In this document: positions 1 through 64,000 of the stretch, piece after piece
Layout: each line of letters opens with the position of its first letter
How positions within the stretch are numbered: the stretch's first letter is position 1
NCBI RefSeq assembly: GCF_026016465.1
Contig: NZ_CP100390.1
Coordinates: 2,022,001-2,086,000 of the forward strand
DNA: 64,000 nt
Direction: 5' to 3'
DNA from: Alkalimarinus alittae
GTDB taxonomy: Bacteria > Pseudomonadota > Gammaproteobacteria > Pseudomonadales > Oleiphilaceae
Program-made: the position numbers and the translations under genes
Notes under the pieces: model-generated
Told to the model about the DNA's origin: nothing
Seen by the model: the letters and a program-made list of their open reading frames with translations, nothing else
The model's database searches: none

Positions 1-103
1 TGCTAATTATCAAAGTATCAATACCTTATCAGGATCATTAGCTATATTAAAGTTAAAGAAATGTAAAAAACACCTGAATTATGGCGTTAACTGGAGGCTA
101 TTG

Positions 104-1552
104 GTGGAAAAAAAGGGTTTAGCTGCGTGGGTAGAAAGGCTTGATAGTGAAGATGGTGTTGTACTCACGTCTGTCCTCGCAGAACTTAATATACTGACTT
201 CATCTGATGAAACGTCAGCCAGCCAATTAGCAGAGGTTATTCTAAGAGATGCTTCGTTAACGACTCAGGTATTAAAAGTCGCCAATACGGTTCACTTTAA
301 TCCCACGGGAAGCCCGATTACAACGGTCAGTCGATCAATCTTGGCGATTGGCTTTAATACCATTAAAAGCATCTGCATCACGATAAAAGTGCTTGAGAGT
401 ATCTTGCATGGGCAGCCTGCCACCCGTCTGTATGAAATAATGGCCGATGCGATACATGCCGCTACACAGGCCAGAAATATTTGCATCAAAATGTCTGCAG
501 ATGGAAAAGAAGAGATTTTTGTCGCGACATTGCTTCTTCATCTTGCAGAAATGTTGGTGTTATCAAGTGGCGAAAGTGAGGTTGCCGAGCTGTATGAACT
601 TTATGAAGAGGACTCAACCGATAAAGAACGTGACCGAATTGCTGAGAGTGTCATTGGTGTCAGTTACAAGCGTTTAGGTCTTGCCTTGGTAAAAAGCTGG
701 CGTTTAGGTGCGGTTCTTCAAGAGTCATTACAGCCATCCAGTAAAATGTCACATAAGGCTGAAGCGGTTTTAATGGGGGAGGAGGTCAGCCAGGTATCAA
801 AAAAAGGTTGGGATAGCGCTGAGATGAATGCGCTGATGAAGAAAATATCCACTTTTACCGGCAGTAGCATTAAAGATGTAGAAAGCATGGTGCAAGAAAG
901 CGCCAATGAAGCGGCAGAGGTGGCTGCCAACTATGGTAGTGATGTGCTTGTCGCTATGATTCCGTCAACCCGTCCGGTTGAAATGGAGAGTGATGCCTGT
1001 GTTGGAGTAAAAAGTGTTCATCAACCTAATCAAGAGCTTCAATTAAAAATTCTACAAGAGTTAACCAGTATGATGATGGACGGAGTGGATATGAATTCAC
1101 TCTTCCAAATGGTACTTGAAGGACTACATCGTGGCGTTGGGTTAGAGCGAGTGTGCTTAGCTATTTTTGATAAAGGACGAGAAACGGTTTCAGCTAAGTA
1201 TATGATTGGAGAAGGTACTGAAAACTGGCGAGAAAAATTTAAATTTACATTTGTCAAAAGCCGGTCTGGTTTCTTGTTTCAGTTATTCAGCAAGGGTAAG
1301 GCGTCATGGGTCGGTAATGAAAATTTTAAGGAACTTACTTCCACATTGACACCTGATTATATTGCAGTAACCGGCGTGAAAACGTTTTTGATTGCACCGA
1401 TTAAAGCGAATAAAAAACCAGTGGGTTTTTTATATGCTGATTTAGGTGAAAGTAAGCGAGCGCTAAATGACAGTTACTTTAATGGCTTTAAGCACTTTTG
1501 CGCACAAATTAATATGAGTTTGGCGGTATTAGCTAATAAAAATGGGTCTTAA
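104..1552 (+). CDS. HDOD domain signalling protein with C-terminal GAF domain
   Basis: Cytoplasmic signalling or regulatory protein of the HDOD family. These are HD-like folds that usually lack the phosphodiesterase metal site and act in regulatory complexes. The HDOD part covers about residues 12-210, with the typical stretch ILRDASLTTQVLKVAN followed by SRSILAIGFNTIK. A GAF-like sensor domain covers about 310-480 (GLHRGVGLERVCLAIFD). The frame opens with TTG at 101, but the GGAGG at 93-97 is better spaced for GTG at 104, so I start there. It converges on mltD, and the stop codons overlap inside a palindrome. No partner gene is adjacent, so the pathway is unknown. Domain calls are from family knowledge; the role is inferred. 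Confidence 0.8.
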   Translation: MEKKGLAAWVERLDSEDGVVLTSVLAELNILTSSDETSASQLAEVILRDASLTTQVLKVANTVHFNPTGSPITTVSRSILAIGFNTIKSICITIKVLESILHGQPATRLYEIMADAIHAATQARNICIKMSADGKEEIFVATLLLHLAEMLVLSSGESEVAELYELYEEDSTDKERDRIAESVIGVSYKRLGLALVKSWRLGAVLQESLQPSSKMSHKAEAVLMGEEVSQVSKKGWDSAEMNALMKKISTFTGSSIKDVESMVQESANEAAEVAANYGSDVLVAMIPSTRPVEMESDACVGVKSVHQPNQELQLKILQELTSMMMDGVDMNSLFQMVLEGLHRGVGLERVCLAIFDKGRETVSAKYMIGEGTENWREKFKFTFVKSRSGFLFQLFSKGKASWVGNENFKELTSTLTPDYIAVTGVKTFLIAPIKANKKPVGFLYADLGESKRALNDSYFNGFKHFCAQINMSLAVLANKNGS

Positions 1553-1560
1553 GACCCATT
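1541..1560. terminator. 20-bp perfect palindrome across two stop codons
   Basis: AATGGGTCTT/AAGACCCATT is a perfect inverted repeat. It contains the TAA stop of the HDOD gene (+) and the TAA stop of mltD (-). Flanking A and T tracts on either side make it a plausible two-way terminator. Confidence 0.55.
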
Positions 1561-3357
1561 TGTTACATCAACATGAAGTTTTAATTTTTGCCCAGGCTTT
1601 AAATATTTTTTAGGGTCAATATTATTCCACGTGACAATTTGCTTAACGGTGACGTTAAACTTACCTGCAATTCGTGCGAGTGAGTCACCTTTTCTAACTC
1701 GGTAACCTATCTTTCGAATGTTAGAGCGACTAGGGGGGGCATACCTAGATGCTGTCACCGTTGGTGCTGATTTAGTCCAAATAACCAGTTTCTTGCCAGG
1801 TTTAAGGGGGTCTGTAGGGGCCATGCTATTCCATCGAGCAAGACTTCGTACACCGACCTTATATTTTCTGGATATATCCCAAAGCGTGTCACCAGATCGG
1901 ACGGTATAGTCAATTTTTGACGAGCTATTACCTCTAGGGGCTGCATTTTGCTTTTTCTCAATACGGTTCTGTGCACTAAATGCGTAATATGAATTACCTT
2001 TAGCAGCGACGGGTATTAGCAGTTTTTGTCCTTGTCTGATCATATTTGATCGAAGGTTATTGGTTTGCTTAATAACCGCAGGCGTTGTGTTGTATTTATT
2101 CGCAATGCGTATAAGTGAATCGCCAGATTTAACCGTGTAACGCTGCCAACTTAGTCTTTGGTTGCTGGGTAAAGCAGCTAAAGCTGTTTTAAAATTCTCG
2201 GTGTTTGCTATGGGGATGAGAAGGCGATGAGGTCCAATCGGGGATGTTGCCCATCGATTAAATCCCGGATTAAGCAAGTAAATTTCTTCAACCGTAATGT
2301 TAGCCATCTTCGCAGCCTGAGCTAAATCAATCTGAGAGCCAACTTTTACAATATCGAAATAAGGCTCATTTGGTAGTGATTGAAGGGTCAGACCAAATGC
2401 TTCAGGCTCTTTAATTAGCCTAGCGATGGCGAGTAATTTTGGCACATATGCGCGAGTTTCTTTCGGCAGTTTTAAAGACCAAAAGTCGGTATTAAGGCCT
2501 CTTTTTTTATTGTACCGAATGGCTTTTGATACTGTTCCGCCCCCTGAGTTATAGGCGGCTAGCGCAAGAAGCCAGTCACCATCAAATCGATTGGACAGTG
2601 CTTGTAAATATGTTAATGCGGCATCAGTAGACGCCACAATATCTCTACGTCCGTCATACCACCAGTCTTGTTTTAAACCAAAGGCTTTACCTGTACCAGG
2701 AATAAACTGCCATATACCTGATGCTCTGCCATGGGAGTAGGCAAAAGGGTCAAATGCACTTTCAACGACGGGTAATAACGCCAATTCAAGGGGCATCCCT
2801 CTTTTTTCGGTTTCTTGAACAATGTGGTAGAGGTAACGAGATGAACGAGCCGTGGTTCTATCAAGGTAGCGCTGATGTTTCTTATACCAGTTGAGCTGGT
2901 TCATAAACCTAGGGTTGTTAGGGGCAAGGTCGAGCGCAAACCCTCTGCGCATTCGATCCCATAAATCTTGCTCACTAGACGTAGCTTTAAACGGGTTAGT
3001 GGTTTCAGCCTCAGCAAGACGTTCCGCAAACTCTGTGGTGATGGCTGTACAGTCTACATCAACGCAGTTATGTTTAGCCGATAAGATTTTAGCGTCTGCC
3101 GATAATGAGTCTTGATCAGTCGACTCTTCACGCCCATCTTCTGTTGTGATGACGATTTCTTCAGAGTCAAAAAGTGAGTCTGGTAGTGTAAATAACGAGA
3201 AAAATGACGATTGACCCTGAGTGTCTATATCAGGCTCTTTCATCACAGTTGGCGTTACTTTATCTGTTGTATGGGGTTCACCTTCGTTATTTGAAGGTGG
3301 TGTAGCGCAAGCAGAAAGTAAAAATAAAGAAATTATAAATAAAGAAATTCGAAACAT
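1549..3357 (-). CDS. mltD: Membrane-bound lytic murein transglycosylase D (MltD)
   Basis: Outer-membrane lipoprotein that cleaves peptidoglycan glycan strands to 1,6-anhydromuropeptides. The lipobox LLSA-C17 follows a short hydrophobic signal. The SLT domain spans about residues 185-290 with catalytic Glu199 in LLPVVESAF, then GIWQFIPGTGKAFGL and LALAAYNSGGG. Three LysM peptidoglycan-binding repeats lie at about 407-450, 484-527 and 552-595, each starting Y.V+.GDSL/T. The full 602-residue length fits the family. The next gene upstream on the same strand is gloB, about 260 bp away with a hairpin between them, so mltD probably has its own promoter. The mltD-gloB order is conserved in Pseudomonas. 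Confidence 0.95.
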   Translation of the reverse strand: MFRISLFIISLFLLSACATPPSNNEGEPHTTDKVTPTVMKEPDIDTQGQSSFFSLFTLPDSLFDSEEIVITTEDGREESTDQDSLSADAKILSAKHNCVDVDCTAITTEFAERLAEAETTNPFKATSSEQDLWDRMRRGFALDLAPNNPRFMNQLNWYKKHQRYLDRTTARSSRYLYHIVQETEKRGMPLELALLPVVESAFDPFAYSHGRASGIWQFIPGTGKAFGLKQDWWYDGRRDIVASTDAALTYLQALSNRFDGDWLLALAAYNSGGGTVSKAIRYNKKRGLNTDFWSLKLPKETRAYVPKLLAIARLIKEPEAFGLTLQSLPNEPYFDIVKVGSQIDLAQAAKMANITVEEIYLLNPGFNRWATSPIGPHRLLIPIANTENFKTALAALPSNQRLSWQRYTVKSGDSLIRIANKYNTTPAVIKQTNNLRSNMIRQGQKLLIPVAAKGNSYYAFSAQNRIEKKQNAAPRGNSSSKIDYTVRSGDTLWDISRKYKVGVRSLARWNSMAPTDPLKPGKKLVIWTKSAPTVTASRYAPPSRSNIRKIGYRVRKGDSLARIAGKFNVTVKQIVTWNNIDPKKYLKPGQKLKLHVDVTNGS

Positions 3358-3422
3358 TAAAGCGCAACATTTGAGGATAAAGACGGTACTTCAGGTAATA
3401 TCTGAAAAGCACGGTGTAAGTG

Positions 3423-3448
3423 AGGAGCTAAAAATCCTTTTAGCTCCT
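3423..3448 (-). terminator. Hairpin downstream of gloB
   Basis: AGGAGCTAAAA, a 4-nt loop, then TTTTAGCTCCT: an 11-bp perfect stem between gloB and mltD, both on the minus strand. It probably ends gloB transcription, although no long U tract follows. Confidence 0.45.
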
Positions 3449-3620
3449 AACCAACCCGAAAGTCTATTGGCCTAGGCTTTCAGGGTCAATAGGCTAAGGG
3501 GCGTAATTAACTATTTTTAATATTGATAAAAAAAGAAATGAAACGCTGTGAAATGGGACGTCCACAGCAATTTACTTGTGTGTTTATGGTCTAGGAGCCT
3601 CTAAATTAGTTAAGCCGTGG

Positions 3621-4424
3621 CTAAAATGTATCTTTCCATTTTCGTAGGCGAGTAAAGGTGTCTAACTCATCGGTTATGGGGGATTGAGACTGCAGGGATA
3701 CCGACGCTTGTACGTCGGGTCTGGTACAATTTAAAAATGGATTGATGGCTAACTCTGTTTTTATAGTAGAGGGCAGTGTCGGTTTGTTTGAATCTCGTAA
3801 CGTTTGGCATCTCTCAATGTAAAGCTTTACTTCCGTATCATTCGGCAATACGGCCTGAGTAAAGGCTAGATTTGAAAGGGTGTACTCGTGAGTGCAATAA
3901 ACTTCAGTCTCTAAAGGGTATGATGCTAACGCTTTAAGAGAATTTAGCATTTGTGCAGGGGTCCCTTCGAATAAGCGACCGCAACCTGCCGAAAAAAGCG
4001 TGTCTCCACAAAACAGCCAGGGTGCTGAATGCAGAGAATCTTCTGGAGAAAAATAGCTAAGGTGGTCAAGCGTATGGCCGGGAACCTCGGTCACTTCATA
4101 GAGGGTGCCTAAAATTGTTAGCACGTCTCCATGCTTTAGGGGGTGGGTGATTTGCTTGATTTTAGGGTTTAAAGGTCCATAAACATCTATAGACTTACCC
4201 GTTTGTTGCTGGGTATATGAGACTAGATCACAAATGCCGTCGACATGGTCGTAGTGATGATGGGTGACTAATATCGCAACGAGTGTGAGCTGATGTTTCT
4301 CTAAATGATCTATTACCGGTTGGGCTTCACCCGGGTCAACAACTATGCAAGCTTGAGAGAGCGGGTTCTGAATACACCAGATGTAGTTATCTTGATAGGC
4401 GTTAATTGGTAATACAGTTAGCAT
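3621..4424 (-). CDS. gloB: Hydroxyacylglutathione hydrolase (glyoxalase II)
   Basis: Cytosolic metallo-beta-lactamase-fold enzyme that hydrolyses S-D-lactoylglutathione to D-lactate and glutathione, the second step of methylglyoxal detoxification. The binuclear metal motif THHHYDH is at residues 54-60. Further metal ligands are expected in VPGHTLDH, FCGDTLFSAGCGRLFEG and CTHEYTLSNL, all present. The 267-residue length is close to the usual 250-260. It is divergent from the YafS-like methyltransferase gene, the same neighbourhood as E. coli gloB-yafS and Pseudomonas gloB. Confidence 0.95.
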   Translation of the reverse strand: MLTVLPINAYQDNYIWCIQNPLSQACIVVDPGEAQPVIDHLEKHQLTLVAILVTHHHYDHVDGICDLVSYTQQQTGKSIDVYGPLNPKIKQITHPLKHGDVLTILGTLYEVTEVPGHTLDHLSYFSPEDSLHSAPWLFCGDTLFSAGCGRLFEGTPAQMLNSLKALASYPLETEVYCTHEYTLSNLAFTQAVLPNDTEVKLYIERCQTLRDSNKPTLPSTIKTELAINPFLNCTRPDVQASVSLQSQSPITDELDTFTRLRKWKDTF

Positions 4425-4622
4425 TATTTTACCCAGTTAAGATGATTAATCTTGTGATTGTTTGTTTCATGATGAGGTTGCTTAATCTTGTATAGAATCC
4501 TATCTTAATCGTTAAAGGATGGATTTTAAACCGTAAAAGTTTATAGTGATTTAACGATATACTCTGACGATTAGATGAATCTTTTTAGATGGGTCCCTAG
4601 ACGACGGATTGCAGGTGATATT

Positions 4623-5378
4623 ATGGGGTTTACTCGAACAAAAGAAGATTGTGAATATCTACATTTACAGCATACATTTGAAGCTTGGTTTCAGTCATCA
4701 TTAGGGCGTGTTTTGCTTTCAGATCAAAGACGAAAAATTGATGGCGTTATTGGCAGAATGTTTGGTTATCACCAGTTAGAAATGCTGGTGAGTCATCGAT
4801 TCCCCATGGGGAATTCTAGTAGTCTTGGCCATAAGATAGTAACGGTTCCCGAGTGGCAGTCCGACATGCCTGAAAACACACTTGTCGCTGAACCTCATGA
4901 GTTAGGCTTATGCCATGACAGTATAGATTTAGCGATACTGCATCATACGTTAGATTATACTGTTTCGCCTCATCAAGCACTTCGTGAGGCGTCAAGGGTG
5001 GTTAAGAGTAGCGGGCACCTACTCATTATAGGGTTTAACCCTATGAGTATGTGGGGTGTACGAAAACTTGTTTCAAGAAAGAAAGCAGCACCTTGGAATG
5101 GCCGTTTTACCTCAGGACACCGGGTGGAAGACTGGCTTAAACTATTGGATTTTGAAATAACGAGTGCAGATCATCATTTTTTGAGACCGCCAGTTCAAAA
5201 TTACCGTTTGTTAGAGCGTTTTGCCTTTGCGGATAAATTTGATAATGGTAAGTTTCCAATGGGGGCCTATTATATGATTCTGGCAAAAAAACAGGTAGGC
5301 TGCTCGATTTCTGCAAAGCCAAAATGGAAAGAAACGAATGTAATTGGTTTGCCTGTGGCTAACCGAATGAAGCCTTAG
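4623..5378 (+). CDS. YafS-like SAM-dependent methyltransferase
   Basis: Putative class I methyltransferase with substrate unknown. The methyltransferase-11-like core is at about residues 75-140, with LAILHHTLDYTVSPHQALRE and then LLIIGFNPMSMWGVRKLV. The latter is very like the GFNP-S-MG-RKLV stretch of E. coli YafS. The long frame could begin at ATG 4575. I prefer ATG 4623 because AGGTGA lies just upstream at 4613-4618, whereas 4575 has no visible ribosome site. In E. coli and Pseudomonas this gene sits between gloB and rnhA-dnaQ. Here dnaQ follows about 76 bp downstream with no rnhA. Confidence 0.75.
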   Translation: MGFTRTKEDCEYLHLQHTFEAWFQSSLGRVLLSDQRRKIDGVIGRMFGYHQLEMLVSHRFPMGNSSSLGHKIVTVPEWQSDMPENTLVAEPHELGLCHDSIDLAILHHTLDYTVSPHQALREASRVVKSSGHLLIIGFNPMSMWGVRKLVSRKKAAPWNGRFTSGHRVEDWLKLLDFEITSADHHFLRPPVQNYRLLERFAFADKFDNGKFPMGAYYMILAKKQVGCSISAKPKWKETNVIGLPVANRMKP

Positions 5379-5454
5379 TTAAGATATAAAAAGACGTACG
5401 CACAATCATGAAGCCAGTGAGTGTGGTAAGAAAATTTATAGGAAGAACTGTTCA

Positions 5455-6153
5455 ATGAGACAAGTAGTATTAGATACAGAAACTACAGGTATAGAGCCTT
5501 CCCAGGGACACAGAATAATTGAAATAGGTTGTGTAGAATTAATCGACCGAAAGCTTACCGGTAATCATTACCATCAATATATCAATCCTCAGCGCGAAAT
5601 TGATAGCGGCGCGATTGAAGTTCATGGAATAACAAATGAATATCTAGCAGATAAACCTGTATTTAAAGATATCTATGCAGACTTTCTAGCGTTTGTTGAC
5701 GGTGCAGAGTTAGTTATACATAACGCCCCGTTTGATATTGGTTTTATTAATCACGAGTTCGCTATGTTACAAGGCGGACCAGGCAAGATCGAAAAATACT
5801 GTGGTGTGCTTGATACACTAGCCATGGCTAGAAAAAAGCACCCTGGCCAGCGTAACAGCCTTGATGCTCTGTGTAAGCGATACGGCATTGATAACAGTAT
5901 GCGTGATTTGCACGGCGCTTTGCTTGATTCTGAGATCCTGGCAGATGTCTATTTATTGATGACAGGGGGGCAAACAATGCTCTCATTAGGGGGGGAAGAA
6001 GGTTCTGAGCAAGTAACGGGCATTCAACGGCTAGCGGCAGGTCGACCCGTACTTAATGTAATTAAAGCAACGGAGCCAGAGTTGATTGCACATGAAGGTC
6101 GATTAGATGCGCTAGAAAAAGCATCAGGCGCTGCACTTTGGCGTGCAGAATAG
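5455..6153 (+). CDS. dnaQ: DNA polymerase III epsilon subunit
   Basis: Proofreading 3'-5' exonuclease of the replicative polymerase. Exonuclease motif I is VVLDTETTGIEPSQGHRI, with catalytic Asp7 and Glu9. Motif II is VIHNAPFDIGFINHEF and motif III is LHGALLDSEILADVYL. At 232 residues it is near the 243 of E. coli DnaQ, so the C-terminal segment that binds the alpha subunit is present. It lies downstream of the YafS-like gene. The usual rnhA partner is absent from this locus. Confidence 0.95.
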   Translation: MRQVVLDTETTGIEPSQGHRIIEIGCVELIDRKLTGNHYHQYINPQREIDSGAIEVHGITNEYLADKPVFKDIYADFLAFVDGAELVIHNAPFDIGFINHEFAMLQGGPGKIEKYCGVLDTLAMARKKHPGQRNSLDALCKRYGIDNSMRDLHGALLDSEILADVYLLMTGGQTMLSLGGEEGSEQVTGIQRLAAGRPVLNVIKATEPELIAHEGRLDALEKASGAALWRAE

Positions 6154-6438
6154 CGTGGATGGCAGTTTATCCGTTAGTACGCTAAGCTTTAATAAACGTT
6201 ATTTTTATAATTAAGTTTTACGTTATTGCTGGGTTCAATGGGTTATAAAAAGTTACTAAAAGTAATGCTTTGAAACAGTCAATTTCTTGTATCACATGAA
6301 ATTTGTGTTATAAGTTAAAGTTAAATAAAAAATTATTAACATTTCACTATGCATCGTGAGTAGGTTAGTCATAGGGTTTTGTGAGCATGGCAATAAAGCC
6401 TATATGGGTAGCTAAACAACATTAGGAATTCGTAGTTT

Positions 6439-8151
6439 ATGACTGCAGCTTCAGTAGCGGCGAAGGCTAATTCGTTTGAACTCGTTCAGTCAGAGATCGA
6501 AACAACGGTTAAACAGGCCGAGAAAAATTTAGAACGATTTCAAGAAAACCGGGAGAGCGGGGAAGAGCTACAGAATTGTATCGACTTTCTTAATCAGCTT
6601 CGTGGTATTTTCGTTCTTGTTGAAATTCAAGGCGGCGTGCTGTTATGTCATGAAGCCGTTTCTGTTGCAAACGAAGTCCCTGTGGGGGCAACAGATGACA
6701 AAAACAATCTTTTAACCTCGCTCAATAACGCGCTGTTTATATTAAGGCGTTACATCGAATATTATCAGCAAAGTCGTCAAGATCATCCTGAATTACTTTT
6801 GCCAATTATTAATGAGTTAAGAGTTGCCATAAAGGGCAAGCCTTTTCCTGATTCACACTTTTTCGAAATAGATATGTCGAAAAAGGTAGACTACTGCGCC
6901 AACTTTGATACGAGTGACGTGACTGAAATATCAGACTTTGATCACCGAGCAAGACGATTAAGGCATATGTATCAGGTTGCGTTATTAGGCATCATTCGTG
7001 ATAACAATACTGAGGTGAGCACTAAATTATTGACACGTTCAGCGTTGGGATTATCCAAGCTTTGCGTGAACACCCCTTTGTCTGGATTATGGTGCTTGTT
7101 AGCAATTGTTGGCCAGGCTGTCATGGATCGGCAGATGGAGACAACCAAGTCGCGCAAGCGATTGCTAATGAAGATAGAACGTTACACGAAAGAGTTGGTG
7201 TACGTGGGGAAGGTGGTTACGTCAAAAACGGCGCCCGACTCAATTCTTAAAGAGCTCCTTTATTTGTTAGCGTTAAGTGGGTCAACCAATCAAGAAGTGG
7301 TCAATATACTCAATGCTTATGGGGTGAAACCGCTAGCGCTTAATGAACAAACCCTTATATCTAATCGCAAGCGATTATTTGGCCCTGGTGCAGATGTACT
7401 TAGATCGCTTTCCGGTGCTTTGCTTGAAGAGATTAGTCAGCTTAAAGATAAACTAGATATTATTGAACGCGGTATAGACCCAGATGTAACAGATTTCAGC
7501 GTTATATCGACTAGTTTAGATAAGTTAACCAGTACGCTCGTTATGCTCGATTTAACTCAGCTTGCTGAGCTGGCGTCTAGTCAGAATACTCAACTAAAAG
7601 CTTGGTCAGAGGGTGGAAAAACACCATCAGAAGAAGAGCTTATATCGGTTGCAAATGCTGTCTTGAATATAGAGCAAGCAATTAAACGGTTTGAAGAAAC
7701 AGGCATTACGCCAGAACTCGACAGCAGTGCTCTCGGCAAGCAAGTGGTCGAGAATAGTCCTTACCTTTCTGAGGCTATGATAGTTGTCACAGGTGAAGCT
7801 CAGTCGGGAATAACGTTGACCAAGCGAGCGATTACGGCATTTGTTGAGTCTAATTGGGATAAGATGCACTTGGCGAATGTTAATACCACGCTAAATGCTG
7901 TTCGTGGAAGTATGTTTATTGTAGGTGAGGAGCGATTAGCGGCTGCCCTCTCAGCAAGTGCTGCATGCATAGAAAAAGAATTGCTTGAAAAAGATTCGCG
8001 TCCAGATGAATCGATATTAGATACACTTGCTGATGTATTAACATCTTTAGAGTATTACATCGAAACAATCAGCGGCAGAGAGTCAGTGAATGCTGATTTA
8101 TTGTCCTTGGCGGAAGAAAGCTTAAAATCTATCAATTACCCTGTCTGTTAA
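6439..8151 (+). CDS. fimL: FimL-like protein (ChpA N-terminal homologue)
   Basis: In Pseudomonas FimL promotes type IV pilus twitching and cAMP signalling. It resembles the N-terminal part of the hybrid kinase ChpA/PilL but lacks the phosphorylatable histidines. This protein has 570 residues (P. aeruginosa FimL has 568 as I recall), is largely helical, and contains Hpt-like segments such as LTSLNNALFILRRYIEYY and LADVLTSLEYYIETISGR. It occupies the same place downstream of dnaQ as in Pseudomonas. The start at ATG 6439 has a weak AGGA about 11 nt upstream. The function here is inferred from similarity and gene order. No pilus genes are in the window. Confidence 0.75.
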   Translation: MTAASVAAKANSFELVQSEIETTVKQAEKNLERFQENRESGEELQNCIDFLNQLRGIFVLVEIQGGVLLCHEAVSVANEVPVGATDDKNNLLTSLNNALFILRRYIEYYQQSRQDHPELLLPIINELRVAIKGKPFPDSHFFEIDMSKKVDYCANFDTSDVTEISDFDHRARRLRHMYQVALLGIIRDNNTEVSTKLLTRSALGLSKLCVNTPLSGLWCLLAIVGQAVMDRQMETTKSRKRLLMKIERYTKELVYVGKVVTSKTAPDSILKELLYLLALSGSTNQEVVNILNAYGVKPLALNEQTLISNRKRLFGPGADVLRSLSGALLEEISQLKDKLDIIERGIDPDVTDFSVISTSLDKLTSTLVMLDLTQLAELASSQNTQLKAWSEGGKTPSEEELISVANAVLNIEQAIKRFEETGITPELDSSALGKQVVENSPYLSEAMIVVTGEAQSGITLTKRAITAFVESNWDKMHLANVNTTLNAVRGSMFIVGEERLAAALSASAACIEKELLEKDSRPDESILDTLADVLTSLEYYIETISGRESVNADLLSLAEESLKSINYPVC

Positions 8152-8183
8152 CCGAGTAGGGTGTTTACATCGATAAACAGGCA

Positions 8184-8217
8184 TAAAAAAGGCAGTTAAT
8201 AATAACTGCCTTTTTTA
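8184..8217. terminator. Bidirectional terminator between fimL and SCP2 gene
   Basis: A tract, GGCAGTTA, loop ATAA, TAACTGCC, T tract: an 8-bp GC-containing stem with A and U runs on both sides, between convergent genes. Classic two-way intrinsic terminator. Confidence 0.85.
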
Positions 8218-8229
8218 TTTAGCAAAAAA

Positions 8230-8544
8230 TTAACCGATGCTGAAAAGCTCGCCTAATTTAGTCGCTAGCATCATATCGCCTTCAGCACGAAGCTGACCAG
8301 CCATAAACGCTTGCATACCGTCAGTTTCACCACTAACGATACCCTGAAGAGTTTCAGTGTTCATGATTAGCGTTACAGATGGATCATCATGTTCGCCAGC
8401 AATAAGTTCACATTTGCCGTCATTGATTACCAAGTGATAATCGTCGGCATCTTCGATTGCGAATTGAAATACTAAATCGACACCAGCTGCTGCATCGGCG
8501 TTAAAGTTGTCTTTTAAAGTCTCGAAGATTTTTGCTACAGGCAT
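8230..8544 (-). CDS. SCP2 sterol-binding domain protein
   Basis: Small cytosolic lipid-binding domain protein of 104 residues that consists only of an SCP2 fold. Typical features are VDLVFQFAIEDADDYHLVI, then DPSVTLIMNTETLQGIVSGE, and the ending AEGDMMLATKLGELFS. The fold binds hydrophobic ligands; the ligand here is unknown. It is monocistronic, convergent with fimL across a strong terminator, and divergent from sohB. Confidence 0.85.
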   Translation of the reverse strand: MPVAKIFETLKDNFNADAAAGVDLVFQFAIEDADDYHLVINDGKCELIAGEHDDPSVTLIMNTETLQGIVSGETDGMQAFMAGQLRAEGDMMLATKLGELFSIG

Positions 8545-8928
8545 TTGTATATCCTTTTGCGTATTTGGATTAACTCACACTTACTAATTAATGTTTAGAT
8601 ATCATGTGATGCTAGTGTATCTTTCTTGGTTTAGTAGTCGATTATTAATCGAGTAAAGTCAGATTATGTCGTATTGAGCGTTATGTCAATAGCCAATCGA
8701 ACGCTTGTTTGAAATTAAATTCACTTCACATTAGTTAAAAATAACCATCAACCGAATGGGTCTTCGGCCTTGTATTTAGCTAGATCGCCCTCATAATCGA
8801 GCATTGACTCAGTTAATTAAATGCTGGCTTTATATCATGGTTGCAGGCTTGATAGTGTTCAGTCACTGTTACAAAGCCTTAGCGTTTCTTTAAATATACT
8901 CAAAATATAGATTATTAAGGGGAAGGTG
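8545..8928. other. Intergenic region between SCP2 gene and sohB
   Basis: About 380 bp between two divergently transcribed genes. It presumably holds both promoters. The only recognisable signal is AAGGGG just upstream of the sohB start at 8917-8922. Confidence 0.5.
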
Positions 8929-9975
8929 TTGGAATTTTTGGCGGAGTATGGGGTTTTTCTTGCAAAGGCAGTAACAGTTGTTATTGCTGTTGTGCTAGCG
9001 GTTGCAGGTGTTGTGGCTGTTTCATCAAAGGGTAAAGCAGGCGCTGAGGGGGCTATTGAGGTCACCAAAATCAATAAGCGAATAGCTGAGATGAAAGAAG
9101 CGATTGAGGACAAAATACTCGATAGGGATACGATTAAAGAAAAGCAGAAAGTTGCAAAAAAAGAGCAAAAATCTAAAAAGAAAAACAAAAGCGCCGACGA
9201 AACAACTGAGGCTAAAAAAAGAATGTATGTCATCGACTTTGATGGCGACATTAAGGCATCTGAAAATGAAACGCTACGTAACTCTATTACGGCTGTGTTA
9301 TCAGTTGCTGACCCTAAAAATGATGAAATTGTCATTAGGCTCGAAAGTGGTGGCGGTATGGTCCACTCCTATGGTCTTGCATCGGCGCAACTTAACCGGA
9401 TCAAAAACGCAGGCATACCTTTGACAGTGTGTGTAGATAAAGTCGCAGCCAGTGGTGGTTACATGATGGCTTGCGTAGCAGATAAAATTATTGCGTCACC
9501 TTTTGCTGTGTTGGGCTCTATAGGTGTTGTTGCTCAGGTCCCCAACTTTAATAAACTATTGAAGAAAAATAGCATCGATATTGAGTTGCTTACGGCAGGC
9601 GAGCATAAACGCACGCTCACGATGTTTGGCGAAAATACAGATCAAGGTCGAGAGAAATTTAAGCATGATCTTGAAGATACCCATGACTTGTTTAAAGCAT
9701 TCGTTAGAGAGCATCGGCCTGTCGTCAATATTTCGGAAGTGGCCAATGGAGATGTTTGGTTTGGTCGACGCGCTCTTGATGTTAAGTTAGTTGACGAGCT
9801 CAAGACTTCAGATGAATACATAAACCACGCATGTGATTCACTTGATGTGTTTGAGGTTCAGTATAAAGAGAAGAAGTCTCTGCAAGAAAAGCTTGGTTTA
9901 TCGGTTGCGGCAGGGGTAGAGAAATCAGTTCATAAGTTAATTAGCTCACTACAGCAGAGTCGTTTTATCTCTTAA
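8929..9975 (+). CDS. sohB: SohB, S49-family inner-membrane protease
   Basis: Membrane-anchored peptidase of the signal peptide peptidase A (S49) family. The N-terminus MEFLAEYGVFLAKAVTVV matches the E. coli SohB start and forms the membrane anchor. A lysine-rich linker follows at about 50-100, then the S49 domain. The nucleophile Ser lies in KVAASGGYMMACVADKI, and a candidate general-base Lys lies in the segment KLLKKN. The frame can be opened at GTG 8926, but AAGGGG at 8917-8922 is better spaced for TTG 8929, which also gives the conserved N-terminus. It is probably monocistronic. Confidence 0.9.
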   Translation: MEFLAEYGVFLAKAVTVVIAVVLAVAGVVAVSSKGKAGAEGAIEVTKINKRIAEMKEAIEDKILDRDTIKEKQKVAKKEQKSKKKNKSADETTEAKKRMYVIDFDGDIKASENETLRNSITAVLSVADPKNDEIVIRLESGGGMVHSYGLASAQLNRIKNAGIPLTVCVDKVAASGGYMMACVADKIIASPFAVLGSIGVVAQVPNFNKLLKKNSIDIELLTAGEHKRTLTMFGENTDQGREKFKHDLEDTHDLFKAFVREHRPVVNISEVANGDVWFGRRALDVKLVDELKTSDEYINHACDSLDVFEVQYKEKKSLQEKLGLSVAAGVEKSVHKLISSLQQSRFIS

Positions 9976-9993
9976 AGTGGCTATTTGATTGCG

Positions 9994-10059
9994 CCAAAGT
10001 GGTGCCCCTATATCGTGGTATATGTTGCTTATACGTTGTAGGGGTGGAGTACACTTTGG
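9994..10059. repeat. Nested inverted repeat downstream of sohB
   Basis: Three nested pairs of arms face one centre: CCAAAGTG/CACTTTGG (9994-10001 and 10052-10059), CCCCTA/TAGGGG (10005-10010 and 10039-10044) and GTATA/TATAC near the centre. It could fold as a long interrupted hairpin in RNA. It lies between sohB and a convergent antiporter gene. Confidence 0.6.
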
Positions 10060-10064
10060 TGTGC

Positions 10065-10088
10065 ACCTCTTATTACTTAATAAGAGGT
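10065..10088. terminator. Hairpin between convergent sohB and antiporter gene
   Basis: ACCTCTTATT, loop ACTT, AATAAGAGGT: a 10-bp perfect stem. It probably works as a terminator in one or both directions. Confidence 0.55.
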
Positions 10089-10122
10089 CTTCTGTCATCC
10101 CCGTCTTATCTACCTCTCTGGT

Positions 10123-11289
10123 CTAATCCCGTCTTAATTTGTCGCTTACTGCAATAGGGCTAGGGTATCTAAAAATCACCACATAAGAATTCAAAATAAA
10201 CGTAATGATGGCTGTTGCTTGAATAACATGAGAGGCATTGGTGCCGATAATCGCTGTTGTTGTGGCAAGAAATGCGATAAGCAAAGAAAATTCGCTTATC
10301 TGACCTAATCTAAACCCCACCTCCCATGCTTCGCCTGCAGGCTCTTTGATAAAGCCTAACAAATACCGGAATGTGATCGGTTTAATGATAAGGATACAAG
10401 CGGCCAATATACTAGAGGCTAAAATGACCTCAGACAAAAGCCCTAAGTTAAAGCTGGCGCCCAGGGAGAAGAAAAATAAAATTAAGAAAAAGTCTCTTAA
10501 AGGTTTGAGGTGGACAGCAATATACTGGGATATCGGGCTAGTCGCGATGCTTATACCGCCTATAAATGCACCGATTTCAAGTGATAGTCCGCATAACTCC
10601 GCAAGTTGTGCCATGCCTAGGCACCAACCAATAGCGAGCAAAAAAATGTATTCGTGAAACCGATCAAAATGCTGTAGTAGTTTAACGATAACGTATTTAA
10701 CTGCTACAAAGGCGACCAGCACAAGAACGGGTAGCATAATCAGTGTTTGCAAAAACTGCTGCCAAGTAGATTCAGATTCTTTTCCGCCCAGCATAAGTAG
10801 AACAATAATGGCGATCAAATCTTGCAGCAGCAATAAGCCAACTACAAGCTCACCAGTATGTCTATGGTGGAGTACTGTTGTGGGTAATAATTTGATGCCG
10901 ATAATGGTGCTAGAAAACATCATTGCTACGCCAATTACGGCGCTTTCAATTTGGGTGTAGCCAAATAGATAAGCAACAGCATAGCCGCAAGCTGCAAACA
11001 CGAGTGAGCTGCCTATTGCGACGAGGGTTGCTTTTCTGAGCATGTGAATTAAGTTTCGGGGCTGCATGTCTAGCCCTAAAAGAAACAGCAAAAATATAAT
11101 GCCGATCTCTGATATTTCTGAAAGCAGGCTAGCGTCAGTGACTAAATGAAGTCCATAGGGGCCAAGAATGGCGCCTAGCGCGATGTATGCAACGAGTAAT
11201 GGTTGTCTTGTATATAAGACTACTGATGCCAGAACGGCTGCGCCTGAGAATATCAGGAAGAACGTGGTGACTATTGATTGGCTTTCCAT
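10123..11289 (-). CDS. KefB/CPA2-type cation:proton antiporter
   Basis: Integral inner-membrane transporter of the monovalent cation:proton antiporter-2 family. About ten to twelve hydrophobic segments run through the 388 residues. Family stretches include AYIALGAILGPYGL, EIGIIFLLFLLGLDM, LLLLQDLIAIIVLLML (the Q-D pair of the ion site) and EIGAFIGGISIA. It ends right after the membrane domain and lacks the cytosolic RCK/TrkA-N domain found in KefB and KefC, so nucleotide or glutathione gating is not expected. The ion (K+ or Na+) cannot be told from the sequence. It converges on sohB. Confidence 0.85.
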   Translation of the reverse strand: MESQSIVTTFFLIFSGAAVLASVVLYTRQPLLVAYIALGAILGPYGLHLVTDASLLSEISEIGIIFLLFLLGLDMQPRNLIHMLRKATLVAIGSSLVFAACGYAVAYLFGYTQIESAVIGVAMMFSSTIIGIKLLPTTVLHHRHTGELVVGLLLLQDLIAIIVLLMLGGKESESTWQQFLQTLIMLPVLVLVAFVAVKYVIVKLLQHFDRFHEYIFLLAIGWCLGMAQLAELCGLSLEIGAFIGGISIATSPISQYIAVHLKPLRDFFLILFFFSLGASFNLGLLSEVILASSILAACILIIKPITFRYLLGFIKEPAGEAWEVGFRLGQISEFSLLIAFLATTTAIIGTNASHVIQATAIITFILNSYVVIFRYPSPIAVSDKLRRD

Positions 11290-11454
11290 AGGTTCAGGTG
11301 TCCATTTAAGTCAGATGTTCATCTAAAGTTTGTGGTGGCTTGTGTTCGTTTTAGGAAGTGATGATAGCGTCTTTGTACCGCTTATCTTAACCTAAAAGTA
11401 AATAAAATTGAGTTAAAATTTACGAATTATGATCGGTGTTGCCATATAGAGGGG

Positions 11455-11487
11455 AGTAATTAGCGCTATAAAATAGCGCTAATTACT
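11455..11487. terminator. Hairpin downstream of the cysI operon
   Basis: AGTAATTAGCGCTA, short A/T loop, TAGCGCTAATTACT: a 14-bp perfect stem beginning 6 bp after the DUF934 stop codon. Probable end of the cysI-DUF934 transcript. Confidence 0.6.
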
Positions 11488-11492
11488 AAGCG

Positions 11493-11978
11493 TTAGCGTC
11501 TTCGAAATAATGGTGTATTTCGGTCGCAGGCCGCTTGGTAGCTATTTGAAAAAACATTAAGGCCTGTTAGTGCAACCTCTATGTCTCTGTCTGCTCGTAC
11601 AGCAAAGGCATTAAAGCCGCAGCGTTTCATATAAAACAACTGATCTTGAAGTACGTCGCCTACAGCACGTATTTCGCCTTTATAGTTAAAACGCTCACGC
11701 AATAAACGCGCGTAAGAGTAACCTCTGCCGTCAGCGAATTTAGGAAAGTTAATCGCCACTACAGGGATTGAGTCTAAATCAGAAGCGATGTGGCTAGGTT
11801 CTTCGTGACTATCAAGCCATACACCAATATCTGACCTTGCACTTAGTGATGCTTTATTCTGATTCCAGTAGCTTAATGGCACAATGGCTGGCTGTTCAGG
11901 AAGTGCACCTTCAAAGTCGGCGTCAACAACAATCCAGTTATCGTCGATAATTTGATTGTCTTTAATGAGCTTTGGCAT
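11493..11978 (-). CDS. DUF934 protein, partner of sulfite/nitrite reductase
   Basis: About 160-residue protein of the DUF934 family, almost always encoded directly after a siroheme-containing sulfite/nitrite reductase. The biochemical role is unsettled. Recognisable stretches are DIGVWLDSHEEPSHIASDL, VAINFPKFADGRGYSYARLL and VGDVLQDQLFYMKRCGF. It overlaps the end of the reductase gene by about 17 bp, so the two are translationally coupled. The frame extends to GTG 11984, but TAAGGAG lies 7 nt before ATG 11978, which I take as the start. Confidence 0.85.
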   Translation of the reverse strand: MPKLIKDNQIIDDNWIVVDADFEGALPEQPAIVPLSYWNQNKASLSARSDIGVWLDSHEEPSHIASDLDSIPVVAINFPKFADGRGYSYARLLRERFNYKGEIRAVGDVLQDQLFYMKRCGFNAFAVRADRDIEVALTGLNVFSNSYQAACDRNTPLFRRR

Positions 11979-13620
11979 ATACACGCTCCTTAAATGGCGT
12001 CATTCCAATTCGGCGGTATGTATCAAGAAACAACTCTTCAGCTGTTCTGTTTTCAACATACACATCAATAATTTTTTCTACAATATCTGCCATTTCTTCA
12101 CGAGCAAAAGAAGGGCCGAGTATTTTACCAATCGATGCATCTTTACCAGAGCAACCACCTAATGAAACCTGGTAGAACTCTTGTCCTTTTTTATCTACAC
12201 CTAATATTCCGATATTGCCAACGTGGTGATGTCCACAAGCATTCATACACCCTGAAATATTGAGCTCAATTTCACCCAGGTCATATAAGTAGTCGAGGTT
12301 ATCAAAACGTCTTTGGATTTGTTCTGCAATAGGAATTGATTTCGCGTTTGCAAGGGCGCAGAAGTCACCACCAGGGCAGCAAATAATATCTGTTAGCATG
12401 TTAAGGTTAGGGGTGGCAAACCCTGCAGTTTGTGCTTTTCTCCAAACAGCAAATAAGTCTGACTGCTTAACGTCAGCCAACACGATATTTTGATCGTGAG
12501 CGATACGTACTTCGCCAAAACTATATTTGTCAGCCAGATCTGCTATCAATTCAAGTTTATCGTCGCTGACATCGCCAGGTGGAATGCCTGTCTTTTTAAG
12601 GGTAAGCGTAACAATTGAGTAACCAGGAATCTTATGCTCGTTGGTGTTTCGGTTAACCCAGTTAGCAAAGGCTTTGTTGGAGGCTAATTGCTCTTCAAAC
12701 TCAGTTGAAGAGGTGATGTCCTCGTAGCTAGGCTCAACAAAAAAGCCTTTAACGCGATTGATTTCTTCAACGGTTAATTTGGCTGCACTGTCTTTGATGT
12801 GCTGCCACTCTTCTTCAACTTTTTGTGCAAATACTTCTGGGGTTAGTGCTTTAACCAGTATCTTAATACGTGCTTTAAATTTGTTATCCCTACGTCCATG
12901 TTGATTGTAAACACGAACAATCGCTTCAAGGTAGGTTAATAGGTCAAGCTCTGGTAAGAATTCATTAATGGCAGAACCCAATAAAGGTGTTCTACCAAGC
13001 CCGCCGCCTACAAATACTCTAAAGCCTGTTTCGCCATGTTCATTTTTTACTAATTCTAGGCCGATATCATGAACCTTCATGGCAGCACGATCTTCGGTAG
13101 GGCAAGCGTTTACCGCAATTTTGAATTTACGTGGTAGATATGCAAACTCAGGGTGGAATGTAGACCATTGACGAATGATTTCGCAATAAGGGCGAGGGTC
13201 AGTGACTTCGTCTTTGAATACACCGGCAAACTGGTCTGTCGTTGTATTACGAATGCAGTTTCCGCTTGTTTGAATGGCGTGCATCTCCACTTTATGCAGT
13301 GATTCAAGCATATCTGGGATATTTTTTAATTCAGGCCAGTTAAATTGTACGTTCTGGCGAGTAGTAAAATGCACATAGCCCTTGTCATATGTTCTAGATA
13401 AGTCAGCAAGATTTCTAAGCTGCACAGACGAGAGCATACCGTAAGGAATGGCGACCCGGAACATAGGCGCAAGGCGCTGTATATACAGCCCATTTTGCAA
13501 CCGTAGAGCTAGAAATTCGTCTTCTGATAGGTCTCCAGCAAGGAAACGTTCAGTTTGACCTCGGAACTGCTTTACTCGCTCAAGGACGAGGTTGCGATCA
13601 TAGTCGTCGTACTTGTACAT
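11962..13620 (-). CDS. cysI: Siroheme nitrite/sulfite reductase (CysI type)
   Basis: Cytosolic reductase carrying siroheme and a 4Fe-4S cluster. It most likely reduces sulfite to sulfide in cysteine synthesis. The family also contains assimilatory nitrite reductases, which sequence alone does not exclude. Two ferredoxin-like half domains are present, such as KGYVHFTTRQNVQFNWPEL. The cluster and siroheme cysteines are in IICCPGGDFC (Cys415 and Cys421) and SGCMNAC (Cys458 and Cys462). The 552-residue length is typical. It is followed by DUF934 in the same operon. In Pseudomonas this pair also lies near metH. Confidence 0.9.
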   Translation of the reverse strand: MYKYDDYDRNLVLERVKQFRGQTERFLAGDLSEDEFLALRLQNGLYIQRLAPMFRVAIPYGMLSSVQLRNLADLSRTYDKGYVHFTTRQNVQFNWPELKNIPDMLESLHKVEMHAIQTSGNCIRNTTTDQFAGVFKDEVTDPRPYCEIIRQWSTFHPEFAYLPRKFKIAVNACPTEDRAAMKVHDIGLELVKNEHGETGFRVFVGGGLGRTPLLGSAINEFLPELDLLTYLEAIVRVYNQHGRRDNKFKARIKILVKALTPEVFAQKVEEEWQHIKDSAAKLTVEEINRVKGFFVEPSYEDITSSTEFEEQLASNKAFANWVNRNTNEHKIPGYSIVTLTLKKTGIPPGDVSDDKLELIADLADKYSFGEVRIAHDQNIVLADVKQSDLFAVWRKAQTAGFATPNLNMLTDIICCPGGDFCALANAKSIPIAEQIQRRFDNLDYLYDLGEIELNISGCMNACGHHHVGNIGILGVDKKGQEFYQVSLGGCSGKDASIGKILGPSFAREEMADIVEKIIDVYVENRTAEELFLDTYRRIGMTPFKERVYAKAH

Positions 13621-13837
13621 TGTGATGATTTAGCCTATTCAGTTACTGAGCAGAAATCCTTTCTTGGCACATTGAGTTATAAAATGGCCGAATTTAAAAG
13701 GGTGCTAAAGATACCAGTTTATCCTTATTCTTAAAATGATTATTTATTAATATCTTAAGAATAAAATGGCATAAAGAAGGGGTGCCATACGTACTTTTTG
13801 CTCGCAATGGCACCTAACAGATTTATTGATCGATCGT

Positions 13838-16800
13838 TTAGTCAGCCTCGTAAGCTAAGTTAGGAGACAGCCAACGCTCCGCCTCTTTTAGAGACATGTT
13901 TTTACGCTTCGCATAGGATGCGACTTGATCACGATTTATTCTACCTACTGCAAAGTAGCTAGATTCTGGGTGTGAATAATAAAACCCACTGACCGATGAT
14001 GCAGGCATCATAGCGTAGTGATCGGTTAGTTCAACGCCGCTATTTGCTGTGGCATCAAGAATCTTAAATAGAGACCCTTTTTCGGTATGCTCTGGGCAGG
14101 CAGGGTAACCAGGTGCTGGGCGTATCCCTTTATAGCGCTCTTTAATCAGGTCTTGATTGTCTAGTGCTTCTTGATTTGCATAACCCCAGAATTCTTTACG
14201 AACGCGTTCGTGCATTCTTTCGGCAAATGCTTCAGCAAGTCTATCTGCAAGTGCTTTAACCAAGATACTGTTGTAATCATCGTTGTTATCTTGGTAATTC
14301 TTTGCGAGTTCTTCTGCCCCAATACCGGCCGTCACAACAAAACCACCAATATAGTCCTGCTTGCCGGATTCTTTTGGGGCAATAAAGTCTGCTAGAGAGT
14401 AGTTGGGCTTTTCAGTTGCCTTGTCTGTCTGCTGGCGGAGGTGATGAAGCGTTTGAAAGCACTCGGTACGCGCATCATCGCTATACAGTTCAATTGAGTC
14501 TGAGTTGACTGTGTTTGCAGGCCAGAAACCAATAACCGCTCGAGCGGTGAGAAGTTTCTCATCGATCATTTTCTTTAGCATTGTTTGTGCGTCATTAAAT
14601 AGGCTGGTAGCGGCTTCACCCACTTTTTCATCACTAAGTATCTTAGGGTATTTGCCTGCTAGATCCCAAGCTATGAAGAATGGAGTCCAGTCGATATATG
14701 CAATGAGTTCTTCTAGAGGATAATCAACAAATGTTTTGAGTCCAGTAAATGTCGGAGCCGGTGGTGTGTAGTTATCCCAATCTGTTTTAAATTGACGATT
14801 AATCGCTTCTTTGTATGTTAAAAGCGGTGTTTTAGCGGCTCTGTTTTTACGGCGTTCTCTAACACCTTCGTATTCCTCACGAATGCCTTTAACAAACTCT
14901 GGCTTCATGGTGTCACTTAAAAGTGAGGTAGAAACCGCAACACTTCGTGATGCATCCGAAACATAGATCGCAATGTCGTTTTTGAAGCGTGGCTCAATTT
15001 TAACGGCAGCATGGGCTTTTGACGTTGTAGCACCCCCAATCATCAGTGGTATTTCAAAGCCTTCTCGCTGCATTTCTTTAGCGACATGTACCATCTCATC
15101 AAGAGAGGGTGTAATTAACCCGCTCAGGCCGATAATGTCAACGTTCTCTTCTTTGGCGCGTTTCAGTATTGTTTCGCATGGAACCATAACACCGAGGTCG
15201 ATAACTTCGAAGTTGTTACACTGCAATACAACACCGACGATATTCTTACCGATATCGTGCACATCACCTTTAACTGTCGCCATTAGAATCTTGCCTTTGG
15301 CTTTAGTGGCTTCCCCCTTTTCTGCTTCAATGAAGGGGAGGAGGTGGGCAACAGCTTGCTTCATCACCCTGGCGCTTTTTACCACTTGAGGTAAGAACAT
15401 TTTTCCTTCGCCAAATAGGTCGCCTACCACGTTCATGCCATCCATTAATGGACCTTCGATAACGTGAATGGGTCTATCCGCTTCAAGTCTTGCTGCTTCT
15501 GTATCTTCAATTATATAGGTCGTAATGCCCTTAACTAAGGCGTGTTCTAAGCGCTTTTTGACAGAAAAATCACGCCATGCAAGGTCTTCTTTCTTTTGTT
15601 GGACGCCATCGCCTCGATAGTTATCCGCGATTTCTAGTAGTCGATCTGTAGAGTCTTCTCGACGGTTAAGTACAGCATCCTCTACGCGCTCTTTAAGAAT
15701 GGGGTCTATATCGTCATAAATAACCAATTGACCAGGATTAACGATACCCATATTCATACCCGCTTTAATGGCGTGGTATAAAAATACTGAGTGTATTGCT
15801 TCTCTAACGGGGTTATTGCCTCTAAACGAAAACGAAACGTTACTTACGCCACCAGAGATGCTGGCATATGGAAGGTTTTGTTTAATCCAGGCTGTTGCTT
15901 CAATAAAGTCGACAGCGTAATTCGAGTGCTCATCTATGCCCGTGGCGATCGCAAAAATGTTGGGGTCAAAAATAATATCCTGCGGTGGAAAGCCAATGCT
16001 GGTCAAAACATCATACGAGCGTTTACATATTTCAGTTTTACGTTCAAATGTATCTGCTTGTCCGTCTTCGTCAAATGCCATAACTACAGCTGCAGCACCG
16101 TAACGCATGCATGACTTAGCCTTCTCGATAAACTCTGCTTCACCTTCTTTAAGGCTGATAGAGTTAACAACAGCTTTACCTTGAATGCAGCGGAGGCCTT
16201 CTTCGATAACATCCCATTTAGAAGAGTCGACCATGATTGGTACTTTAGATATATCAGGCTCGGAGGCAATAAGCTTTAAGAACTTATTCATTGCCTCTTT
16301 AGACTCAAGCATGCCTTCATCCATGTTGATATCGATGATTTGAGCACCGTTTTCAACTTGTTGACGAGCCACGTCTAAGGCTTCTTCAAACTGTTCTTCT
16401 TTAATGAGTCTTAAAAACTTAGCTGAACCCGTGACGTTGGTTCGCTCACCCACATTGATAAAAAGTGCATTTTCATCAAAGGTGAATGCTTCAAGGCCAG
16501 AAAGTTTAAGAGCAGGCTTTATGTCAGGGATTTTATGGGGACTAAATGGTGCGACTGCATCAGCAATAGCTTTTATGTGCTCGGGTGATGAGCCACAGCA
16601 ACCGCCTATTAGGTTAACAAAACCATCTTCTGCAAATGACTTAACGATATCGGCCATTTCTTCTGGTGTCTGGTCATATTCACCAAACTCATTGGGTAGA
16701 CCAGCATTGGGGTAAGCACTAATTAATACATTGGATTTTTTTGAAAGCTCTTCAATGTAGGGGCGAAGAGCATCAGCGCCTAACGCACAGTTGAGGCCAA

Positions 16801-17536
16801 CACTGAGTGGTTTTGCATGAGAAACTGAAAGCCAAAAAGCTTCTGCTGTTTGACCTGAAAGTGTACGACCTGAAGCATCTGTAATGGTGCCTGAGATCAT
16901 GATAGGAAGCTCAGTCCCGCTGTCTATAAAGAATTGTTGGGTTGCGTAGATCGCCGCTTTGGAATTAAGTGTGTCGAATATTGTCTCGATCAGAATTATG
17001 TCGACGCCGCCTTCACATAAGGCTTTTACTGCTAGGTAATAGTTATCGACTAACTCTTGAAATGTAACGTTACGATAGCCAGGGTTGTTAACATCGGGTG
17101 AAATAGAGGCTGTTCGAGATGTTGGGCCAACTGCGCCCGCTACAAATCGTGGTTTTTCAGGCGTTATAAGTGTTTGTTGGTCTGCCACTTCGCGCGCTAA
17201 TTTGGCCGACTCAAAGTTTAACTCGTATACCAGCTCTTCCATACCGTAATCGGCTTGAGATACTACGGTCGAGTTAAACGTGTTGGTGCCTAAAATATCA
17301 GCGCCGGCATCTAGGTACTGCTGATGTATTGTTTTGATGATGTCTGGCTGTGTGATGCTAAGAAGGTCGTTATTGCCTTTTAGATCGCTAGGGTGGGCGC
17401 TAAACCGTGTTCCGCGGTAATCTTCCTCAGAAAATTTATAGCCCTGGATCATTGTCCCCATGGCCCCGTCCAGAATTAAGATACGGTTATTTAAGGCTTC
17501 GTACAGTTGTTCAATTCTGTTATGGCGATCAGTCAT
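13838..17536 (-). CDS. metH: Cobalamin-dependent methionine synthase
   Basis: Transfers a methyl group from 5-methyltetrahydrofolate to homocysteine through methylcobalamin, making methionine in the cytosol. Full four-module protein of 1232 residues. The homocysteine domain has zinc cysteines in [13 protein letters not shown] and [14 protein letters not shown]. The pterin domain contains [19 protein letters not shown]. The B12 domain has the lower-ligand His in [15 protein letters not shown], near residue 755. The C-terminal activation domain binds AdoMet and includes [17 protein letters not shown]. The start is at ATG 17536. No cobalamin or SAH riboswitch motif is visible upstream. It is divergent from nfuA. 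Confidence 0.97.
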
Positions 17537-17865
17537 GGCTTAGGCTAACCTTCTTCTGCAATATATTTTAGTTATCGTCGAGATTGGTGATTGCTGCTTT
17601 ACGTCTGTTAGTCTGTAAGACAGAAACACGGAAAACCCGAATGAATAGGGTGGATAGGCCCCTATTAAGTAGTCGGCTACTATAACAAATTGAATAGAGC
17701 TCGTCTTTATACATATAGGGACGTTGTGCTCAGTTCATGTGATTTATCAATTAAGGTGGATAAACCGAGAAAAATAACCAACTAAATTACTAGGTCTTCT
17801 ACATTCGTGAAATATACCGTAAAATAGGAACAAATCAATTATTGTTATTATTAGTGGTGAATTTA
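17537..17865. other. Intergenic region between metH and nfuA
   Basis: About 330 bp between divergent genes. I looked on the metH strand for cobalamin, SAM and SAH riboswitch motifs and saw none. GGTGA near 17856-17860 is the ribosome site of nfuA. Confidence 0.5.
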
Positions 17866-18447
17866 ATGGTCACGGTTACAGAGTCTGCTCAAGGTTATCT
17901 AAAGACGCTTATCGATAAGCAAGATACTGGAGATATGGGCGTTAGAATGTTTGTAACTCAGCCAGGAACAAAAATGGCTGAAACATGTTTGGCCTATTGT
18001 AAGCCTGATGAAATTGTCGCAGACGATGAAAAAATACAGTTAGATAGCTTTACTTTGTACCTCGAACAAAAAAGCTTACCTTTTTTAGAAGAGGCGCTGG
18101 TTGATTATGCCGCCGATAAAATGGGCGGTCAGCTAACGATTAAGGCGCCTAACGCTAAAGTGCCTAAGGTGAGCGATGACTCGCCATTAAATGAGCAGGT
18201 CAACTACGTGCTGGTTACAGAAATCAACCCAGGCCTATCTGCACACGGCGGTGATGTTTCACTAGTCGATATTGTTGAAGGTAATGTTGCTATCCTGAAA
18301 TTTGGTGGTGGTTGTCAAGGGTGCAGTGCTGTTAGCATCACGCTTAAAGAAGGTGTTGAGAAGACCCTTAAAGAAAGAATTCCGCAGCTTGGCGGTGTTC
18401 GCGATGTAACCGATCACAGTGTTACTGATAACGCTTATTTTCAATAA
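17866..18447 (+). CDS. nfuA: Fe-S biogenesis protein NfuA
   Basis: Cytosolic carrier that binds a 4Fe-4S cluster at a dimer interface and delivers it to client proteins. It has a degenerate A-type N-terminal domain (about 1-95) and an Nfu domain (about 105-190). The cluster-binding C-x-x-C is in [19 protein letters not shown]. The open frame can be extended to TTG 17842. ATG 17866, with GGTGA five bases upstream, gives 193 residues and an N-terminus aligning with E. coli NfuA (191 residues). It is divergent from metH; in Pseudomonas nfuA is also close to metH. Confidence 0.93.
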
Positions 18448-18508
18448 GGTCAGTTCAGTTCTCATCAGGTTTAGCTCATAAGGGCTTAGCTGCCGGTATG
18501 GCAAATCA

Positions 18509-18545
18509 AAGTGTGTTATCGCTTGATAAAACAGATAACACACTT
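18509..18545. terminator. 12-bp perfect hairpin downstream of nfuA
   Basis: AAGTGTGTTATC (18509-18520) and GATAACACACTT (18534-18545) around a 13-nt loop. It lies about 60 bp after nfuA. No T tract follows, so it may be a terminator, an mRNA 3'-end stabiliser or an operator. Confidence 0.5.
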
Positions 18546-18751
18546 GTACCCCAAGATTTATTTTCTGAACGTTTCACCGTTGATATCTACGTCTGTCTAG
18601 GGTTTTCTGCTGCCAGATCAACCGCTATGGCTGTGCTTTGTGGTCTATCGTACAATAAATGCCAAGTGCAGCTCAAAACAGTACACTTGATCAGTTATTG
18701 TGATTATTTTCGTTTACAATTCACCTATTTATAATCTTGAATGAAGGCATA
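18546..18751. other. Leader of the DUF445 gene
   Basis: Noncoding part of the roughly 300-bp gap between nfuA and the DUF445 gene. Only the GAAGG ribosome site just before 18752 is recognisable. Confidence 0.4.
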
Positions 18752-19978
18752 ATGGACCTGCAATTATCACAATTCTTTGAGAGTCTACACTGGGCTAACT
18801 ATTTTAGTCTGCCGATAATGGCTGCTTTAATAGGCTGGGCAACCAATTGGGTGGCGATCAAAATGACGTTCTACCCTTTAACTTTTCGAGGTGTGTCACC
18901 GTTTTTAGGTTGGCAAGGGGTGGTTCCTCGTAAGGCTGAAAAAATGGCATCGATTGTAGTCGATCGAACTATTACACGGTTTGGCAATATGGATGATGTA
19001 TTCCAAAAGCTTGAACCAGAAAAAATTACAGCACAAATCATTTCACAGATTGAGCCGCGAATAGAAGAGTACATTGATGAAATAATGTATGAGCAACAAG
19101 CGGTGTTGTGGGACAACCTGCCACTATCTATTAAAAATAAGGTTTATCAATGGGCTCATACGCAGATTCCTCGTAGGGTAGAGGGGTTGGTTGCAGATTT
19201 TGGGTCAGAGTTGAGTGAGCTAATTGATGTAAAAGAGTTGTTTGTAGAAGAACTAAAGAAGCACCCTGAGTTGATGGTACGTATATTTAAAGAAGTTGGC
19301 GATAAAGAGTTTAGCCTTATTGTTAAGAGTGGCTTGTTATTCGGCTTTATGTTCGGATTTATTCAAATACCTTTGTGGTTAGCGTATGGCGAGTTTTGGA
19401 TGCTACCTGTCTTTGGGTTTATTGTAGGTTTTGCCACCAACTGGCTGGCCCTTAATGTTATTTTTAGGCCACTATATCCGCGCACGTTTTTGGGGATGAC
19501 CTTTCAAGGGCTATTTTTAAGGCGTCAAGATGAAGTGTCAGACGTGTGGAGTCGGTTAGTAGCGGAAGAACTGATTACCGTTGAGCGGGCAGCTAACGCC
19601 ATGGTATTTGGTCGTTATGCTAATCGTACTCGGGCTATTATTCAAAAGCATATAAGGCCAATGCTTGATCAAGCGGGTATCTTAAAGCTTGTAGCGCAAT
19701 TGACAGTAGGGGCTTCGGGCTATGTTGACCTAAAGCGCGCACTAAACAATAAAGCGATTGAAGTCTCAGTGGACCCCTTTCATGACCCCTCTTTTAATAA
19801 AAGCCGCTCGGCTGTCGTGGCGGCTGCAATGTCTGATCGCATGAAATCACTATCACCTCCAGAATTTCAAGACGTACTAAGACCTGCTTTTCAAGAAGAA
19901 GAAATTCAATTAATGCTGATTGGTGGCGTGCTAGGGGCTGCGGCAGGTATCGTACAATGGTTGGTTATTTTTTCTTAA
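18752..19978 (+). CDS. DUF445 family membrane protein
   Basis: Inner-membrane protein of the DUF445 family (YjiN/YheB-like), function unknown. Hydrophobic segments lie near the N-terminus (LPIMAALIGWATNWVAIKM), in the middle (a pair around residues 190-240) and at the C-terminus (GVLGAAAGIVQWLVIF). The signature (G)WATNWVAIKM near the N-terminus is echoed as GFATNWLALNVIF in the middle, which suggests an internal duplication. Between them is a long amphipathic helical region. The frame can start at TTG 18737, but GAAGG precedes ATG 18752, giving MDLQLSQFF. Convergent with ybiB. Confidence 0.8.
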   Translation: MDLQLSQFFESLHWANYFSLPIMAALIGWATNWVAIKMTFYPLTFRGVSPFLGWQGVVPRKAEKMASIVVDRTITRFGNMDDVFQKLEPEKITAQIISQIEPRIEEYIDEIMYEQQAVLWDNLPLSIKNKVYQWAHTQIPRRVEGLVADFGSELSELIDVKELFVEELKKHPELMVRIFKEVGDKEFSLIVKSGLLFGFMFGFIQIPLWLAYGEFWMLPVFGFIVGFATNWLALNVIFRPLYPRTFLGMTFQGLFLRRQDEVSDVWSRLVAEELITVERAANAMVFGRYANRTRAIIQKHIRPMLDQAGILKLVAQLTVGASGYVDLKRALNNKAIEVSVDPFHDPSFNKSRSAVVAAAMSDRMKSLSPPEFQDVLRPAFQEEEIQLMLIGGVLGAAAGIVQWLVIFS

Positions 19979-20014
19979 GTGATGTAATGCTTCTAGGTAC
20001 TATTGACTCAGTAA

Positions 20015-20043
20015 AGGGCTTTGTATTGAAATAACAAAGCCCT
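20015..20043. terminator. Hairpin between convergent DUF445 gene and ybiB
   Basis: AGGGCTTTGT, A/T loop, ACAAAGCCCT: a 10-bp perfect stem just after both genes. Only short T runs flank it, so terminator strength is uncertain. Confidence 0.55.
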
Positions 20044-20053
20044 CTTGGCGCGT

Positions 20054-21064
20054 TTAGTTGAAGCGGGATTTGTTTCGTTCAGCCCACTGCTTTCGTGCGA
20101 GCTCAAGTGCTTGCGTCTGATTATCAGCCTTGCCTGTTATCTTAAGTGCTAACGCCATTGTTCCTGTAATAGCGCCTTCTGCGTATTCGTCATCACATTT
20201 ACCTGACCATACGTCCTTCATATAGTTCACTGACATATCGTCAGCTTTAACATGGCGTTTCTCAAACATTTTTGGCCATGTTTCTTGATTTAAACCGTTG
20301 TCACCTGAATACAAAACATCTAAAGCGTTATCAGGGTTTCGCTCTATCTCTCCACCTTCACCTTTGATGACTGCGATTTTTTTATATCCTAGAAGTTGGC
20401 CTGCCTCTTGGTGCATCGTGCTATAAGCGGGGTGAAAGATGCCTTGTAAGACTGTGTCGGCATTGAGTGGGTTGATTAATCGTGAAAGCGAATGAACAGG
20501 TGAGCGTAGGCCTAGTATTGGCCGCATGTTAATCATCTGATCCATTCTAGGGGATAGTATGGATAGTGGCATGTAGCAGAAGTGGGTATTTGAAATAGCG
20601 TTCTGCGCGTGCTTCCAGTCTCTAGAGATTGGGACACCTAATTCTATGAGTGCGTCCTCTGTGTACATACGGTCAGCGGTGTGTCCGCTAGCACCATGCA
20701 TAAATATATTCATGCCGTGCTCGGCAAGGCATAACGCTGAAAACAAATACCAGGCAGGGTGACGTCTCTTTCCTGCATATGATGACCAGTCAAGATCAGC
20801 GCTTATATTGCTGGGGGCATTTATTTTTGTTTTTGCAGCTTTAACAAATCCGCTAAGCTCTTGTGGTGACTCTTCTTTAACTCTTAATAGCATTAGAAAC
20901 GCACCAAGTTGGAGGTCTTCGACCTTGTCTTCAAGAATCATAGACATGGCTTCGAGTGCCTCTTCTTCAGTAAGCGAGCGACTGCCTTTTTTCCCTTTTC
21001 CTAGTATTCGAACGTATTCTGCAAAAGGGTGTTCTTCGTAGTTACGAGGCTTTAATGTAGTCAT
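20054..21064 (-). CDS. ybiB: YbiB/TrpD2-type phosphoribosyltransferase-fold protein
   Basis: Homologue of anthranilate phosphoribosyltransferase (TrpD fold). The YbiB/TrpD2 branch binds nucleic acid in E. coli rather than making tryptophan. The helical N-terminal part (LTEEEALEAMSMILEDKVED) is followed by the nucleoside-phosphorylase-like core (FSALCLAEHGMNIFMHGASG, LGLRSPVHSLSRLINPL). ATG 21064 is preferred over TTG 21073; neither has a clear ribosome site. It lies last in a run tusD-tusC-tusB-tusE-ybiB, 66 bp or so from tusE, so co-transcription is likely. The link to tRNA thiolation is only by position. Confidence 0.82.
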   Translation of the reverse strand: MTTLKPRNYEEHPFAEYVRILGKGKKGSRSLTEEEALEAMSMILEDKVEDLQLGAFLMLLRVKEESPQELSGFVKAAKTKINAPSNISADLDWSSYAGKRRHPAWYLFSALCLAEHGMNIFMHGASGHTADRMYTEDALIELGVPISRDWKHAQNAISNTHFCYMPLSILSPRMDQMINMRPILGLRSPVHSLSRLINPLNADTVLQGIFHPAYSTMHQEAGQLLGYKKIAVIKGEGGEIERNPDNALDVLYSGDNGLNQETWPKMFEKRHVKADDMSVNYMKDVWSGKCDDEYAEGAITGTMALALKITGKADNQTQALELARKQWAERNKSRFN

Positions 21065-21129
21065 AGTAGTCAATTTAATTCGGTTGTAAGTGTTGGGTGT
21101 TGTCTATTTGTCTAAATGATAGGTAACTT

Positions 21130-21447
21130 TTATAAACAATTAGTTGGCTTGGGTAGGCCTGCAATTTTACTGGCTAGTTTGGCTGGGCTTCCAGGAAATA
21201 ACTTAAGTAAGTGAATGCTATTACCTTTATCGCTCCCAAGTGCTTCTTTAGCTGTTTTAACCAGTATGCGCATAGCAGGCGAAATCTCATAAGTTGTGTA
21301 AAAATCGCGTAAAAGAGAAATGATTTCCCAGTGTTCGTCGGTTAATGCAATGCCTTCGTTTTGCGCGATCTGATGAGCAACTGCGGGGGTCCAGTCGCTA
21401 AGCTGCTTTAAAAAACCTTCTTTATCAACGTTAATGTCGAGCGTCAT
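21130..21447 (-). CDS. tusE: Sulfur carrier TusE (DsrC family)
   Basis: Small cytosolic protein that accepts persulfide sulfur from TusBCD and passes it to MnmA for 2-thiouridine at position 34 of tRNA. The DsrC fold shows in DWTPAVAHQIAQNEGIALTD and HWEIISLLRDFY. The active cysteine is the next-to-last residue, Cys104, in the ending PKPTNCL. A DsrC-like protein of sulfur oxidation would have a second conserved Cys about ten residues earlier, which I do not see, so TusE is favoured. AGGATACA precedes the ATG. Seven bases separate it from tusB. Confidence 0.92.
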   Translation of the reverse strand: MTLDINVDKEGFLKQLSDWTPAVAHQIAQNEGIALTDEHWEIISLLRDFYTTYEISPAMRILVKTAKEALGSDKGNSIHLLKLFPGSPAKLASKIAGLPKPTNCL

Positions 21448-21453
21448 TGTATC

Positions 21454-21756
21454 CTAATACCAGCTAGTTGATTTGTCGTGGATGGCGGTTAATTCGACAA
21501 AACCATCGAACGTCACCACTTTAATATCTGGGTGGGCTAAAGCTGAGATGCCTCGAGCGTCAATATCTTCTTTTAAGGCATAAATAAACGGTTCGGTTTG
21601 ATAGTGTTTTAAAAAACTAACAAAGGCATCAGGCAATGTATAGTAAACAGCATCTTCAATTAAAAGGATAGCGTCCGCTTTTGAATAGAATTGACTACAC
21701 TGCGAAGCGGGAAAAGGATGCTGGGGTGACTTATTTAATATATGTAGTGTCGTCAT
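21454..21756 (-). CDS. tusB: Sulfurtransferase complex subunit TusB
   Basis: Subunit of the TusBCD hexamer in the tRNA 2-thiouridine sulfur relay. The 100-residue DsrH-like fold starts MTTLHILNKSPQHPF and contains ADAILLIEDAVYYTL. The order tusD-tusC-tusB-tusE and the tight spacing identify it, since the family is weakly conserved. The protein is structural and lacks the catalytic cysteine of TusD. Confidence 0.88.
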   Translation of the reverse strand: MTTLHILNKSPQHPFPASQCSQFYSKADAILLIEDAVYYTLPDAFVSFLKHYQTEPFIYALKEDIDARGISALAHPDIKVVTFDGFVELTAIHDKSTSWY

Positions 21757-21763
21757 AGTCGAT

Positions 21764-22135
21764 TCAGAAGTTTAAGGTGATGTTTGCATCTGCTAAAAGC
21801 GCTGACATTTGGTGTGATGTTACTGGGGTAGCAGGCAGGCAGAGTGGTGCATGTTCAAGGCCGTAACACGAGAGTGCCGATTGCTCGACATAAAACTGGT
21901 CTACGCCATAAATGGGCAGGGCAGAAAGCATTTTTGAGATATTCTTCTGCGAGATGCCTGTTGGTTGTTGGTCTTTTAGGAGTTGCAGTACTGAGTCGCC
22001 TGTAAAGAGCAATTGTATGTTTTGTTCAAATGCTGCAGCCGCAAGGCAATAATCAATGGCTTCTTTTGCCAACGATCCACCATAAGGGCTGCTGGAAAGG
22101 ATCACTAGCACTTGTTTAGCGTTGTTACTGCTCAT
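21764..22135 (-). CDS. tusC: Sulfurtransferase complex subunit TusC
   Basis: DsrF-like subunit of TusBCD, 123 residues. The opening QVLVILSSSPYGGSLAKEAI is the family's Rossmann-like first strand and helix, followed by ALPIYGVDQFYVEQSAL. It lies 7 bp before tusB and 35 bp after tusD on the same strand. Confidence 0.9.
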   Translation of the reverse strand: MSSNNAKQVLVILSSSPYGGSLAKEAIDYCLAAAAFEQNIQLLFTGDSVLQLLKDQQPTGISQKNISKMLSALPIYGVDQFYVEQSALSCYGLEHAPLCLPATPVTSHQMSALLADANITLNF

Positions 22136-22170
22136 AGTTCGCTAGTCCTGTAATCGTGTGTATGCATACT

Positions 22171-22563
22171 TTAGCACCCAAAGGTAACTACTCTGTCAGA
22201 TTGTTCGGTTGCTTCAACTAATTGCCCAAGCCCAGACAGCTCGAAGGCGTTACTCATATTCGAACAGTTTTTTTCATGACGCTCGGCTTCCGAAGAGTCA
22301 AGTATGCCACGCTTAACGCCTGCGGCAATGCAAACCACTAAGTCAACATTGTACTCCTCTTTCAATGCTTGCCATTGTTGGGGGATATTAATTTCATCTT
22401 GGGGTGTTGTTGTTAGCTTATTGGCGCTATGTACGCCGTCATGGTAGAAGAAAACACGAAATATGTGATGCCCTGATGAGAGTAGCGCTTTTGCAAAATT
22501 AAGTGCCGTTGTTGCGCTAGCGGTAGAGTAGGGGGCACCCAGGACTACTAGTGAGTAATTCAT
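22171..22563 (-). CDS. tusD: Sulfurtransferase complex subunit TusD
   Basis: DsrE-like catalytic subunit that receives sulfur from TusA as a cysteine persulfide. The catalytic cysteine is Cys78 in DLVVCIAAGVKRGI, the same position and context as Cys78 of E. coli TusD. The N-terminus MNYSLVVLGAPYST is typical and the 130-residue length fits. It is first in the tusDCBE-ybiB run, so its upstream region (22564 to about 22640) should hold the promoter. Confidence 0.93.
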   Translation of the reverse strand: MNYSLVVLGAPYSTASATTALNFAKALLSSGHHIFRVFFYHDGVHSANKLTTTPQDEINIPQQWQALKEEYNVDLVVCIAAGVKRGILDSSEAERHEKNCSNMSNAFELSGLGQLVEATEQSDRVVTFGC

Positions 22564-22657
22564 TATATGTCGCTTTTAGCTAATGTAAGTCGTTGTGTTA
22601 AATAATGATTATAGATTGTGAGGCTAAAAAATTACAGGTATTAAAAAATACAGGCAT

Positions 22658-22692
22658 AAAAAAACCCTAACCATAAATGATTAGGGTTTTTA
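22658..22692. terminator. Terminator downstream of yccA
   Basis: AAAACCCTAA, 10-nt loop, TTAGGGTTTT with A/T runs on both sides, 15 bp after the yccA stop. Reading on the minus strand it ends in a run of T. Confidence 0.8.
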
Positions 22693-22707
22693 AAAACGCT
22701 TGATTTA

Positions 22708-23394
22708 TTAATCGTCGCCGTTAAACGAAGATAGAATGCTGAGCAAGCTAACAAAAATGTTGTAGATAGAAACATATAGGCTGATGGTCGCCATAATGTA
22801 GTTTCTTTCTCCGCCATGAATGATGTTGCCTGTTTCGTATAAAATAGCAGCAGATGAAAATAGAACAAATCCACAAGATATAGCTAGGTGTAGGCCTGAG
22901 ATATTAGTAAATACAGAAAGGAGCATGGCGCCAATCAGTACTACAAAGCCTGCCATTAAAAAGCCACTTAAAAAGCTAAAGTCTTTTTTGCTAATAAGTG
23001 CATAAGCCGATAGTCCGAAGAACACGAGCGCCGTAAGGCCAAGTGCATCTGTTACGATGCCCATTGCACCGGCACCGGCAAACATGCCAATAAGCGGGCC
23101 TAATGTGTAACCCATAAAGCCGGTTAGTGCGAATGTAGACAATAAACCCCATGGGCTATTGCGAAGTTTTGCTGTTAAGAAGAACAAGCCATAAAACCCG
23201 ACCAGTGTTATTAAGAAGCCTGGGCGAGGCATGTTCATTGAGAAAAAGGCGACTACCGCTGAGAACGCAATAGTGAGTCCGAGCAGCATATATGTATTTT
23301 TCAATACTGCTGCTGCGCCGGTGTCGAGCGTAGTGCCCGTTTGTGTTTCTGTAATCCCTTGAGGTTGGCTGTCCGGGAAACGACGATCCTGCAT
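22708..23394 (-). CDS. yccA: YccA, Bax inhibitor-1 family membrane protein
   Basis: Seven-helix inner-membrane protein. E. coli YccA is a substrate and modulator of the FtsH protease, which keeps FtsH from degrading jammed SecY. The cytosolic N-terminus is followed by seven hydrophobic segments, with the family's LGPLIGMFAGAGAMGIV and ALGLTALVFFGLSAYALISK. The 228-residue length is close to E. coli YccA (219). It is followed by a strong terminator. The gene order with tusDCBE and tRNA-Ser is conserved in Pseudomonas. Confidence 0.9.
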   Translation of the reverse strand: MQDRRFPDSQPQGITETQTGTTLDTGAAAVLKNTYMLLGLTIAFSAVVAFFSMNMPRPGFLITLVGFYGLFFLTAKLRNSPWGLLSTFALTGFMGYTLGPLIGMFAGAGAMGIVTDALGLTALVFFGLSAYALISKKDFSFLSGFLMAGFVVLIGAMLLSVFTNISGLHLAISCGFVLFSSAAILYETGNIIHGGERNYIMATISLYVSIYNIFVSLLSILSSFNGDD

Positions 23395-23570
23395 ATATTG
23401 CTCCGTTGACGATAATGTTAAAACTTAAACAAAGAATAGCTTTTATATCTGTATCATAATGGCGGAAGTGTTAAATACAAGCTTTGTTACTTAAAATTAA
23501 TAGCGATTCTCATTTCTTTTAACTGGATGGGTGTTCCAAGTACATGTTATTAATTCGAATAAAAAACTCG

Positions 23571-23598
23571 TTGACACTGATAATAAATCAGGTAATAT
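23571..23598 (+). promoter_or_regulatory. Sigma70 promoter of tRNA-Ser
   Basis: TTGACA (23571-23576), 16-bp spacer, TAATAT (23593-23598), followed by a GC-rich discriminator as is usual for stable RNA promoters. It lies about 65 bp upstream of tRNA-Ser. Confidence 0.8.
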
Positions 23599-23665
23599 GC
23601 ACCCCGCTGTCGAACAAGACAGCCCAAAACTAGCATGCAACCAACGCTAGTGACGGGAATATAGC

Positions 23666-23756
23666 GGAGGGGTGGCAGAGTGGTTGAATGCACCGGTCTT
23701 GAAAACCGGCGTGGGTTCATAGCCCACCGAGAGTTCGAATCTCTCCTCCTCCGCCA
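23666..23756 (+). tRNA. tRNA-Ser(TGA)
   Basis: 91-nt class II tRNA with encoded CCA. The acceptor stem GGAGGGG pairs with the 3' arm ending CCTCC-G-CCA. The anticodon loop CTTGAAA gives TGA. The long variable arm is GTGGGTTCATAGCCCAC, and the T arm is GAGAGTTCGAATCTCTC. Confidence 0.97.
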
Positions 23757-24146
23757 CTTTCAACAAGCATTTGTATATTCTTTATATCTCCTCAGAAATA
23801 TGTCTAAATAATTTAAACATCCTCATATTTATCTCTTAGTAGAAAAACTCTAGCTTTTGGCAATCTTGATCGTTCAATTACGATACTGGCTATTTTGCAT
23901 TGCAATAAATCCTATTTGTAGCACTAATAAATCCATTTAAAGTCACTTTGTGTAATTTTTAATACTAATCGTTATATTAATACCGTTCGATATGAACGAT
24001 AGATTAAATACACTTAAATTTATGCACCTATATCGCCTGTTTTTCCTCTCTCTGTAAGCATCTGTAAGTTATTTTTATAAGAATGTGACAAATGTGAACT
24101 ATATGGTATCTTTAAATGTAACGCACTCAGTAAAGGGGAGAGGGAT
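23757..24146. other. AT-rich gap after tRNA-Ser
   Basis: About 390 bp, strongly AT-rich, without a supported gene. It ends with the AGGGGAGAGG ribosome site of the next gene. No clear terminator is seen for tRNA-Ser. Confidence 0.4.
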
Positions 24147-24596
24147 GTGTCTGAAGTATTAAATGATAAGTTCACGATTAGACCTGTGCACGACATCCTT
24201 TATGTTTCTTTAATAGGCTCTTGGTCGACAGATGATACGCTTAACTTTGTGGCTGACTATAAACGCCTAGTGAGTAAGTACTTTGCTCAAGAGTGGGCTT
24301 GCGTATTGCAGATTTCTGACCTTGAAATGCTAATAGGTGAAGATTTTCAGCAAGAAACCCTTAAAGCGCTTAATACTTGGGGGTACATCAAAGGAATGGG
24401 GGCGCTAGCTATTATTGTGGGGCACAAGAATCGTGACCACTTGCTCTTTCAGTTTGAAGAAATACTCAAAGGAAAGCAGTCTTTCCAAACGGGCGTATTT
24501 AGAAGCAATGAAGATGCCGATGCGTGGTTGAGACTACGCGGTTTCAAGGCTAAGCTTCTAGTAGAAGAGAGTGGTGTTTTAAAGTTTGGTTCTTAA
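24147..24596 (+). CDS. Small STAS-like/SpoIIAA-like protein upstream of gacA
   Basis: I do not recognise a named family with certainty. This 149-residue cytosolic protein alternates strands and helices: FTIRPVHDILYVSLIGSW, then ACVLQISDLEMLIGEDF, then GMGALAIIVGHKNRDHLLF. This resembles STAS/SpoIIAA-like domains that act as partner-switch or regulatory modules. It starts at GTG 24147 with a strong AGGGGAGAGG site; the nearby ATG is out of frame. It is followed 123 bp later by gacA on the same strand. A regulatory tie to GacA is only a guess from position. Confidence 0.6.
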   Translation: MSEVLNDKFTIRPVHDILYVSLIGSWSTDDTLNFVADYKRLVSKYFAQEWACVLQISDLEMLIGEDFQQETLKALNTWGYIKGMGALAIIVGHKNRDHLLFQFEEILKGKQSFQTGVFRSNEDADAWLRLRGFKAKLLVEESGVLKFGS

Positions 24597-24719
24597 ACGT
24601 ACTCTTGTAAGTTATTGTCGCCTATTTTATTGATCATTTATTAGTTTTGGTTATATTAACGCTTCGAAATAGCGTATTCTTGTAATACGAGATCGTGCTT
24701 TTGATATTTGAGGTGATGC

Positions 24720-25370
24720 TTGATTAAAGTGCTCGTGGTAGATGATCACGACCTAGTTAGGGCTGGTATTTCACGCATGCTGTCTGATGAAAGCGGCATA
24801 GAAGTAGTCGGGGAGGCCAGTTCAGGTGAAGATGCTGTTGGAATTATTAAGTCTGTACACCCTGATATAATTCTAATGGACCTTAAGATGCCTGGTATTG
24901 GTGGGCTTGAGGCAACCCGAAAAATAAAGCGTTTAGATGATGAAATAAAAATCATTGTCGTGACCGCCTGTAATGATGACCCGTACCCAGCCAGAGTGAT
25001 GCAGTCGGGTGCCTCTGCATACATTACAAAAGGGGCTGATATAGAAGAAATGATACGTGCAATTCGTGTGGTTCATTCTGGCCAGCGTTATATGAGTCCT
25101 GAAATTGCCCAGAAACTGGCACTGAAGCCCTTCGACGATAAAGAAGAAGGTACGGTGTTTGATAGTTTGTCTGAGCGTGAAATGCAAATAACCACCATGA
25201 TTGTGGGTTGTATTAAGGTGCAAGATATCTCTGATAAACTTTGTTTAAGTCCAAAAACGGTTAATAGCTATCGTTATAGGATATTTGAAAAGCTTGGTAT
25301 AACCAGTGATGTCGAGCTCACATTGCTTGCTGTTCGCCACGGTATTCTTGATACAGAAAATATAGATTAG
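24720..25370 (+). CDS. gacA: Response regulator GacA/UvrY
   Basis: Two-component response regulator of the Gac/Rsm (BarA/UvrY) system, which activates small RNAs that sequester CsrA/RsmA. The receiver domain covers residues 1-120, with acidic pocket DDH at 8-10, phosphoacceptor Asp54 in IILMDLKMPGIGG and Lys in YITKGADIEEM. The LuxR-type helix-turn-helix is at about 150-210 (LSPKTVNSYRYRIFEKLGI). The start is TTG 24720 with AGGTG just upstream. The stop overlaps the uvrC GTG start by one base, the classic gacA-uvrC pair. The cognate kinase GacS is not in the window, and the hybrid kinase at 50.9 kb is not obviously it. Confidence 0.95.
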   Translation: MIKVLVVDDHDLVRAGISRMLSDESGIEVVGEASSGEDAVGIIKSVHPDIILMDLKMPGIGGLEATRKIKRLDDEIKIIVVTACNDDPYPARVMQSGASAYITKGADIEEMIRAIRVVHSGQRYMSPEIAQKLALKPFDDKEEGTVFDSLSEREMQITTMIVGCIKVQDISDKLCLSPKTVNSYRYRIFEKLGITSDVELTLLAVRHGILDTENID

Positions 25371-27202
25371 TGTCTTTCGATTCCACTCCCTTTCTAAAGC
25401 AGTTAACCACCCGACCTGGTGTCTACAGAATGTATGATGCCAGCGGTGATATTCTGTATGTGGGGAAAGCCCGAAATTTAAAAAACCGAGTTGCAAGCTA
25501 CTTTCGTACAACGGGATTACACGTCAAAACCCGCGCATTAGTCGCTAAAATTGCTAATATAGAAATAACAGTAACGGACAGTGAAACAGAAGCGCTGCTG
25601 CTAGAACAGAATTTAATTAAAGACCTTAAGCCTCCTTATAATATTTTGCTAAGGGATGATAAGTCTTACCCGTACATCTACCTCTCTAGTCATAAAGACT
25701 ACCCCTCTTTAACGTTCAAAAGAGCTAGAACTAAAAAAGAAAAAGGCAAATACTTTGGCCCCTATCCAAGTTCGGGGGCGGTACGAGAAAGCCTTAATCT
25801 CCTCCAGAAGATATTTAAAATTCGTCAGTGTGATGAAAGCTTTTATAAAAATAGAACGCGGCCTTGTTTGCAGCATCAGATAAAGCGTTGCAGTGCGCCT
25901 TGTGTGAATTTGATATCGCCAGAAGATTATCAAAAGGATATGCAGAGAGCGACAATGTTTCTTGAGGGTAAGAATCCGCAGGTGATCAATCAACTGGTTG
26001 AAGCGATGGGTGAGGCTTCGCAGAATTTACAGTTCGAGAAAGCAGCAGAAATCAGAGATCAAATTGACTTTCTAAGGCATGTGCAAGAACAGCAATCTAT
26101 AGAGTCAAGCGGCGGTAATATTGATGTCGTTGGGCTTTCGATTAAAGCGGGTGCGGCCTGTCTCTCATTTATGTTTATAAGGGGGGGGCGAGTACTAGGC
26201 CATAAAAATTACTTCCCGAAATTAGCATTGGAGCAAGATGAAGCGTCATTACTGGGTAGTTTTTTAGCGCAGTTTTATTTGAGTGGTGCGCGATCAAGTG
26301 ACCAGCCTAGAGAGATCATTGTACCTTGTGCGCCGGTCGATGCAGATCTTTTACAAGAGGCGCTGAGTGAGTCGCAAGGGATTAATGTCAAAATCCTACA
26401 TAATGTAAGAACCGATCGTGCTAAGTGGCGTCAGTTGGCTCAGTCAAATGCAGAAATGAGTATCACCAGTTATCTTTCTAAAAAAGAAAACGTATTTCAG
26501 CGAGTCGATGCTTTAAGAGTTGCGCTTGAAATGGATGAGGTCCCTAAGCGAATAGAGTGTTTTGATATTAGTCATAGCTCTGGTGAGAAAACAGTGGCAT
26601 CCTGTGTGGTGTTCAATGATCAAGGTCCGTTTAAGGCCGATTACAGAATATATAATATCGAAGGTGTTACGCCGGGTGATGATTATGCTGCAATGAGGCA
26701 AGCCCTCACAAGGCGCTATAAAAGGCTCAAAGCGGGTGAAGGTAAATGGCCTGATATCGTCTTGATTGATGGAGGTAAGGGTCAGTTGGGTGTTGCTATC
26801 GAGGTTTTTGAAGCACTTCAAATAACCGGCATACAACTTGTGGGGGTTGCCAAGGGGTCTACTCGAAAAGCAGGCTTCGAAACGCTTATACTTCCTAAAG
26901 CGTTAGGGGATAAAACGCTGAACTTAGCTTCAGATTCACCGGCATTGCATTTAATACAGCATGTAAGGGATGAAGCGCACCGCTTTGCCATTACAGGTCA
27001 CCGGCAACGTCGAGATAAAGTAAGAAAAACCTCTACTTTAGAAAATATTGACGGAATAGGGCCCAAAAGGCGTCGAGAATTGCTAAAATACTTCGGTGGA
27101 CTGCAAGAAGTGAAGAAAGCAAGCGCAGAAGAGATTGCGAAAGTCCCAGGTATATCCAAAACCATTGCCGTCATAATTTATGACCACCTTCATTCAGATT
27201 GA
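25370..27202 (+). CDS. uvrC: UvrABC excinuclease subunit C
   Basis: Nucleotide excision repair nuclease that makes both incisions around a UvrB-marked lesion. The GIY-YIG domain at the N-terminus (TRPGVYRMYDASGDILYVGK) makes the 3' cut. A UVR motif (LQFEKAAEIRDQIDFL) contacts UvrB. The RNase H-like endonuclease domain includes RIECFDISHSSGE and PDIVLIDGGKGQLG. Tandem helix-hairpin-helix motifs close the protein (IDGIGPKRRRELLKYFGG). It has 610 residues, as in E. coli. The GTG start shares its first base with the gacA stop. The uvrC stop overlaps the pgsA ATG. Confidence 0.97.
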   Translation: MSFDSTPFLKQLTTRPGVYRMYDASGDILYVGKARNLKNRVASYFRTTGLHVKTRALVAKIANIEITVTDSETEALLLEQNLIKDLKPPYNILLRDDKSYPYIYLSSHKDYPSLTFKRARTKKEKGKYFGPYPSSGAVRESLNLLQKIFKIRQCDESFYKNRTRPCLQHQIKRCSAPCVNLISPEDYQKDMQRATMFLEGKNPQVINQLVEAMGEASQNLQFEKAAEIRDQIDFLRHVQEQQSIESSGGNIDVVGLSIKAGAACLSFMFIRGGRVLGHKNYFPKLALEQDEASLLGSFLAQFYLSGARSSDQPREIIVPCAPVDADLLQEALSESQGINVKILHNVRTDRAKWRQLAQSNAEMSITSYLSKKENVFQRVDALRVALEMDEVPKRIECFDISHSSGEKTVASCVVFNDQGPFKADYRIYNIEGVTPGDDYAAMRQALTRRYKRLKAGEGKWPDIVLIDGGKGQLGVAIEVFEALQITGIQLVGVAKGSTRKAGFETLILPKALGDKTLNLASDSPALHLIQHVRDEAHRFAITGHRQRRDKVRKTSTLENIDGIGPKRRRELLKYFGGLQEVKKASAEEIAKVPGISKTIAVIIYDHLHSD

Positions 27203-27780
27203 TGAGACGAAACAACTTATTTATGACATTGCCTAATATGCTCACCATGTCGAGAATCGTGCTAATACCGGTTTTCGTCCTTGCGTTTTATTTACCTAAT
27301 GAGTCTCATCGTATGGTGGCCACGGGAGTGTTCTTTCTGGCCGGTTTTACTGACTGGCTAGATGGATATATCGCCCGTAAGATGAATCAGACGACTCGTT
27401 TTGGTGCCTTCTTAGACCCAGTAGCAGATAAACTGATGGTCGCGGTAGCACTGACAATGATCGTCGAAGACTTTAATTCGATGTGGATAACCATTCCGTC
27501 AATTATCATAATTGGCCGTGAAATAGTCATATCGGCACTACGAGAGTGGATGGCTGAAATGGGTAAACGGGCAAGTGTTGCTGTTTCTTATATTGGTAAG
27601 ATTAAAACAGGGGCTCAAATGTGGGCAATCCTGCTTATGCTATTCTCACCACCGGGTGAACTGGTCGCAAATATTGGTGTGGTGTTATTGTATTTGGCAT
27701 CAGTGCTCACTTTATGGTCAATGTTCATATATTTGAAGGCTGCATGGCCCGATTTATCTGAAGAAATGTACATTAAATAA
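27202..27780 (+). CDS. pgsA: Phosphatidylglycerophosphate synthase
   Basis: Inner-membrane enzyme that joins CDP-diacylglycerol and glycerol-3-phosphate, the committed step to phosphatidylglycerol. The CDP-alcohol phosphotransferase signature is complete: DWLDGYIAR, then RFGAFLDPVADK. Several hydrophobic segments are present, such as VLIPVFVLAFYLP. ATG 27202 shares one base with the uvrC stop; a later ATG (MTLPNMLTMSRI) is also possible and better matches the E. coli N-terminus. It is the last gene of the gacA-uvrC-pgsA unit. Confidence 0.95.
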   Translation: MRRNNLFMTLPNMLTMSRIVLIPVFVLAFYLPNESHRMVATGVFFLAGFTDWLDGYIARKMNQTTRFGAFLDPVADKLMVAVALTMIVEDFNSMWITIPSIIIIGREIVISALREWMAEMGKRASVAVSYIGKIKTGAQMWAILLMLFSPPGELVANIGVVLLYLASVLTLWSMFIYLKAAWPDLSEEMYIK

Positions 27781-27819
27781 TCAATCTGTTATTGCGTGAC
27801 ATTATCTTACTTTTGGCGC

Positions 27820-27847
27820 TTGACAGAAATCGTTAATCAAGTAATAT
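27820..27847 (+). promoter_or_regulatory. Sigma70 promoter of the tRNA-Gly-Cys-Leu cluster
   Basis: TTGACA (27820-27825), 16-bp spacer, TAATAT (27842-27847), 13 bp before the tRNA-Gly. The boxes and spacer length are identical to the tRNA-Ser promoter. Confidence 0.8.
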
Positions 27848-27860
27848 ATGCGCCACTCAA

Positions 27861-27936
27861 GCGGGAATAGCTCAGTTGGTAGAGCACAACCTTGCCAAGG
27901 TTGGGGTCGCGAGTTCGAATCTCGTTTCCCGCTCCA
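27861..27936 (+). tRNA. tRNA-Gly(GCC)
   Basis: 76 nt with encoded CCA. Acceptor stem GCGGGAA/TTCCCGC, D arm AGCTCAGTTGGTAGAGC, anticodon GCC in CTTGCCAAG, and T arm CGAGTTCGAATCTCG. Confidence 0.97.
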
Positions 27937-27944
27937 AATTTTAG

Positions 27945-27969
27945 AAACCCCGGCAAAGCTGGGGTTTTT
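27945..27969 (+). terminator. Hairpin with T run after tRNA-Gly
   Basis: AAACCCCGGC, loop AAA, GCTGGGGTTT, then T residues. It could partly terminate between tRNA-Gly and tRNA-Cys or release the tRNA-Gly 3' end. Confidence 0.65.
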
Positions 27970-28050
27970 AGTTATACTACAAACTTGTTTAGCGTAGTTA
28001 TGTTAAATTTCGCGTAGTTATGTTAGATAGTTAGGTAAAAGTAGCATAAA

Positions 28051-28124
28051 GGCGCGATAGCAAAGCGGTTATGCACTGGATTGCAAATCCACGTAGGCCG
28101 GTTCGACTCCGGCTCGCGCCTCCA
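28051..28124 (+). tRNA. tRNA-Cys(GCA)
   Basis: 74 nt with encoded CCA after the discriminator T. Acceptor GGCGCGA/TCGCGCC, anticodon GCA in ATTGCAAAT, T arm CCGGTTCGACTCCGG. Confidence 0.97.
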
Positions 28125-28169
28125 AATTTAGAAGGTCGAAGCAATTCGATTTAGTTAGAAAAAAGAAAA

Positions 28170-28256
28170 GCCTGGGTGGTGGAATTGGTAGACACCCGAG
28201 ACTTAAAATCTCGTGTCCGTAAGGGCGTGCCGGTTCGACCCCGGCTCCAGGCACCA
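28170..28256 (+). tRNA. tRNA-Leu(TAA), island insertion site
   Basis: 87-nt class II tRNA with encoded CCA. Acceptor GCCTGGG/CCAGGC, anticodon TAA in the loop CTTAAAA, long variable arm TGTCCGTAAGGGCGT, T arm CCGGTTCGACCCCGG. The accessory island with P4-type integrases starts right after it, so its 3' end is the likely attachment site. I found no second copy of the 3' end in the window. Confidence 0.97.
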
Positions 28257-28438
28257 TTCTCAATAGTTTCACTTCGTATCATAAAATCCAATATAGTCCT
28301 AAAGTCCAATAAATACAGCGTATTAGCGTTGGTTTTTCTGTGCCTGTTTGTCTCACTGTGTTCCGCGTTGTGTCATTGCATCTTTTCTGTAAGGGGTAAA
28401 TTAGGGGGCAAATTGAGTGTGGTTTAGGTATTGTCCCT

Positions 28439-29649
28439 ATGAAAAGACAGAAATGGCCTGGAAAATTAACAGAAGCACAAATCAAGAAGCTTAAGCCAAA
28501 AGAACGCCTTATAAGGTTTCCGATGGTGGAGGTCTTCATTTACTTATTCATCCTAATGGATCCTGTTATTGGCGTGTAAAATACCGTATTGATAATAAAG
28601 AGAAAATTTTATCTTTGGGGGTATATCCAGGGACAAAATTAGAGGAGGCCCGAAACAAAACTGTGGAAGCTAAAAAGCTACTAGAAGAAGGGACTGATCC
28701 TGCTGTTCAGAAAAGGCGAAATAAAATGCGCCAGGTAGAGAATTGTTTCAATGCCATTGCTCTCGAGTGGTGGGAGAAAGAGCGGAGTGTTTGGACTACT
28801 GACCATGCGAATCGGGTAAAACAGACTCTAGAGCGAGAGGCTTTTCCAGTTATTGGTGAAATGCCCATTGATAAAATAACTGCACAAGATTGCCTACAGG
28901 TCGTCCGTAATATTGAGGCTCGTGGTGCACTGGATGTTGCCAGTCGCGTCAAGCAACGAATGAGTGCGGTATTTCGTTACGCAATTTATACTGGGTATGT
29001 AGACGGTAATCCGGTTGATGCACTCAGGGATGTGATAAAAAGCAGAAAAGTTCGCCATCAAAAAGCGTTAGACCTGCCTTTACTCCCGAAATTTTTAAAT
29101 GATGTTGATGAATGCAATAGGCTAACCGAGGTGACTCGGCTAGGTCTCAAATTGTTGGTTCATTGTTTTGTTCGCCCTGGTGAGCTTAGGGCTGCACGCT
29201 GGTCTGAAATAGACTGGAATAACGCGGAGTGGCGAATTCCTGCTGAGCGAATGAAAATGCGAGAAACCCATATTGTCCCTCTCGCCCCTCAAACAATCAC
29301 AATTCTCATCGAGTTGCAGGCAAAATCCGGCAAATTTGAGTACTTGTTCCCTGGCTATCACAATCCTCGTACTCATATGTCAGAGAATGCCCTGACATAC
29401 GCAATACGTAGGCGCCTTAATTTTGATGCAACCAGTCATGGCTTTCGAACGGTGGCATCGACTGTACTTAATGAGAATGGATTTAGGCCTGATATTATTG
29501 AGCGGCAACTAGCGCACTCTGAGCGAAATAGGGTTAGAGCAGCCTATAATAGAGCCCTTTATCTTAATGAGCGCCGTGATATGATGGAGTGGTGGGCTAG
29601 TTACCTAGCTGAATTGCTACGACAGTACAGGGATAGCAATACTAAATAA
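28439..29649 (+). pseudogene. P4-type tyrosine integrase, frameshifted near its N-terminus
   Basis: Site-specific recombinase of the kind that integrates islands into tRNA genes. ATG 28439 opens MKRQKWPGKLTEAQIKKLKP, but the frame runs into a stop after about 45 codons. The expected continuation YKVSDGGGLHLLIHPNG appears in another frame from about 28511, and a TAA lies upstream in that second frame. A single-base loss around 28505-28511 explains this. The remaining 344 residues keep the catalytic parts: RPGELRAARWSEIDW, SHGFRTVAS, LAHSERN and Tyr in AAYNRALYL. It is closely similar to the integrase at 42.5 kb. It could be inactive, or start late at TTG 28615 without the arm-binding domain. 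Confidence 0.85.
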
Positions 29650-29734
29650 GCCAAAATATTCAAATAAGTTCACTTTATCTGAAACATGACGAAATAAGCT
29701 ATCTTTCGAGTCAATTAGCTTATATATAACCGTT

Positions 29735-29773
29735 AATAATACCTCCTTACATTAACTGCTACTCGTGTGGAGG
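29735..29773 (+). promoter_or_regulatory. alpA leader with CCTCC box facing the ribosome site
   Basis: AATAATACCTCC at 29735-29746 is followed by the alpA ribosome site GGAGG at 29769-29773. CCTCC can pair with GGAGG and hide it. The same AATAATACCTCC lies before the second alpA (30957-30968), and a shorter form lies at 43794-43804. Confidence 0.5.
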
Positions 29774-29778
29774 TCATT

Positions 29779-29973
29779 ATGAGTGCACAAACAACAACAT
29801 ACCCACGTATGTTGCGTATCAATGATGTTAGCAGCATCACTGGTCTGTCTAGAAGTACTTTTTATAGAAACGTAGAGGCCAATAGCTTTCCTAAACCGGT
29901 ACATATCACTCGCCGCCGTATTGCTTTGCGCGAACTTGATATTATGAACTGGTTCGAATCACTGGAGGCCTGA
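29779..29973 (+). CDS. AlpA-family DNA-binding regulator (copy 1)
   Basis: Small transcription regulator of the AlpA/P4 Vis type, which controls integrase or excision genes of tRNA-linked islands. It has 64 residues and is essentially one winged helix-turn-helix: MLRINDVSSITGLSRSTFYR, then FPKPVHITRRRIALRELDI and ending NWFESLEA. ATG 29779 follows GGAGG by five bases. The TGA stop is one base before the ATG of the integrase-like gene, so the two form an operon. A CCTCC box in the leader may control translation. Confidence 0.88.
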   Translation: MSAQTTTYPRMLRINDVSSITGLSRSTFYRNVEANSFPKPVHITRRRIALRELDIMNWFESLEA

Positions 29974-29974
29974 T

Positions 29975-30568
29975 ATGCACATGGAATATAAGGAGCAGGC
30001 GTCCTGCTCGTTAAATTCGCTAGATGTGGCTAAGGCAGCAAACCTAGTAGAGGAAGCATACAGGATTTCCCAAGTAGCCAAATTTGCCGTTGAGCTCTAC
30101 ATCTATATGCCGATGAACCCGAAAATCTTTGTTAAAATCCAATGGGATGATGTTGATCTAGACAATGCTTTGTTGAGAAGTCGTTCAGGTGACAACCTGC
30201 TTTTGATTCCTATTTCTACGAGAGCGATCAGATTGTTAGAGGCATTAAAGTCGATTACGGGTGCTAATCGGTTTGTCTTTTCGAAAAATAAAACATCAAA
30301 CAACCATATTGCAGAGAGCCAGCTAACCAATGCTCTAAGAAAAACGGGGTTCTATTTGCCAGTCTCAAAAATATTAGAATTGGCTAAATATACACTTGTT
30401 GAAAAATTCGCAGACTGGGATGCGGTCGCCATTCAATTTGGAGTGATCTCAGTATCCGAGAGTATCTGGAGAGATGATGATCGACTTGATGAGCGTAGAG
30501 TATTGACTCAATGGTGGGCAGATTACATCGATAACCTTAGGTTATCGCTACGATATTTTCTTCCTTAA
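29975..30568 (+). CDS. Catalytically dead integrase-like protein coupled to alpA
   Basis: 197-residue protein that lines up with the catalytic half of the neighbouring integrases but has lost their active site. The strand/helix pattern IQWDDVDLDNALLRSRSG, NLLLIPISTRAIRLLEALK and SQLTNALRKTGF matches the integrase WSEIDF, FVIPLSDAAIAILTRL and TLNAAIRRLGF. The ending RRVLTQWWADYIDNLR matches RTEFMSWWSEYLADVR. The catalytic Arg region reads NPKIFVKIQ, the HxxR box reads PVSK, and the Tyr position reads SIWRDDDRL. It has no arm-binding N-terminus. ATG 29975 is one base after the alpA stop, and GGAGG in the alpA tail serves as its ribosome site. It may be a regulator of recombination or a decaying gene. 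Confidence 0.65.
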   Translation: MHMEYKEQASCSLNSLDVAKAANLVEEAYRISQVAKFAVELYIYMPMNPKIFVKIQWDDVDLDNALLRSRSGDNLLLIPISTRAIRLLEALKSITGANRFVFSKNKTSNNHIAESQLTNALRKTGFYLPVSKILELAKYTLVEKFADWDAVAIQFGVISVSESIWRDDDRLDERRVLTQWWADYIDNLRLSLRYFLP

Positions 30569-30592
30569 CTGCTCTAGATTGGATTTAACATA

Positions 30593-30628
30593 GCCAGTAA
30601 TGGATCTATTGATCTGTTATTGGCTTTT
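30593..30628 (+). terminator. Terminator of the alpA1-dead integrase unit
   Basis: GCCAGTAATGGATC, short loop, GATCTGTTATTGGC, then TTTT. Eleven of 14 positions pair. It lies 25 bp after the stop. Confidence 0.55.
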
Positions 30629-30956
30629 GTGCAATTTGATCCTTATAAATAAACAAGGCAACCTATTAAATCTGACTTAGACAATAAGAAAGCAAGTCTA
30701 TTCGTCAAATAAATCAATGAAATACACAGTAAAGACATTTATAGCAGAGATGTGGGAATGAGTGAAGCAGCGTACTTCTCACCGTTTAATAACTTAAGCG
30801 CTGTGATTTTGTAGTAAAAATATCAAATTAAATATGCCTAAGTAAATCAATAGGATATAGATGTGAGAGCGGTTGTTTAGTTGCTTATTTTTAATATAGT
30901 CGTTTCGAGTGCGAATATAGCAATCTTTTAGCCGATTTACCCACTACGTTAAGCTC
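30629..30956. other. AT-rich gap before alpA2
   Basis: About 330 bp of AT-rich sequence between the first and second alpA units. No gene is supported here. It presumably carries the alpA2 promoter. Confidence 0.4.
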
Positions 30957-30993
30957 AATAATACCTCCACATTAATCGAAACCTACTGTGGAG
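30957..30993 (+). promoter_or_regulatory. alpA2 leader with CCTCCAC box facing the ribosome site
   Basis: AATAATACCTCC at 30957-30968 is shared exactly with the alpA1 leader. Here CTCCAC (30965-30970) pairs perfectly with GTGGAG (30988-30993), the ribosome site of alpA2. Confidence 0.5.
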
Positions 30994-30999
30994 TACAAA

Positions 31000-31188
31000 A
31001 TGCCTCAATCAAATACCGCCCAATTACTCAAGATCCCTCAGGTTACTAAAATAACGGGGTTATCTCGCAGCACTATTTATAGACTGATCAAAGATGGAGA
31101 ATTTCCTGGGCCAATTCGAATCACTAGGCGACGGGTTGCCTGGCGGCAAGATGATATTCAGTCTTGGTTTGACAGCATAGGAGCGTAA
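31000..31188 (+). CDS. AlpA-family DNA-binding regulator (copy 2)
   Basis: 62-residue AlpA-type regulator, paralogue of copy 1. The helix-turn-helix reads LLKIPQVTKITGLSRSTIYR, followed by FPGPIRITRRRVAWRQDDI and SWFDSIGA. ATG 31000 follows TGTGGAG; the longer frame to GTG 30988 starts inside the ribosome site and is unlikely. The integrase gene begins four bases after its stop, so it probably regulates and is co-transcribed with that integrase. Confidence 0.88.
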   Translation: MPQSNTAQLLKIPQVTKITGLSRSTIYRLIKDGEFPGPIRITRRRVAWRQDDIQSWFDSIGA

Positions 31189-31192
31189 GATA

Positions 31193-32437
31193 ATGACTAG
31201 ACGAACGATTCCAAGCCGCCTGACAGATGCAACCATCCGCAATGCCCAGGATAAGGGCAAAAAGTATAAACTTTATGATGGGGGAGGTTTATTCCTGGAG
31301 GTAAGCAAAACGAAAATTGACGGCAAGAATATTAAGCGTTGGAAGATGAGGTACAAATTTGCTGAAAAGGAGCGGTGTATTACTATTGGTCCTTACTTGC
31401 CTAATAATAAGGGCGTTTCCCTGTTAGAGGCGCGAGAAGCAGCTTTGGAAGCTAAAGCAATGCTGCTGAGAGGTGTTAACCCCTCCTTGAGAATTGGAAA
31501 TAAGGGGAATGCCTCAACTGATAGCAAATTCAAATCAGTTGCCAAAGCATGGCACGAAAATGAGTTAGAGAAATGGAAGACAGGGCACGCCGCTGATATA
31601 TGGGACTCGTTGGAGAAAGATGTTTTTCCAACATTTGGTGATGTTCCAATACACGAGATCTCAACACAGGATTGCCTGATTATTTTGCAAAAAATTGAAA
31701 AACGGGGAGCATTAGAAACGTGTAAAAAAATTAAGCAGAGAATGTCTTGTATATTTGATCATGGAATTATATTTGATTTTATAAAGTCAAATCCTGTGGG
31801 GCCTCTACGAAAATTTGGTAAAAAGCGCAAAACAAAGGGCTACAAAGCAATAGCAGTCTCAGAACTTAGCTCATATCTTAATGCTGTTGAAACGAGTATA
31901 CGTATAGAAGAGTTAACCAGACTGGCGTTACAGCTCTCAGTTGAAACGTTTGGCAGGTCAGCTGAGGTTAGAGAGGGGACATGGAGCGAAATTGATTTTG
32001 AGAAAAAGCTCTGGCATATACCCAAAGAGCGAATGAAGAATAATTTGGATTTCGTTATACCTCTTAGCGATGCCGCTATAGCTATATTGACAAGGCTCAG
32101 GGATATCAATGGTCGCCGAGAATTGATATTTGCAAGCACTATAAATCCTAAAAAGCCGATCAGTGAGGGGACTTTAAATGCAGCTATTAGGCGACTAGGA
32201 TTTGATGGTACAACTCACGGATTTAGGAAAATCGCGTGCACAACGCTTTATGAAGTAGGGTATCCTCACCCAGCTATAGAACGCCAGTTATCGCATGTGG
32301 AGAAAAACAAGATTGTTGGCATTTATAATAAGGCAAAATATTTAAATAAGAGAACAGAGTTTATGTCTTGGTGGTCCGAGTACCTAGCTGATGTTAGGCT
32401 AGGGAAGAGGGAGCCGATTGAATATGTAATTGATTAA
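31193..32437 (+). CDS. P4-type tyrosine integrase (intact)
   Basis: Site-specific recombinase of 414 residues. The N-terminal DUF4102 arm-binding domain (about 1-95) has KYKLYDGGGLFLEVSK and the IGPYLP turn. The core-binding domain is at about 105-200 and the catalytic domain at about 210-400. Catalytic residues are Arg in TFGRSAEVREGTWSEIDF, HGFRK, LSHVEKN and Tyr in IYNKAKYL. It is more distant from the other two integrases, which resemble each other. It lies four bases after alpA2 in an apparent operon. Confidence 0.9.
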   Translation: MTRRTIPSRLTDATIRNAQDKGKKYKLYDGGGLFLEVSKTKIDGKNIKRWKMRYKFAEKERCITIGPYLPNNKGVSLLEAREAALEAKAMLLRGVNPSLRIGNKGNASTDSKFKSVAKAWHENELEKWKTGHAADIWDSLEKDVFPTFGDVPIHEISTQDCLIILQKIEKRGALETCKKIKQRMSCIFDHGIIFDFIKSNPVGPLRKFGKKRKTKGYKAIAVSELSSYLNAVETSIRIEELTRLALQLSVETFGRSAEVREGTWSEIDFEKKLWHIPKERMKNNLDFVIPLSDAAIAILTRLRDINGRRELIFASTINPKKPISEGTLNAAIRRLGFDGTTHGFRKIACTTLYEVGYPHPAIERQLSHVEKNKIVGIYNKAKYLNKRTEFMSWWSEYLADVRLGKREPIEYVID

Positions 32438-32545
32438 TTTTTTGATATCTAGGTTCAGCAGAAATTTGCTGGATCTAGATATTAATGAGACTGATTTTGT
32501 TTCAGAAATTATGTAATGCAAGTCTTTCAATGAGTGTAAATCTAA

Positions 32546-32577
32546 CTGAAGCAGGCATTCGTTGAAAGCTGCTTCAG
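32546..32577. terminator. Hairpin between integrase 2 and lipoprotein gene
   Basis: CTGAAGCAG (32546-32554) and CTGCTTCAG (32569-32577), a 9-bp perfect stem between convergent genes. No T tract is present. Confidence 0.4.
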
Positions 32578-32714
32578 GCTGCCCCGTGCTGCTTTTGACA
32601 CATACGACAATGGCAATGTGATACTTTTCGCGGCATGCTTTTGATTTCGTACTGCACTTGCCTGCAGAGGCAGCTCCCTTTCAGCATTTAATGGCCTCTT
32701 AACTAATAACCAAG

Positions 32715-33212
32715 TTATGGTGTCTGCTTGCATTCATCGAGCTTCTTCGTAGCACTAATGCTGGTCCCCTGTTGATCAAATAGAAATGACAATGGCATAT
32801 CTATACTTCCAAATATTGCTTGTTTGTAGGCGTCTATATTAGGTATTTCCACGCCATTGATTGAGGCTAAGCTTACTGGCATATTTTCAGGGAGCCCATG
32901 AGAAATTTTGTATGCTTCTAAAACCATAGGCTTGTCGTTCTCCATTTCGATGATAACAGGATAACAACCAATATCATCGACTTTAATAAACCCTTTCTTA
33001 GAGAATATATCGACGCATGCATCTCTATTTCGTGCAGCAATAATTTGATTCCCCAGAGAAATGGCAGAGCCAATCACCTTCCCTTTGCATACATGTGCTT
33101 CACCTTCAGCGTTCAACATGTCGGCCGTTTTGATTATTGTGCTTGAGCAACCAGCCAAGGTTAGAATGCTGAGTGCTAATAAAAGTGCTTTTGATGTTTT
33201 CATTGTGTTCAT
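32715..33212 (-). CDS. Predicted lipoprotein with PDZ-like C-terminus
   Basis: Not a family I recognise. 165 residues with signal MNTMKTSKALLLALSILTLA and lipobox LTLAGC (Cys22), so it should be membrane-anchored after export. Four further cysteines lie in the mature part, two at CKGKV and RDACVDIF, which could form disulfides. The segment SLASINGVEIPNIDAYKQ with the following strand resembles the carboxylate-binding half of a PDZ domain. It lies 21 bp downstream of the 671-residue lipoprotein gene on the same strand and is probably co-transcribed with it. Confidence 0.65.
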   Translation of the reverse strand: MNTMKTSKALLLALSILTLAGCSSTIIKTADMLNAEGEAHVCKGKVIGSAISLGNQIIAARNRDACVDIFSKKGFIKVDDIGCYPVIIEMENDKPMVLEAYKISHGLPENMPVSLASINGVEIPNIDAYKQAIFGSIDMPLSFLFDQQGTSISATKKLDECKQTP

Positions 33213-33233
33213 CCATTGAATTTGGTTTACGAG

Positions 33234-35249
33234 TTAGTACAAGCGTCCGTGAATAGGGGATAGCGAGTATTCAGGTAGGTTTGTTGATTGAGTTGCCATT
33301 TCAACAAGTGAAACCTGGTGAAGGCGTGAATTTGTTCCGCCCTTGGCAATCACATGGAGCTTTTCATCTTGCGCATCACTAACCGAAGTATCCGTTACGT
33401 CGCCTAGGATTAATATTTCTCGGAGAGCACCATTATCCTTTGAAATAGAATAGAGGCGTATATCGAAAGCTGTTGACTCGGAAGTATTCAAATTTTGCTC
33501 AATCAATAAGGAGTGAGAATTAGATGTTAAGTCAAAATAAGGCTTCAATTGCGCGTTGGTTATGTTCTGTGCAATATCAAGGTTGCGGTCAAAAAGTGAT
33601 ACGGTGGCTTCATTGATAGATGTTGAGTTGCTGTCTCTATAGGATACAGCCAATACATCCCCGTGGACGTGAATATGTCCGTGGTATTTATCTTCGAATA
33701 TCGGAGAAAATGCTCTCGTGCTTAGGTTATACGAATAGATATGGTCTTTGAAATCTGAAATATCAGAAATATCTCGAATTTCAAAGATTAAATAATCTCC
33801 GTGCAGTGATATATCAGTCACTGATGTTTTTTCTTCTATGTCAAAGAGTTTGTTTATTGATAGGTCGGTTCTATCAACTTGATAGACCGCAGAGTCGGCA
33901 AAAAACAGACTAATGTTCGTTCCCAATTGATTGAAAGTGGGTAGATAAATCGAGGTCTCGGCGGAGAATATCGGCGTGCCGGGCAGTTGATAGCCTGACT
34001 GGAGTAAATCTTCAGCTGTGACTAAATACAAGGATCTATCTCTATTGGCCAAAGCGTATATAGCGCTTTGGGATTCGCCTTTCGGACCTGTTTGAATCAG
34101 GCTCCTGAGGTCAAGTTCGGTACCGCTATCTAGGTTTGCGTCGACAAAACCAACTCTACCCGTAGTGCCATCAGTTTTTCCTCCGTACATCAAAGAAACT
34201 TGGCCTGAATAGTCATAAAGTGCGCCCGTAGGGGTTATATCTAATTCAGTGGGTACAACTTCGTCATTTTCGCTATCATCAATGAGAATTCTAGCTATAT
34301 AGTCGTCACCTCCTATTCCACATAACCCGTCTTCTCCTGATAGCTGGGTAAACGTAAGGTCATTGGAGGTAGAAACAAATGATTTTGCATAATAGCAGGG
34401 GGTCGAAGAGCCTTGACCGCTCAAGTTTCGTAAGGAACCATCGGTTCTGTTAAATGCCACTAGCTTCTTATCATCTTGGCTAATGATGATGTTATTGTCT
34501 AAAGATCCCGTTTCAATATTGAGAACAAGGGGTTTAAGGGTGTATTCAGGTGCGAGCTGGTCTTCTACCACTGTTGCTAGGGCGTTGTTTTCATAACTGT
34601 AGCTAATCAGCTGTTCATCATAAAAAGCGGTGAGTAACTCGAAATTTGGAGCGCTGAGAGACTTAAATGTGTCTGTATACGTTATTCCAAAGTTTTCCAG
34701 TGATTCGCTAAAGTGCTTTTTAGCACCGCTGCGATCGACCAAGGAATTTATTCCTAAATGATTAATGAGTTCGATTACGTCTTCATCTAGGGAAAAAACT
34801 GAAGCTGAATCGCTGAAGTCGATGCTCATTCCACTCGCTAAATTATGAATCGCTTGTGGGATCTTAATTCCATCACTTACGTCTTGATTCTCATCCAATG
34901 ATTGCAGAAGTTGAATAGCGTTCAATGCAGAAGTAGATGCAATATCTGAGTCAGTCGTAAATAGATCCAATGGTGTAACGATGGCTTTTCCTAAGGATTC
35001 TCCCAGGTATATATTTCCTATATAAAACCTGATGGTTTCTCCTTCTAGGTAATCGAAATAACCTTGCTCATCAGTATAAGCCTCTTGGCTATCTGTAACG
35101 TATCTCAGGTTCGCGACAGCTGAATCAATGAATTGGCCTTGGTTGATACTGGGTTCAGGGCTGGGGGCAGGGGTGGATGAGCCACCGCCACACCCTGATA
35201 TCAGTGCTGTAACAGAAATTAATGCTGTTGGAATTGCCAGTTTTTTCAT
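33234..35249 (-). CDS. Large secreted lipoprotein, probable beta-propeller
   Basis: 671-residue exported lipoprotein. The lipobox LISGC (Cys20) is followed by a Gly/Ser/Pro-rich linker (GGGSSTPAPSPEPS). An N-terminal module GQFIDSAVANLRYVTD...GYFDYLEGETIRFYIG is of a kind often seen in marine gammaproteobacterial surface lipoproteins. Residues 200-670 contain repeated short beta segments with Asp- and Gly-rich turns, consistent with a propeller-like surface domain. No enzymatic motif is visible. It is upstream of the smaller lipoprotein gene. Location in the integrase island suggests it is cargo. Confidence 0.65.
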   Translation of the reverse strand: MKKLAIPTALISVTALISGCGGGSSTPAPSPEPSINQGQFIDSAVANLRYVTDSQEAYTDEQGYFDYLEGETIRFYIGNIYLGESLGKAIVTPLDLFTTDSDIASTSALNAIQLLQSLDENQDVSDGIKIPQAIHNLASGMSIDFSDSASVFSLDEDVIELINHLGINSLVDRSGAKKHFSESLENFGITYTDTFKSLSAPNFELLTAFYDEQLISYSYENNALATVVEDQLAPEYTLKPLVLNIETGSLDNNIIISQDDKKLVAFNRTDGSLRNLSGQGSSTPCYYAKSFVSTSNDLTFTQLSGEDGLCGIGGDDYIARILIDDSENDEVVPTELDITPTGALYDYSGQVSLMYGGKTDGTTGRVGFVDANLDSGTELDLRSLIQTGPKGESQSAIYALANRDRSLYLVTAEDLLQSGYQLPGTPIFSAETSIYLPTFNQLGTNISLFFADSAVYQVDRTDLSINKLFDIEEKTSVTDISLHGDYLIFEIRDISDISDFKDHIYSYNLSTRAFSPIFEDKYHGHIHVHGDVLAVSYRDSNSTSINEATVSLFDRNLDIAQNITNAQLKPYFDLTSNSHSLLIEQNLNTSESTAFDIRLYSISKDNGALREILILGDVTDTSVSDAQDEKLHVIAKGGTNSRLHQVSLVEMATQSTNLPEYSLSPIHGRLY

Positions 35250-35374
35250 ATTCGTATCCTTGAAAAATGAATGGGGTCCTTAGCTTACTACCTGGGCTTA
35301 AATTGCAAGGGGGTTGTGTTAGCAGGTAGAAGTAATTGTCGTCATCAGGTGATTGGCTTGTAAGTCGGGTGTAG

Positions 35375-35512
35375 CTAACTCGGTTGGTGAGTTTTTGGTT
35401 TCAAGCGAAAACCGATTAAGGCGTTTGGGAGGTAGTAGATATTAATGTTGTCGGCTGAACGCACAGATAAATGTGCGGCTCGACTAGTAGAGTCTAGAGT
35501 TTTCTTAATCAT
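35375..35512 (-). CDS. Possible small protein of 45 residues
   Basis: Too short for ordinary gene calling. ATG 35512 is preceded by AAAAGGA at a good distance, and the frame runs 45 codons: MIKKTLDSTSRAAHLSVRSA and ending LKPKTHQPS. It is basic, with no membrane segment and no known family. It sits between the large lipoprotein and the IS element. It could be chance. Confidence 0.25.
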   Translation of the reverse strand: MIKKTLDSTSRAAHLSVRSADNINIYYLPNALIGFRLKPKTHQPS

Positions 35513-35877
35513 AAAAAATCCTTTTCACGCATGCATTGTTGGTTTCGTTTGACGGGGAAACCAAATGCATGAGAACAATCAATCGTCCTAATGTATAGAT
35601 TATATAGTTTATTTGAGGTTTTTAACAGTAGAGATCGATGATTAATAAAATATTCATGTTGTGCGTAATTCATAATCATTAATCCTTTTTTGGTGCATTC
35701 CTAGTTTTATCCAATAGATGTTGTTTCTCGCAATCTTATGGAACATTTAGGTTTTCTGTCATCAGCATAATTTCTTCATGTTTATTAGTACCTAAATGGA
35801 GATTTTAATGAATGCCTTGATAAATGATCGGATATCTTTGAATACTCAACTTGGGACTGCATATATAGCTGTCTCTG
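35513..35877. other. Noncoding stretch before the IS element
   Basis: AT-rich. It contains an imperfect inverted repeat, CATGCATTGTTGGTTTC facing GAAACCAAATGCATG, around 35528-35573. No gene is supported. Confidence 0.4.
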
Positions 35878-35961
35878 ACAATTGCGTATTCCGCTGAAGA
35901 TGATCACTCTCTGCGATCGATGATGATCACTTTTTCTTCCTAAGCATTACGAACTTACTTT

Positions 35962-36720
35962 TTACTTTAAGTGATCATCTTCCGTCAATGTTGTCATTAG
36001 TTTTCTCATCGATTCTCCTTTCAGATTTAGCTTGTGAGCATTGTGTAATAGCCGATCCAAAATGGCGTCAGCCAATGTTGGGTCAGCTATAAAATCATGC
36101 CACTGTGTCAGCGGTAGCTGACTCGTAAATAGGGTCGATTTGCTATTGTGCCTATCCTCCATAATCTCTAACAGATCATTCCGTTGACTTTGAGTTAGCG
36201 GCTCTAGCCCCCAGTCGTCAATAATGAGTAAATCCATCTTCGCTATCTGGGCCAGTAGCTTTAGATAACTGCCATCTCCGTGTGAGATCGTTAACTGTTC
36301 GAACAACCGACTCGCCCTGAAGTAACGCACTCGATAACCTTGATGACAGGCGTGATGACCTAAGGCGCAAGCCAGATAGGTTTTACCGCAGCCTGTTGGC
36401 CCTGTAATCACTAGGTTCTGGTGCCGTTTGATCCACTCATTGCTCTGTAGTCCTGCAACGGTGCTTTGGCCCAAGCCTCTGGGGTGACTGTAATCAACAT
36501 CTTCTAAGCGGGCTGGAACTTTTAGATGCGCTGCTTTTAACAGCCTTTGTAATCGCTTATCGTTGCGATACGTCATCTCGTATTGGATTAGTAGCCCTAT
36601 GCGCTCAGAGAAGCTGAGACCATCATAGGTATTGGGTTGATTAAACTGCTGTTCTAAGGCATCTGCTAGCCCCAGTAGTTTCAGCTGACGAAGTTGTTGT
36701 AGGCTTTGTATTTGTAGCAT
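35962..36720 (-). CDS. istB: IS21-family helper ATPase IstB
   Basis: AAA+ ATPase, related to DnaC, that regulates target choice and strand transfer by IstA. Walker A is GPTGCGKTYLACALG and Walker B is MDLLIIDDWGLEPL. The later motifs STLFTSQLPLTQWHD and LADAILDRLLHNAH are typical. The frame runs back to 36780 and would overlap istA. The start MLQIQSLQQLRQL at ATG 36720, with AGGAAAAGGAA upstream, matches family N-termini, giving 252 residues. Confidence 0.93.
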   Translation of the reverse strand: MLQIQSLQQLRQLKLLGLADALEQQFNQPNTYDGLSFSERIGLLIQYEMTYRNDKRLQRLLKAAHLKVPARLEDVDYSHPRGLGQSTVAGLQSNEWIKRHQNLVITGPTGCGKTYLACALGHHACHQGYRVRYFRASRLFEQLTISHGDGSYLKLLAQIAKMDLLIIDDWGLEPLTQSQRNDLLEIMEDRHNSKSTLFTSQLPLTQWHDFIADPTLADAILDRLLHNAHKLNLKGESMRKLMTTLTEDDHLK

Positions 36721-36751
36721 AAGTGATTCCTTTTCCTGAGTGTCTGATCGG

Positions 36752-38320
36752 TTAGTGGTAGTAATCTGATCCACGTACATTCGGGTGGTTGGGTGTGCTG
36801 GGTTGATTCGGACTGAGAGGTAACGGTAACTGATCCATATTGCTTTCGAGGATCGACTTAACGCTTTTTAATCGAGGGGATTTAATATGTATTGCTCGCT
36901 GACACGCTGACACGCTGACACGCTGACACGCTGCCTCTAGCCGTGCGGGCGTGTACTGTTTTGACAAGTTGAGTAAGCCTAGACATGCGCGATACGCCTG
37001 CTCAGGATGGCGTTTCTGCTCAATAATATCTTTAACGAGCTGTTGTGTTGATTCCCCGATACGACGCCCCCAGTTCATTAACCTCTCAGGAGTCCATGTC
37101 TTATGTCGTTGGTGGGCTTGAGGCATATGATTTGCGTCTGTCGTAAAGCTTCCTGGTCGCTGGCTTCGGCCATGCCTTGCGATCTGCTGCCCTTTGAAGA
37201 ACACGGCAATACCTTCGCGTGTCGCATGTATTTCAACCTCATGTTTAACTAAGTGGTGCGGGACTGAGTAAAAGTGTTTATCAAATTCAAAATGATAATC
37301 GATGTTAATTCTGGCGAGCTTAAATTCGGTATATTCATAACGTGTACTGGGCAGCGGTCTGAGTGCTGGTTTATCAAGTAATTCGAACTGACTTAACCGA
37401 CTACCAGGCAGTTTTTTAAACGGTCGCTGATTAAGGTCAGCTAGCAGGGCTTTGATTGCGAGATTAAGCTCTGCGAGGGTAAAGAAGGTTTGGTGTCGCA
37501 GTCGTGCCAGTATCCATCGCTGTACGATCAATACTGCATTTTCTGCTTTGGCTTTATCTTTGGGTTTTAGCGGTCTGGCTGGGATAATTACCGTTTTGTA
37601 GTGTGTTGCCAGGTGCTGATAGCTCCTGTTTATTTCAGGCTCATAACGGCACGGTTTACTGACAGCGCTTCTTAGCTGGTCGGGTACCACGACCTCCGGT
37701 ACACCACCAAAGAACTCGAATGCTTTTACGTGCGCATCAATCCAGTCAGCCTTTTGCTGCGACCATGAAGCTAGGGCAAAGGTATAGTGGCTCGCACCCA
37801 GTGTCGCAACGAAGATCTGGGCTGGGTGTATTTCACCAGTGTTTGGATTGACGATCGGAACCGTCGCCCCGCTGTAATCAACAAACAGCTTTTCACCTGC
37901 CTGATGGATATGACGCATCGAGCGTTGTTGTTTCTTGATCCATTGACGATAGTAATTACAGTATTGGGAAAACTGGTAGCCTGCATCGCCATAGGCTTGC
38001 TTATACTCTTCCCACAACAACTGCTTAGTAACGCCTTTACGCTTAAGCTCTTGATGAATCTGTGCATAGTCAGGTTCAACACGGCCATGCCTATCTTTGA
38101 TCTTAGGCTCTGGGAATAAGCGCTGTTCCAACTCACTTTCACTCAGCTCAGACGGTAGCGGCCAGGTAAGACCGACTTCGTTGGCTCGACGAGCATATAG
38201 AGAGACCGTGCCGACGCCAATATTAAGGCAGCGGGCAATTTTTCTATGACTCAATTTAGCTTCAAATTTGAGGCGGAGAATATCTTTGATTTGTCGCATT
38301 GGTAATCTCTTGCTTGGCAT
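36752..38320 (-). CDS. istA: IS21-family transposase IstA
   Basis: DDE transposase. The N-terminal helix-turn-helix (LSHRKIARCLNIGVGTVSLY) is followed by the integrase core with acidic residues in FVDYSGATVPI, VVPDQLRSAV and KDKAKAENAVL. I start at ATG 38320 (MPSKRLPMRQ), which has a GAGGG site five bases upstream, giving about 522 residues. The extension to 38377 lacks support. Near the C-terminus an 8-bp unit is repeated four times in tandem, inserting VSVSACQR between two CQR copies while keeping the frame. Confidence 0.93.
   Translation of the reverse strand: MPSKRLPMRQIKDILRLKFEAKLSHRKIARCLNIGVGTVSLYARRANEVGLTWPLPSELSESELEQRLFPEPKIKDRHGRVEPDYAQIHQELKRKGVTKQLLWEEYKQAYGDAGYQFSQYCNYYRQWIKKQQRSMRHIHQAGEKLFVDYSGATVPIVNPNTGEIHPAQIFVATLGASHYTFALASWSQQKADWIDAHVKAFEFFGGVPEVVVPDQLRSAVSKPCRYEPEINRSYQHLATHYKTVIIPARPLKPKDKAKAENAVLIVQRWILARLRHQTFFTLAELNLAIKALLADLNQRPFKKLPGSRLSQFELLDKPALRPLPSTRYEYTEFKLARINIDYHFEFDKHFYSVPHHLVKHEVEIHATREGIAVFFKGQQIARHGRSQRPGSFTTDANHMPQAHQRHKTWTPERLMNWGRRIGESTQQLVKDIIEQKRHPEQAYRACLGLLNLSKQYTPARLEAACQRVSVSACQRAIHIKSPRLKSVKSILESNMDQLPLPLSPNQPSTPNHPNVRGSDYYH
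36897..36932. repeat. Four tandem 8-bp repeats inside istA
   Basis: GACACGCT occurs four times in a row at 36901-36932, preceded by a half copy CGCT. Three extra units equal 24 bp, which preserves the reading frame. Gain or loss of one unit would shift the istA C-terminus. Confidence 0.9.
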
Positions 38321-38634
38321 CGTACCCTCAGGCTCAAAAAGCACTAAGAATACAATACTAAAAACGATTAAAATCAATGCGTAGGAAGAGTCTGCGGTCG
38401 AAGGTGATCGGTGTCTGCGACAACTTGATCACTCTCTGCGATAACTATCGAAAAGTGATCATCATCGATCGCAGGAAGCGATCACGTTCAATCGCAGAAG
38501 GTGATCAACTTGGATCGTAGAGGGTGATCATGATCATTCGGAATATGCAACAATTACCGAGGACCGCATCCATATAAATTAGCTGCACTGATTTTCATGC
38601 ATACATTGATAAACCCGCAAGAGCTGACGTCACT

Positions 38635-40308
38635 TCACTGGAGGCAAGTACATTTAGACAGAAGCGAGGTATCACTGTAGAAATACTCGGTGAGTGCCGC
38701 AGAAGCAGATTGACTATCTTTATTTAACAGATTGATATCTTGAGTCGCATCATTGCAGGTTAAATTCAACAGGCTGGTAACCTCTTCTAGGGTGTTTCTG
38801 ATTGGAGTGCCTGATAAGAGCAACCTCTTATCAATGGTATTAGCGATGCGAGAGACTGCTTTGGTCCGTTTGGCTTTCGGGTTTTTGAGATAATGTGCCT
38901 CATCTGCTATCAATAGGTCTATAGAGTTATTCATTAATGAATCAGTTAGTTTTCCGCCAAGACGCTCGTTAACTCTGTTTAACTTTTTGGTAGCTTTCGT
39001 GGTCAGTCCTGAAAGTTTTACAGGCATTGTAATGGTTAGGCGCCAGTCTCCGTTTTCCAATACTCTCCATGCAATGATCTCATCATCTAAATTTGCTGAG
39101 GAAATTATATCCTTGTCGCATTGTTCTGAAATATTAATAATTCCAGGTCTTTCAACTAAGACGTCATAGGTAATTATTGTCCAGCGTGTGGTTAGGCATA
39201 TCTCGTCCAAATTAGATGTAATATGTTGTATCGTTTCCTCAGGGCCAATCCAGTCTTTTATTTCTCTGTCCCAAACATAGCGTGCATTTGCTGGGGCGAT
39301 TATCAGTATCCGCTCAGCATGAATCCCTGCAGCGAACCCTAGGGTTTGAACTGTCTTGCCCGTCCCCATTTCGTCTCCATTGAGAATGCGGCCTCTGTTG
39401 GCTGTAGCGAACTCAATGCCTTCCCTTTGATACTGGTGAAGTACCTTGCCATTGCGAGCCGCTTGATTCCAGCCAGGAATTGCTGAGTAATCTAATGTTA
39501 GCGCTCTCGCTTTATTTTCAGGTGTGTGTTCAATTTCATGGGGGATGCCTAAACTATTGAGAAAATTCAGCCAGCTGTCTAAGTCCTCAGAAGCAATGTT
39601 AATAATACCATCCCAAGAAATAGGTGTTCTAATACCCATAGGGTAGTTGCCAGACCATTTCTATGTTTTGTCTAGTCTTTCTCGCAATAAATAGTGGCTA
39701 GGGTCAACAATAGGGTTGCAACTAAGTTGAGTAACTCGCCCTAGTTTGGATACGGTGATAGGTAATGAGGTTTTATTGATAAATTCAATGGTTGCGCCTT
39801 TTTCCATATATTCATTTAATACCTGATCAATATTAGATGAGATAAGAGTTGGAGAGTTTAACCACCATTGTGACGCATTCAGCGAGCTGTTGGTAACCCA
39901 AGTGTGTTTCAGTTCAGCTCTAGCGATCTCTGGGTTGTCATGATAGAAGTAACCTGCGTCATCATTGAGACGAACCACTTTAATTACTGTTCCTGTGAAT
40001 TGGCTATTAACTGGCATAATTTCATAGCTACGAATTTTTTTCTTTTGATTTGAAAATTCTAAGAATTTTTTTAAGTTTTCTGTAGTGTTCAGATTCCAAA
40101 ATATGCCATTCCAGTTACCATTCAACTTTTTAACTCTATTATATAGATAGCTATGCTGCTCATCGTCAGGGTTCCATTTGATCCCTGTATCACCGTGTAG
40201 GAATAATATGCCTGTTTGTTGCTCGGGAAGCATATTCTCAGCGGCGATAGCAGTTATATAGTCGTCTTCATTTTTATCTGTGTTATTAATGGTTGGTTTT
40301 AAAGTCAT
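38635..40308 (-). pseudogene. HARP/SNF2-type helicase gene, interrupted and truncated
   Basis: Two open frames (40308-39661 and 39639-38635) lie in the same reading frame, separated by one TAG and seven sense codons (KWSGNYP). The first, 215 residues, includes LNGNWNGIFWNLNTTENLKK, like a HARP annealing-helicase domain. The second, 334 residues, carries SNF2 ATPase motifs: LHQYQREGIEF (Q motif), GDEMGTGKTVQTLGF (Walker A), LLIADEAHYLKN (DEAH box) and LLLSGTPIRNT (motif III). The C-terminal helicase lobe is missing, and the frame stops about 80 bp before the IS21 element. No continuation is visible beyond the IS. Probably a decayed SMARCAL1/RapA-like DNA translocase, unless the TAG is read through. 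Confidence 0.75.
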
Positions 40309-40615
40309 CTCTTATTTCCAAATAATATGTATATTGAGTTGAATGCCATTTGCGGCGGTACATGATTATTGGACCATGGAAAGGATAGGGCTTAGAGCCT
40401 ATATGATGCGCTATAACGTAAGCATATCGAGTTTATTGATTTAGAATATATGATATGTAGTAATTGATTCATCGGTAATGGGGGCGCCGTTGACACATGA
40501 ATAAATGAAGGTTTAAATATTTGTGAGTAGCTTCACATTAACAAAAATGAAAGATAAAAATCCTGTTTAAACAAAGTACTATAAACTATTACACCATGGA
40601 CTCGGGTGGCTTTGT
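40309..40615. other. Divergent promoter region between helicase remnant and DUF3137 gene
   Basis: About 310 bp, AT-rich, with no gene seen. GGGTGG just before 40616 can serve as ribosome site for the DUF3137-like gene. Confidence 0.4.
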
Positions 40616-41689
40616 ATGGACACATCATCACTAAAAACTGCGTTGGAAAGTTCAAAATCTAGTAATCAACAGCTTGATACGATACTGGAGAAAATTGACA
40701 TTGCTCGGCAGTCAGCAAAAACTGCTGAAGATATTAATAGAATTGCCTCTGAAATTGAGCATTTTGCTCAAACTGGCGATTTTCAGTACAAGCATACTCA
40801 TCTGTTAATCTTTTTTATTATTTCTGCTTTAGTGGCGTTAATTTTTTGGGTCACAGGACAAGCAGATATTATTAGGGATGATACTTCCACTATATCCTCG
40901 TTAGTTGCTTTAGCTACTGGTCTTTTCGTGTTTGCTATTGGTTTTAGCCAAAACCGAAATAAAGTTCTTAAAGTATCAAAGGCTTTGTTACTAAAAAGCA
41001 CGTTGATTGATAATAATCTTGAATCTGCAGCTTTTAATGGAAGCTTATTATGGAAAGAACTTAAGCAAGATTTTCCTGATTTTCGTCGAGGAGATGAAAG
41101 TCAGTATATTGATGAGCTTTATGAAGGTAGGTTTGATGGTGAGGTAATTCAATTTAAGTACCGGTTGTACTCGTTTCATTATGTAGATGTAGAAACACGA
41201 ACTTATACAGAATATAACTCAAGTTCAGAACTACATGAAACAAAAACTGAAACCGTCAGACATACTCGGTATAGGTACGGTATTCTTATGGATTTTCCTT
41301 GTGGTTCAGACTTTTGTCTATCAACTACAGGTTTAAAACCTTATAAATTTAAGTGGAAAACAACAAACAGATTGCTCAATCGGAAGCTTGCTATGACGGC
41401 TTCAAATGAGTTGACCTTAGCTAAGTTGTTACAGCCCGCAGTAGTCCTCAAGTTTGAACAGAGCTTATTGGGTTTTAAACAACCATGCTTACAGGTTCAA
41501 GGGCAGGGGCGTTTATGCTTATCTGTTTCCAGTAATCGTATATTGCCATCCACTCACTCAATTAGCCTTTCATTGGGAAATAAATTTATTGAGGTCTTGA
41601 GAGGAGATAAACAAAACAATGAGCTAAATGAATTGGTATCAAATATTGCTGTAATTACTGCATTTAATACCAATAAATATAGCGCCTAA
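40616..41689 (+). CDS. DUF3137-like membrane protein
   Basis: 357-residue inner-membrane protein resembling the DUF3137 family, function unknown. A helical, coiled-coil-like N-terminus (1-58) precedes two membrane helices at about 62-80 (HLLIFFIISALVALIFWVT) and 92-110. The large soluble C-terminal part has the family's strand pattern, RYRYGILMDFPCGSDF and LAMTASNELTLAKLLQPAVV. It is followed 31 bp later by a LemA-family gene, so the two likely form an operon. It is flanked by the helicase remnant and integrase 3, which suggests island cargo. Assignment to DUF3137 is by pattern only. Confidence 0.65.
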   Translation: MDTSSLKTALESSKSSNQQLDTILEKIDIARQSAKTAEDINRIASEIEHFAQTGDFQYKHTHLLIFFIISALVALIFWVTGQADIIRDDTSTISSLVALATGLFVFAIGFSQNRNKVLKVSKALLLKSTLIDNNLESAAFNGSLLWKELKQDFPDFRRGDESQYIDELYEGRFDGEVIQFKYRLYSFHYVDVETRTYTEYNSSSELHETKTETVRHTRYRYGILMDFPCGSDFCLSTTGLKPYKFKWKTTNRLLNRKLAMTASNELTLAKLLQPAVVLKFEQSLLGFKQPCLQVQGQGRLCLSVSSNRILPSTHSISLSLGNKFIEVLRGDKQNNELNELVSNIAVITAFNTNKYSA

Positions 41690-41720
41690 TTATTTTTTGA
41701 TAGTTTAAAAAGGAAAATGT

Positions 41721-42290
41721 ATGGATACTACTACTGTAATCATTGGAATGATTGTTATTATCGTGCTTTGGGTTGTCATCACTTTTAATGTGATCGTTGG
41801 CCGTTTCAACAGGGCTAAACGAGCTTGGGGTGATGTGATAACTTATGAACGTTTGAAAAATGATACTTTGCCACAATTAGCTGATATCACAGAAGACTTT
41901 AAGGAGTTTGAAAGTGGTTTACTTAAACAGGTAACTGAACTACGTACTGCAATACAGGGTTTAAATGAAAGAGCAATTGATACGAGTAAGCTGACTGTTG
42001 TTGAACAAATGTCGAAAGATGTAACTGAGAGCCTGCGTGTGTCTGTTGAAGCTTATCCTGAATTAAAAACAAATCGGGTAGTACAGCAATTGATGCAGGA
42101 GATTTCAGATAAAAATACAAATGTTGCTGCGGCAATAACACTTTTTAATCGAGGCGTTGAAGAATTTAATAATAGTATTCAGTATTTTCCAAATTCATTT
42201 ATAAATACCATGTTGGTAAAAAAGACAACGCTAGATACCTTTTCTGATTCTACTGCGTCTTCAGGTTTTGAATTTAAGCCTAATTTTTGA
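41721..42290 (+). CDS. LemA-family membrane protein
   Basis: 189-residue protein with an N-terminal membrane helix (IIGMIVIIVLWVVITFNVI) followed by the LemA entry motif FNRAKRAWGDVITYERLKND, which corresponds to the YN.L...+..AW..I......R..L canonical stretch. The rest is a long helical bundle ending with NNSIQYFPNSFI, near the family's YN..i..FP pattern. LemA proteins are widespread and of uncertain role, often linked to membrane stress. AAAAAGGA lies before ATG 41721. Partner of the DUF3137-like gene just upstream. Confidence 0.8.
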   Translation: MDTTTVIIGMIVIIVLWVVITFNVIVGRFNRAKRAWGDVITYERLKNDTLPQLADITEDFKEFESGLLKQVTELRTAIQGLNERAIDTSKLTVVEQMSKDVTESLRVSVEAYPELKTNRVVQQLMQEISDKNTNVAAAITLFNRGVEEFNNSIQYFPNSFINTMLVKKTTLDTFSDSTASSGFEFKPNF

Positions 42291-42329
42291 TAGGGGTGAT
42301 CTGGTAATATTCTAATATTTTCATTTAAA

Positions 42330-42359
42330 TGACCTCTATGAAATATTTCATAGAGGTCA
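42330..42359. repeat. 30-bp perfect palindrome after lemA
   Basis: TGACCTCTATGAAAT and its exact complement ATTTCATAGAGGTCA with no spacer. It lies 40 bp after lemA and 131 bp before integrase 3. No T tract is present on either side, so it may be a weak terminator, an operator or a recombination site. Confidence 0.75.
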
Positions 42360-42490
42360 ACCTACCTTAATAGTCACCAATTAGAGCAACCTAACGCGAC
42401 AGCTATATTCCAACCCCACTAATTGTCATTGCATATCCTCAGAAAAGCGTAAATTAATCTCTTCATTAATATGATTTGGAGAGGGCTCAT

Positions 42491-43684
42491 ATGAGCAGGC
42501 AACGCTTACCTGGAAAGTTAACTAATACGAAAATTAAGAGTTTTAAGGCACAAGAAAAACAGTACAAAATAAGCGACGGTGGTGGGCTTTATTTAATAGT
42601 TGGCACAAATGGTTCTCGCTATTGGAGACTAAAGTATTTTATTGATAGAAAAGAGAAAAGCCTGTCGATTGGTATATATCCAGACGTGACTTTGGCAGAT
42701 GCTAGGGAAAAGGTACTTGCGGCTAAAAAATTAGTTACTCAACGCATTGATCCGTCAGTACATAGAAGGCGTGAACAGCAACGCCGAGCTGAGAATGATT
42801 TTAAATCAATTGCCATTGAATGGTGGAATAAGAAGTCAGGCCTTTGGACTGTAGATCATGCTGCAAGTGTAAAAAGAACATTAGAGAAAGAGGCTTTTCC
42901 TATTATTGGTGATATGCAAATAGACCAAATAACATCACAAGATTGTTTGTCTGTTGTACGTCATATTGAAGCAAGGGATGCGCTAGATGTTGCTGGCCGT
43001 GTGAAACAGCGAATGGGCTCAATATTCCGTTATGCTATTTATACTGGATACGTAAATAATAATCCTGTTGATGCCCTCAAGGATGTCATTAAGGCACGTA
43101 AAGTGAAGCATCAGAAGGCTTTAGATCTAGACCTGCTACCTAAATTTCTAAATGATGTTGATGTGAGTGAGCGATTAACATTTGTTACCAAACAAGCGAT
43201 TAAATTCTTAGTTCATACTTTTGTACGTTCAGGTGAGCTTAGGGCTGCGAAATGGTCTGAGATAGATTTTATTAAGCAGGAATGGAGGATTCCAGCTGAA
43301 CGTATGAAAATGAAAGAAATGCACATCGTTCCTCTTTCCTCTCAAGCATTAGACATTCTAAAAGAGCTCCATTCTAAAACCGGAAAACGAGAGTATTTAT
43401 TCCCTGGGCAGCACAACCCCAGGCTTTACATGTCTGAAAATACGGTGACATATTCAATACGGAAAAGGTTGCACTACGACGCCACCGCTCACGGATTTAG
43501 AACGGTCGCCTCAACGATACTCAATGAAAACGGATTTCGTTATGACATTATTGAACGGCAGTTAGCACATGTTGAACGTAACAGCGTTCGAGCGGCCTAT
43601 AACAGGGCGATGTACCTAAAGGATCGATGTGAAATGATGGCTTGGTGGGGTAATCATTTAGAGCAGTTGCGGAAAAGCTATTAA
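42491..43684 (+). CDS. P4-type tyrosine integrase (intact, paralogue of the 28.4-kb pseudogene)
   Basis: 397-residue site-specific recombinase. The arm-binding domain (1-90) has QYKISDGGGLYLIVGTNGSR and IGIYPDVTLADARE. The catalytic domain has Arg in TFVRSGELRAAKWSEIDF, AHGFRTVAS, LAHVERN and Tyr in AAYNRAMYL. ATG 42491, after GGAGAGGG, is better than TTG 42476. It is very like integrase 1, and the relation extends downstream, where both are followed by a CCTCC-containing leader. No tRNA 3'-end copy lies upstream, so it is not obviously a tandem insertion at tRNA-Leu. Confidence 0.92.
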   Translation: MSRQRLPGKLTNTKIKSFKAQEKQYKISDGGGLYLIVGTNGSRYWRLKYFIDRKEKSLSIGIYPDVTLADAREKVLAAKKLVTQRIDPSVHRRREQQRRAENDFKSIAIEWWNKKSGLWTVDHAASVKRTLEKEAFPIIGDMQIDQITSQDCLSVVRHIEARDALDVAGRVKQRMGSIFRYAIYTGYVNNNPVDALKDVIKARKVKHQKALDLDLLPKFLNDVDVSERLTFVTKQAIKFLVHTFVRSGELRAAKWSEIDFIKQEWRIPAERMKMKEMHIVPLSSQALDILKELHSKTGKREYLFPGQHNPRLYMSENTVTYSIRKRLHYDATAHGFRTVASTILNENGFRYDIIERQLAHVERNSVRAAYNRAMYLKDRCEMMAWWGNHLEQLRKSY

Positions 43685-43793
43685 ATAATAAGCAAACAGC
43701 TTTGCAAGCTAGAAGTGGGGGATAGCTGCGTTTAGTCCTTATGGGGGTGAATATAGAGACTATTTGATCGTTATTACCACTGTTAGTCGTTTG

Positions 43794-43952
43794 ATAATAC
43801 CTCCTCAGGTATTTAATCATCTTGATAGTAATAGAGAAGCTCACTCTATTGGGGGAGGTTCAGGGGTGATTCAAAGGGATCTGTTGAAAACCTATGCCTC
43901 ATTGTCTGTGAAATACGGACTGAGAATATTTATACCGCAATTGATCGAATGA
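43794..43952 (+). pseudogene. alpA leader and possible alpA relic (copy 3)
   Basis: ATAATACCTCC (43794-43804) and GGAGG (43854-43858) repeat the alpA leader layout. A short frame from GTG 43869 gives about 27 residues, VIQRDLLKTYASLSVKYGL and so on. It could be a shortened version of the AlpA start LLKIPQVTKITGLSRST, although the match is weak. It lies downstream of integrase 3 as alpA1 lies downstream of integrase 1. Confidence 0.35.
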
Positions 43953-44526
43953 TAGTAATTGCGTTGAGCATATTACGTGCAATAATTTTAAATTTAAGCT
44001 TCAGCATTAGACATCGTCAATACACATTGATCTCGACTGTTTAATGACGTTTAGAAAGGGTGAAAATAGCAACCTTTTATCCCTTTTTAGAAGGGGAACC
44101 AAGTCAATACTATCTCTTTAAATCAATAGACCTATTTAGAGATAGTAATAATGAAGACAAATTGTCAACGGTAACTGAATTTTGACCCACTTTGGCGGTT
44201 AAACGGTAATTTAAAATTGACCCACCCTTAGCGATTTTATCGTTAATTTATTTAATCTTATTTTGAGCTGATACTGGTACTATTCCCGTCGCTTATTTCC
44301 CTTTTAATTGATAACTCTATGCTGACGCCGTTATTTATTTAGACAAAAAATGCGTATTTGACTGAAGGCCATTTTTGATGAACTGCTTCATGTAGAGCTA
44401 TTTTCACTATCAAATTGAATTATGAGCTGAATATAGCTATTATTCGGCTCATATGTAGAGTTGAATGATGATTGTATTCGGCTCATTCTAAGAGATAGTT
44501 AAGCTTAACTCTGGCGTAAGAAATAG
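43953..44526. other. Gap at the right edge of the island
   Basis: About 570 bp without a supported gene. It contains an inverted repeat, ACTATCTCT with AGAGATAGT at 44109-44146, and the solitary IS21-like end described separately. No tRNA-Leu 3'-end repeat is seen. Confidence 0.5.
44163..44228. mobile_element. Solitary IS21-like terminal fragment
   Basis: TGTCAACGGTAACTG begins a segment with two 25-bp direct repeats: 44169-44193 (CGGTAACTGAATTTTGACCC...) and 44204-44228 (CGGTAATTTAAAATTGACCC...). This layout is typical of the ends of one IS21 subgroup. No transposase gene or second end is found, so it is a remnant or a solo end. It is different from the intact IS21 element in the window. 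Confidence 0.5.
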
Positions 44527-45993
44527 TTATTTGGACACAGATATATCTACAGGAATAATATATAAATGATTACCGTCAATGGCGTTGCTGTTTAGCATTT
44601 TCTGTTCAAGCTCGCCTGAGCTAGTTGACCACGTAGCAAAATCATCGTCATTAAGAACCCCCAAATAATTGTCATTGATCACCCATAAGCCTTCCATCTT
44701 GTCATGTGGGTAGTCGACTTCAGCGACCATATCAACCACAAGCGACTTTTCTACAGGAACGATATTATTAGCGGCAAGTGTTGACCAATCACCATCAGCT
44801 AATACCTGTTCTTCTAGTGTATTGCCATTGATCGTTAAACCTAGGTTTTCGTCTTGTATAAGGTTGCCAGTGTTTTCAATTGATTCTAAATCAGTACCTG
44901 TGCTTAAGTCTAAACGATATACATGCTTCATCGCGTCTAGATTTGCAGCGCCACTGCCTTTCGGCCCACCGTAAAGAAAGCTACCATCGCGTTCTATAAC
45001 TAAAAACTCTGTTGCACTGAGGGCCGAAATTTCTGAATTAGAATTTTCAGGCTTTTCTTGTTTGTATAAATACTGATGAGATTCGCCAGTATCTATGTTG
45101 ACCGTGACAATGCGAGTGATATCCAAACTTTTGACAGATTTACTGGGGAGGTACAAGGTCGATTGCATGATACCCACTAAGGTTTTCTCATCAGGGGTAA
45201 TGGTTAACCCTTCCATGCCTCGGTTTGCACGACGATATGAAAACTCGTTAGGCAAATAATGTGTCACCCTGTTATCTGCAGTGAAAGCATTAATACGCTC
45301 AATTTCTTTGCCTTCAGCATTAAAGTGCACTAAGTGTGGGCCATATTCATCACTGACCCAAAAGCTACCATCGCTCAACACCACCAAACCTTCTGGGTCA
45401 AGTCCGTAATCATCAAGCTTTATCGGGTTGGTCGATGCATTATAAGGTAAACTGCTATCCACCAAAACAGGTGACCCGTCAGATGTGTAAGGTGTTTCGC
45501 CTGTGCCCCCTAATGCAGAACTATTAGGAAGGCCCGTGATGAGTGTGCCATCTGGGCGCTTTAACAAAGTGGTTTTGATGAGCGAGACTTCGCCGGTTAT
45601 GCCAACCTCGAATAAACCAATGCGTGGTGTATACTCTGGAGAGGGAAATTTTTTACCCTTACCGTAATCGCCCGTAAATGTAGCGTTCGGGCCGCGGTCT
45701 GTTAGAGCGTAAAAACGGTTATTGCGTTTGGGGTCTTTGGTCATAGCAGAACCAAACCCACCGTTGCGCACTTCAAAAGGTACACCGGTATTGACATCTA
45801 TTAAATCTGACCGCAAAACGGTGTAGGGTAAATCGGCACCATCAACTGAAAAATTTTCGATAAATGCTTCTGCAGACGTTTCTATTTCTTTTTCTGTGTT
45901 GGGTGCTTGTTTATTTGATGAGTCTGAGCTGCATCCAGATAAGCTAATGATGCATGAAAGGCTGGCGGATAATAGTGTTTTATTAGAAAGCAT
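44527..45993 (-). CDS. Phytase-like esterase lipoprotein
   Basis: Exported lipoprotein of the esterase-like-activity-of-phytase family (beta-propeller). The signal runs MLSNKTLLSASLSCIISLSG, with Cys at lipobox SLSGC. Family features are RNGGFGSAMTKDPKR, FYALTDRGPNATF, LDPEGLVVLSDGSFWVSDEY and NRGMEGLTITPDEKTLVG. The frame extends to 46017, but ATG 45993 gives a proper signal peptide and has AGGAC upstream. About 490 residues. Substrate unknown. Probably a chromosomal gene just past the island edge. Confidence 0.82.
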   Translation of the reverse strand: MLSNKTLLSASLSCIISLSGCSSDSSNKQAPNTEKEIETSAEAFIENFSVDGADLPYTVLRSDLIDVNTGVPFEVRNGGFGSAMTKDPKRNNRFYALTDRGPNATFTGDYGKGKKFPSPEYTPRIGLFEVGITGEVSLIKTTLLKRPDGTLITGLPNSSALGGTGETPYTSDGSPVLVDSSLPYNASTNPIKLDDYGLDPEGLVVLSDGSFWVSDEYGPHLVHFNAEGKEIERINAFTADNRVTHYLPNEFSYRRANRGMEGLTITPDEKTLVGIMQSTLYLPSKSVKSLDITRIVTVNIDTGESHQYLYKQEKPENSNSEISALSATEFLVIERDGSFLYGGPKGSGAANLDAMKHVYRLDLSTGTDLESIENTGNLIQDENLGLTINGNTLEEQVLADGDWSTLAANNIVPVEKSLVVDMVAEVDYPHDKMEGLWVINDNYLGVLNDDDFATWSTSSGELEQKMLNSNAIDGNHLYIIPVDISVSK

Positions 45994-46171
45994 TGATATT
46001 GTGTCCTGAAGAGTCATTATTGATAAAGGTTTGTATTAAGTTTTTAAATAGGCTGAGTGAGGATAAGTGGGGAGTGTGAATAAAGGATGACAGTGTGTTT
46101 CCCCCAAGGGGAATAATATTCGTACACTTTTAGGTATAATGACTGTCTACTAAATACATCTGGAGTGTTAC

Positions 46172-46927
46172 ATGCTTAAAGCCTTGTTTTTCGATATGGA
46201 CGAAACCCTCTGCGATACGCAAGGTGCAAATGAGCAAGCTCAGCATTTAATGGGAGAGGCGGCTAAGCAAACGTTTGCCAATATTGATGGACAACGGTTT
46301 GCCAAAGAGTATGTAACGGGAATCTATCGAGAATGGTCTGACGAGCAACGTGCGCGTTATATGCCTATTATTGAGACCAAGGGAGAGGGGGCGTTTCGTT
46401 TGCAGCTAATACGCGACCTATTGGCTGACCAGCATATAGATGATGTTAGTGACGACGTAGCGATGATGTTACAAGAAAAATTTGATGCGGATCGTATTGC
46501 AGCGTTTTCTTTTTACCCAGGAATAGCTGACTTTTTAATACAAGCGCGAAAACTGTTTACCTTGGTGGTTATTACTAATGGTCCTGAATTTTCGCAAATA
46601 CCTAAAGTTGAAGCGGTTAATATGGCAGATTATGTTGACCATATAATCATTGGTGGGCAAGAACCTGAACAAAAGCCCGCTGCCTCCATTTTTGAAAAAG
46701 CACTCACCTTAGCAAATTGCCAAGCACATGAAGTAGTTCACGTAGGAGATAGCTTAGCGGCGGATATAGTGGGTGCACACAACAGCGGCATAACTTCAGT
46801 GTGGATTCAGCACCAACAGCCACTCGATGCCGAATTAGGTATTAATCCGCACCATACCGTGATGCATCCAAGCGAAATTCCGGCTTTTATACGCAATTTA
46901 CATGAGTCTTCAGCCCCGTCTTTGTAG
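46172..46927 (+). CDS. HAD-family phosphatase (YjjG/NANP-like)
   Basis: Cytosolic haloacid-dehalogenase-type hydrolase, 251 residues. Motif I is LFFDMDETLCDT (nucleophile Asp8 and Asp10), motif II VVITNGPE, motif III Lys in EPEQKPAASIF and motif IV VHVGDSLAADIVGA. The helical cap between residues 15 and 95 places it in subclass I, like nucleotidase YjjG or N-acylneuraminate-9-phosphatase. Substrate not predictable. Monocistronic. Confidence 0.88.
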   Translation: MLKALFFDMDETLCDTQGANEQAQHLMGEAAKQTFANIDGQRFAKEYVTGIYREWSDEQRARYMPIIETKGEGAFRLQLIRDLLADQHIDDVSDDVAMMLQEKFDADRIAAFSFYPGIADFLIQARKLFTLVVITNGPEFSQIPKVEAVNMADYVDHIIIGGQEPEQKPAASIFEKALTLANCQAHEVVHVGDSLAADIVGAHNSGITSVWIQHQQPLDAELGINPHHTVMHPSEIPAFIRNLHESSAPSL

Positions 46928-47014
46928 ATGGGTATGTTCACCGACTCGCGTCGGAATATGGGTAAAGAATGAAACGTCATCATTAATCACTTTATAAATA
47001 AACGTTAATTTAAT

Positions 47015-47815
47015 ATGTTCAGTATTTTTAAGTCCAAACCATTAATAGAGCAGTCGAGTGCGGACTGGATATTTGAAGCATACGAGTGGGCGTTGACACA
47101 TTTTGATAGCCAAGAGTTTTTTGCGCGTAGTCGGCTTATTCAGCCCACTAATGAGTACTTTGCAGGCAGCGTGAGTAGTGTGCATGAAAAAGCTGAAACG
47201 GTTTATACACATACACGCCATTATGCGGGTTTAACGCATTGGCCATTTAAACTACAAGCGCCTGAATCTTATCAATATAAGCCATCTCCCCAGTTGGTGA
47301 TTGGGGGGAATGCTGAAATGCTTGCAAGGAATTCAGTAACGAATAGTATGTCTACTATTGCGAGCGAAGAGCTTTTGTATTTGACCTACAACCCTCAGCA
47401 AACACTGAAGCCGGAAGACTTATCATCTAGTTTTGCGCATATTATGGCTCAATATCTGGTTATTCAATCTCAGTATTTTCCACCGGGTGGGCCTGATTAT
47501 TTCGCAGAAGGTACAGAATTACTGGCCATATTTATGGGTTTTGGCGTGATGTTTGCCAATTCAGCTTACACGTTTCGGGGTGGTTGTGGCAGTTGTTATA
47601 ATGGGCAGTCTAATCGCCAGGCAACACTGTCAGAAAGCGAGGTGCTATTTTCTATGGCGCTTTATTGCAAGCTTAAACAGATACCCACCTCTGACGCGAC
47701 TCGATACCTTAAAAAACACTTAAAATCAGGCTATAAGCGCGCGTTAAAACAGATTAATCGCGAGCCAGAAAAATTAAACGCATTATTATCGTTTAGGCAT
47801 ATCGCTCGTGACTAA
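47015..47815 (+). CDS. Uncharacterised protein upstream of a YgjP-like gene
   Basis: 266 residues, no family I can name. No signal peptide. A possible metal site lies in RGGCGSCYNGQSNRQATLSE (C-x-x-C). Other stretches are LSSSFAHIMAQYLVI, PPGGPDYFAEGTELLAIFMGF and a basic C-terminus KKHLKSGYKRALKQINREP. The stop overlaps the next start by 8 bp, so it is translated together with the YgjP-like metallopeptidase. Confidence 0.65.
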   Translation: MFSIFKSKPLIEQSSADWIFEAYEWALTHFDSQEFFARSRLIQPTNEYFAGSVSSVHEKAETVYTHTRHYAGLTHWPFKLQAPESYQYKPSPQLVIGGNAEMLARNSVTNSMSTIASEELLYLTYNPQQTLKPEDLSSSFAHIMAQYLVIQSQYFPPGGPDYFAEGTELLAIFMGFGVMFANSAYTFRGGCGSCYNGQSNRQATLSESEVLFSMALYCKLKQIPTSDATRYLKKHLKSGYKRALKQINREPEKLNALLSFRHIARD

Positions 47816-48314
47816 AAACCTTAAATATCTATCGGGATACCCTGAAACCATTACCTCGCAAGTAGCGCGGCTGATTGAAGAGGAGCGGTTAGGGGACTTT
47901 TTATTAAAACGTTATCCAAAAGCACATGAAGTTCGAACAGATAAAGCGCTCTATAGCTATGTTGTCGATATTAAGAATGACTATATAAGAAAGTCACAGC
48001 CATTAAGTAAGGTTGTTTATGATGACAAAATTAATGTCATCAATCATGCGTTGGGGTTACATACGTTTGTATCGAGGGTGCAGGGGGGCAAGCTAAAAGC
48101 TAAGAATGAAATTAGAATTGCCTCAGTGTTTAAAGGCACGCCTATTGAATTTTTAAGAATGATCGCCGTACATGAATTAGCGCATTTAAAAGAGAAAGAT
48201 CATAATAAAGCGTTTTACAGCCTTTGCCGACATATGGAACCGAGCTACCATCAGCTAGAGTTAGATATGAGAATTTATTTAACTCACTTAGAACTGATAG
48301 GAAGACTTTATTGA
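47808..48314 (+). CDS. YgjP/DUF45-like metal-dependent hydrolase
   Basis: 168-residue putative zinc metallopeptidase of the YgjP/WLM group. The gluzincin motif is HELAH at residues 122-126, with further His132 and His141. The surrounding text IEFLRMIAVHELAHLKEKDH is the family signature, followed by FYSLCRHMEPSYHQLE. It starts at GTG 47808 inside the upstream gene's end (8-bp overlap). Function unknown. Converges on the DUF2860 gene with only 4 bp between stops. Confidence 0.82.
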   Translation: MTKNLKYLSGYPETITSQVARLIEEERLGDFLLKRYPKAHEVRTDKALYSYVVDIKNDYIRKSQPLSKVVYDDKINVINHALGLHTFVSRVQGGKLKAKNEIRIASVFKGTPIEFLRMIAVHELAHLKEKDHNKAFYSLCRHMEPSYHQLELDMRIYLTHLELIGRLY

Positions 48315-48318
48315 TTTA

Positions 48319-49368
48319 TCATCGCCACTCATACGTCGCGCCAATACCTAAACCTGCTCCGCTTCTGTTATAAAACGTAATATTGGAGTCAGTTTCTCCC
48401 CAAAATCCAATCGCCATTAGGCTCCAGTTATCGAGGTTAAATGGCTTCTTGTATTTATAGAGCGCAAATAAAGACGCTCTATCCGTTTTCTCTCGCTTAT
48501 TAAAAACAGGGTTGTCTATTGATGCTTTAAGTCGTCCGTACAGTGCTGTACCCGTAACCAGGTGGCGAGTTTTCCAGTAAATGACTTGTAGTCGAAGAGC
48601 GTATTCATCGTGGCCGTTTGCCTCACCTTTAGCATTTGCATGGGTGTACATGATGCCTGGCTGTATAATGACGTTATCGCTGATAGATAACATCTGGTCG
48701 ATAGTAACTCTTTGGTAAAATGCATCACGGTGAAGCTTTGAACGGTCGCTATCCGTGAGCTGAGCCAGAGAACTGCCACTCAATTCAGTGTCTATATCAC
48801 TATCGGCAAAGGCATACTGCACATCTAAGTAGCTTCCTGCGATATTTTTGAGCTTTATACGGCCACCTTGGGCTGTTTCATCCGTTTTTTCTCTTGTTTG
48901 ATTGGTAAGGTAAGGGTCTTTCCAGGTTTCACCGATAAATGGAAGCTTAGGAAAGTATGCAAGTGTGAGGATGGAATTATCTTCGAACTGATGAGACCCC
49001 CCCACTTCTATTTGAAAGGCCCCTTTACCGACATTCTCACGGCTATTACCAACATAATACTGAGTCTTAAGACTATCAAGAGTAAAATCTAATCGAGCGA
49101 GCGGGAGTAGTTGACCGCCACGGGTTTCTTTTCCTGAATTGGATAGGTTTGTGGTTACCGCATTATCGTCATCAACATTAAATTGAGATTGCTGTTGGGT
49201 GAATCCCACGGTTATTCCTAGATCAGCACCCCAGCCTGCTTTATCCGCAAGTGGGCGAGCGGCCGCATTACTTGATACCGAAATTAGGTTTATCGTTAAT
49301 AGGGCGTAGGCAGCATAAAATAATCGAGTTGATGAGCTTCGGGTAACGTGAAACATTAATAATCTCAT
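48319..49368 (-). CDS. DUF2860 outer-membrane protein
   Basis: Predicted beta-barrel of 349 residues in the DUF2860 family. The signal peptide has the hydrophobic stretch LFYAAYALLTINLISVSS and cleavage near SNAAA. Typical features are GWGADLGITVGFTQQQSQFN, TQYYVGNSRENVGKGAFQIE and LTLAYFPKLPFIGETWKDPY. Alternating amphipathic strands continue to the C-terminal TYEWR. Start uncertain between M1 and M5. Probably monocistronic and divergent from yqhD. Confidence 0.82.
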   Translation of the reverse strand: MRLLMFHVTRSSSTRLFYAAYALLTINLISVSSNAAARPLADKAGWGADLGITVGFTQQQSQFNVDDDNAVTTNLSNSGKETRGGQLLPLARLDFTLDSLKTQYYVGNSRENVGKGAFQIEVGGSHQFEDNSILTLAYFPKLPFIGETWKDPYLTNQTREKTDETAQGGRIKLKNIAGSYLDVQYAFADSDIDTELSGSSLAQLTDSDRSKLHRDAFYQRVTIDQMLSISDNVIIQPGIMYTHANAKGEANGHDEYALRLQVIYWKTRHLVTGTALYGRLKASIDNPVFNKREKTDRASLFALYKYKKPFNLDNWSLMAIGFWGETDSNITFYNRSGAGLGIGATYEWR

Positions 49369-49679
49369 TGAGTTTTAAGAAAATTGAGGTGTTATTTTGA
49401 TGGCTCTATAAATAAGTGGGGAATGATAAAGATAGATGGTTTAAAAAGCTAACGGCTTTTGGTAAGTACTTTGTAAGCGTGTTTGATGGTGTGGGGATTA
49501 AGGCCTTATCATTAAGACAATTCTTAATGGTGCAGTATGATTGTATAAATATTTGAAACAATAAATTCAATTCGTTATGCATTGTTAGAACGTAATTTAA
49601 TGCATAGACTAGATTAACTGTAAAACGAAGTGACATCGTTAATTGGAATTTAATCCGTATACACATTTAGGATCTTAAT
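49369..49679. other. Intergenic region between DUF2860 gene and yqhD
   Basis: About 310 bp, AT-rich, between divergent genes. It presumably holds both promoters. No distinct motif recognised. Confidence 0.4.
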
Positions 49680-50837
49680 ATGTTGAACTTTACTTTTCAT
49701 AACCCAACCAGAATTCATTTTGGTGAAGGCCAAATAAAAGCAATTACTAAAGAAATACCAGCCGATGCGAAAGTGTTGGTTACTTATGGTGGCGGCTCGA
49801 TCAAAAAGAATGGCGTGTATGACCAAGTATCAGAAGCGCTTAAAGATCACACATGGTTTGAGTTTTCAGGCATTGAGCCCAACCCGAGCTATGATACCTT
49901 AATAAAAGCATTGGATATTATTAAAGCGCATCAGGTTGATTATCTCCTAGCTGTCGGTGGTGGTTCTGTAGTTGATGGTACTAAGTTTATCGCAGCGGCA
50001 GCCAAATATAGCAATGGCGACCCTTGGGATATCGTAGCAAAGCAACAGAAAGTAACGGCGGCGCTCCCTATTGGTGCTGTTTTAACGTTACCTGCTACAG
50101 GGTCTGAAACGAACACTGGGGCCGTGGTAACGCGAGATGGCAATAAGCTACCGTTTAGTAGCCCATTAGTTAGACCTTTATTTGCTGTACTTGATCCTGC
50201 TGTAACGCTCACATTGTCTGATCGTCAGATAAGTAATGGTGTGGTTGATGCCTTTGTACATACGATGGAGCAGTATCTAACGTATTCTGTTGATGGCAAA
50301 GTACAAGACCGCATTTCTGAGGGCTTGCTCTTAACCTTAATCGAAGAAGGGCCAAAAGCGCTAACCGAAGAGAACAAGCATAACCTCGACGTACGCGCGA
50401 ATATTATGTGGTCAGCAACACTTGCATTAAATGGATTAATCGGCGCGGGTGTTCCTCAAGATTGGGCAACACACATGATTGGTCACGAATTAACTGGCGG
50501 TTATGGTATCGACCATGCTAGAACTTTATCGATTGTATTACCGGGGGTAATGAAGGTATGTCGAGACGCTAAGGCAGGCAAATTACTGCAGTATGCCGAG
50601 CGTGTATGGGGTGTCACTGAAGGTGATGACAATAGCCGGATTGATAAGGCTATAGCGTTAACGGAAGGATTCTTTAAGCAAATGGGTGTACCTACACGTT
50701 TGTCAGATGTTGATCTAGCTGAGTCTGACATTGATGACATAATGGTCAAGCTAGAGCAGCATGGCATGGTGGCTCTAGGTGAGCGACGAGAAGTTACACC
50801 TGAAGTAAGTCGTAAGATATTACAGGCAGCACTTTAG
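49680..50837 (+). CDS. yqhD: NADPH-dependent iron-containing alcohol/aldehyde dehydrogenase (YqhD type)
   Basis: Cytosolic group III alcohol dehydrogenase that reduces short aldehydes with NADPH, protecting against reactive aldehydes. The nucleotide-binding motif is LLAVGGGSVVDGTKFIAAA. Metal ligands lie in SNGVVDAFVHTMEQYLT and THMIGHELTGGYGIDHART. The 385-residue length matches E. coli YqhD (387). It is followed by a palindrome that separates it from the convergent kinase gene. Confidence 0.92.
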   Translation: MLNFTFHNPTRIHFGEGQIKAITKEIPADAKVLVTYGGGSIKKNGVYDQVSEALKDHTWFEFSGIEPNPSYDTLIKALDIIKAHQVDYLLAVGGGSVVDGTKFIAAAAKYSNGDPWDIVAKQQKVTAALPIGAVLTLPATGSETNTGAVVTRDGNKLPFSSPLVRPLFAVLDPAVTLTLSDRQISNGVVDAFVHTMEQYLTYSVDGKVQDRISEGLLLTLIEEGPKALTEENKHNLDVRANIMWSATLALNGLIGAGVPQDWATHMIGHELTGGYGIDHARTLSIVLPGVMKVCRDAKAGKLLQYAERVWGVTEGDDNSRIDKAIALTEGFFKQMGVPTRLSDVDLAESDIDDIMVKLEQHGMVALGERREVTPEVSRKILQAAL

Positions 50838-50856
50838 GTTTCAGTTTAGGTCTAAC

Positions 50857-50882
50857 GAATGGCCTCTAATTAGAGGCCATTC
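50857..50882. terminator. 26-bp perfect palindrome between yqhD and kinase gene
   Basis: GAATGGCCTCTAA and its complement TTAGAGGCCATTC without spacer. It sits between the two stop codons and probably terminates both genes. Confidence 0.65.
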
Positions 50883-50907
50883 TTCATAGGCTTTCTATCA
50901 AAGCGGT

Positions 50908-53289
50908 TTATTCTACTGGTTCATCAGAGTCTTCAGGTCGGTCGATCCACTTTTTAAGCACCGATAACAAATCATGGCGATCATAAGGCTTTGTAATGTA
51001 ATCATTCATGCCTGCGCTATAACACTTCTCTCTGTCGCCATGCATCACGTTAGCCGTTACAGCAATAATTGGCAGGCGTTCTTTTCTTAATTCTGTGCGA
51101 ATATACTGGGTTGCCTCGTAGCCATCCATAACCGGCATGTGGCAATCCATTAATATCGCATCAAACGAATGAGCTTTCACTAAATCGACGGCTTCTTTAC
51201 CGTTTAAAGCAATCATCACCTGATAACCAAGCTTGGTTAAAATGGCTTTAGCAACCATCTGGTTAACCTGGTTATCTTCTACTAATAATACTGAATGACC
51301 TTCACCTGCCTTAGGGTTGTCATTATTACTAACCTGAGTGGTTTTTGTGCCAAGCCCTATTGTTTTAAGGAGTGTTTTTTCAAGATTAGAGCGACTATAC
51401 GGTGAGTGTAAGTGGCAACCATAGAATAAACGATGCTGACTATCTTTATTGGTCGCAAAATTAATTCCCGAAATTAGGATGATATGGTCTCTAGGCACTT
51501 TATCGTTTATTAGATTGCAAATGAGAGGTTCATCAATTAATACGATGGTCTTTTCGGGTGCGTTAATTGAAATAGATAAATCATTGAGCTTTGATTTGTC
51601 GGAATATGCCCGAATTTTAAGGTGCAGATTCCAATGTTGTAATTGCTTAATAAGATTAATGAACTGACTGTTATCATCTCGATGAATGACAAGAAATTCA
51701 TAGTTATCCAGTTGAGTATTAATGGTGGATTGCTTTGAATTTAAGTCAACTTCAAGCGGTATCTTCGTTGTGAAGCAGCTACCTTTACCTTCAATTGACT
51801 CTACGGTAAGGCTGCCTTGCATGTGGGTGACGAGCTGACGACAAAGCGCCAAACCTAAACCTGTTCCACCATATTTTCGAGTAGTATCGGAGTAAGCTTG
51901 TGAGAACGGTGCAAAGATTTTCTCTGTTGAGTCAGAAGGGATACCGATACCTGTATCAATGACCTGCACAACGGTATAGCCACTATCAATGAATAGCTTA
52001 ATCGTGACGGTGCCATGCTCAGTAAACTTGATGGCATTGCCTGTTAAATTGCTCACTACTTGGCGGAGTCTTGTTGGATCACCATATACCGCTTCGGGGA
52101 ATCGGGGGTCAACATCAAGTACTAAATCGATGTGTTTAGCATGAGCATTTTGAGCAAGTAAGCTAGAAACCTCTTCTATCGTATGTCTAAGGTTGAAGCT
52201 AATAGATTCAAGTGTGAGCTTGCCAGACTCAACCTTCGAGATATCTAGAATATCATTGAGTAGATCAAGTAATGAAACCCCTGAGTTATATGCTACATCC
52301 AGCTGGCGTTTTTGACGGTCGCTGAGTGGTTCTTCCATGGTTAGGCTGATCATACCCAATACACCATTAAACGGGGTGCGTATCTCATGGCTCATATTGG
52401 CAAGAAAGTCTGCCCGAGCAGTTGCCCGTCGTATCGCTTCTTCTTTAGCGACCACTAATTCTTGATTGATCTTAATAAGTTGATCATTCTTATCGGATAG
52501 CTCTCGAGTACGTGTTTCAACGATTTGCTCTAGCTGTTCGGAATAGTGTTTAAGTCTCGACTCCGTTTTTCTTACCAGTTGAAGGCTGCGCTCTACTGTT
52601 TGTAAATGATCGTTAGTACTTTCAACCAAAATACCAATTTCATCATGTTGGTGTCCCTTAGGTACGGGTAAGCGAACTTTTTCTGGTGTTTCTGGGTCGA
52701 CTTCGCTAACCGCATTTATAACTTTTAGCAGGGGTTTGGTGAGCATCACATAGAAAACTAGTAGCAATAAAGCGGAAAGCGCTAAGCTTTTGATAAATCC
52801 AGATATTAATGTAAACGATGCGCGTTTTAAAAAGGCAATGCCTGAAGGGTAGGTATCAACAATAACATTAAGGTTGCCTAAGTTGATGTCAGACAGCTGC
52901 TGGACCGCTAAATGGGTACTGTAATACCGAGTGGGTTCGAATAATAAATCGCTAAGCCAGCGGTATGAAGTGCTAGTTAATTTACGGTGTTTACGAGCTA
53001 AGACACGATTATCGCTATCAATGATTTCGGCTTCAATAATAGACGGGTGTTTAAGCAAGCCACCGAGTAGTTCCTCTGCTAGCCTAGAGTCAATATTGTA
53101 GGCTATCTGAGAGGCGGGCGTATGGCTAATGGTAATAAGCGCTTGAATGTCTCGGTCGAGCGCTGATTTTTCGTTTATATAATCGAGCAGTACTTGGAAT
53201 AAATTTAAAACCATGCCCAACGCTAATGCAACCAGAACCGTATTTCTTGCCAGTTTAAATGACAGTCTATTTGATAAGTTGATTTTCAC
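50908..53289 (-). CDS. Orphan hybrid sensor histidine kinase
   Basis: Inner-membrane sensor of 793 residues. Membrane helices lie at about 17-38 and 164-184 with a periplasmic sensor between. A HAMP-like linker and coiled coil are at about 185-290, and HisKA has phospho-accepting His301 in FLANMSHEIRTPFNGVLGM. The HATPase domain is at about 410-520 (NLTGNAIKFTEHGT, VIDTGIGIPSD, YGGTGLGLALC). A degenerate receiver-like region is at about 525-645, and a true receiver at about 666-785 has Asp715 in AILMDCHMPVMDG. No HPt domain is present, so it would need a separate phosphotransfer protein. No regulator gene is adjacent. The sensed signal is unknown. Confidence 0.92.
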   Translation of the reverse strand: MKINLSNRLSFKLARNTVLVALALGMVLNLFQVLLDYINEKSALDRDIQALITISHTPASQIAYNIDSRLAEELLGGLLKHPSIIEAEIIDSDNRVLARKHRKLTSTSYRWLSDLLFEPTRYYSTHLAVQQLSDINLGNLNVIVDTYPSGIAFLKRASFTLISGFIKSLALSALLLLVFYVMLTKPLLKVINAVSEVDPETPEKVRLPVPKGHQHDEIGILVESTNDHLQTVERSLQLVRKTESRLKHYSEQLEQIVETRTRELSDKNDQLIKINQELVVAKEEAIRRATARADFLANMSHEIRTPFNGVLGMISLTMEEPLSDRQKRQLDVAYNSGVSLLDLLNDILDISKVESGKLTLESISFNLRHTIEEVSSLLAQNAHAKHIDLVLDVDPRFPEAVYGDPTRLRQVVSNLTGNAIKFTEHGTVTIKLFIDSGYTVVQVIDTGIGIPSDSTEKIFAPFSQAYSDTTRKYGGTGLGLALCRQLVTHMQGSLTVESIEGKGSCFTTKIPLEVDLNSKQSTINTQLDNYEFLVIHRDDNSQFINLIKQLQHWNLHLKIRAYSDKSKLNDLSISINAPEKTIVLIDEPLICNLINDKVPRDHIILISGINFATNKDSQHRLFYGCHLHSPYSRSNLEKTLLKTIGLGTKTTQVSNNDNPKAGEGHSVLLVEDNQVNQMVAKAILTKLGYQVMIALNGKEAVDLVKAHSFDAILMDCHMPVMDGYEATQYIRTELRKERLPIIAVTANVMHGDREKCYSAGMNDYITKPYDRHDLLSVLKKWIDRPEDSDEPVE

Positions 53290-53444
53290 TTAGCCGTTGA
53301 TCCTATTAAGCAGGTTGTCGTCCGTAGAGGGGCCTTTATACCTGAAAAAATGAACAAAACATACGACTTATAGCCGTTATCGGGTCATGGGTTAAATTTT
53401 TGACGTGCTATTCTGTGTTAATGTGTGTTTTGAAGACTAAGCCG

Positions 53445-54227
53445 CTAGTCATCATAGGTGTTTTTCTTTTGCCATGTGTCATCTTCATCAAGAAAGCTGT
53501 CCCATTCTTTATTTGCAGTGTCTTCAGTGGCTTGACCTTCTAAGGGTTTAGCTGCTTGTTTGCTGGCAAGCTCATCAAGCTCTTTGATTTTAGCTTTATA
53601 ACCGTTAATAGCTTTAACAGCGAGAGGATTATCTTTGATACGCATCATCACAGAAATTGCATTATGGTAGTTGTTGATTGCAATTCTGGGTTTACCGTTT
53701 TTGAGTTCTGCTTCTGCTTTAGTGACAACTAAGTCCGCTTTAGATTTTGATATAAGATAACTGATATAAACTAAATATTTTTTGCCGGAGGCCTGATCAA
53801 TCTTTTTCATTGCGCGCTGTCTTTCTATAAAACGATAGAGCAGTTCAAGTAGTTTGCTAATTTCTTTCGCTGTTGCTTCATCTTTTATTTGAACGGGTTG
53901 AGGGGGTTCGTTTGATGCCTGTACAACCTTAAGTGCTTCTTGGTCTTGTTGAAGTTTTGTTTTTAAGGCAGGGTCAGACTTAAACTTTGACAGCTCATTC
54001 AGTGTTTCAATGCCCCGCTGAATAATCATCGTCCGTAGCTCTTTGTTAAGGTACTGAGGAGGGATCTCACTAAGAAAGCGTTGAAGTCGGCGATACCGGT
54101 CTTGCATTGAGTTGATTTTGCGAACTTTCTCGATGCGCGCTTTTTCTTTGGCCTGACTAATCACTAGGACGGCGACAGACCCAATGATTATAAGTACGAT
54201 AATAATGGTGATGGTCGTAGCGGACAT
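53445..54227 (-). CDS. Membrane-anchored coiled-coil protein of unknown function
   Basis: 260 residues. The single N-terminal membrane helix TITIIIVLIIIGSVAVLVIS is followed by basic, helical sequence (KEKARIEKVRKINSMQDRYR) and tetratricopeptide-like helical segments such as LRTMIIQRGIETLNELSKF and KPRIAINNYHNAISVMMRI. The C-terminus is acidic (EWDSFLDEDDTW). It probably faces the cytosol. I know no named family. Monocistronic, with tRNA-Glu on the other strand upstream. Confidence 0.7.
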   Translation of the reverse strand: MSATTITIIIVLIIIGSVAVLVISQAKEKARIEKVRKINSMQDRYRRLQRFLSEIPPQYLNKELRTMIIQRGIETLNELSKFKSDPALKTKLQQDQEALKVVQASNEPPQPVQIKDEATAKEISKLLELLYRFIERQRAMKKIDQASGKKYLVYISYLISKSKADLVVTKAEAELKNGKPRIAINNYHNAISVMMRIKDNPLAVKAINGYKAKIKELDELASKQAAKPLEGQATEDTANKEWDSFLDEDDTWQKKNTYDD

Positions 54228-54344
54228 ATTTTGTATTGTTTCTCTTCAATGAAAATGTATAAAATTGAGTATAGACTAATCTATTGAAAAGACAGATGTT
54301 TACATAATAAATATGAACTAAAACATCTTAGTGTAAACATAGAC

Positions 54345-54373
54345 TTGACCTATAAAAAAACAGACTGTAGAAT
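54345..54373 (+). promoter_or_regulatory. Sigma70 promoter of tRNA-Glu
   Basis: TTGACC (54345-54350), 17-bp spacer, TAGAAT (54368-54373), then a GC-rich discriminator GCGCG. Lies about 38 bp before the tRNA. Confidence 0.75.
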
Positions 54374-54411
54374 GCGCGTCTTCCTAACTCAGCAAGACGT
54401 TTGGTTACTGC

Positions 54412-54487
54412 GTCCCCATCGTCTAGAGGCCTAGGACACCGCCCTTTCACGGCGGTAACAGGGGTTCGACTCCCCTTGGGGACGCCA
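54412..54487 (+). tRNA. tRNA-Glu(TTC)
   Basis: 76 nt with encoded CCA. Acceptor GTCCCCA/TGGGGAC, anticodon TTC in CCTTTCACG, T arm GGGGTTCGACTCCCC. Its wobble uridine is a substrate of the TusBCD-TusE-MnmA thiolation pathway also encoded in this window. Confidence 0.97.
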
Positions 54488-54495
54488 CTTATTCT

Positions 54496-54528
54496 AAAAA
54501 CCCGTACTGTTATCAGTACGGGTTTTTT
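54496..54528 (+). terminator. Intrinsic terminator of tRNA-Glu
   Basis: A tract, CCCGTACTG, loop TTAT, CAGTACGGG, then TTTTTT. Strong rho-independent terminator 9 bp after the tRNA. Confidence 0.9.
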
Positions 54529-54843
54529 CGTTTCTAGGCTTATGTAAGTCGCTTTTGCTCATTACTGCCGTCTGCATCCTACGCAGCTCCCCACCTTTAT
54601 AACCAAAGTAAACCAATGTCTGTGACTGACAAAATGTCAGACAGCCTTCTCTCTATAGGATTTATCCTTGATTTCGTGTAAAATTCTGCCCCCTAACATA
54701 TTGTATCGGTATTGAATGGCGCGAGATTTTGCTTATCCGCATAGTCTCTATACCGACGTATTAGTAGTGTTAAGTTGTTAGAATCAAAAAGTATTTAATG
54801 GTTTCAAATAAACTGCACAAGCAAATAATCGAGGCTTTGATAA
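54529..54843. other. Upstream region of glcB
   Basis: About 315 bp between the tRNA-Glu terminator and glcB. It presumably holds the glcB promoter. No clear boxes or operator seen. Confidence 0.4.
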
Positions 54844-57024
54844 ATGACAGAACGTGTTCAAGTTGGTGGCTTACAGGTCGCAAAAGTTCTTTATGACTTT
54901 GTTAATGAAAAGGCTATACCAGGAACTGGAGTTGAAGTAGATAAATTCTGGGCAGGTTTTGATGCCATCGTTAAAGATCTAGCGCCAAAAAATAAAGCAT
55001 TGTTAGCTAAGCGTGACGATATTCAAGCAAAAATCGATGCTTACCACCAAGAGCGTAAAGGGCAGGCGCATAACGCAGCTGAATATAAAGCGTTTTTGCA
55101 AGAAATTGGCTACTTATTACCTGAAGGTGAAGCATTTGAGGCGACCACGCTAAATGTAGAGCCTGAAATCGCAGAAATGGCTGGCCCTCAGCTTGTAGTA
55201 CCTGTGATGAATGCACGTTTTGCACTTAACGCTGCAAACGCTCGTTGGGGCTCTTTGTACGATGGCCTATACGGCACCAACGCTATTTCAGAAGAAGATG
55301 GCGCAGAAAAAGGTCAGGGCTATAACCCTGTTCGTGGTAACAAAGTTATCGCGTATGCGCGTGATTTCCTAGATCAAGCCGCACCGCTAGCGTCTGGTTC
55401 TCACAAAGACAGCACTAAATACGCCATCGAAGGTGGCAAATTAGTGGTTACTTTAACTGACGGTTCTACTGTTGGCTTAAAAGAAGAAGAGAAGTTACAA
55501 GGTTATACCGGTGATGCATCAGCACCTACAGGTATCTTGCTTAAGAATAACGGTTTACGATTTGAGTTACAGATAGACGCAACAAGCCCAATCGGTAAAA
55601 CAGATGCGGCTGGTGTTAAAGATGTACTTATGGAAGCTGCATTAACAACGATTATGGATTGCGAAGATTCTGTAGCAGCCGTTGATGCTGAAGATAAAGT
55701 TGTTATCTATAGCAACTGGCTTGGCTTAATGAAGGGCGATCTAGAAGAAGAAGTGTCTAAAGGTGGCAAGACCTTTACGCGTCGCATGAACCCAGACCGT
55801 GAGTACACTGGCCTAGACGGAAACACGTTTGCAGTTAAAGGACGCTCAATGTTGTTCGTTCGTAACGTGGGTCATTTGATGACTAACCCTGCAATTCTTG
55901 ATAGCGAAGGGAATGAAGTACCTGAAGGTATTATGGATGGTATGTTCACCACGTTGATCGCTATCCACGACATTAAAGGTAACTCACCTGTTAAGAACTC
56001 GACTACTGGTTCTGTAAACATCGTTAAGCCTAAGATGCACGGCCCAGAAGAAGTTGCATTTGCAAACGAGTTGTTTGGTCGCGTTGAAGACGCACTAGCA
56101 TTACCACGATTCACCATGAAAATGGGCATCATGGATGAAGAGCGTCGCACTACTGTAAACCTTAAAGAGTGTATTCGTGCCGCTAAAGACCGTGTTGTAT
56201 TCATCAACACGGGTTTCTTAGATCGTACAGGTGATGAAATACACACATCAATGGAAGCAGGCGTTATTATTCCTAAGTCAGTCATGAAGCAACAAGAGTG
56301 GATTCTTGCTTATGAAGACTGGAACGTTGACACAGGTCTAGAAACAGGTCTGCAAGGGCGTGCACAGATCGGTAAAGGTATGTGGGCAATGCCAGATGAA
56401 ATGGGCATGATGATGGAGCAAAAAATAGGGCATCCTAAAGCAGGTGCAAACACTGCATGGGTTCCTTCTCCAACTGCAGCGGCGCTTCACGCTGTTCACT
56501 ACCATCAAGTTGATGTATTTAAAACGCAGGATGAGATTAAGGCGCGTAAGCATGCATCGGTTGATGCCATCCTTAATATTCCAGTAATGGAAGATCCAAG
56601 CACATTGACCGCTGACCAGATACAAAAAGAGCTTGATAACAATGCTCAGGGTATTTTGGGTTATGTTGTTCGCTGGATTGATGCAGGCGTTGGTTGTTCT
56701 AAGGTGCCAGATATCAATGATGTGGGCTTGATGGAAGATCGTGCTACGTTGCGTATCTCATCACAGCATATGGCTAACTGGTTACGTCATGGCGTTTGTT
56801 CAGAAGAGCAAGTAATGGAAACATTAAAGCGCATGGCAAGCGTTGTTGATCGTCAAAACGCAAATGATCCAAGTTATATCAACATGGCTGGAAACTTTGA
56901 AGATAGTGTTGCGTTTCAGGCTGCCGTTGAGTTGGTTATAGAAGGGACTAAGCAACCAAATGGTTATACTGAGCCCGTTCTTCATCGTCGTCGTATTGAG
57001 CTTAAGGCTAAATTAGCAGGTTAA
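54844..57024 (+). CDS. glcB: Malate synthase G
   Basis: Glyoxylate-cycle enzyme that condenses glyoxylate with acetyl-CoA to malate. 726 residues, the long G isoform (E. coli GlcB 723). Diagnostic parts are [20 protein letters not shown], the acidic site [31 protein letters not shown] and [20 protein letters not shown]. Expected for growth on acetate, fatty acids or glycolate. Isocitrate lyase is not in the window. Monocistronic, with its own strong terminator. Confidence 0.97.
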
Positions 57025-57045
57025 TCGCTAATGTCTTAACCAATA

Positions 57046-57079
57046 CAAAAAAAGCCGCACCCAAGGGTGCGGCTTTTTT
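57046..57079. terminator. Terminator of glcB (bidirectional)
   Basis: A tract, AGCCGCACCC, loop AAG, GGTGCGGCT, T tract. Strong GC-rich stem between glcB and the convergent gene. Confidence 0.92.
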
Positions 57080-57128
57080 GTATACGATTTAATCGGATTG
57101 TAGTTTAATTTTCCGGCTCTGGTTCTGG

Positions 57129-57692
57129 TTAAAGCCTAAGTTGCCTTAGCTCTTGAGACTCTGAAGAGTGGCGCCACAAATGGTCAAACACTTCAGTTAG
57201 CTGTTTGTTTCTGCCTGCGCTATTAAAGTTAGCAAACCCTTCATAAATAGAATTTTCTTTTTGGAAGATTACACCACAGCGATCGACTAAGACCATTGCT
57301 GACTCATCGTAAGGGTATGATTTATTGATGACCCTTAGCTGAATACTGCTAGGAAGTCTGCGTACCAGCTCTAATAGTCTTTGTGTGCTCACGACGAGAG
57401 GGTGTTCATCTACTATCAGTAGTTCAATGGTGGATCGAGAATGCGCTCTAGCTAACTTAGAGATTGCATCTCTTATAGGTTCGTAGTCGTAGATTTCTCG
57501 GTTTAAATGATGACTTAAGATTCTAACCTTATTAGTCGCTTGGCTAATCATTGAGGTGGTTAGCGCCCTAAGTGAATCGGGGGATGAAAATAAGTGCGTG
57601 CTTTTATCTTCACCCAACGAATAAGTGTGCTGATTTTCAATTGACGACGGAATGTCTTCAGTAAATGAATTGTTTGTCGCGTTATCATTCAT
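57129..57692 (-). CDS. DUF7931-like protein, phospholipase-D-like fold possible
   Basis: 187-residue protein of unknown function. After a polar N-terminus it has ALTTSMISQATNKVRILSHH and STIELLIVDEHPLVVSTQRLL, then ESAMVLVDRCGVIFQKENS. This resembles gammaproteobacterial proteins (DUF7931, as I recall) encoded beside the uL16 hydroxylase and purB. The H/K-rich pattern lacks a clean HKD motif, so no phospholipase activity is claimed. It lies 29 bp downstream of the hydroxylase gene on the same strand, a likely operon. Confidence 0.6.
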   Translation of the reverse strand: MNDNATNNSFTEDIPSSIENQHTYSLGEDKSTHLFSSPDSLRALTTSMISQATNKVRILSHHLNREIYDYEPIRDAISKLARAHSRSTIELLIVDEHPLVVSTQRLLELVRRLPSSIQLRVINKSYPYDESAMVLVDRCGVIFQKENSIYEGFANFNSAGRNKQLTEVFDHLWRHSSESQELRQLRL

Positions 57693-57721
57693 ATCTAATA
57701 ACCCTGATAAAATAGGTTAAT

Positions 57722-58888
57722 TTATGCCTCTTCTGCGTAAAGGTGCCCACCATTTATTAAGTCTAGTAGAAGATTTGTAGTGCTTCCTGCTGATAAGAGG
57801 GCAAAAAGGGGTTTTAGTGGGATTTGATTACCGCTACAGATAAGTTTTACCAGTGGAATGCTATCTAAACCTAATAGTTGCTCAAACCCATCATAAAAAA
57901 ACTTGATTTGGTCAGGCTTGTCTTCTGCTAGATAATAGCTAAACCGAGAACCTTCGTTCCAGCGAATCGAGTTGGCATTAGCCAGATAGTTCATTAGCTC
58001 AGTTTCTTCTATTGGGTCTTCAGGCAGTTGAACGATGTGGTCTGATTTTGGTTCGGTGCTATATTGACCAAACCAGCCCGAAAGCATGTCATTAGTGAGA
58101 TAGCGCTGAACCACTTCTTTCAATTGGTCCATTACGTAGGTATTCATCTCACCTGGGTTGTCTTGTATTGTTAGGTTTGGATCATCCAGGTGCAGTTCTT
58201 TTACGGCTATATTGCAAATGTAGTCTGTGAAAGAGGTTAAAATCTGATCATGGGTAGGTGAGCGCAGGCCAATAGATAGCGTAATGCAGTCCCCCATAGA
58301 AATGCCGTGATGAGCAACTTGAGGGGGTAAGTAAAGCATGTCGCCAGGCTCGAGTACCCAGTCGTTCTCGGTTTCAAAATCTTCTAAAATTCTGAGAGGG
58401 GTGTTGTTAAGCGTTTTCGAGTGCTCGTCACAATGCTGCCCGGTGAGCCATCTTCTTTTACCCTGCGCCTGCAGTAGAAACACATCATAATAATCATAGT
58501 GAGGGCCAACACTGCCACCTTTAGGGGCATAACTGGCCATAATGTCATCAATGCGCCAGTTAGGAATAAATCTGAAATGGTTTAGTAGGTCAGATATTTC
58601 AGGAACTATAGCGTCTAACCCTTGTATTAGGAGTGACCAGTTCGTTTCAGGCAATTGGCTAAACTGTTCTTCATTAAAAGGGCCGTTCAATGGATGCCAA
58701 GGCTGACCTTCGTGATTCTCAATGATAATTCTTGATTCAACTTCAGGTTCGCAAGCTAAGCCTGCTAGTTCATCTGGCGAAATAGGACACTCAAAATTAG
58801 GAATAGCCTGGCGAATAAGAAGTGGTTTTTTCTGCCAGTACTCACTAAGAAACTGTTCAGCGGTAATAGTGCCAAGAATATTGATCAT
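57722..58888 (-). CDS. roxA: Ribosomal protein uL16 3-hydroxylase (RoxA/YcfD)
   Basis: JmjC-fold 2-oxoglutarate/Fe(II) oxygenase that hydroxylates an arginine of ribosomal protein uL16. The iron ligands are His130 and Asp132 in GGSVGPHYDYYDVFLLQ and His193 in LYLPPQVAHHGISMGD. It opens with TAEQFLSEYWQKKPLLIRQA, the family's entry motif. The 388-residue length fits (E. coli YcfD 373), including the C-terminal winged-helix part. Neighbours purB, hflD and mnmA support the call. Confidence 0.93.
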   Translation of the reverse strand: MINILGTITAEQFLSEYWQKKPLLIRQAIPNFECPISPDELAGLACEPEVESRIIIENHEGQPWHPLNGPFNEEQFSQLPETNWSLLIQGLDAIVPEISDLLNHFRFIPNWRIDDIMASYAPKGGSVGPHYDYYDVFLLQAQGKRRWLTGQHCDEHSKTLNNTPLRILEDFETENDWVLEPGDMLYLPPQVAHHGISMGDCITLSIGLRSPTHDQILTSFTDYICNIAVKELHLDDPNLTIQDNPGEMNTYVMDQLKEVVQRYLTNDMLSGWFGQYSTEPKSDHIVQLPEDPIEETELMNYLANANSIRWNEGSRFSYYLAEDKPDQIKFFYDGFEQLLGLDSIPLVKLICSGNQIPLKPLFALLSAGSTTNLLLDLINGGHLYAEEA

Positions 58889-58936
58889 GAAACGGCTCTT
58901 TAGAATGAGAAGGGTGACAAGTGATAGTTAGAACGT

Positions 58937-58991
58937 TAAGAGACAAGTACAAGACACGACATATTACGTCGTGCTCGCTACCTGTCTCTTA
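58937..58991 (-). terminator. Long hairpin downstream of purB
   Basis: TAAGAGACA...CACGAC (58937-58960) faces GTCGTG...TGTCTCTTA (58968-58991), with a few mismatches in the middle. About 24-bp interrupted stem around an A/T loop, 18 bp after the purB stop. Likely a terminator or mRNA end structure. Confidence 0.55.
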
Positions 58992-59009
58992 GGGCGTAGC
59001 GTTACAATC

Positions 59010-60401
<1,392 letters not shown>

Positions 60402-60615
60402 TTAATAAAGTGGTTATGAATTGGGGGGGTAATGATACTATAAGTAGCGTACTTAAGACCATAAATTAGCTGTTTAAGGCAACAAAATGGCCTTTAAAGC
60501 TAACAGAAAGTATTCGGCTTTGTCGGGGTGAATCTCGGTTGCGAACAAGGTATCTACCATCCTTGATTCCAGTCATGCCTCCTTTCATCACGGTTACAAA
60601 ACCGAGTTGAATCTA

Positions 60616-61248
60616 TTAATCCGTTGAGCTTTCGCTCAGCAATTGCTTGACTGAGGCTTCAATCGATTTTCTTTTAAGAAGCAAATTCCACCTCCGCCCA
60701 CCCGTTTGTCGCCATAGAATCGCTGCGCGTATCCCAGTAAGAAGGGTTGCTCTTATTAATGCGGCATTGTGGGATATTTTTAAATACTCGGGTTTGCCCG
60801 TAACTTGAACGCGAAGATTAAAGGTGCTGATGGTGTCCATGTACAAAGACGCGAGGTTGTGGATTACATTTTCATGAAGTAATGAAAAGTGATCGGCTTG
60901 GCCGCTCGCTTGATGGATTCGTGTGCTGATGATGTTGAGCATTTCTGGCTTTTTTCGAAGCTTGCTCTCTAAATGAATTAAGCTAAGCGAGTAGCGAATG
61001 ATTTCGATATTCTTTTGGCCGGGGTCTTTAAGTAAAACTTGCTGTAAGGTTTCTAGCCCCAATCGAATCCCTTCGACACCGCCATAAACAGATTCGGTTG
61101 TTTCAGGGTTGGTGACAAACAAACTGTTGATTGATGCTTCTAATATAGGCTTATCATACCGAGATGTTTGAGCTATTTGATGAACTAGCGCTGCAGCTTG
61201 AAAAACGCCGGCAAGGGCTATGGCTTGTTCGTCAATTGTATGAATCAA
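60616..61248 (-). CDS. hflD: High-frequency lysogenization protein HflD homologue
   Basis: Membrane-associated helical protein; in E. coli it binds lambda CII, and its normal cell role is unclear. 210 residues with DEQAIALAGVFQAAALVHQIAQ, LIHLESKLRKKPEMLNII and IRAAILWRQTGGRRW, the last being the family's conserved ending. The start is TTG 61248 with AGAGGT six bases upstream. It lies 49 bp after mnmA, the usual mnmA-hflD pair. Confidence 0.93.
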   Translation of the reverse strand: MIHTIDEQAIALAGVFQAAALVHQIAQTSRYDKPILEASINSLFVTNPETTESVYGGVEGIRLGLETLQQVLLKDPGQKNIEIIRYSLSLIHLESKLRKKPEMLNIISTRIHQASGQADHFSLLHENVIHNLASLYMDTISTFNLRVQVTGKPEYLKISHNAALIRATLLTGIRAAILWRQTGGRRWNLLLKRKSIEASVKQLLSESSTD

Positions 61249-61297
61249 AATAAACCTCTTAGGTATAATGCTAATAAATCAATAGGATACAAATCTT

Positions 61298-62392
61298 TTA
61301 TAAGGTGGATTCTATTATGCTTCCACCTAAACATTTATCATCAAGATAGAGTACGAGTGACTGTCCTGGGGTAATTGCGCGTTGTGGTTGCTCAAATGTA
61401 ACCGTGATCTCACCTTCGCTTGTTTGATTTACTTCGCAAGCCTGATCTGGCTGACGGTAACGGGTTTTGGCCATGCACTTTAGAGGATACTCAGGGTGAT
61501 CTTTATTTATCCATTCAATATTTTGTGCCGTTAATGCGTCAGCAAACAATAGTGGGTGGTTTTTGCCTTGCACCACTAATAATTCATTTTTATCGAGATT
61601 TTTCTGTGCGACATACCAAGGTGCTTCACCGTGTGATTGCAATCCGCCGATCCCTAAGCCTTGTCGCTGGCCAATAGTGTGGTACATAAGCCCTTGATGT
61701 TGACCTATGACTTCTCCTTGCTCAGTAACGATGTTGCCGGGCTGTGCTGGAAGGTATTGTTGAAGAAAATCTTTAAATTTACGCTCGCCAATAAAGCATA
61801 TGCCGGTGCTATCTTTTTTGTCGTGAGTGATGAGGTCATGCTCAAGAGCGAGCTTTCGCACTTCTGGCTTTTCTAACTCTCCCACAGGAAACAGTGTTTT
61901 TTCAATTTTGTCTTCAGAAACTAAGTGAAGGAAGTAACTCTGGTCTTTATTGTTATCAAGACCTTTATACAAAAATGACTGTCCATCGATTTCTTTTTTT
62001 CGCACATAGTGGCCAGTCGCAATGTAATCTGCTCCTAGTGTAACGGCGTAATCCAGAAAGGCTTTAAACTTGATTTCTTTGTTGCATAAAATGTCTGGGT
62101 TAGGGGTTCTACCGGCTTTGTATTCTGCAAGAAAGTATTCAAACACTCTGTCCCAGTATTCTGCGGCAAAACTGGCGGTATGTAATTTTATCCCCAGTTT
62201 GTCACATACGGCTTGCGCATCTTCGAGGTCTTGCATGGCTGTACAGTGATCAGTACCGTCGTCTTCATCCCAGTTCTTCATGAACAGACCTTCGACTTGA
62301 TAGCCTTGCTGAAGCAAAAGAAGGGCGGATACTGATGAATCTACACCGCCAGACATGCCAACGATAACTCGAGTGTTTTCTGGATTAGTCAT
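61298..62392 (-). CDS. mnmA: tRNA-specific 2-thiouridylase MnmA
   Basis: Cytosolic enzyme that thiolates U34 of tRNA-Glu, -Gln and -Lys, using sulfur from TusE. The PP-loop [14 protein letters not shown] activates the base with ATP. Catalytic cysteines are Cys103 in [10 protein letters not shown] and Cys199 in [13 protein letters not shown], matching E. coli Cys102 and Cys199. 364 residues. The whole relay (TusBCD, TusE, MnmA) and one substrate tRNA are in this window. Confidence 0.97.
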
Positions 62393-62602
62393 ACCGTATA
62401 TAAATCTACTATCTAAAAGTGCGAATGAAGGTGGTTATTAAAAATGGGGTGTTAATTGGCTTTTACAAGCCTGATAGCCATTTTAACTGTTAACAACGCT
62501 TAGTGTTAGTGCTTTTATTTTTAAGCCTATCGTTTATTGGGTATTTATTAAGACCTTACAAGCGCTAAAGAGATAGGATGCGTCTAAATGCAATGGCGTG
62601 GG

Positions 62603-63055
62603 TTAAGGTTTAAATGCAGACTCATCAATAAATGAAAGAGGGTAGCGTTTATTGTTTCTAAAGTCATCGATACAGGTTTTTACTAAAGTGCTTCTTAATT
62701 GGCTGTTTAGCTGACAAATCTCGTCATAACGGTACCAGTGTTCAGAAATAATGTCGGAATCAAGCGTATCCGACACCTTCTTAATGGCGATTGCTTCAAA
62801 GCAAATACGGTAATAAGTAACGCCGTTACTGGGCGCTTTATAGGTGTAGAGCCCTATTATAGATTTGAGTTCAACTTCCCAACCGCTTTCTTCAAGCGTC
62901 TCTCTAATCGCGGCTGAAAATATCGATTCATCTTCTTCTACGTGGCCGGCAGGCTGATTATAGACAATGTCGCCATTGCTATGTTCTTTTACAAGTAGGT
63001 ACCGGCCATCCTTTTCGACGACAACGGCAACCGTGGCATGAGGTGTCCATATCAT
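62603..63055 (-). CDS. Nudix hydrolase, phosphatase NudJ-like
   Basis: 150-residue Nudix pyrophosphohydrolase. The Nudix box runs from GHVEEDESIFSAAIRE to TLEESGW and fits G-x5-E-x7-REUXEEXGU. The N-terminus TPHATVAVVVEKDGRYLLVK and YNQPAGHVE resemble NudJ, a thiamine pyrophosphate and nucleotide hydrolase encoded beside mnmA in E. coli too. GGAG lies 8 bases before the ATG. It begins five bases after rluE, so the two are an operon. Confidence 0.9.
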   Translation of the reverse strand: MIWTPHATVAVVVEKDGRYLLVKEHSNGDIVYNQPAGHVEEDESIFSAAIRETLEESGWEVELKSIIGLYTYKAPSNGVTYYRICFEAIAIKKVSDTLDSDIISEHWYRYDEICQLNSQLRSTLVKTCIDDFRNNKRYPLSFIDESAFKP

Positions 63056-63060
63056 AGCGG

Positions 63061-63690
63061 CTATCTCCGAGAGGTTGTTTTTTTACGATGTGTTTTAGAT
63101 TTATGAGGGGGCTTAGCTGACTGTTTCTTCTGGGGGGCGTTCGCGGGCATATTGATGATTGTTGTGGTGTGCTCCCCTGAATTTAAGTGGTCGATTGACC
63201 AACTGCCAATACTGTACCGTACCAGTCGAAGTGTCGGAAAACCAATGGCTGCCGTCATTCGTCTAACTTGACGGTTTCGACCTTCGGTAATCGTTAATGA
63301 TATCCAAGTGGTGATATCATTTTTACGCTCCCTGATAGGCGGTACGCGATCCCAAAGATTGGGTGCTGGGATAATCTTAGCCTTTGCGGGTGCGGTTTTG
63401 CCATCTTTGAGCAAGACGCCTGTTTTTAAGGTGCTGATATCGTCTTCGGTTGGGCGACCTTCTACCTGTACCCAATATGTTTTGGGTAGTTTGTGTTTTG
63501 GGTCAGTGATTTTATGTTGAAGTACACCATTATCGGTAAGGAGTAGCAGTCCTTCGGAGTCATAATCTAATCGACCCGCGGCATAAACACCTTTAGTATC
63601 AATATAATTAGCCAACGTGGTTCGGTTGTTGTCATCGGTGAATTGAGATAACACATTAAAGGGTTTATTTAATAAAATCAGTAAGGCCAT
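63061..63690 (-). CDS. rluE: 23S rRNA pseudouridine synthase RluE
   Basis: Isomerises a uridine of 23S rRNA (position 2457 in E. coli) to pseudouridine. The catalytic Asp42 lies in AAGRLDYDSEGLLLLT. Other family parts are LLNKPFNVLSQFTD, KTYWVQVEGRPTEDD and the binding motif TITEGRNRQVRRMTAAIGFP. No separate S4 domain, as expected for RluE (209 residues). The C-terminal tail is very basic (KKQSAKPPHKSKTHRKKTT). Order rluE-nudJ-mnmA as in E. coli. Confidence 0.93.
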   Translation of the reverse strand: MALLILLNKPFNVLSQFTDDNNRTTLANYIDTKGVYAAGRLDYDSEGLLLLTDNGVLQHKITDPKHKLPKTYWVQVEGRPTEDDISTLKTGVLLKDGKTAPAKAKIIPAPNLWDRVPPIRERKNDITTWISLTITEGRNRQVRRMTAAIGFPTLRLVRYSIGSWSIDHLNSGEHTTTIINMPANAPQKKQSAKPPHKSKTHRKKTTSRR

Positions 63691-63841
63691 AAGGAGAGAT
63701 TTATCGTTGCAGAGATATAAAGGGGTCGTGGTAAGTAGGGCTAGCCTCTAGGCTCTTTCAAGCACTCAAATACCTCCCTCTGCAAGCGGGTGAAGCGAAT
63801 CCACTAACGACTTAATAGCGGATGTCGGCTTGAAGAGGGTG

Positions 63842-64000
63842 CTATGCAGAAGCCGCGATATTGCTTGAGGGTGTCTCGCTGTTTTCTGCTTGTTCTTCGC
63901 TTGTGGTTTCAGAGGCTGTTATCTGAGTTGGCTGCTCTAGTTCTAAAGCCGAAATCCCTACTGCATGAATACCTTTACCTGCAGCTTGTTTCTCGAAAAT
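63842..64000 (-). CDS. cspD: CspD-like cold-shock protein, 3' end only
   Basis: Only the last 52 codons are in the window; the start lies beyond it. The segment FEKQAAGKGIHAVGISALEL matches the final strand region of cold-shock domains (typically ...GPKG.HA.NV). An unusual acidic, Ser/Thr/Glu-rich tail follows (TASETTSEEQAENSETPSSN). In Pseudomonas cspD lies close to this gene set, near icd and clpS, which supports the call. The ribosome-facing RNP motifs are out of view. Confidence 0.6.
   Translation of the reverse strand: MFEKQAAGKGIHAVGISALELEQPTQITASETTSEEQAENSETPSSNIAASA

Follow-up and report, generated by a model that had tools for sequence, protein, structure and literature searches.

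Regulators that keep the fold of tyrosine recombinases after losing catalysis are already known. MrpR of SPbeta has been proven to be a repressor, and its recombinase function is lost (PMC10516654). Regulation by integrases themselves is also documented. In P4, both the integrase Int and the RDF Vis, a member of the AlpA family, repress int (PMC7286903, PMC2951348), and excision of KplE1 is lowered by excess integrase (PMC2951348). Given this circuitry, an integrase-like protein coupled to an AlpA regulator would fit in well. Here, we describe such a protein, P0001, encoded in an island of Alkalimarinus alittae. The window analyzed is a stretch of 64,000 nucleotides of contig NZ_CP100390.1 (positions 2,022,001 to 2,086,000); coordinates below are positions within this window, and the tRNA, integrase, and alpA genes, as well as P0001 and its signals, are on the + strand.

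Genomic Context

Comparison with sibling species placed the island site at a tRNA-Leu(taa) gene (28170..28256). In three sibling species this tRNA gene continues to the genes found in the window at ~47025-47420, without the island integrases and, in one of the three, with two other genes in between. The order of genes in the island is int1, alpA1, P0001, alpA2, int2, cargo, an IS21-type pair, an SNF2-type fragment, a LemA-family gene, and int3. The integrases int1 (28615..29649), int2 (31193..32437), and int3 (42476..43684) form one supported clade with an island integrase from another family of the order. The catalytic residues of int1 are intact, and its Arm domain (28439-28615) lies upstream, one base out of frame owing to a 1-base shift near 28508; the only integrases with intact frames are therefore int2 and int3. 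A search of the genome for another copy of the end of the tRNA gene (attR) gave no match, and the island may therefore have lost the ability to excise. Together with the frameshift in int1, this absence suggests that recombination in the island may be on its way out, P0001 included.

Other features of the region were noted. A 177-bp noncoding stretch (44324-44499) shares 93% identity with the DNA that immediately follows this tRNA-Leu gene in sibling genome G004 and may mark the right end of the island. A 671-aa predicted lipoprotein without a Pfam match is encoded inside the island (33234-35249), and an SNF2-type helicase gene with a short, apparently truncated frame (38635-39639) adjoins the IS21-type pair (35962-38377).

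The gene alpA1 (29767..29973) encodes an AlpA-family regulator (Pfam PF05930, 6.4e-14), and, within the genomes searched, alpA1 and alpA2 (30988..31188) are closer to each other (50%) than to any other gene. The original prediction described P0001 as translationally coupled to alpA1 and followed by its own hairpin, with an intact integrase at the same place behind alpA2, and our analysis bore out the gene arrangement, the hairpin, and the signals for coupling. The frame of P0001 spans exactly 29975..30568, with 197 codons free of stops and frameshifts. Its ATG at 29975 comes one base after the TGA of alpA1 (29971-29973), a GGAGG ribosome-binding site lies within the alpA1 tail (29964..29968), six bases 5' of the ATG, and the start falls in frame at a domain boundary, the linker between core-binding and catalytic domains. 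Directly 3' of alpA2, int2 starts four bases on. Judged by these signals, P0001 is predicted to be made from the AlpA message by translational coupling. A long hairpin followed by TTTT (30576..30642), located 3' of the P0001 stop, folds with an MFE of -29 kcal/mol (z -3.5) and is the likely terminator of the alpA1-P0001 unit; it was absent from the list produced by a simple terminator scan.

Sequence comparison also uncovered an element, AATAATACCTCC...GTGGAGGT, upstream of alpA1 (29735..29775) and of alpA2 (30958-30995), which is a candidate AlpA operator or start-site hairpin. The ATAATACCTCC element, present at 29735 and 30958, occurs again at 43793 behind int3, where no alpA is recognizable. 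A search for an AlpA relic behind int3 recovered the upstream motif and no protein match; this third copy is possibly an AlpA operator or the relic of a third alpA.

Sequence and Predicted Structure

In BLASTP searches, P0001 matched the catalytic domains of two island integrases, int2 with 25% identity over 177 aa (E 3e-16) and int1 with 23% (E 4e-12), in alignments that begin at the end of the core-binding domain. Pfam gave no match to P0001 even at E 10, a PDB sequence search gave none, and the NCBIfam integrase model PRK09692 matched at 3e-08, far below the cut-off of the model. The catalytic columns are 98-100% conserved among the 57 active relatives in the int family alignment, and measured against these P0001 keeps none of the six residues R-K-H-R-H/W-Y (R to N, K deleted, H to S, R to L, H to V, and Y to W). 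Since the catalytic columns are altered in this way and the protein begins at the catalytic domain, past the core-binding domain and without the Arm and core-binding DNA domains, P0001 is a dead relative of P4-type integrases that consists of the catalytic domain only. The homology to the catalytic half of integrase 2 and the loss of the catalytic Arg, HxxR box, LSH, and Tyr had both been proposed in the original prediction and were thus confirmed, and structure prediction supports the recombinase fold. AlphaFold2, run with an input that included the sequences of 50 relatives and so biases towards the family fold, returned a recombinase catalytic-domain fold for P0001 (pLDDT 86.2, pTM 0.83). 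The best PDB structure match of the model was the Brujita integrase (Z 16.3), and XerA (Z 15.3) and the lambda Int core (Z 13.5) also matched. SroF, a dead recombinase-fold repressor, was among the matches as well (Z 9.7), and MrpR/YopR was found by Foldseek.

The surface of the protein has changed. The net charge of P0001 is +1 vs a mean of +5.5 in 78 relatives, and its DNA-contacting residues are lost. The best-kept parts are the core and the C-terminal helix DERRVLTQWWADYIDNL; in tyrosine recombinases, the C-terminal helix packs against the neighboring subunit. With no Arm or core-binding domain, the DNA contacts gone, and a charge near zero, stand-alone binding of P0001 to att sites is unlikely, which speaks against the att-site occupancy once suggested as its role.

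Loss of the Active Site and Retention of the Frame

Neutral change was simulated from int1, int2, and int3, with stops scored and indels left out of the count. Not one simulated lineage in any run had lost the active site without acquiring a stop codon. At a divergence d of about 0.3, which matches the observed retention of structural columns, a frame with 0 stops had a probability of 0.003-0.006, and a loss that took in all nine columns of the active site one of about 0.001. The hydrophobic core of P0001 remains hydrophobic in 38 of 43 columns (p 0.003-0.01 at d about 0.3), and 23 of the 40 conserved non-active-site columns are kept vs 0 of the 9 in the active site (Fisher p 0.0015). The codon score of P0001, 0.092, falls within the 0.090-0.105 of int1-3 and exceeds the 95th percentile for spurious ORFs (mean -0.04). 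Truncated integrase ORFs found elsewhere (L008, L226, L237, and L240; 192-222 aa) retain all six catalytic residues. Taken together, these results argue that the frame of P0001 was kept during the loss of catalysis and that plain neutral decay is very unlikely. These indirect tests place the retention of the frame in the time when catalysis was lost rather than in the present. The noncatalytic role that had been proposed from the intact frame was therefore upheld in part: the decay simulation and the fold are in its favor, but no orthologue was found in the searched sets, and the kept function may have belonged to a longer ancestor.

Distribution of Related Proteins

The original prediction looked to orthologues next to alpA in other genomes for support. 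No short dead AlpA-coupled form was found in the own genome or in 97 relatives, 163 family, 390 order, and 369 class genomes (about 900 genomes in the orthologue search), nor in genome contigs, viral contigs (queried with P0001, int2, and profile A2), plasmids, or phages. Among 240 distinct catalytic domains, only P0001 and a family from genus g109 were dead. The 123 AlpA ORFs, many of them with short flanks, included no further case of an AlpA gene directly followed by an integrase. G080, the nearest int relative, has the usual int-gene-alpA order, and the gene next to its alpA overlaps it, so that a gene coupled to the end of alpA is nothing exceptional. In the tree, P0001 sits on a long branch (about 5 changes per column), and AU tests of a direct sister relation to int2 or to int1-3 gave p 0.20 and 0.19, respectively, which neither favors nor excludes either placement.

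Four of the five best cross-genome matches of P0001 were full-length dead integrases of genus g109 (up to 60 bits, 31-34% identity), with a fifth member at 50 bits and 29%. The members (L179, L180, L182, L183, and L185) have intact frames, occupy syntenic chromosomal positions in five species, and still have all three domains (Arm, core-binding, and integrase). In all five the K, the first H, and the Y are replaced and the H/W is changed to Asn or Asp, R2 being kept, and no AlpA neighbor was found. Their dN/dS is 0.08-0.17 (four members compared); hence a dead integrase of this superfamily can persist under purifying selection. Constraining P0001 to a clade with the g109 dead integrases costs 0.18 log units (AU p 0.475), with long branches involved, and the similarity may come from long-branch attraction. 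At L206-L210 (G396, G433, G415, G451, and G317; e.g., L207:7496-8710), the full-length dead integrase-like gene, syntenic in five species of one genus with a dN/dS of about 0.1, gives the impression of an integrase that was domesticated and became a regulator on the chromosome.

Proposed Function

We favor, with a probability of about 0.4, a model where P0001 is a former P4-type catalytic domain, coupled to AlpA, that tunes the Int/AlpA system of the island by protein contact. The domain would have lost DNA cleavage and, with the Arm and core-binding domains missing and the active-site surface no longer basic, probably also stand-alone att-site binding. P0001 would then pair with the active integrase(s) of the island or with AlpA through its recombinase fold and C-terminal helix, and integrase activity or integrase autorepression might be lowered or tuned in step with AlpA. 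Contact with Int or AlpA is favored as the mode of action because the core and C-terminal helix are best kept and DNA binding by P0001 itself is unlikely. The partner, the direction of the effect, and the function of the present short form are all things that we infer. It is rather doubtful that P0001 is an anti-integrase derived from an integrase, that is, a stand-alone catalytic fold, free of DNA-binding domains and made from the AlpA message, that replaces a subunit in the recombination complex and so inhibits or tunes it.

P0001 could also be a C-terminal remnant, non- or barely functional, of a full-length dead regulator that bound DNA; the active site would have disappeared under selection in that protein, and the DNA-binding half would have been deleted later. 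This reading is the most serious rival and only somewhat less probable than the favored model. The preponderance of full-length dead integrases among the best cross-genome matches, the low cost of a clade with g109, the dating of the kept frame to catalytic loss rather than to the present, and the eroded state of the surrounding island all agree with it. However, a start placed in frame at the domain boundary, with a well-placed ribosome-binding site and coupling, is not what a remnant would suggest, nor are an intact codon signature and 197 codons without interruption, and the likeness to the dead family may itself be an artifact of long branches. An ordinary integrase pseudogene, decaying neutrally with its frame open by chance, would be at home among the other damaged mobile genes and would agree with the absence of orthologues from the searched sets. 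This is highly improbable, as simulated decay did not produce the observed pattern and truncated ORFs of similar size keep their full set of catalytic residues.

A DNA-binding repressor of the MrpR/SroF type, acting on operator DNA of the island, is unlikely. Both proteins are among the structure matches, the repressor activity of MrpR, which lost its recombinase function, is proven, and the AATAATACCTCC elements conserved ahead of alpA1 and alpA2 may serve as operators. Nevertheless, the core-binding domain of MrpR, residues 1-84 (PMC10516654), has no counterpart in P0001, which has also lost its DNA-contacting residues and is neutral in charge. That P0001 is still a recombinase, with an active site relocated or supplied in trans, is scarcely credible: the fold is kept, but there is no Tyr at the nucleophile position, neither Arg is present, and the hairpin Lys is deleted.

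Comparison with Known Systems

P0001 resembles the P4-type/PRK09692 integrases (int1, int2, int3, and G080) in the homology and fold of its catalytic domain, in the C-terminal WWADYLD helix, and in the nearby AlpA-type gene, but it differs in having no Arm or core-binding domain and none of the six catalytic residues. The P4 pair of Int and Vis is alike in joining an Int-type and an AlpA-type protein that act on int, although the P4 integrase is active and full-length. The g109 dead integrases, at 28-31% identity to P0001, share the lost active site and intact frames; they differ in being full-length and syntenic on the chromosome, in keeping R2, and in having no AlpA neighbor that we could find. 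MrpR (YopR) of SPbeta and SroF of phi3T share with P0001 the tyrosine-recombinase fold, the loss of catalysis, and a gene carried on a mobile element, whereas MrpR is a DNA-binding protein with a core-binding domain and with K and Y still in place, and P0001 is a catalytic domain only, coupled to AlpA and belonging to another integrase family. Dead recombinase-fold regulators are thus already known, and the catalytic-domain-only AlpA-coupled form was found nowhere else in the searched sets. The cited examples of dead tyrosine recombinases turned regulators, MrpR and SroF, come from SPbeta-like phages; the AlpA-coupled form described here, together with the conserved g109 family, suggests a wider route from enzyme to regulator that includes P4-type integrases and, if true, would give islands a simple way to hold integrase activity in check.
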